Source: a virus. Taken from it: a stretch of 23,949 nucleotides of DNA. Within the stretch, counting starts at the first letter, position 1; the number at the start of each line of letters is the position of its first letter. This document shows, one piece after another, positions 1 to 23,949 of the stretch. The notes beneath the pieces were generated by a model. That model did not search any database and was not told the DNA's origin. It saw nothing but the letters and a program-made list of their open reading frames with translations. The translations under genes were made by a program, and so were the position numbers. The stretch is taken from positions 1-23,949 of the IMG/VR virus record IMGVR_UViG_3300027747_004780; one strand, 5' to 3'.

Positions 1-528
1 ATGGAAATCGTCTATTATCCTGAAGAAATTCTGAAGCAGCCTTGCGAAGTCGTCACTTCATTCGATGACAACCTCAAGTCTCTCGTCGACGAGATGACGG
101 TGCTGATGTACCAGTCGCGGGGTGTAGGTTTGGCAGCACCTCAGGCAGGTCTCAAGCTAAACGTGATTCTAGTGGATCCTACGGCAGGCAATCAGTCGGA
201 TCAACTCACCGTGATGGTGAATCCTCACATCATCTGGGCTTCTAAAGAGACGCTTCGACTTTCTGAGCGCTGCTTGTCTCTACCCGGTCTAGTCGTCGCC
301 GTTGATCGTCCTGAGTGGATTGAAATGGAATATCAGGACGTCTCTGGGATCGTCCATTCCCAGAAGCTCGATGGCTGGCATGCGAGAATCGCTCTCCACG
401 AGCTAGACCATCTCGAGGGAGTGATGATGGTCGACCGTGTCAAGAAGTCGACGAAGAAAATTCTCCTGGGGTGCTACAAACAACCGAAGAAGACTCAGAA
501 GAAAGAGGACCGTCGCTTCAGCAGATGA
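1..528 (+). CDS. def: Peptide deformylase
   Basis: Removes the N-formyl group from the initiator Met of new proteins, using a bound metal ion in the cytoplasm. All three family motifs are visible: GVGLAAPQ at residues 41-48 (motif 1), ERCLS at 89-93 with the metal-binding Cys at 91 (motif 2; the usual residue before Cys is Gly, here Arg), and HELDH at 133-137 with two metal-binding His and the catalytic Glu 134 (motif 3). At 175 aa it has normal length, with a Lys/Arg-rich tail after residue 148. The ATG is the first base of the window, so the upstream ribosome site cannot be seen, but the N-terminus aligns with the usual family start. Deformylases are known in marine tailed phages. Its stop overlaps the next ATG (ATGA), so the two are probably translationally coupled. 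Confidence 0.95.
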   Translation: MEIVYYPEEILKQPCEVVTSFDDNLKSLVDEMTVLMYQSRGVGLAAPQAGLKLNVILVDPTAGNQSDQLTVMVNPHIIWASKETLRLSERCLSLPGLVVAVDRPEWIEMEYQDVSGIVHSQKLDGWHARIALHELDHLEGVMMVDRVKKSTKKILLGCYKQPKKTQKKEDRRFSR

Positions 529-821
529 AACAAGAAACTTGCACCGCATGCTGCTCGATAAAGAAGCAAGGCGACACGTGTCGTCAAGTCTGGTCCGATT
601 CTAAACCCATGGGTGTGGGCGATCTCGTCACGTTGCTGTGTGGCTTCTCTCCCCAGATTTTCCTTCGAAATGGCCCACAAGGATTTCTCATGCAAGACCT
701 CTATGCACATCGAAGTGAGATATATCTCGTCGTCGGAGAGTCTGAAGGAAACGTGCAAATCCTCACGCCCAGCGGGTCCGGCTGGGTCAAGAAAACTTAC
801 TTCAGGAGTTTGGCACGATAG
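525..821 (+). CDS. Small SH3-like protein, copy 1
   Basis: A 98-aa protein of unknown function starting at the ATG that overlaps the deformylase stop codon (ATGA). An upstream in-frame ATG at 471 lies deep inside the deformylase gene and was not chosen. The N-terminus is Cys-rich (C6, C9, C10, C17). The rest is beta-rich: a GDLVTLL strand near residues 51-57, then a strand pair ending in ILTPSGSGWVKKTYF (about 78-93). The pattern of a GDLV-type strand, a short insert and a terminal GWV strand resembles SH3-like barrels found in small phage proteins. The following gene carries the same LTPxG..GWV ending, so the two look like tandem paralogues. The SH3 assignment is from pattern only. Confidence 0.75.
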   Translation: MKQETCTACCSIKKQGDTCRQVWSDSKPMGVGDLVTLLCGFSPQIFLRNGPQGFLMQDLYAHRSEIYLVVGESEGNVQILTPSGSGWVKKTYFRSLAR

Positions 822-1051
822 TGGATCCCAAGACAGGTCAGATCATACAACCAAAATTCAGTTGTGAAGCATGGGACGAAGATCTCGACTTACCCGTCGA
901 CAGCCTCAAAAAGGGAGAGTGTCTCTTAGTGATATCAGAGAGCAACTTTCGACGGCCGAAGAGACTCAATCCTCTTTACTACAGGAAGGTCTTGACACCT
1001 CGAGGCGTCGTCGGCTGGGTGCATCTTGACAACTGCGTAGAAATGACTTGA
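821..1051 (+). CDS. Small SH3-like protein, copy 2
   Basis: A 76-aa protein starting at GTG (821), which shares one base with the upstream TAG stop, so it is likely read by translational coupling. It contains KKGECLLVISES (about 30-41) and ends with VLTPRGVVGWVHLDNC (about 57-72), which matches the LTPSGSGWV ending of the preceding protein. The length and strand pattern are again SH3-like. Function unknown. The perfect TTGACA promoter element used by the downstream AAA gene overlaps the TGA stop of this gene, so the three small genes 1-1051 appear to form one unit and the AAA gene starts a new one. Confidence 0.7.
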   Translation: MDPKTGQIIQPKFSCEAWDEDLDLPVDSLKKGECLLVISESNFRRPKRLNPLYYRKVLTPRGVVGWVHLDNCVEMT

Positions 1052-1077
1052 CACCTTGTACTGACGAGAGATACACT
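1048..1077 (+). promoter_or_regulatory. Sigma-70-type promoter before the AAA gene
   Basis: A perfect TTGACA (1048-1053) is followed after 18 bases by TACACT (1072-1077), which matches the -35/-10 pattern of host housekeeping sigma promoters. The predicted start near 1084 leaves a leader of about 19 bases before the TTG start at 1103, with AGGAGA at 1091-1096 as ribosome site. The strength of the -35 match suggests recognition by a sigma factor that has region 4.2, i.e. host sigma-70. Confidence 0.65.
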
Positions 1078-1102
1078 TTATTGTCGAGCGAGGAGACAGA
1101 CT

Positions 1103-2137
1103 TTGGATACTAGCAGTTCGATGTCGTTGTTGGGTCTTGCGGGCGTCGTAGGCACTTCTTTCTTGTCAGCGTGGGCGACCTTCAGGTACATCGTTTTGGG
1201 CTCCTATCGCCTCAGCGAGGACACTTCGAAACGCCTCATCGACAAGATCAATCAGGACGCATCGTGGACGTGGGTCATCAACGGAGAGCACGTCGATGCT
1301 CCCAAATTTCCCGTAGTCTTTGAAGCCCTAGTCTTCCTCAAGGGGATTCCGTTCTACTTCGCACGCGGCGAGCGGCTCTTGACTGCAGGCTGGAAGGGCA
1401 AGGAGGAGATGAGCTCCATGACTTTCCTGAGATGGCACAAGAAGAAGATAGACGCACTCATCAAGAACGAAATTGGAAACGACATGATTTCGATCTCCGC
1501 ACTGTCCGTCGGTTCTTCCGACAGACTGGGTGAGTTGTGTCCTGATCCCAATGCCGAAGCCTTCTTGAACGCGGGGTCCTTTGAAGACATCGAAGAAGAC
1601 GTCAGGCTCGTCTCTTCGGGAGAAATCCGCAAGACAGGATTTCTGCTTCACGGCGCGCCGGGCAGTGGAAAGACGCAGTTCGTCAAGTATCTCTCGAAGA
1701 AGTATTCGATGCCCATCTATGTCGTGTACCTCCGACCCGACTACGACAACTACGACATCGCTAGGATGTTCTCGGAAATTCCTCGACGTTGCATTGTTCT
1801 TCTAGAAGACTTCGACAACTACTTCGACGGCAGGGAGTGCATCATGAAGAACGAACAAGTGAGATTCACATTCGATTCTGTCATCAATGCACTCGACGGT
1901 GTCCACAACGACTACAGGGGCGTCGTCTTCGCGATGACCACCAACGACATCTCGAAAATCGACGACTCTCTAAAGAAGCGTCCTTCTCGATTCAAGTTCG
2001 TGAGGGAGTTCGGCCTTCCTGACTTTGAACTACGCAGGAGGATCCTCGGTTGTGACGAGAGGGCGAAGGTAACCGTGGGCTTGTCTCTCGACGAAGTGTT
2101 CTCACAAAAGCAGCAGAATGAGAAGAGGCAGTCATAG
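1103..2137 (+). CDS. BCS1-like membrane AAA ATPase
   Basis: AAA-family ATPase, 344 aa. Residues 8-33 form a predicted membrane helix, followed by a BCS1_N-like region (about 35-130). The AAA core has Walker A GAPGSGKT (184-191), Walker B IVLLEDFD (231-238), a sensor-1 MTTND (278-282) and an Arg-rich RPSRF segment (293-297) in the arginine-finger region. Family members such as mitochondrial BCS1 are membrane-anchored unfoldases or translocases acting on folded proteins; the phage substrate is unknown. The TTG start was chosen because AGGAGA lies 6 bases upstream; the ATG at 1121 would remove part of the membrane helix and lies farther from that site. It is preceded by its own promoter and followed by a tiny membrane protein. 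Confidence 0.85.
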   Translation: MDTSSSMSLLGLAGVVGTSFLSAWATFRYIVLGSYRLSEDTSKRLIDKINQDASWTWVINGEHVDAPKFPVVFEALVFLKGIPFYFARGERLLTAGWKGKEEMSSMTFLRWHKKKIDALIKNEIGNDMISISALSVGSSDRLGELCPDPNAEAFLNAGSFEDIEEDVRLVSSGEIRKTGFLLHGAPGSGKTQFVKYLSKKYSMPIYVVYLRPDYDNYDIARMFSEIPRRCIVLLEDFDNYFDGRECIMKNEQVRFTFDSVINALDGVHNDYRGVVFAMTTNDISKIDDSLKKRPSRFKFVREFGLPDFELRRRILGCDERAKVTVGLSLDEVFSQKQQNEKRQS

Positions 2138-2149
2138 TTATGGGACGTC

Positions 2150-2296
2150 ATGGACAAACCTCGATCGGTAGAGTCTGTCGTTTCGAAAATGAAAGACTGG
2201 GCATTCGAAATTGCGATGTTCTTCATCACGAGAGTCGCACCGCTACTTCTGTTCTTGGGACTCGTGCCTGGACTTGCGCTTCTTTCCGTAGTATGA
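2150..2296 (+). CDS. 48-aa single-helix membrane protein
   Basis: A small open frame starting at ATG 2150, 12 bases after the AAA gene. The encoded 48 aa have a charged N-terminus (MDKPRSVES, then KMKDW) and one long hydrophobic stretch from about residue 21 to the end (phenylalanines, then PLLLFLGLVPGLALLSVV). This is the pattern of a single-pass membrane peptide. It fills the space between two genes and its TGA overlaps the GAGGA ribosome site of the next gene, as expected in a tightly packed operon. No clear ribosome site of its own was seen. It could be a partner of the upstream membrane ATPase or a holin-like peptide; neither can be shown. Confidence 0.55.
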   Translation: MDKPRSVESVVSKMKDWAFEIAMFFITRVAPLLLFLGLVPGLALLSVV

Positions 2297-2303
2297 GGAC
2301 GTC

Positions 2304-3047
2304 ATGATGGATCAAATCAAAGCGATCGTGTCGAAGACTTATGCCGGTATCGTAAAAGATCCTACGAAATTGTCGGAGTACGTCGTGGGCGTGAAGAGAG
2401 ACTTCGTTCTCTTCGATTACACGGACGACAATTCTGTCCTCTTCTCCGTCAAGGACGGCGACGTTGGGTCCCAGTCGGCTGTCGACATCCCAGCGATCTT
2501 CAACGACTTTGTGGCGAAACTCAACCAGGACGGGAAAGTCCTCGAATCGATACTGATGGTGTCGAAGAAGGCAAGAGGCGTCCGTGTTCAGTACGTCTCT
2601 TCGTCGTCACCAGCCAGCTTCGTAGCGGTATTTGCACTGGGACTGAGGGTGTGGGGCGCGTATCTCGATTCACAATCTGCCTTTACAAGTCTGAGTTCGA
2701 TTTTGAAAAAATACGGTAGCTTCAACGGTCTTCTCGAAGAGGACGGTCTGACTTCGTATCCGTGTCGAGAAGACGTGCTTGCGCTTCCCTATCAAGAAGA
2801 CCTTCACGTCGTCTCGTCAGACAGCGAATACTTGAATGCATGTCAGCTGATCGACTCGGCCCACAAGAGAGACATGGAGAAACCCATGGCAGTCTCACAA
2901 GTCTTGCGTGATCTCGGCGCGATCGACAAGGACGGAAACGTGATTGCGGAAAAACTCATGCCTACAGAACATCCTGCTGCCCTGATCCGCAGGATCAGGG
3001 AGGACATGATCCTCGGTAGAAAACCTAGCCTCTTGAATCGGTCTTGA
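2304..3047 (+). CDS. Hypothetical protein (247 aa)
   Basis: Not recognised. Two ATG codons occur in tandem (2304 and 2307), preceded by GAGGAC at 2295-2300; 2307 has slightly better spacing. The protein is mixed alpha/beta with no clear membrane helix. The middle (about residues 85-125) is the most hydrophobic part (VQYVSSSSPASFVAVFALGL). The C-terminus is basic (RRIREDMILGRKPSLLNRS). There are no Cys clusters or nucleotide-binding motifs. It is the last gene of the rightward run that begins at the promoter at 1048; the next gene is convergent. Confidence 0.75.
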   Translation: MMDQIKAIVSKTYAGIVKDPTKLSEYVVGVKRDFVLFDYTDDNSVLFSVKDGDVGSQSAVDIPAIFNDFVAKLNQDGKVLESILMVSKKARGVRVQYVSSSSPASFVAVFALGLRVWGAYLDSQSAFTSLSSILKKYGSFNGLLEEDGLTSYPCREDVLALPYQEDLHVVSSDSEYLNACQLIDSAHKRDMEKPMAVSQVLRDLGAIDKDGNVIAEKLMPTEHPAALIRRIREDMILGRKPSLLNRS

Positions 3048-3119
3048 TGTTGAGCGTCCCAAAGAAAATTGCGAAGGCCGTCAACAAGACGAAGACATGC
3101 ACCATCATGATCATCGACC

Positions 3120-3473
3120 TCAGATGTCTAGAGTCTTGGGATATCCCTTTTCACCGGGACGGAGGCGTCGCTTCTTTGCTTTTCTGCGGTCTCTAATCCT
3201 GTCCCACAAGCCTTTCGCTTCCGACACGGTCGGAACGCTACTTGCGGCTTCCAAGTCAGCCTGAGGCTCTAGATAACCGAAGACGTCGTTGAGATCAGTG
3301 TATGCTCGTGTCAATTTCGACTGCACCCATCCGGGCAATTCGTCTTCACTCGAGAGCATGTCGAGGAGCATCGAGGTGATGTCGTTGAGCCTGTGCAGTT
3401 GACTCATCGCCATCTTTCCTTCATGATCTTCTCCGTGCGTCCAGTCTCTTCCCGGTCTCTTCATGTCGTCCAT
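3120..3473 (-). CDS. Small helical phage protein, WVQSKLT motif
   Basis: A 117-aa leftward protein. Residues 24-70 are predicted amphipathic helices containing LPGWVQSKLTRAY and NDVFGYLEP. Short phage proteins with a leucine/aspartate-rich helix followed by LPxWVQSKIT are, to my knowledge, common in marine T4-like phages, often annotated as virion or hypothetical proteins. The C-terminus is strongly basic (RRKAKKRRLRPGEKGYPKTLDI region, residues 96-117), suggesting nucleic-acid contact or packing inside the head. It is divergent from the EamA-like gene with 37 bases between the starts. Function unknown. Confidence 0.75.
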   Translation of the reverse strand: MDDMKRPGRDWTHGEDHEGKMAMSQLHRLNDITSMLLDMLSSEDELPGWVQSKLTRAYTDLNDVFGYLEPQADLEAASSVPTVSEAKGLWDRIRDRRKAKKRRLRPGEKGYPKTLDI

Positions 3474-3510
3474 GACACATACATATCGCCGTGTTGTCGA
3501 GGATTCCTAG

Positions 3511-3927
3511 ATGAGTAACCTGACGCTTCTGTTTATCGCGATGGTTACGTCGTCGGCGAGTCTGATCATGAGGAAGTCTCTTGTCAACAAGATGCCGCCG
3601 CCTCAGTTCGAGGTGATGGCGGGAATCTTGCATGCCGTCTTCAGCATGTGTGCCTACTTCGCAATGGGAACAAAGTACCAGAAGGTAGACGGCGGCGTTT
3701 ATGTCTCTGCCCTCGTTCAGTCGTTGCTCAGCTTCTTCACTGTGTTTTCGTTCACATACGCCATCCGCACAGGCAACAGTCTTGGCGCATCTTCCGCTGT
3801 CTTGTCAGCGTCTCCCTTGATCACTCTGGTTCTGTCGTTGCTATTTTTCGGTGAGAAGCTAGAAGCACGTACTTTGCTCGGAATGCTATGCATCGTTGTG
3901 GGAACGTCTATTATCGCCACGAGGTGA
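3511..3927 (+). CDS. Single-domain EamA/DMT-like transporter
   Basis: A 138-aa polytopic membrane protein with predicted helices at about 2-20, 33-52, 64-86, 91-113 and 119-136. The last two helices read like the conserved second half of an EamA domain: GASSAVLSASPLITLVLSLLFFGE, with a Glu (115) after the helix, then LLGMLCIVVGTSII. Full transporters of the drug/metabolite family have two such halves and ten helices; this has only one, so it would need to work as a dimer, as small multidrug resistance proteins do. Substrate unknown. GAGGATT about 7 bases before the ATG is a fair ribosome site. Phage-encoded transporters of this type are uncommon. Confidence 0.8.
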   Translation: MSNLTLLFIAMVTSSASLIMRKSLVNKMPPPQFEVMAGILHAVFSMCAYFAMGTKYQKVDGGVYVSALVQSLLSFFTVFSFTYAIRTGNSLGASSAVLSASPLITLVLSLLFFGEKLEARTLLGMLCIVVGTSIIATR

Positions 3928-3938
3928 TACTTAACGCC

Positions 3939-4403
3939 ATGAAGATCCGGTTGTCACATTTGAGAAGAATAATCAGAGAGTCACTGGAGGAACAGGGATG
4001 GCCGCCTGGGCGGTGGTATCCTGACTCAGCTGAGCCGGTCGATGACGACGAAGTTTCCCTGATGGGAACGGGCGGACTGGGACGTGGCGAAAAGGAGCTC
4101 GAAGAGGCACGGATCTTCGAGCTGGTGCTTCTCGAGGGCGGCGACAGTCTCAAGAAGTCGTCGTACGACGTGATCCAGAAGAAATGGCCTCGTTTCGCCC
4201 AGTACCTCTCGGCGAAATACGGCGACGATGTCCTCCAGAAATCATCCTTCGCAGTCAAAGGATCGGGCCTGATGAGCAAGGGAATTCCGCTCGCCGCGAT
4301 CGAAGACCGCCGCCTCAGCTATCCCACCGTATTGTGGCAGGACGACAAGCCCGTCTTCAACATGAGTCCGACCTACTCGCAGATGGTCAGAGACGCCGAA
4401 TGA
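3939..4403 (+). CDS. Hypothetical protein with MKIRL..IRE leader, copy 1
   Basis: Starts at ATG 3939, with GAGGTGA at 3921-3927 overlapping the stop of the preceding gene; an in-frame ATG at 3888 lies inside that gene and was rejected. The 154-aa product begins MKIRLSHLRRIIRESLEE, a basic amphipathic helix ending in L-E-E. The next gene begins with nearly the same 18 residues although the remaining sequence is unrelated. After the leader come a Pro/Asp-rich linker (about 19-45) and a folded part with KKWPRFAQYLSAKYGDD (about 83-99). Shared leaders of this kind on otherwise unrelated phage proteins suggest targeting, for example into the prohead. Function unknown. Confidence 0.75.
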   Translation: MKIRLSHLRRIIRESLEEQGWPPGRWYPDSAEPVDDDEVSLMGTGGLGRGEKELEEARIFELVLLEGGDSLKKSSYDVIQKKWPRFAQYLSAKYGDDVLQKSSFAVKGSGLMSKGIPLAAIEDRRLSYPTVLWQDDKPVFNMSPTYSQMVRDAE

Positions 4404-4681
4404 AGATCAGACTGGGCACACTAAGAAGGCTGATTCGAGAAGCTCTGACAGAGGGACCTTCAGGACCCGGAGTCACTGCCGATCCTACGGACGTGAAAGG
4501 CTTCTATCCTTACGAAGTCGAGCGCGGTGCCGACATACACGGGTATTGGTACAAGTCGCCCGGAGACAAGGGAAACAGCGATCCAGGACGCCCTGAAGAT
4601 CCCGAAGAATACATCGGCTTCAAGACGAAGGGGGCAACTCCCGCCGACGCTGCTGCTGAGTCTGCCCCCAAAGAATCCTGA
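4400..4681 (+). CDS. Hypothetical protein with MKIRL..IRE leader, copy 2
   Basis: A 93-aa product whose ATG (4400) overlaps the upstream TGA (ATGA). It begins MKIRLGTLRRLIREALTE, identical at 13 of 18 positions to the leader of the preceding protein, then diverges completely. The body contains GFYPYEVERG (about 34-43), GYWYKSPGD (about 48-56) and PEDPEEYIGFKTKG (65-78), rich in aromatic and Pro/Gly residues, and ends in an Ala-rich tail. This is not a known enzyme pattern. The L-T-E at residues 16-18 fits the L-x-E cleavage consensus of T4-type prohead proteases. Confidence 0.7.
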   Translation: MKIRLGTLRRLIREALTEGPSGPGVTADPTDVKGFYPYEVERGADIHGYWYKSPGDKGNSDPGRPEDPEEYIGFKTKGATPADAAAESAPKES

Positions 4682-4720
4682 AACGTGTATTCTCGAGACC
4701 CTGTGTTATAGGGTTGCGAC

Positions 4721-4888
4721 ATGCACATCGATAGGATGAAGAAGCTAAAGTACGTCGCTGAAGGACTCTTTCGATCGCCGAAGACTGCTGCTTTTCTCAA
4801 GCTCGGGGTCGCCTTCGTGGGCGTTCTTCATGCACTTGATGAAGTGTCCAAGGCCTACAAGACTACGAAGCTGAAACCGGGCGTGTAG
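4721..4888 (+). CDS. 55-aa protein with one hydrophobic helix
   Basis: A short open frame beginning at ATG 4721 (a second ATG follows at residue 6). The N-terminus is basic (DRMKKLKYVAEGLFRSPK), followed by a hydrophobic helix (about residues 23-40) and a basic end (SKAYKTTKLKPGV). It fills the gap exactly up to the convergent endonuclease gene, with only one base between the two stop codons, which supports it being real. It could be a small membrane-associated or holin-like peptide. No good ribosome site was found; a weak ACCCT/AGGGT hairpin lies upstream at 4698-4714. Confidence 0.5.
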   Translation: MHIDRMKKLKYVAEGLFRSPKTAAFLKLGVAFVGVLHALDEVSKAYKTTKLKPGV

Positions 4889-4889
4889 G

Positions 4890-5282
4890 TCAGGTCGTAA
4901 GGCGACGAGACTTGATCTCTGCGAGGAGAGATTTCTTGTCGGATTCCGACAGCTTCCCGAACTTCTCTGCGTCTTCGCGTACGTCCGGATTGTAGCATCT
5001 GAACGAGTCACCGTGTCCGATGTTGAGATGACACTCGTAGGTGTCCATGCACAACGTGATGAAGTTCGTAGGATCAAGTTCTAGCTCAGGATGGATGTGA
5101 AAGGGCTTCGCATGGTGCACCTGCACGCCTCTTTGACTTCCGCATGCAGCACAGCAAGGATGATCTTTGAGATGCGCTTCGCGTGCTGAAGCCCACTTAG
5201 GAGACCTGCTGTGTTCCTTCACAGCCTCGCGTACTTGAGAGTGTAGCTTCCTACCTGCCCTGATCAGACTTTGAAAAATCAT
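4890..5282 (-). CDS. HNH endonuclease
   Basis: A 130-aa protein with a typical HNH nuclease core: zinc-binding CAAC (residues 44-47), QVHHAKP (54-60) carrying the catalytic HH pair, PELELDPTNFITLC (65-78) with the conserved Asn 73, Cys 78, and CHLNIGHG (84-91). Such proteins cut double-stranded DNA using one metal ion; in phages they act as free-standing homing nucleases, in packaging, or in host DNA degradation. It lies alone on the minus strand between rightward genes and directly next to a tRNA region, a common position for a mobile homing endonuclease. The ATG at 5282 is the only plausible start; the ribosome site is weak. Confidence 0.88.
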   Translation of the reverse strand: MIFQSLIRAGRKLHSQVREAVKEHSRSPKWASAREAHLKDHPCCAACGSQRGVQVHHAKPFHIHPELELDPTNFITLCMDTYECHLNIGHGDSFRCYNPDVREDAEKFGKLSESDKKSLLAEIKSRRLTT

Positions 5283-5305
5283 GACGCTAAATATGACCGC
5301 CGAGC

Positions 5306-5333
5306 TTGAAAACTCTAGACCTCGTTGTATACT
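5306..5333 (+). promoter_or_regulatory. Promoter of the tRNA region
   Basis: TTGAAA (5306-5311) and TATACT (5328-5333) are separated by 16 bases, resembling a sigma-70-type promoter. The predicted start lies around 5340, about 17 bases before the first base of tRNA-Asn, which is a natural position for a tRNA operon promoter. Confidence 0.55.
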
Positions 5334-5356
5334 ATCCGAGTCATAGAGAAAGACGG

Positions 5357-5429
5357 TGCGTAATAGCTCAGTCGGTAGAGCAGGCGGCTGTTAACCGCCG
5401 GGTCCTAGGTTCGAGTCCTACTTGCGCAG
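5357..5429 (+). tRNA. tRNA-Asn (anticodon GTT)
   Basis: A 73-base cloverleaf can be drawn by eye: acceptor TGCGTAA with TTGCGCA (one G-T pair), D-stem GCTC/GAGC, anticodon stem GGCGG/CCGCC with loop CTGTTAA, a five-base variable loop, and TTCGAGT in the T-loop. The T-stem CTAGG/CCTAC has a C-C mismatch at its outer pair. The discriminator base is G; the CCA end is not encoded (followed by CAA), so the host must add it. GTT reads AAC and AAU Asn codons. Confidence 0.9.
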
Positions 5430-5454
5430 CAAAGACGAAACGAAAGAGGAGAAA

Positions 5455-5697
5455 ATGCCGAGAGTCAACAATTTGGATACACGAGTTGAGACACCGCTTC
5501 CGCAGCTGCAGGAAGCTCTCAGGAACCTGCCGTCTGGGCAAAAGGTGAAGTGTGAAAACACGAAGGAAGAGATTCTCCGTACACAGATGAACTTGACTCA
5601 GAAGAGGACCGAAGTGTACGGTGCAGATTCTCACCTCGAATACATCGAAGCTCTCCTCATGGCAGAAGCTGAAGGAAAGTTAGAGTTCAGGAAGTAA
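5455..5697 (+). CDS. Hypothetical protein (80 aa)
   Basis: A small hydrophilic protein between the two tRNA genes. ATG 5455 was chosen because of AGAGGAG at 5445-5451; an upstream in-frame start would lie inside tRNA-Asn. The sequence is predicted helical and charged, with LPQLQEALRNLPSGQKVKC (about 17-35) and HLEYIEALLMAEAEGKLEF (about 60-78). No motif is recognised. Location between tRNAs suggests cotranscription from the promoter at 5306. Confidence 0.7.
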   Translation: MPRVNNLDTRVETPLPQLQEALRNLPSGQKVKCENTKEEILRTQMNLTQKRTEVYGADSHLEYIEALLMAEAEGKLEFRK

Positions 5698-5705
5698 CAG
5701 ACTCA

Positions 5706-5792
5706 GGAAACGTGACCGAGTGGTTTAAGGTGCCACCCTGGAAAGGTGGTGTGGTCGCAAGGCCACCAGAGGTTCGAATCCTCTCGTTTCCG
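5706..5792 (+). tRNA. tRNA-Ser (anticodon GGA)
   Basis: An 87-base class II tRNA: acceptor GGAAACG/CGTTTCC, anticodon stem CCACC/GGTGG with loop CTGGAAA, a long variable arm GTGGTC-GCAA-GGCCAC typical for Ser tRNAs, T-stem AGAGG/CCTCT with loop TTCGAAT. Discriminator G; CCA is not encoded. GGA reads UCC and UCU Ser codons. Confidence 0.93.
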
Positions 5793-5798
5793 CCCCGG

Positions 5799-5816
5799 GC
5801 AAGAGTGCATTCTTGC
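5799..5816 (+). other. Short hairpin after tRNA-Ser
   Basis: GCAAGA (5799-5804) and TCTTGC (5811-5816) form a perfect 6-bp stem with a 6-base loop. There is no T run, so a standard terminator is not supported; it may mark the 3' processing end of the tRNA transcript. The rest of 5793-5908 shows only the AGGAGA ribosome site of the next gene. Confidence 0.4.
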
Positions 5817-5908
5817 TGCAGTAAACAAATAGAAAATAGGGTCGCTTAGACCTACAGGTGAAATCTTCGGTGCACAGGAGCAAGTAACCGTCCTTCATAG
5901 GAGACGTG

Positions 5909-6682
5909 ATGTTCCCAGAGAATTTGTCCGAACGAGAGAAACACATCGAAGCTCAGGTCATCGCAGGAAACTTCTCGGCGAAATGGACTGAACTCGTGAT
6001 TGCGGTCAACGGTGTCGAAGTCAAGCTCAACGTGATGGACGACGCTCTCAAGATCGATGGGATCAGAGTGAATGCATCGGCTACGTTATGTCAGCGTCTT
6101 GCCGACATGTTCGATGCCTCACTTCCTACGGCAATGGTGGCCGACATGATGTTTGTCAAGTCGTCTCGAAGGGCAACACCGTGTCCCATGCCCATCTCCA
6201 CGTCCGTGTCTTCCATGGTGACACACAGCCAGAACGTGGACAGACAGATAAGACCGGGTGACGGAATTGCCTCGACTGTGGGAAAACATTGGATCCTAGA
6301 CAAGCAGCTTGAGTCTGCGAAAGACAAGGCCTGCAACTACGGCTGGCATTTCATGGGACCCAATCCCACGTTTCAAGGAGTAAAGGGTTATACTCCTGGG
6401 TCTGTAATGATTTGCGGCCCAAACGTCAAGGTGATCCAGCCGAATGCGACTGCCCATGACCGACATCACTCCGACTATTCTCAGATCTGTCAGCTTGTTT
6501 CACAACAGTGCTGGGTCGACGGTGTCGAGATGCGGTTTTCTGACCTCGTGAAAGACTCTCGACTCGCTCACGTGGTTTCCCATCAAGGTCCCCTTCAGAT
6601 CGACAGACAGCCGGGAGTGGACCCCGTTGTCGGTCAGGTCGTACTGTTTCCCGTTCAGATCACAGCTGACAACATCACATAG
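5909..6682 (+). CDS. Conserved phage protein with DRHHSDYSQ motif
   Basis: A 257-aa protein. ATG 5909 is preceded by AGGAGA at 5899-5904; GTG 5906 is an alternative. The N-terminal 90 residues describe a small domain ending in hydrophobic MVADMMFVK. The C-terminal part (about 125-255) contains KHWILDKQL, NYGWHFMGPNP, a PGSVMICGPNVKVIQ strand, HDRHHSDYSQ (about 182-191) and SHQGPLQ. I recall proteins with an HxxHxDYSQ motif and a downstream LAHxxSHxGPL segment in phages and bacteria, of unknown function. Clustered His/Asp suggests a metal site or active centre, but no enzyme class can be assigned. Confidence 0.8.
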   Translation: MFPENLSEREKHIEAQVIAGNFSAKWTELVIAVNGVEVKLNVMDDALKIDGIRVNASATLCQRLADMFDASLPTAMVADMMFVKSSRRATPCPMPISTSVSSMVTHSQNVDRQIRPGDGIASTVGKHWILDKQLESAKDKACNYGWHFMGPNPTFQGVKGYTPGSVMICGPNVKVIQPNATAHDRHHSDYSQICQLVSQQCWVDGVEMRFSDLVKDSRLAHVVSHQGPLQIDRQPGVDPVVGQVVLFPVQITADNIT

Positions 6683-6691
6683 GAGCACGGA

Positions 6692-6883
6692 ATGCCGACG
6701 TACGAATACAAGTGCCTGTGTTGCGACAAAGAGTTTGAAGTCGAACAGTCCATCAAGTCTCTGCCTTCTGCGGAATGTCCCCAGTGCAAGGTGACCACAA
6801 CGAAGAGACTCATCTCAGGTGGAACTACTTTCACGTTGAAGGGTGGCGGTTGGGCAGCCGACAACTATTCTTCAAAGTCTTGA
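6692..6883 (+). CDS. FmdB-family zinc ribbon protein
   Basis: A 63-aa protein starting MPTYEYKC, the usual start of the FmdB/CxxC_CxxC_SSSS zinc-ribbon family. Two Cys pairs (C8/C11 and C29/C32) form the zinc site, followed by a KRLISGGTTFTLKGGGW tail typical of the family. These proteins are proposed transcription or RNA-associated regulators; the phage role is unknown. AGGAG overlaps the stop of the previous gene and gives a good ribosome site. A strong terminator follows. Confidence 0.88.
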   Translation: MPTYEYKCLCCDKEFEVEQSIKSLPSAECPQCKVTTTKRLISGGTTFTLKGGGWAADNYSSKS

Positions 6884-6905
6884 CGTTGAACACAGAATAA
6901 CTTGC

Positions 6906-6945
6906 AAAAAGCCTCCCTAGGTTTCTAGGGAGGCTTTCTTTCTTT
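6906..6945. terminator. Bidirectional rho-independent terminator
   Basis: GCCTCCCTAG (6911-6920), loop GTTT, and CTAGGGAGGC (6925-6934) form a perfect 10-bp stem that extends with A/T pairs on both sides. The plus strand has a TTTCTTTCTTT tail and the minus strand has a T5 tail, so it ends both the rightward zinc-ribbon gene and the leftward metalloprotease-like gene, whose stop codon it touches. Confidence 0.92.
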
Positions 6946-7735
6946 ATGACTCGTGCTTGGACTTCTTGCGTGTCGATCTCGCTGCGGGGTGAGGACCGCC
7001 TTGACGTGCTGCATGCAAAGCCTCAGCTTCCTCAGACCCGAACACGTTCTTCACGGATCCCGTCTTGGGATTCATGATGACGATGTAGCCGCCCTTCGAC
7101 ATCGCGAAGGGCGCCTTTAGCTTCGACATGTAGTCGAATTTCACGTCGCCCGGAGCGAGTGCGTCGAACCATGTCGGAAGAACGAAGTTGGATACCGAAA
7201 CTTTAGCTCCGGACGATATCGTTACTTCATAGCTGTCATTCTCGACAGGATCACATGCCTCGTAGGCTATGAGCTGTCCATCACCTCTCTGAGCCCAGAG
7301 GTTGACGTTGGGATCGCAGAAAGCCTCGATCACTTCGTGAGACAGGACCGCTGACACGGACATCGCACCGGACAACATCGTACCCTTGCTAGCAAGAACG
7401 GGTCTCACGAAGACGCGGCCCCACATCTTGCCACCAGGAGACTCGGTGTGATATCCCAAGGCGCCTGCCTGGTCGGGGTTGTCGAGTATGACGATGGGGA
7501 TTCCCACGTTCTCTGGCTGGCCCGAGACGATGTCCCACGTTCCCTTTTGCCACAGTGGAGCGACGTGTTGAACTAGCTGGGTCTTGCATGCCTCCACCAT
7601 CGCTGCAAAGTCCTTTTCGTTCAACAACGTAGACTTGTTGATGATGTTGATTGTAGGGGCCTTTGCTGCCGTAGTTGTCGGTTGTGATGCCACGGGAACC
7701 GCGGCCGCAAAAAATTTCTTGATCTTGTTCAGCAT
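6944..7735 (-). CDS. Putative metalloprotease-like protein, HEVIE motif
   Basis: A 263-aa protein. Residues 1-18 are basic then hydrophobic (MLNKIKKFFAAAVPVAS), possibly a weak signal or membrane-active segment, followed by a Thr/Ala-rich linker. The core has SHEVIEAFCDP (132-142), an HExxE-type zinc-like motif, then EACDPVEND (159-167), SNFVLPTWFD (182-191). I recall proteins with SHExxE...CDPVE...F..P.WF of unknown function in phages and bacteria; a metalloprotease role is inferred from the motif. The C-terminus is basic (STRKKSKHES). AGAGGA just before the ATG is a strong ribosome site. It follows the lysozyme gene by 11 bases, so the two are probably one transcript. Confidence 0.75.
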   Translation of the reverse strand: MLNKIKKFFAAAVPVASQPTTTAAKAPTINIINKSTLLNEKDFAAMVEACKTQLVQHVAPLWQKGTWDIVSGQPENVGIPIVILDNPDQAGALGYHTESPGGKMWGRVFVRPVLASKGTMLSGAMSVSAVLSHEVIEAFCDPNVNLWAQRGDGQLIAYEACDPVENDSYEVTISSGAKVSVSNFVLPTWFDALAPGDVKFDYMSKLKAPFAMSKGGYIVIMNPKTGSVKNVFGSEEAEALHAARQGGPHPAARSTRKKSKHES

Positions 7736-7746
7736 TTTTCCTCTTT

Positions 7747-8445
7747 CTATGATGCCTGTCTCTTTAGCGTTTCGATCAGGGACGGCGGTACACCTTTGCT
7801 TGCATCACCGATCTGCACCTGATTTCTGGAAGCGAACTCTGTGACAGCCCTGTTCGTTCCTGGGCCCCACAGGCCGTCGATCGACAGCTGATAGAGGCCA
7901 AGCTTCTTGAGAAGCGTCTGTGCTTCGGTCAGTGAAGTCTTCGTCCATGGAACAGGATAGTCACTGATGATGCAGCTCGGATCAGGTGTCATGAACACTT
8001 GAGCCTCGTGCTTGCGGCGCGCCAAGAGCCCCGGAACAGTCTGTGATACCCCGTTGATCTTTGCCTTGCTCCATGCTTCCAGCGCAACAGGAACTCCTGC
8101 AAAGTTGCCAGAATTCACCGCAGTAGCCACACCGCTGTTCGAATACACGCCGACTCCGCAGTTGAATCCGAACGAGACCAGCGCGTCGAACTGGTTCTGA
8201 TTGAGAGGAACTTTGATGTTCTTTTTGATCGCCGTTTCGCACAACGCTACGTCCTGCGACAAGATCTCAAGTGCTCTTTCGCGTGTGATTGTGATACCGT
8301 CCGGAAAGACTTCACCCGGCTTGATGAGGTGTCCTATGCCGATCGTTCTCAGACCTGCAATGTCCTTGTAGGGCTTTAGAATGCATCCTTCCCATTTCGC
8401 GATCAACTCAAGACCGTCATTCGAAGTTTTCATGTCATCATTCAT
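7747..8445 (-). CDS. GH24 lysozyme (endolysin) with peptidoglycan-binding domain
   Basis: Hydrolyses the glycan strands of peptidoglycan. With the start at 8445 (MNDDMKTSND) the catalytic signature E19-x8-D28-x5-T34 of T4-type lysozymes lies in KWEG...YKDIAGLRTIGIGH. The GH24 domain spans about residues 5-155. Residues 165-232 form a PG_binding_1-like domain (AQTLLKKLGLYQLSIDGLWG). An alternative start is 8433 (MKTSNDG), which matches the usual family start; the longer 8637 frame is unlikely. Neither start has a good ribosome site. No signal peptide is seen, so release would need a holin. It is the first gene of a leftward pair with the metalloprotease-like gene. Confidence 0.93.
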   Translation of the reverse strand: MNDDMKTSNDGLELIAKWEGCILKPYKDIAGLRTIGIGHLIKPGEVFPDGITITRERALEILSQDVALCETAIKKNIKVPLNQNQFDALVSFGFNCGVGVYSNSGVATAVNSGNFAGVPVALEAWSKAKINGVSQTVPGLLARRKHEAQVFMTPDPSCIISDYPVPWTKTSLTEAQTLLKKLGLYQLSIDGLWGPGTNRAVTEFASRNQVQIGDASKGVPPSLIETLKRQAS

Positions 8446-8550
8446 GAACACTAAGTATTCTTCAGGGTGTACAAGCGTCATCTCAGTGTCTACTGTATCT
8501 GCAATGCTAATCGTCCATCTCAGTACGGTTCGAAACGTCAGTGCAATGTC

Positions 8551-8580
8551 TTGACATCGTGGCTTAGGATTGACTAACAG
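8551..8580 (+). promoter_or_regulatory. Possible promoter before the deaminase gene
   Basis: TTGACA (8551-8556) followed after 18 bases by TAACAG (8575-8580). The -35 is perfect but the -10 is weak and would place transcription start inside the first codons of the gene at 8582, so this is doubtful. The region 8446-8581 separates two divergent genes and must hold promoters; no convincing leftward one was seen. Confidence 0.25.
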
Positions 8581-8581
8581 T

Positions 8582-8965
8582 ATGGCTTCTGACAAGAAGA
8601 TGTTGATCGAGGCAGCAAATGTTGCAATCAGGAGCAAGACAAATGACAGAAAGCTCGATCCTAGAACTTTTCTATTGGGTGCCGTAGGACTTCGAAACGA
8701 TGGAGTCTACGTTTCTGCAAGGAATGTGTCAGCACTGGATGTCGTACCCGACTATCATGCCGAGGCACGACTCGTCAGAAAGATGACTCCCGGTTCCACA
8801 GTGTGGGTAGCACGAGTGACGAGAAAAGACGGCAAATGGGCGATGGCAAAACCTTGCCCTGGATGTGAACGAAGGCTTCGATCCGCAGGTGTGGAACGTG
8901 TGATCTACACGATTGGTCCTGGGGAATGGGGCGTCATTGACATGAAGTCTGCGTCTGCCACGTGA
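8582..8965 (+). CDS. Cytidine/dCMP deaminase-like protein
   Basis: A 127-aa member of the zinc-dependent deaminase fold. The zinc and catalytic motifs are HAE (59-61) and PCPGC (91-95), matching the H-x-E ... P-C-x2-C pattern in which Glu shuttles protons. Length is short compared with dCMP deaminases (about 150-190 aa). Family members convert cytosine or modified bases in nucleotides, nucleosides or nucleic acids to the keto form. Substrate unknown. ATG 8582 was preferred, with AGGA 11 bases upstream; TTG 8570 is an alternative. It is the first gene of the rightward block leading to the sigma factor. Confidence 0.82.
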   Translation: MASDKKMLIEAANVAIRSKTNDRKLDPRTFLLGAVGLRNDGVYVSARNVSALDVVPDYHAEARLVRKMTPGSTVWVARVTRKDGKWAMAKPCPGCERRLRSAGVERVIYTIGPGEWGVIDMKSASAT

Positions 8966-9000
8966 ATCTCTCTACTTTCAATTCTCAAGAGGCCATTCTG

Positions 9001-9219
9001 ATGGGAAAAGTCGTATCTCTCAGCGAGCGGTTGGAGAAGTGGGGTGTGACTTACACGTCCCCAGATGGTCGTCTTCAAGTGATGACCTCAAGTCACGGTA
9101 GAATCGTCTTTCGAGATGCATACAGAAATTCGGACCTCGCGAAACTTGATTTCGTGGAATCCGTCATGATGATGACAAAACTGTCTGAGGACATGTCTTT
9201 CGACCTTGAAACTAAATGA
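9001..9219 (+). CDS. Hypothetical protein (72 aa)
   Basis: Starts at ATG 9001 with AAGAGG 8 bases upstream. A GTG at 8962 that overlaps the previous stop (GTGA) is an alternative that would add 13 residues. The product begins MGKVVSLSERLEKWG and has a beta-type middle (RLQVMTSSHGRIVF) and an acidic C-terminal helix with a Met-rich patch (VESVMMMTKLSED). Not recognised. Confidence 0.6.
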   Translation: MGKVVSLSERLEKWGVTYTSPDGRLQVMTSSHGRIVFRDAYRNSDLAKLDFVESVMMMTKLSEDMSFDLETK

Positions 9220-9238
9220 ACCCAGGAGGAACCGAGCA

Positions 9239-9367
9239 ATGAAATGTGGACACGACTGTGATAAGATGATCAAGACGACGGCACTCGTGATGGCGGGTCT
9301 AGCTGTCGTGGCGACTGCAGCATACGGTGTATACGTGAAGTTTCTTTCTACCAAAGAGTCAAAGTGA
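9239..9367 (+). CDS. 42-aa single-helix membrane protein
   Basis: A short open frame with a strong ribosome site (AGGAGGA, 9224-9230, 8 bases before ATG). The peptide has a Cys/His N-terminus (MKCGHDCDKM), a hydrophobic segment TALVMAGLAVVATAAYGVYV (about 14-33) and a charged end. This fits a single-pass membrane peptide. Its TGA overlaps an upstream in-frame GTG of the next gene. Function unknown. Confidence 0.6.
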   Translation: MKCGHDCDKMIKTTALVMAGLAVVATAAYGVYVKFLSTKESK

Positions 9368-9381
9368 AAGAGGACAACCAG

Positions 9382-9723
9382 ATGAACCAGATGAAGAAGA
9401 CAAAGAAGACGCCGTCGAAGAACTACAATCGCAGCATGGATCTCCCGAACGTGGTGGACATGGACACCCTCGCTTACGCCACGGACGAGGAGCTGGATCG
9501 TCACCATTCGTACTTGCACAACGAGCGTGAGCGTGCCGCTCGATTCGACTACGACTTTCGTCCGTGGGACGACGAGATTTGCTACGTGCAGCGAGAGATT
9601 CAGATCCGGACTTCACGTCGATTCGCCCACGAACGTTTCCTTCGTTCGAATCCCGATACGAGCAACTTCGTCGGTTCACACAGCAACGATGCTGGCGATC
9701 TCGATGGATCGAATCTCAACTGA
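9382..9723 (+). CDS. Hypothetical protein (113 aa)
   Basis: ATG 9382 is preceded by AGAGGA at 9369-9374; GTG 9364, overlapping the stop of the previous gene, is an alternative. The protein has a Lys-rich start (KKTKKTPSKN), then a charged, aromatic-rich helical part (DEELDRHHSYLHNERERAAR and FDYDFRPWDDEIC, about 35-70) and a Ser/Asn/Asp-rich tail. Not recognised. Its 3' end overlaps the likely start of the sigma-factor gene. Confidence 0.6.
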   Translation: MNQMKKTKKTPSKNYNRSMDLPNVVDMDTLAYATDEELDRHHSYLHNERERAARFDYDFRPWDDEICYVQREIQIRTSRRFAHERFLRSNPDTSNFVGSHSNDAGDLDGSNLN

Positions 9724-10582
9724 AAGAACCTTGGACGACATCAACCTCAACGAAGAGGACGACCTCGAAATGATTGCTTCCAAAAAGATTGGCTCAGAGA
9801 GCGGTGACACGATCAGCGCTTACCTCAACGACCTGAAGATGTATCCTCAGCTGAAGCACCCTGAGGTAGTGAGCCTCTTTCAGACCTATGAGGCGGGCGG
9901 AAGCCCGGCTGAAAAGGCTAGGAAGAAACTCATCGAGTCGAACCTTCGTCTCGTCATCTCCATCGCGAAGAAGAACAAGGGTCACAACATTCCGCTTGAG
10001 GACCTGATTCAGGAAGGCAACCTCGGTCTCCTCAAGGCGATCGAGCGCTTCGACTGGAAGAAGGGCTTCCGATTCTCCACGTATGCAACGTGGTGGATCA
10101 AGCAGGCCATCAGCCAGCACGTCCTGAAGCGCAAGAGGATGATTCGCCTTCCGGCCCACGCCGCAGGAATCCAGCGAAAGCTGGCTGCGGCTGCTGCCGA
10201 ATTCCGTGAGATGACGGGAGCTGAGCCTACGCAAGAAGACCTGCTCGCGCTCGTCGACGCTTCTGAGACTGTTGTCAAGGCGACGATGGCGTCTGGTCAC
10301 AACGTCATGTCCCTCAACCAGACGCTGTCAGCCGATCCCGACAGCGGTACTCTTGAGGACAAGATCGAGGACACGGATCACCGCAACGACCCGTTCTACA
10401 ACGTCTCTTCGAAAGAACTGATGGGCATTGTCCGTTGTGTACTTTCGAATCTCACCGACAAGGAGTCGGCAATCCTGAAGCTCAGGTTCGGTCTGTTCGA
10501 CGATTCTGACATCGATCGCTCCGAATACAAGATCACGCCTGCTGAAGTCACGGGACTTGAGTCAGGACTTCCTCTTGTTTGA
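9704..10582 (+). CDS. Sigma-70-family factor lacking region 4.2
   Basis: A 292-aa RNA polymerase sigma factor. Region 1.2 is near DTISAYLNDLK (35-45). Region 2 (about 72-146) contains the core-binding and -10-reading segments ESNLRLVISIAKKNKGH, DLIQEGNLGLLKAIERFD and FRFSTYATWWIKQAI. Region 3 covers about 150-205 (RLPAHAAGIQRK). Region 4.1 is seen as LTDKESAILKLRFGLFDD (250-267), but the protein then ends after 25 unrelated residues and lacks the -35-binding helix-turn-helix (region 4.2). No lost domain was found in other frames just downstream. Alternative starts: ATG 9689, or ATG 9770, which has AGAGGA 10 bases upstream. It overlaps the previous gene. Confidence 0.9.
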   Translation: MDRISTERTLDDINLNEEDDLEMIASKKIGSESGDTISAYLNDLKMYPQLKHPEVVSLFQTYEAGGSPAEKARKKLIESNLRLVISIAKKNKGHNIPLEDLIQEGNLGLLKAIERFDWKKGFRFSTYATWWIKQAISQHVLKRKRMIRLPAHAAGIQRKLAAAAAEFREMTGAEPTQEDLLALVDASETVVKATMASGHNVMSLNQTLSADPDSGTLEDKIEDTDHRNDPFYNVSSKELMGIVRCVLSNLTDKESAILKLRFGLFDDSDIDRSEYKITPAEVTGLESGLPLV

Positions 10583-10584
10583 AC

Positions 10585-10812
10585 ATGACGCTGTACGAAG
10601 CAACATCTCTCTTGCTGGGAATCTTCAACTCTGCGCTTGCTATCATCGTCTTGCGCAGGGTCAAAGGACTCGAACTGCTCGTGGCGAATGTCGTTAGGAC
10701 GCAGGTCGAATCTGCAAGGAAGAGAAACACGGAAGACCTCACGACGAGACTCGATCAACTGCAGTCAATGAGATTCTCCCCCTTGGGCAGAATCCCCGCC
10801 TCCAAAGAGTGA
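10585..10812 (+). CDS. Small membrane-anchored helical protein
   Basis: A 75-aa product from ATG 10585; a TTG at 10579 that overlaps the sigma-factor stop (TTGA) is an alternative and lies 12 bases after AGGA. Residues about 3-24 (ATSLLLGIFNSALAIIVL) form one membrane helix, followed by a basic amphipathic helix that may be a coiled coil (VANVVRTQVESARKRN). It lies between the truncated sigma factor and the HTH protein. Function unknown. Confidence 0.65.
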   Translation: MTLYEATSLLLGIFNSALAIIVLRRVKGLELLVANVVRTQVESARKRNTEDLTTRLDQLQSMRFSPLGRIPASKE

Positions 10813-10820
10813 AAACAGCA

Positions 10821-11114
10821 ATGAAGAAACAAGCCAAGTCGTCTATTTATGCAACCGTCGCCGTCGAAGAAGGCGTCAATTATCGAGAGATCGCCGACAT
10901 GATGACGGAGATCGGGTTCAAGATGAACCACTCTTCGGCAAGGAACTACGTACTTCGAGTGATGCGAAAGTTTGCCGATGCGATCACGAAGGAGTGGGAC
11001 ATCGACGTACCGGAACAGCGCATGGAAAAGATCGTGAAATCACCTCAATTTCAGCAAGCAATCTGCGACATCCTCCAGTCTCTCGAGGCGCAGACAGACA
11101 AGAGAAAGGAATGA
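10821..11114 (+). CDS. Small helix-turn-helix protein resembling sigma region 4
   Basis: A 97-aa protein; GTG 10809 overlapping the previous stop is an alternative start. Residues about 21-53 read NYREIADMMTEIG...NHSSARNYVLRVMRKFADAI. This follows the layout of a helix-turn-helix of the sigma region 4.2 type: a REIA-type first helix, a turn, and a recognition helix with SxARNYVLRxMRK, as in the ..R.RIRQIE..ALRKLR of sigma factors. The rest is helical and charged. Located two genes after a sigma factor lacking this domain. Small HTH proteins with this motif are, as I recall, common in marine phages. DNA binding is predicted, not shown. Confidence 0.75.
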   Translation: MKKQAKSSIYATVAVEEGVNYREIADMMTEIGFKMNHSSARNYVLRVMRKFADAITKEWDIDVPEQRMEKIVKSPQFQQAICDILQSLEAQTDKRKE

Positions 11115-11118
11115 CATC

Positions 11119-11607
11119 ATGAGACTTCAAAAGAGAAGCATCTCAAAAGTATCGCTGCTTGACCTACTTCGACGTCGTCGGACGACACTGACGAAATACC
11201 TGGAAGAGACCGGGATCGTCACGTATGAGCTTCTCAAGACGCGTTGCGCATCCAGCGGACTTCTTCCGCCGTCCGAGGAACAATTTCTCAAGGCGAGAGG
11301 CAACCCTGTAGTCGCTTCCCTCTCTTCGCCTACCGAAGGTGTCGTCGTCGTCGAGACTCCGGTCTCTGTGCGGACGACACAAGAGACAGGTCCCACGAAG
11401 CTTATCCCCTTTGAGACTCCTCAAGTCGACCAACTGACGGAAGATGTCGAGTCACAAGACACGCAGACAGAAGTCGAATCAGAAGATGCTGATCTCGAGG
11501 CTTCTGAAGCTGTAGACGAGTCCTTGCCTCAAGGTGACGAAGACTCATCGCAAGTCGACAGCGGAAGCGTTCAGACGTCTCGCAAAAAGAAAAAGCGGCG
11601 CAGGTAA
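11119..11607 (+). CDS. Phage protein with acidic disordered tail
   Basis: A 162-aa protein. The N-terminal 60 residues are basic and helical (SLLDLLRRRRTTLTKYL, then GIVTYELLKTRCASSGLLPP), likely a folded domain. From about residue 100 it is rich in Glu, Asp, Ser and Gln (low complexity) and it ends in RKKKKRRR. A folded basic part plus an acidic linker and basic end suggests a nucleic-acid or scaffold-related protein; function unknown. It is the last gene of the sigma block and is followed by a hairpin. Confidence 0.7.
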   Translation: MRLQKRSISKVSLLDLLRRRRTTLTKYLEETGIVTYELLKTRCASSGLLPPSEEQFLKARGNPVVASLSSPTEGVVVVETPVSVRTTQETGPTKLIPFETPQVDQLTEDVESQDTQTEVESEDADLEASEAVDESLPQGDEDSSQVDSGSVQTSRKKKKRRR

Positions 11608-11628
11608 CGTCTGCGACTTCTGAAGCAG

Positions 11629-11655
11629 CTTGCCGTCTCACTTGTAGACGGCAAG
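11629..11655 (+). terminator. Hairpin, probable terminator
   Basis: CTTGCCGTCT (11629-11638) pairs perfectly with AGACGGCAAG (11646-11655) across a 7-base loop. The following TCTACATTTA has few T, so termination may be partial, but the position between the sigma block and a new promoter fits. Confidence 0.65.
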
Positions 11656-11662
11656 TCTACAT

Positions 11663-11690
11663 TTAACCAAAAGTCGTTGTGAAGTATAGT
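11663..11690 (+). promoter_or_regulatory. Probable promoter before the transglycosylase gene
   Basis: TTAACC (11663-11668) and TATAGT (11685-11690), 16 bases apart, lie just after the hairpin terminator. The leader of about 63 bases holds an inverted repeat TGAGATC (11719-11725)/GATCTCA (11732-11738) shortly before the AAGGAG ribosome site at 11748-11753, so translation could be influenced by this hairpin. Confidence 0.45.
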
Positions 11691-11760
11691 TACAGGACAA
11701 TTCCTGAAGCGTCGTCGATGAGATCGTCGATGATCTCAGGGAAAACTAAGGAGACAAGTA

Positions 11761-12336
11761 ATGACTAGTTTAGCTACCGCACTGATCTTGGTGCTGCAGG
11801 CCGCATTGCCAAACATCAGCAAGGATAGGCTCATGGTCGTAACTGATGACATAGTTGCGGTCGTAAACGAAGAATCGGCTAACGGTTCACTGAAGAGCAC
11901 GATCAGTAGAGAAGACGCAGTGGCTGCATTGACAGCTGCCGTCACACACGAGTCCGGTTACAGGGAGGACGTAGAAAAGTGCGCCGTCAATGGTGATGGT
12001 GGGAAATCTGTGGGCCTCGGACAGGTGATGATCGGCCAGAATTGGGAAGGCCACACACGTAAGCAGATCTGTGAAAACAGGAAACTCCAGGTCCGCCTCG
12101 CGCTTCACGTAATCGACAGATGCTGGCTTCGTACACCTCGAGGCGACGCAGCCTTCAGGTGCTACACGTCGGGCGACGCAGCGAAGGACTCGCCAGTTGC
12201 AAGAAACGAGTTCAGATCGTATCGCAGGCTTAGACACACCATTGACGTGCATTTGGCAAGTCAGAAAAAGATTGACAAAGAGAAGCCAAGATCGACCGAG
12301 AACTCCAAGGAGGTAATCGTAGCGAAAAATCCTTGA
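11761..12336 (+). CDS. SLT-type lytic transglycosylase
   Basis: A 191-aa peptidoglycan-cleaving enzyme. Catalytic Glu 64 lies in THESGY (62-67), followed by KSVGLGQVM (82-90), the GLxQ motif of the SLT/lysozyme fold, and RCYTSGD (133-139) in the place of the usual ..AYNxG segment. Residues 1-20 are hydrophobic (MTSLATALILVLQAALPNIS) and may act as an uncleaved export signal. The last 25 residues are charged. A strong ribosome site (AAGGAG) precedes the ATG. It may help DNA entry or cell lysis beside the GH24 lysozyme encoded at 7747-8445. A perfect AAGGAGGT occurs inside its 3' end at 12307-12314 with no start codon at proper distance. Confidence 0.82.
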   Translation: MTSLATALILVLQAALPNISKDRLMVVTDDIVAVVNEESANGSLKSTISREDAVAALTAAVTHESGYREDVEKCAVNGDGGKSVGLGQVMIGQNWEGHTRKQICENRKLQVRLALHVIDRCWLRTPRGDAAFRCYTSGDAAKDSPVARNEFRSYRRLRHTIDVHLASQKKIDKEKPRSTENSKEVIVAKNP

Positions 12337-12385
12337 AGAAATAACGCAGTGCAAAGCTGCGCTACGTCGAGGTAGTATTGAGGTC

Positions 12386-12595
12386 ATGAGGACGACACTG
12401 CTGGTCAGCCTTCTCATGACCTCGATCTTTTTGGGCACTGCGGACGCACAACAGGGGGCTTCTCGTTGCGCTGTCATGGAGGACCACGACGAGCGGATGA
12501 CGTGTTTCGCAGTCGTGACCCACAACAGTAGCTACTGTCACTTCATCAAGGACAATTCGAAGAGGTCGTGGTGCCACGTCCTCGTGGGGAAATGA
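12386..12595 (+). CDS. Small secreted Cys-rich protein
   Basis: A 69-aa protein with a clear signal peptide: MRTTLLVSLLMTSIFLGTADA, cleavage expected after ADA (residue 21). The mature part has four Cys (28, 40, 50, 62) in repeated patterns of the type C..M.D.DERM.C and C.FIKDNSKRSWC, as in short periplasmic proteins. Possible role: periplasmic lysis or host-interaction factor working with the transglycosylase encoded just upstream. Function unproven. The GAGGT at 12380-12384 serves as the ribosome site. Confidence 0.7.
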   Translation: MRTTLLVSLLMTSIFLGTADAQQGASRCAVMEDHDERMTCFAVVTHNSSYCHFIKDNSKRSWCHVLVGK

Positions 12596-12601
12596 ATACT
12601 C

Positions 12602-13096
12602 ATGTACTTCGACATCGACTCTGTCGACAATCGATTTCCTGACGAGCTCCTCAAGACCCTCCTGGGTGGAACGTACGATTTCTACGGTGTAGACAACAAC
12701 GCGTTCTGCATCGGCGTCGGCGGAACGCGTGTGGTCCTCGAGGCGGTGGAAGACCCGAGCGACGGCTACCGGTCCTACTTCGGCTGCTTCAGGACGTCGA
12801 GCATCGACAAGATCTTCTTTCGAGAGCCCATCGCGCGTGTGGTCCTCGAGGAAGGCGGTTTGTCACGTCGCACATACTGGTCCGAGCGCTCGAACGACGA
12901 CGGTACCGAAAATGCGCCGAGCGAAGAAGACCTTCTCTCCATGAGTTCCAACTTCAGCGGCTGGGTGCTCCGTGACGCCGAGACGGGTCACGTGTGGTTG
13001 ACCGTAGGCACAGACCACGGCGACGACTACTATCCCTGCTTCACTTTCGACTATCTGCCCGATCCTACTCGACGAATCTCAGGAGACACGAAATGA
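12602..13096 (+). CDS. Conserved phage protein (DDYYPCF motif)
   Basis: A 164-aa acidic protein. Visible blocks: LLGGTYDFYGVDNNAFCIGV (about 21-40), EAVEDPSDGYRSYFGCF (47-63), and near the C-terminus VGTDHGDDYYPCFTFDY (about 136-152). I recall the DGYRS and TD..DDYYP blocks as a conserved pattern in hypothetical phage proteins, with no known function. Its TGA overlaps the next ATG (ATGA), so the two are coupled. Confidence 0.8.
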   Translation: MYFDIDSVDNRFPDELLKTLLGGTYDFYGVDNNAFCIGVGGTRVVLEAVEDPSDGYRSYFGCFRTSSIDKIFFREPIARVVLEEGGLSRRTYWSERSNDDGTENAPSEEDLLSMSSNFSGWVLRDAETGHVWLTVGTDHGDDYYPCFTFDYLPDPTRRISGDTK

Positions 13097-13821
13097 CACT
13101 CGTAGACGAGACCCAGCCCTCCACCGCGAACGACAAGAAGATCATCAGCCGACTGATCCTCCAGAAGGTCATGTCGTCTTCGGCGACGAAGTACCTGAGG
13201 AAGGACTGCTACAAGGAGGTGTCGGCCGCCTTCCTCTCTGAGGAACCTGACAACGATTTTACCTTGATGTTCAAGCACAACGTGGAGAGCAGCTCTTACA
13301 ACGACAACATCGTCGACATCACCGTCGGATGGGAGCGAGGAGACAAGGAGCTCCAGGACCTCGACGGCAACGTGTGGGTCACGTACGGCATCAAGATCCG
13401 ACCGACGGTGACCCACTGCTATTCGTTGTCTGCGACCCAGTTCATACAGCGAGCCGAGTGCATCGGATTCGTCTCCGAGCTTGTGACGGAGATCCTCGAC
13501 ATGACCGCGAATCCCATCAGGGTCATCGCACTCAACAACACTCAGAGGATCGAGCGTGACAAGATCCGCAGGATCGATGCTGCGAAGCACTTGATCGTCT
13601 CGATCCTCAACGGCGAGGGCAAGTCTCTCCGTACCCATCTCAGGATCGACGGCCGCGGCCGAGCAGTTCCCAGGGAACACGTCACCCTGTTCGATCCGGG
13701 GTCCTATACGCTTGAGATTCCCGACGGGTGGAAGGGACGTAAGTCCTTCAGGACCAAGAAGTACAGCCTCACGATTCCCGAGAATCCCAACTATTCTGCG
13801 TTCATCAAGAGAATCGCTTGA
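13093..13821 (+). CDS. Hypothetical protein (242 aa)
   Basis: Starts at ATG 13093, overlapping the upstream stop, with AGGAGA at 13081-13086. Mixed alpha/beta protein with no recognised motif. It contains basic stretches IERDKIRRIDAAKHLI (about 155-170) and RTHLRIDGRGRAVPRE (about 180-195), and a C-terminal region rich in Tyr/Lys (GWKGRKSFRTKKYSLTIPE). Codon use is GC-rich like the ligase gene that follows, which suggests a common transcription unit. Confidence 0.75.
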   Translation: MTLVDETQPSTANDKKIISRLILQKVMSSSATKYLRKDCYKEVSAAFLSEEPDNDFTLMFKHNVESSSYNDNIVDITVGWERGDKELQDLDGNVWVTYGIKIRPTVTHCYSLSATQFIQRAECIGFVSELVTEILDMTANPIRVIALNNTQRIERDKIRRIDAAKHLIVSILNGEGKSLRTHLRIDGRGRAVPREHVTLFDPGSYTLEIPDGWKGRKSFRTKKYSLTIPENPNYSAFIKRIA

Positions 13822-13866
13822 GCGCCACGAGTGTAATCTCACGATCCGAGGGGTTATCATAAGACC

Positions 13867-15210
13867 ATGGAAACCGTCTACGACATTCTCGAGGCACTTG
13901 AGAACGACAACTCCCGCAACTACAAGGAGGAGGTCCTGCGACGCAACCGCGGCAACGAGCTCCTCAAGTCGGTCTTCGTCGCCGCCGGCGATCCATACAC
14001 GAACTACTTCGTCAACAAGTTCAAGATGCCCATGCCGCATCCCGTGGCGCCGGCCGACGACGACAAGCAGCTGTCGGCTTTCCTCGACGTCCTCCTTCCG
14101 AAGCTTTCCTCTCGTGAGGTGGTCGGCAACGAGGCGAAGGCCCTCGTCAACTCTTGCTTCCAGCTGATGGACGCACGCCAGCAGAAGTGGTGTCTCCGCA
14201 TCCTCCTCCGCAACCTCCGCGTCGGCGTGATGGAGACGACGATCAACAAGATTTGGCCGGGTGCCATCTCCAAGTTCTCCGTGCAACTCGCCGAGTCGCT
14301 CGCCTCCACCCACGAGGCAGGCAAAGGCATCGTCATCACCGAGGAGGTTCGCTATCCCGTTCGAGTCGAACCGAAGCTCGACGGTCTCCGGTGCATCGCC
14401 ATCAAACACGGCGGCGTCGTGACGATGTTCACCCGTAGCGGATCCGAGATCGACACGCTTCCCACCGTCAAGTCTGCGTTGGAGTCTGCGCCGTGGGACG
14501 ATTTCGTCCTCGACGGTGAGGTGATGGGTCGTGATTGGAACGAGTCGGCGTCCGTCGTCATGTCGAAGAAGAACAACAAGGACGACAGCGGCATGATCTA
14601 CAACGTCTTCGACGCGATGCACTTCGACGATTGGCGGACTCAGGCCAACGAGTCGCCCCTCCCCGAACGTGTCGAGCTCGTTAACGAGCTCGTGACTCAG
14701 GTCGAGTCCGACCACGTCACCACGGTGGTAGGCAGCACCGTCAACGACCATTCCGAGCTGATGGCCTTCTATTCGAAGACGATGGAGAAGGGCTACGAGG
14801 GCATCATGCTGAAGGACATCAGGTCGCCCTACGTCTTCAAGCGGTCCGATGCAGTCCTCAAGCTGAAGCCTGTCACCACCTACGAGGGCGTCGTCGTGGG
14901 TCACTACGAAGGCAATCGAGGCACGAAGCGTGAAGGCCTGTGGGGCGGCTTCCTCGTCCTCATGCCCAACGGCATCGTGACGAAGTGCGGCGGCGGGTTC
15001 AACGACAAGAAACGTGCCGAGATCAGCATCGATCCCGACTCGTGGATCGGTCGGATCGTGGAGCTCGAAGGCCAGCCCGACCCCCTCACTGCGGACGGCC
15101 TCACCGCCGACGGCAAGGTCCGATTCCCCGTGTTCATTCGTGAACGTGACGAACGTGACGTGGACGGCAAAGTGCTTGCTGCATTCAAGTCGTGGAATGC
15201 AAGTAAGTGA
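13867..15210 (+). CDS. ATP-dependent DNA ligase
   Basis: Seals nicks in duplex DNA using ATP during phage replication and repair. Of 447 aa, residues 1-160 form the N-terminal DNA-binding part with RNLRVGVMETTI. The nucleotidyltransferase core has the catalytic Lys 170 in motif I (EPKLDGLRC, 168-176), motif III FVLDGEV (213-219), motif IV EGIMLK (311-316) and motif V LKLKP (331-335). An OB-fold follows (about 338-430). Size and layout are similar to T4 gene 30 and other phage ligases. GAGGGG lies 13 bases before the ATG. A very long antisense open frame over this gene is a result of its GC-rich codons. Confidence 0.95.
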   Translation: METVYDILEALENDNSRNYKEEVLRRNRGNELLKSVFVAAGDPYTNYFVNKFKMPMPHPVAPADDDKQLSAFLDVLLPKLSSREVVGNEAKALVNSCFQLMDARQQKWCLRILLRNLRVGVMETTINKIWPGAISKFSVQLAESLASTHEAGKGIVITEEVRYPVRVEPKLDGLRCIAIKHGGVVTMFTRSGSEIDTLPTVKSALESAPWDDFVLDGEVMGRDWNESASVVMSKKNNKDDSGMIYNVFDAMHFDDWRTQANESPLPERVELVNELVTQVESDHVTTVVGSTVNDHSELMAFYSKTMEKGYEGIMLKDIRSPYVFKRSDAVLKLKPVTTYEGVVVGHYEGNRGTKREGLWGGFLVLMPNGIVTKCGGGFNDKKRAEISIDPDSWIGRIVELEGQPDPLTADGLTADGKVRFPVFIRERDERDVDGKVLAAFKSWNASK

Positions 15211-15215
15211 CTCTA

Positions 15216-15338
15216 CTTGCAGTATGCAAGAACGACCGACGAGGCCGTTTCTGCGACCATAGGAATACTCGGAAAGATTCTTTCGAATATTCTTGCAGTC
15301 ATCTGGGGGTACCGCCGGGTCAGGAATGGCCCCGCGGT
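15216..15338 (+). other. Hairpins after the ligase gene
   Basis: Three inverted repeats lie in the first half of the 265-base gap 15211-15475. CTTGC (15216-15220)/GCAAG (15226-15230) overlaps an alternative GCAAGT (15199-15204)/ACTTGC (15215-15220) that includes the stop codon. GAATA...TCG.AAAG with CTTTCGA.TATTC (15263-15292) is a 12-bp stem with two interruptions. ACCGC.GGG with CCC.GCGGT (15311-15338) is GC-rich. None has a long T tail. They may end or slow ligase transcription. Confidence 0.5.
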
Positions 15339-15359
15339 GGTCTTCCTCGGGACACGATG

Positions 15360-15423
15360 ACTTGTGGGCGTCAAGTAGACAAGTATACTTGTGAATCACA
15401 AGTCATAAGATCATTTGTGATCT
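15360..15423. promoter_or_regulatory. Cluster of overlapping palindromes (operator-like)
   Basis: Seen directly: ACAAGTATACTTGT (15379-15392) is a perfect 14-bp palindrome; ACTTGTGAATCACAAGT (15387-15403) is a perfect 8-bp inverted repeat around one base, sharing six bases with the first; AGATCA (15408-15413)/TGATCT (15418-15423) is a third. A further ACTTGTG sits at 15360-15366 and its complement ends the second palindrome. Four ACTTGT half-sites in alternating orientation upstream of the 15476 gene look like an array for a dimeric repressor or activator. The binding protein is unknown. Confidence 0.6.
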
Positions 15424-15475
15424 AAGGCGTCAATCTGCAGTGCAATGCGGGACCGAAAGGGGATACACTATTCTT

Positions 15476-16780
15476 ATGTTCAGCCACACCGATACGGACT
15501 TCAACCTCGACAGGCACCTCATCTCGTTCCTGCAGGACAACCCGTTCTTCGCGGAACTCTCGCGTCACATCCACAAGTCTCCCACGAAGTCGCTGCCCAC
15601 CGCGGCGGTGGCCTTCAACGAGGAGACCGACGAGCTGACGTTGTGGTGGAACCCCGACTTCTTCGCGTCGCTCTCCCCCTGGGAGATTCGCGGCGTTCTC
15701 ACCCACGAGTACTACCACCTCGTGTTCGGACACCTCTACGGCCGACGTCGCAAGCCGGCGAAGCTGTGGAACGTCGCGACTGACCTCGCGATCAACTCCA
15801 TCATCATGGAGACCGCCAGGGGCGGTTCCTCGAATCGCCTCGAGGGCGACCGTCCCCTTCCCGAGTTCTGCCTCATGCCGGGCGTGTTCCCGAAGCACCC
15901 TGAGGGTCGCGAGTACACCGACGAGGAGAAGCAGGGCATGAAGCTCGCGGAGGTGATCGCGAAGCTTCCTCCGATGAAGGCCTCGGAGTGGTACTTCGAG
16001 AAAATCAAGGAGGAGATGCCGCAGGACGGCGGCGAGTGCGGTGGCTTCGGCGGTCTCGACTCCTTCGACGACCACGACGCGTGGGACTCCGTCCCGGAGG
16101 ACCAGCGCGAGTACGTGGAGGGCAAGGTGAAGGCCATCGTCGAGAAGGCGCAGAAGCACGCCGATTCCCAGGCCCACGGCTGGGGCAACATCCCGTCCGA
16201 CCTCGTGGAGGCCATCCGCAAGTCGGTGAGCAACGTTATCAACTGGCGTAACGTCCTCCGCCAGTTCGTCGGTTCGCTGGTCCGCGGCGGACGCAGCACC
16301 TCCATCAAGCGCATCAACAAGCGGTACCCGTACATCCACCCGGGCGTGAAGCGTGGCTACGAGGCGAAGCTCCTCATCGCGATCGACCAGTCGGGTTCGG
16401 TCTCGAACGAGATGCTCGTCGAGTTCTTCTCGGAGCTCGGTGCCCTCACGAAGAAGGTGACGATCGACGTGGTTCCCTTCGACACCGTCGCCTTCGACAA
16501 GGACATCTACACGTGGCGCCGCGGCGCGGACGTCCCGGCGAAACGAGTCCGCGGCGGCGGCACCGACTTCAACGCTCCCACGCGGCTCGCCAACGACCCG
16601 AAGAACCGCGGTCGCTGGGACGGCATGCTCATCATGACCGACGGCGAATGCAGCCCTCCTGGTCCTTCGCGAATCAAGCGGGGCTACGTCATCGGCAAGG
16701 GCCGTCAGCTTCTCTTCAAGACGGACGACATCGTCATCAACATGACGGACGCGAAGGCGGCGGAAGGCGCCTGGCGCTGA
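15476..16780 (+). CDS. DUF2201-type HExxH plus VWA-like protein
   Basis: A 434-aa two-domain protein. The N-terminal putative metallopeptidase domain has HEYYH (77-81), an HExxH zinc motif, with His 86 as a possible extra ligand. The C-terminal VWA-like domain has a MIDAS-type site: DQSGS (304-308), GGGTDF (360-365) and TDGE (388-391), expected to bind Mg2+ and a partner protein. This arrangement matches the DUF2201 family, often paired with a MoxR-type AAA ATPase; none is adjacent, although a BCS1-like AAA protein is encoded at 1103-2137. The start ATG 15476 was preferred to an upstream GTG at 15440; AAAGGGGA lies about 12 bases upstream. The gene has strongly GC-biased codons and is followed by a terminator. 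Confidence 0.87.
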   Translation: MFSHTDTDFNLDRHLISFLQDNPFFAELSRHIHKSPTKSLPTAAVAFNEETDELTLWWNPDFFASLSPWEIRGVLTHEYYHLVFGHLYGRRRKPAKLWNVATDLAINSIIMETARGGSSNRLEGDRPLPEFCLMPGVFPKHPEGREYTDEEKQGMKLAEVIAKLPPMKASEWYFEKIKEEMPQDGGECGGFGGLDSFDDHDAWDSVPEDQREYVEGKVKAIVEKAQKHADSQAHGWGNIPSDLVEAIRKSVSNVINWRNVLRQFVGSLVRGGRSTSIKRINKRYPYIHPGVKRGYEAKLLIAIDQSGSVSNEMLVEFFSELGALTKKVTIDVVPFDTVAFDKDIYTWRRGADVPAKRVRGGGTDFNAPTRLANDPKNRGRWDGMLIMTDGECSPPGPSRIKRGYVIGKGRQLLFKTDDIVINMTDAKAAEGAWR

Positions 16781-16801
16781 CCTCGACTTGACGTCGGAAC
16801 G

Positions 16802-16833
16802 TGCGGCGGGCCTCGGTCCGCCGCATCTCTTTT
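16802..16833 (+). terminator. Rho-independent terminator
   Basis: TGCGGCGG (16802-16809) pairs with CCGCCGCA (16818-16825) across an 8-base loop and is followed by TCTCTTTT, so it ends the 15476-16780 gene. Confidence 0.9.
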
Positions 16834-16838
16834 AACCT

Positions 16839-16887
16839 CTAGAATCGCCAAGAGGAATATGCACTGAATATTCGGCGTATATTCTAG
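16839..16887. repeat. Nested long inverted repeat between convergent genes
   Basis: CTAGAAT (16839-16845) and ATTCTAG (16881-16887) form the outer arms, CGCC (16846-16849) and GGCG (16874-16877) continue the stem, and GAATAT (16855-16860)/ATATTC (16868-16873) form the tip with a 7-base loop. That is 17 paired bases with two bulges. It lies downstream of both converging genes; a terminator for the leftward gene or a protein-binding site is possible. No T tail on the minus strand directly follows. Confidence 0.6.
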
Positions 16888-16909
16888 GGTCAACGTAATG
16901 ACATCAAAG

Positions 16910-17599
16910 TCAGTGTGTGCCGAGTGTCCACCAGTTTGTGCCATCACTTATCATGATGATCTGCGCATTGCTGCTTCCTCGTGCTGCCATGTTGAATCCC
17001 GTGGCAGCCGATACGATGGAACCCTGGTTGTCTAGCGTCCCGCCCGCCGCAAGAATCTTAGTTGACGTTGAGTTGGTGATGTTGTGGACGTAGTAAACAC
17101 GACCTGTATTTCCTACAGCATTTGGAAGGGTCACGTTGTAACCTCCCGAACCTCCGCAAAGAAGTACGCAGTCGGATGTCGTGGCGCTGTATGATCCTGT
17201 CAACGTTGTGACGGCCAAGATGTTTCCGTCGCCCGAACCAGACGGTCCCTGCGGGCCCGTGGGCCCGGTGGGACCCGTAATTGAAGGACCTGTATATCCC
17301 GTCGGCCCTGTTGCACCTGTCGGTCCCTGTGGACCTGTGTAACCAGTGGGTCCCTGTGGACCAGTGTAACCTGTCGGTCCCTGTGGACCAGTGTAACCAG
17401 TGGGACCTGTAGGTCCAGTATCGCCCGTCGGACCCGTGGGGCCTGTTGCACCTAATGAACCGCTTCCGAGAGAAGCAGGAGAATAGATGGATATTGACCC
17501 TCCTGAAGAAGAGAAAATCTGTACGGAGCCAGAAGCGACGAGATAGGACTCGCCACTTGACAGTTGGGTGAGAGACCCAGATAACGAACCGTGTCTCAT
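16910..17599 (-). CDS. Short collagen-like fibre protein
   Basis: A 229-aa protein in three parts. Residues 4-41 ([20 protein letters not shown]...) are one copy of the 37-residue repeat found three times in the neighbouring fibre gene. Residues 50-121 are collagen-like Gly-X-Y triplets rich in GPT, GDT, GYT and GPQ. The C-terminus (about 125-229) is beta-rich and resembles phage fibre tips ([32 protein letters not shown]). Collagen-like repeats in phage fibres form triple helices and probably make a stiff rod. It is the last gene of the fibre cluster. AAAGG about 11 bases upstream is a moderate ribosome site. Confidence 0.85.
17237..17452 (-). repeat. Collagen-like coding repeat, 27-base period
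   Basis: Inside the 16910-17599 gene, the sequence repeats with a 9-base triplet period and a 27-base higher period; the block containing CCTGTGGACCAGTGTAAC occurs several times. Encodes GPQGPTGYT-type units. Confidence 0.8.
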
Positions 17600-17641
17600 C
17601 TTTCGTCATACCTTTCAAGAATGTGCATGGTTTTTCTCACC

Positions 17642-19042
17642 TCAGACAATTATCCATCGCTCCGGAGATGCCTCTATCTTTATGACTGTCAGAGAGGAAT
17701 AGTTAACTGATGGCAACTTTACAGCCGAAGAGCCGTCGATATTTCCCACAGAAGACGACAATTCTTGGGGCCCTACAGATCCTGCATTACCTGTCATGTC
17801 TTTGAACACGATGTTTGTGCCTACGGCGGCACTGTGGGGGAGCACGCCTGTCACGTCGTTGACCATGAACACGACTACCTGATCACTTGCACTTACGTTG
17901 TAAGTCGGAGACGTGTTCACGTTGGTTACAGACAAGAGACTTGACTGAGACGGTGCGTACACCGTGACAGCCCCATTCGACGCTGAAGTTATCTGCACCG
18001 CGCCGGATGCAATGAGGTACGAGGTGCCATTCGAAAGGTGAGTGAGAGAACCGCTGATTCCGCCTGTTACCGTAAGCGATCCTGTCATCTCGAACGCGTC
18101 GCCCGAGATGACCGCAGACGACCCTGTCACTTGAAGATTTGCAACAGACAGGGTGCCTGACGTGTAGGTCAGTCCAGCGTCTCCTGTGAATACTCCAGAA
18201 GAGTTGAACTGCACCTGACCGGTGGAACCGCCGGGCGCGCCTCCGTCCGACGACACGAGAACCTGTCCCGTCGAAGAAGTGATGATCGTGATGTTGGACC
18301 CTGCGACGAGGTAGGACTTTCCGTCAGTCAGTCTCGTGAGAGAGCCGCTGATTCCGCCCGTCGCAGAGACCGTACCTGTCACTTCAAGAGAGTCGCCCAA
18401 GACTTCGAATCCGGTCGCGACAAAGGATCCGCTTACGACGACGTCGCCGCCGAACAGCGACTTACCTTCGTTTGTCGACGAAGAGCCGCTGACGTAGAAG
18501 AAGACGTCGGTTCCCTTGTTCTGGGGAGACGTTATTCCCTCGTTTCCTACCATTGCCAGAGATCCTGTGGAATTCAGGATGCCTGCTGAGGGCGATGCGA
18601 AGTAAGCCAGAGAAGGTTGCGCAGAGATTGTCACCTGGCCGTTGGAGGCCGAGGTCACCGTGACTGAGTTCCCTGCGACGATGTACGAACTCCCGTCCGT
18701 GAGACGTGTGAGAGAGCCGCTGATGCCGCCCGTCGCAGAGATCGTACCTGTCATCTCTAAGGAGTCGCACAAGATGTCTACTGAGGCGGAGACGACAAGC
18801 ATGTCCCCCGAATTGTCGCCGATGTATGTGTCTCCGTCAACGAACAACGTTCCCGAGACCACGGTCGTCCCACCAAACACGGATCTCTCCGTGGTCGAAC
18901 CGGACACGAAGAAGGTGACGTCGGTCCCCGGCATCGGCGGGAACTCATCGCCTGGCTCGTTGGCAAAGATCACGCTTCCTGTGATGCCGATTCGACTTGA
19001 TCCCTCAGAGGAACCAGATATGTTGTTCGTTACTAGGGCCAT
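17642..19042 (-). CDS. Tail fibre protein with 37-residue repeats
   Basis: A 466-aa Ser/Thr/Gly/Val-rich protein without Cys except one (residue 92), a typical fibre composition. Three copies of a repeat beginning GGISGSLTxLxxGxSYLxA and ending in strand pairs such as TSASNGQVTIS are at residues 105-141, 229-265 and 327-363. A second repeat, GTDVxFFVSGS...FGG..VVSG, occurs at 39-64 and 177-205. The C-terminal 90 residues (YNVSASDQVV..., ..IVFKDMTGNAG, ERWIIV) resemble the beta-rich end domain common in phage fibres. Probably a structural subunit of an appendage used for receptor binding. Confidence 0.82.
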   Translation of the reverse strand: MALVTNNISGSSEGSSRIGITGSVIFANEPGDEFPPMPGTDVTFFVSGSTTERSVFGGTTVVSGTLFVDGDTYIGDNSGDMLVVSASVDILCDSLEMTGTISATGGISGSLTRLTDGSSYIVAGNSVTVTSASNGQVTISAQPSLAYFASPSAGILNSTGSLAMVGNEGITSPQNKGTDVFFYVSGSSSTNEGKSLFGGDVVVSGSFVATGFEVLGDSLEVTGTVSATGGISGSLTRLTDGKSYLVAGSNITIITSSTGQVLVSSDGGAPGGSTGQVQFNSSGVFTGDAGLTYTSGTLSVANLQVTGSSAVISGDAFEMTGSLTVTGGISGSLTHLSNGTSYLIASGAVQITSASNGAVTVYAPSQSSLLSVTNVNTSPTYNVSASDQVVVFMVNDVTGVLPHSAAVGTNIVFKDMTGNAGSVGPQELSSSVGNIDGSSAVKLPSVNYSSLTVIKIEASPERWIIV

Positions 19043-19101
19043 GGACTTTTCTGTTTCGCTCCCCTATGTCGCCATAAGTATCTTCTCTCAGACTTTCTTC
19101 A

Positions 19102-20772
19102 CTACTTCATCTCACCGAGGTACCACTTCATGTTGTCCTTCAGCCGCTCGTCGTTCGGTGAGAGTGATAGCGCATCGCGACCGTGCTTGATGGACTCTTC
19201 CTTCATTCCCAACCTGTAGGCAGCGATGGCCGCTATGTCGTGAGGTGATGCGGAGGATGCTCGGGCATCGGTAGGCCATTGTGCACTGTTCGGTGTAGAT
19301 ATGCAGTGTGTTGCCGCATCGTAGCAAACATCCCACTTGCCGATCTTGTAACAGTGCTCAGCGAGTGCGAACCAGGGTTCACGGCGGTGAGGCGCCTCGA
19401 GGGAACCCTTGACGTACCAAGAGAGAGCCTCTTCTCCGTTTCCAAGAGCTGCATGGGTCGCTCCCAACAACCTCATGGCGAAGGCCCGTTCGTCGGTCCA
19501 CGTAGCCGTCGGAAGTTCCAGGTACCTGTGGAGTTCCCTGATGGCATCAGTGTGTCGTCTGTAGAACGTGAGCTCGCGGGCGTAGTAGAAGGAGTTTCGA
19601 GGGCAGGTTGGATCCTCTTTAACTCCGATCTCAAGCAGGTCGAGGTACTGCCCCCTGCTCTTCGTTGGATCCGGAAGGTGGCGAACAAGGAGCTTGTCGG
19701 TGTATGCACAAACTTCCTTCGTTCGAGGATCAGGAACGAGCAGCTCGTGGCACGGGTGCTTCCACATGTAACCCTTCCTGGAATGGATCTTGTTCGACAT
19801 GAAACGAACTCCGCTTCCCCAATCGAACAGGTAACGAACCCGTGTGGTATCGGATCCCCACAACCGCTCCACCTCTTCTCTCCAACCAGGCTCCAGAACT
19901 TCGTCAAGGTCAAGATTTACGCAGATGTCGATGTCGGGAGGAATAAGCGCGATAGAACAGTTGCGGGCTATGTCGAACCTCCAAGGAGAAACCGCCACGG
20001 AATGAACCACCGCTCCAAGCGATCTTGCTTTTTCCACGGTATCGTCGGTGCTTCCCGTATCGGTGATCACTATTAGATCGGCATCTCTACAGGATTCACA
20101 GAACCTCTCCACGAACTTGCTCTCGTTCTTCGATATGGCGTACACGGCTATCCTCGGCCGTTTCTTTTCACCTGCCGTTTCGCCCCGTTTCCACGCAAAA
20201 ACCTGGGTGTTCTTGATCGCCACCTCGTACTCACCGCCCATGGATTCCAAGAACCCATCGATGGCATCCTGCGGGCGCTGCCATGGTTCCAAACCACCGC
20301 CCCAAGTGTAATCGTCGAACGCCAACAATCCACCTGGAAGAAGTAGTTGGTGGGCGAGAGCGGCATCCTTCGCCACCGCATCCCTGTGGTGATCTCCATC
20401 GATGTACACGAAATCGAACTTTTCGCTGGCATCGATCAATCGTTGAAGGGCCGTGTGGGATCCTTCTCTGATCACCCGTATCTTGTCGGAGTTATCGGAG
20501 GTGTTGTGGGTGAATCGATCGAACAGCCCATCCTTTTCGGCCTCGCTGTGCTCCACGCTTCCCGTGAATGGATCCACGCAGGTGAGGGTTGAACCAGGGT
20601 GCACACACCAGTTCTCCACGATCCAGTTGGCGGATTGTCCCTCGAAGGAACCTATCTCCAGGCATCTCACCTGCCGCCCAGAAAATCGGGAAATAAAGGA
20701 TTCAAAGTTACCCATACTAGTTTCGAACCATTTGTTTGAGTAAGTCCTGTTGTTCTTCAACGTTTCCATCAT
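19102..20772 (-). CDS. SAM methyltransferase-glycosyltransferase fusion
   Basis: A 556-aa multidomain protein. Residues 10-195 are a class I SAM-dependent methyltransferase: LEIGSFEG (38-45) is motif I, FVYIDGDHH (121-129) and FDDYTW (152-157) complete the Methyltransf_24-like pattern. Residues 206-400 are a GT2-type glycosyltransferase: RIAVYAISKNE, TDTGSTDDT (237-245), and DLD (288-290) in place of the metal-binding DxD. The remaining part is helical and TPR-like. From residue 206 on it is a clear paralogue of the neighbouring 20792-22468 protein. AGAGGACA before ATG is a good ribosome site. Codon use (GAT, TCC, GTG, GGA preferred) differs from neighbouring genes. Acceptor unknown. Confidence 0.87.
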   Translation of the reverse strand: MMETLKNNRTYSNKWFETSMGNFESFISRFSGRQVRCLEIGSFEGQSANWIVENWCVHPGSTLTCVDPFTGSVEHSEAEKDGLFDRFTHNTSDNSDKIRVIREGSHTALQRLIDASEKFDFVYIDGDHHRDAVAKDAALAHQLLLPGGLLAFDDYTWGGGLEPWQRPQDAIDGFLESMGGEYEVAIKNTQVFAWKRGETAGEKKRPRIAVYAISKNESKFVERFCESCRDADLIVITDTGSTDDTVEKARSLGAVVHSVAVSPWRFDIARNCSIALIPPDIDICVNLDLDEVLEPGWREEVERLWGSDTTRVRYLFDWGSGVRFMSNKIHSRKGYMWKHPCHELLVPDPRTKEVCAYTDKLLVRHLPDPTKSRGQYLDLLEIGVKEDPTCPRNSFYYARELTFYRRHTDAIRELHRYLELPTATWTDERAFAMRLLGATHAALGNGEEALSWYVKGSLEAPHRREPWFALAEHCYKIGKWDVCYDAATHCISTPNSAQWPTDARASSASPHDIAAIAAYRLGMKEESIKHGRDALSLSPNDERLKDNMKWYLGEMK

Positions 20773-20791
20773 TGTCCTCTGTGTGCTTCGT

Positions 20792-22468
20792 TCACTTCAA
20801 CTCTCCCGAATACCACTTCATGTTCTTGGCGAGTCGGGTGTCATTGGGCGACATTTCGAGAGCTACGGCGCCATATTTGACAGCCAACGTCCTATTTCCT
20901 AGATGATATGCAGCGATTGCTGCCATGTCGAACGCATGTGGCCCGTTGACTTCCGAATCGACAGGCCACTGTGTGCTCGGAGGAGTCTCGATGCATCTCA
21001 CGGACGCTTCGAAGCATTTGTCCCACAAGCTGTTGTTGTAGCAGAAAGTCGCGAGGTCGAGCCACGGTTCTTTCCTATGGGGTGCCTCCTCAGTCGACTT
21101 GACGTACCACTCAATGGCTTCTTCGTTCCTTCCGAGAGCTGCATAAGACTTGCCCAGCAAGCGCATCGAGAAAGAACGCTCCTCCTTCCACGTGGCCTCT
21201 GGGAGCGTCAGGTATCTCTTCAGCTCCTTGATCGCGTCTTCGTGCTTGTTGTGGAACGTCAGTTCTCGCGCATAGTAGAAGGAATGACGTGGCACCGTCG
21301 GATTCTCCTTCGCACCCAGCGCTAGAAGGTCGAGATACTGGCCTCTGGACTTGGCGTCGTCGGGAAGATGGACCACGAGAAGCTTATCTGAGACTGCAGT
21401 GTTCTGCTCGACTCTTCCGTCTGGGACGAGCCACTCATGACACGGATACTTCCACAGGTAGCCCTTGCGTGCGTGGATCTTGTCGCACAAGAAACGAATG
21501 TTGTGCCCCCAGTCGTAGAGATACTGCAGGCGAGTCGTCTTGTCCGTCCAAAGGCGTTCGATCTCTTCTCTCCAACCTTCTGTCAAGATCTCGTCTGCAT
21601 CGAGGGAGACACAGACGTCGACGTCGTCGTCGAGGAGAGCAAGTGCTGCCGTCCTCGCGACGTCGAATCTCCAGGGCGACACGCAGATCTTGTGGACGAT
21701 GGCACCGCATTCTCTGGCTATCTCGATCGTCTTGTCTGTGCTGCCCGTGTCGATGATGATCGTCTGGTCTGCGAGCTTCGACGTTTCGCAGTAACGCCTG
21801 ATGAACTTCTCCTCGTTCTTTGTGATCGTGTAGACCGCGATCTTCAGCTTCTTCTCCATTCTTGTCAACTTCCTCCTGAGCGTCTGTCTGTCTTGGTCGA
21901 CCTTGTCCCACCCTCTCTTGTACACTGCATCCATCGCATTTCTTGACTTGCTGAAATGGTGGTGGGTCATCTTGGCCCGCTCCGAGCGGAACGCCTCGTT
22001 CCGACGCGTCGCCTGTGCCCAGAGCCAATTGTCACATCCTACGTGATGAAAGTCTGTGCTGAATATCTGACCGTTCTCCAACTCCTTCACGAAGTCCTTG
22101 CGGATCATGAAGTGCTCGCAGATGTTTCCCTCGTCGGGAAGGAGAGCTCCGCCGTTGAATGCGACGAGCGCCTTGTTGAACTCTACGGAGTCTTTGTGAG
22201 CAGCCTCGAGAGCATCCGGCGCCAGCTCCATGTCATTCGCAGCAAATACGACAAAATCTCCTTTGGATTGCCTAAGGCCTATTTCGACCTTTTCTGGTAC
22301 AGACTCTGGGCCGTCTAGTACCACGACCTCGATCCTGTCTTGCGGGTACGTCTGTGCCTTGATCGAGTCGATGCACCTTCTGAGGCCTTCGTCTCGATGA
22401 CCCAGATTCTTTCCATCCACCTTGGAGAGGTGAGGAATGATGACTGTGACGACGGGTAGACTCGTCAT
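20792..22468 (-). CDS. Double GT2 glycosyltransferase with helical tail
   Basis: A 558-aa protein. The first glycosyltransferase-like domain (4-205) begins PVVTVIIPHLSK and has VVVLDGPES (48-56) and AANDMELAPDA (76-86), where ND may replace the DxD. The second (208-400) has KIAVYTITKNEE, IDTGSTDKT (239-247) and SLDADE (288-293) as DxD. Residues about 395-545 are helical with TPR-like features (ALGRNEEAIEWYV). The second domain and tail match the preceding paralogue. It adds sugars to an unknown acceptor; the fibre proteins are likely targets because of location. No good ribosome site is visible; a TATATT lies about 9 bases before the ATG. Confidence 0.87.
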   Translation of the reverse strand: MTSLPVVTVIIPHLSKVDGKNLGHRDEGLRRCIDSIKAQTYPQDRIEVVVLDGPESVPEKVEIGLRQSKGDFVVFAANDMELAPDALEAAHKDSVEFNKALVAFNGGALLPDEGNICEHFMIRKDFVKELENGQIFSTDFHHVGCDNWLWAQATRRNEAFRSERAKMTHHHFSKSRNAMDAVYKRGWDKVDQDRQTLRRKLTRMEKKLKIAVYTITKNEEKFIRRYCETSKLADQTIIIDTGSTDKTIEIARECGAIVHKICVSPWRFDVARTAALALLDDDVDVCVSLDADEILTEGWREEIERLWTDKTTRLQYLYDWGHNIRFLCDKIHARKGYLWKYPCHEWLVPDGRVEQNTAVSDKLLVVHLPDDAKSRGQYLDLLALGAKENPTVPRHSFYYARELTFHNKHEDAIKELKRYLTLPEATWKEERSFSMRLLGKSYAALGRNEEAIEWYVKSTEEAPHRKEPWLDLATFCYNNSLWDKCFEASVRCIETPPSTQWPVDSEVNGPHAFDMAAIAAYHLGNRTLAVKYGAVALEMSPNDTRLAKNMKWYSGELK

Positions 22469-22492
22469 GGGGCTGAATATACAACCTGTGAG

Positions 22493-22528
22493 AAAAAAGT
22501 AATCGAGGCGGGATGAACCGCCTCGATT
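22493..22528 (-). terminator. Rho-independent terminator of the collagen-like gene
   Basis: AATCGAGGCGG (22501-22511) and CCGCCTCGATT (22518-22528) form a perfect 11-bp stem with a 6-base loop. On the minus strand it is followed by a run of T (AAAAAA at 22493-22498), so it ends the collagen-like gene and separates it from the glycosyltransferase gene. Confidence 0.92.
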
Positions 22529-22549
22529 CCATTCGGACTCAGGTCTGTG

Positions 22550-23949
<1,400 letters not shown>

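Follow-up and report, generated by a model that had tools for sequence, protein, structure and literature searches.

The window analysed here, meaning the whole stretch of 23,949 bases, is a virus record without close annotated relatives. It carries a cluster of genes that opens with a member of the sigma-70 family and continues, on the same strand, with a small spacer ORF and two further genes whose products we designate P0002 and P0004 (Table 1). A search with the sigma protein returned 80 viral loci and a search with P0002 returned 36, giving 109 loci in all. Record ends aside, the genes for sigma, P0002 and P0004 have identical order and strand in every one of these loci. The sequence of the spacer ORF is poorly kept among relatives, with 24 matches vs 109 for P0002. 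P0004 has a conserved N-terminal domain (LxDLLRRRKTxLxxFLxExGIxTYExLxxRCxSMGVxPP), an SSPTEGVVVL motif and a basic, lysine-rich tail, and yielded no match in family libraries, a PDB profile search or phage records.

Table 1. Positions of genes and motifs in the 23,949-base window
Feature	Position	Strand	Remarks
Sigma-70 family protein, regions ~1.2 to 4.1	9704-10582	+	292 aa
Sigma tail Y-x-I-T-x-x-E ... G-x-x-L	C-terminus of the 9704-10582 product		replaces region 4.2
Small variable spacer ORF	10585-10812	+	hydrophobic N-terminus, charged C-terminus
P0002, HTH-like	10821-11114	+	97 aa; constant neighbour of the truncated sigma
P0004	11119-11607	+	162 aa; third conserved gene of the cluster
GTGCAAA-N17-TAGTAT	12349-12378	+	promoter-like; ATG of the ORF at 12386 lies 7 nt behind
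TACTTA, late-type	8452-8457	-	ATG of a lysozyme-like ORF 12 nt downstream; no -35
TACTTA, late-type	19075-19080	-	upstream of a tail-fibre-like ORF with its ATG at 19042
tRNA-Asn gene	5357-5430	+	
tRNA-Ser gene	5706-5794	+	
Long collagen-like GDTGPxGPT repeat protein	22550-23947	-	runs off the window end
Further GxTGPTG-type repeats	16910-17599	-	

The sigma-like product of the window matches the Pfam model Sigma70_r2 above its cut-off (E 3e-22), and this domain of core binding and -10 recognition was found in all 63 members of the family. Against PHROG_351 (E 2e-51), residues 37-270 align with positions 469-700 of 928. Pfam Sigma70_r3 is matched by 61 of the 63 members (best 1e-11; the window member, at 4e-4, falls below its cut-off), and the NCBIfam RpoD/RpoS models span region 3. 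When the family profile was compared with solved structures, the alignment to RpoD/SigA ran through the LRLRFGL segment of region 4.1 and stopped there; only positions about 1-22 of the Sigma70_r4 model are covered. The helix-turn-helix (HTH) of region 4.2 is absent from all 63 non-identical relatives, which are 55-82% identical, and from two far more distant sigmas (E 1e-64 and 1e-44). All of these proteins share one end point, 20-30 residues past LRLRFGL, mostly with the tail listed in Table 1. Since the relatives terminate at an identical point, a frameshift or assembly error was ruled out and the truncation is natural. The end point shared across loci points to a truncation that is ancient and selected. 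Pfam, PHROG_351, the structure-profile alignment and the relatives thus bear out the preliminary description of this gene as a sigma-70 protein with regions 1.2 to 4.1 and without 4.2.

We ran Pfam Sigma70_r4 over the whole records of relatives. This revealed, in five of the six largest sigma-bearing records (145-369 kb), a second small ORF that has only the 4.2 part of the model. The encoded protein, here named S4.2p, is about 85-95 residues long, contains a sigma 4.2 HTH and covers about 18-50 of the Sigma70_r4 positions (19-49 of 50 in matches at E about 1e-8, over the cut-off). Its profile finds region 4.2 of SigA/RpoD in the PDB and, more weakly, RpoH and WhiG. The consensus reads TCF...C-Q-R-K-x-C...N-C...GPxTLQEIGKIYGLTRMRICQIEKxIYxKIR, in which C26, C37, C42, C54 and the recognition helix TRMRICQIEK are invariant across 55 sequences; the four-cysteine protein is probably zinc-binding. 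The gene is flanked by a PIN/PhoH-like gene and a helicase gene (records G001, G002, G003, G005 and G006). S4.2p occurs in at least 201 viral loci, and the free-standing form was absent from the 50,697 phage records, cultured or deposited, that were searched. Within bacterial genome assemblies, the cysteine-bearing form appeared on four contigs only (L222-L225), which are probably mis-binned phage; their bins are assigned to Flavobacteriales, Halobacteriovorax, Methylococcaceae and Legionellales, and one contig measures 305,838 bases. Judged by homology, the missing region 4.2 is S4.2p, a separate protein encoded far from sigma in the genomes of relatives. The 24-kb window itself does not contain S4.2p, so its presence in the window's own phage is deduced from these relatives. 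The idea of a split sigma with a free-standing region 4.2 therefore holds, and the partner is this distantly encoded protein, not the neighbouring P0002 as first proposed.

Mapped on independent models, the two pieces complement each other, with a mismatch of a few residues at the joint. On TIGR02393, sigma covers positions 1-195 and S4.2p 194-226; the corresponding segments are 6-239 and 241-271 on TIGR02394, 448-672 and 673-703 on the MzaA model, and 469-700 and 692-724 on phrog_351. Co-occurrence was also searched from the S4.2p side, in 38 records. The truncated sigma is present in 13 of these, and P0002 in exactly the same 13. Among the S4.2p records of 187 kb or more, 10 of 11 have both, the exception being G019, a 205-kb linear fragment. 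From the sigma side, the one large record without S4.2p (G004) has a sample-mate, the 142-kb contig G021, that carries it. S4.2p was not found in seven smaller sigma records (49-114 kb), as expected because these records are fragments. The distant records G016 and G017 carry the truncated sigma, P0002, P0004 and S4.2p together. A full-length second sigma with a complete region 4 lies beside the split one in G006 (C1:132927-133580, minus strand). This is the only instance in about 25 records searched, twelve further ones with none being included in that number. Coexistence of a full-length sigma with the HTH protein had been named beforehand as evidence against a split; because the single example is an additional paralogue, the split is not overturned.

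Among the carriers, a Gp23 capsid (PF07068, E about 1e-64) is encoded by 13 of the 15 records searched, and the nearest known capsids, 42-50% identical, belong to Flavobacterium phage immuto and an uncultured 484-kb phage. The split-sigma carriers form a large lineage of uncultured jumbo phages with Gp23 capsids, within the T4 superfamily. G017 has a tandem pair of Gp23 capsid genes (C1:139350-142938). The T4 sliding clamp (PF02916) was found in none of the 15 records, in a search run without a positive control.

Two classes of promoter-like motif were found in these genomes. In the upstream regions of G003, GGTGCAAA shows a strong orientation and lies about 37 nt ahead of the ATG, and this motif is followed by TAnnnT at 20 sites with a spacer of 17 and at none with a spacer of 16 or 18. 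Across 1.6 Mb of other loci, the bipartite GTGCAAA-TAnnnT arrangement gave 61 distinct N17 sites vs 25 over nine other spacings, and whole records gave 110 vs 13 for the reversed pattern. A GTG(C/A)AA(A/C) variant in two soil genomes gave 23 sites at spacing 17 vs 0-2 at each other spacing. T-15/G-14, known from the extended -10, is frequent in the bipartite sites. These sites precede early-type genes; they lie before clusters of small genes and the DNA ligase gene, and in many relatives one lies about 1.0-1.25 kb before sigma. The first ATG falls 6-7 nt past the -10 in 64 of 94 pooled sites; transcripts would therefore begin on the start codon or right beside it, which suggests leaderless translation. 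The window site at 12349-12378 and dense bipartite arrays before small genes (G015, 59.0-75.6 kb; G018, 207.0-212.7 kb) are candidates for leaderless early transcripts. Upstream of the S4.2p genes, loci L121-L200 often show a palindromic element resembling CTTGTACA, placed about 20 nt ahead of a -10 similar to TATACC or TATCAT; this makes a third promoter-like arrangement.

The second class, TACTTA, prefers positions 20-29 nt before the ATG (31 forward vs 4 reversed) and sits in the structural region of G001 and G002. No information was found at -36 to -30 that would mark a -35 element with it. A promoter directly before gp23 in all genomes was not found; in most cases a short gap that holds a Shine-Dalgarno sequence lies before this gene, and G001 and G014 have TACTTA there. 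The T4-type late motif TATAAATA was also considered and is almost absent from G003. The preliminary description had assigned the separable -35 function to late phage promoters. This is not supported: TACTTA has no conserved -35, which contradicts such a role, and the sites that do have one precede early-type genes and the sigma operon.

Together, these observations suggest a sigma factor that is naturally cut between regions 4.1 and 4.2 and whose -35 reader, S4.2p, acts in trans, a reading to which we give a probability of roughly 60%. We infer that the two proteins act jointly, as follows. The sigma piece would bind host RNA polymerase via regions 2, 3 and 4.1 and read the -10, and S4.2p would dock beside region 4.1 at the beta flap and read the -35. 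Holoenzyme with S4.2p could use -35-dependent promoters, for which GTG(C/A)AA-N17-TAnnnT is the candidate, and holoenzyme lacking S4.2p could start from TACTTA, the late motif that has no -35. P0002 and P0004 would probably be co-regulators bound to sigma, the polymerase or upstream DNA. More tentatively, and at somewhat below even odds, domain 4 would be built from two chains such that supplying or withholding S4.2p switches between early-type (-35) and late (TACTTA) promoters. The reading of the GTGCAAA-type -35 by S4.2p is not established, because G016 and G017 keep an identical recognition helix and have neither GTGCAAA-type sites nor a spacing preference. Moreover, the sigma operon often lies behind a bipartite site, so an early promoter of the host holoenzyme would also fit; more generally, that enzyme could be what reads the bipartite sites, as early promoters. 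Two further points count against the joint action of sigma and S4.2p: their divergence correlates weakly (rho 0.31, vs 0.86 for sigma and P0002), and a fold search with the S4.2p model matched nothing.

The strongest competitor is an arrangement resembling that of phage T4, in which the gp55-gp33 pair is described as a 'split sigma', gp33 being the sigma4 mimic (PMC2988020). There, gp33 occupies the binding place of sigma domain 4, has no similarity to sigma4 and recognizes no DNA sequence, and the late promoters have no -35 (PMC2988020, PMC7892883). By analogy, the sigma of this lineage would act alone at -35-less late promoters with P0002 and/or P0004 in the place of gp33, and S4.2p would redirect the host sigma-70 holoenzyme early, as an independent appropriator or an anti-sigma at early promoters. 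The shared features are a sigma-like phage protein with an incomplete region 4, a second small protein, a capsid lineage of the T4 type and a late-type motif without -35 information. The genomic arrangement also fits, with P0002 and P0004 in the sigma cluster and S4.2p encoded elsewhere, as does the weak co-divergence of sigma and S4.2p (rho 0.31 over 13 records, a value that is uninformative for so short a protein). The gp33 entry in the PDB had no sequence match to the profile of P0002 or of P0004. However, unlike gp55, the sigma described here has kept regions 3 and 4.1, and keeping them would serve no purpose if nothing ever completed domain 4. S4.2p, unlike gp33, is a true region 4.2 homolog that includes the recognition helix. 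The exact complementarity of sigma and S4.2p coverage would also be left unexplained. We therefore regard a T4-like division of labor as unlikely, though worth weighing.

Less probable still is the original proposal that P0002 is itself the free-standing region 4.2 that completes sigma. P0002 adjoins sigma in all 109 loci and co-occurs with it in 13 of 13 sigma-bearing records, and its divergence closely tracks that of sigma (rank correlation 0.86, 13 records). The family has a near-invariant core, NYREIADxMTEIGFxMNHSSARNYVLRVMxKFA, and an AlphaFold2 model predicts four helices, including a short helix, turn and long helix (residues 21-30 and 37-58) at pLDDT >90, in agreement with the HTH first noted in this protein, one small ORF beyond sigma. 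The supposed resemblance of this HTH to region 4.2 was not upheld. Not one of the 59 members drew a sigma-family match from Pfam or PHROGs, whereas identical searches find S4.2p at 1e-8; HHalign gave a probability of 0.3% for P0002 against S4.2p, and genomes with P0002 already hold this genuine 4.2 protein. Over Pfam, PHROGs, NCBIfam, the PDB profile search, HHalign, Foldseek and VIA-align, P0002 produced chance-level or generic HTH matches (e.g., StbA and DosR) with insignificant structure-search scores, and its best viral match was an uncharacterised 72-aa phage protein. The AlphaFold2 model of P0002 had no sigma4 match, but the Foldseek search with the model of genuine S4.2p likewise matched nothing, so the fold search is powerless at this size. 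The P0002 family is not detectably a sigma region 4.2 by these comparisons; its alignment is poorly diverse (Neff 2.4), and a very distant kinship may therefore remain. Because of the strict co-occurrence and the tracked divergence, a functional link between P0002 and the truncated sigma is likely. The earlier suggestion that the two proteins act together is thus retained in part, with P0002 in a role other than that of region 4.2.

It is very improbable that the two pieces are relics, with sigma working on extended -10 or -10 promoters only and S4.2p serving as a stand-alone repressor with a borrowed HTH, a view consistent with the late-type motif without -35 and the frequent T-15/G-14 of the bipartite sites, since TRMRICQIEK is invariant in very distant members and the genes co-occur throughout the lineage, both of which speak for a shared role under constraint and not for a free repressor.

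Returning to the preferred reading of a sigma cut within domain 4, we compared it with other known systems. SigO-RsoA is a sigma-70 factor with its DNA-reading parts on two proteins, cut between sigma2 and sigma4 (PMC8103513). The phage pair is alike in dividing these parts between two proteins, but the cut here lies inside domain 4, so that one chain has regions 2, 3 and 4.1, and a long distance separates the two genes on the phage genome. Group 2 jumbo phages have a gp23 capsid, no RNA polymerase of their own and two kinds of sigma-like proteins, one of them 'minimal sigma factors' with a single HTH; the survey took these for distinct sigma types or for remnants of an ancestor, without describing a complementary pair (PMC7824862). 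The gp23 capsid, the lack of an own RNA polymerase and the two kinds of sigma-like protein, one with a single HTH, are shared with the present lineage, whereas sigma and S4.2p form a complementary pair here. Finally, the group 1-2 factors RpoD, SigA and RpoS, which are one chain in bacteria, can be aligned end to end with regions 1.2-4.1 of the phage sigma followed by region 4.2 from S4.2p; here there are two chains, and a four-cysteine domain precedes region 4.2.

Domain 4 of sigma normally is one folding unit, and the open-licence papers searched contained no sigma divided between 4.1 and 4.2 that keeps both pieces. A natural cut at this point, kept in a very diverse phage lineage, would make -35 recognition a detachable subunit. 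Such a split sigma would also connect the one-chain sigmas of cells with T4 gp55-gp33, in which domain 4 is replaced by an unrelated mimic. The two promoter-like motifs and the four conserved proteins (sigma, S4.2p, P0002 and P0004) form a set that is jointly testable in vitro.
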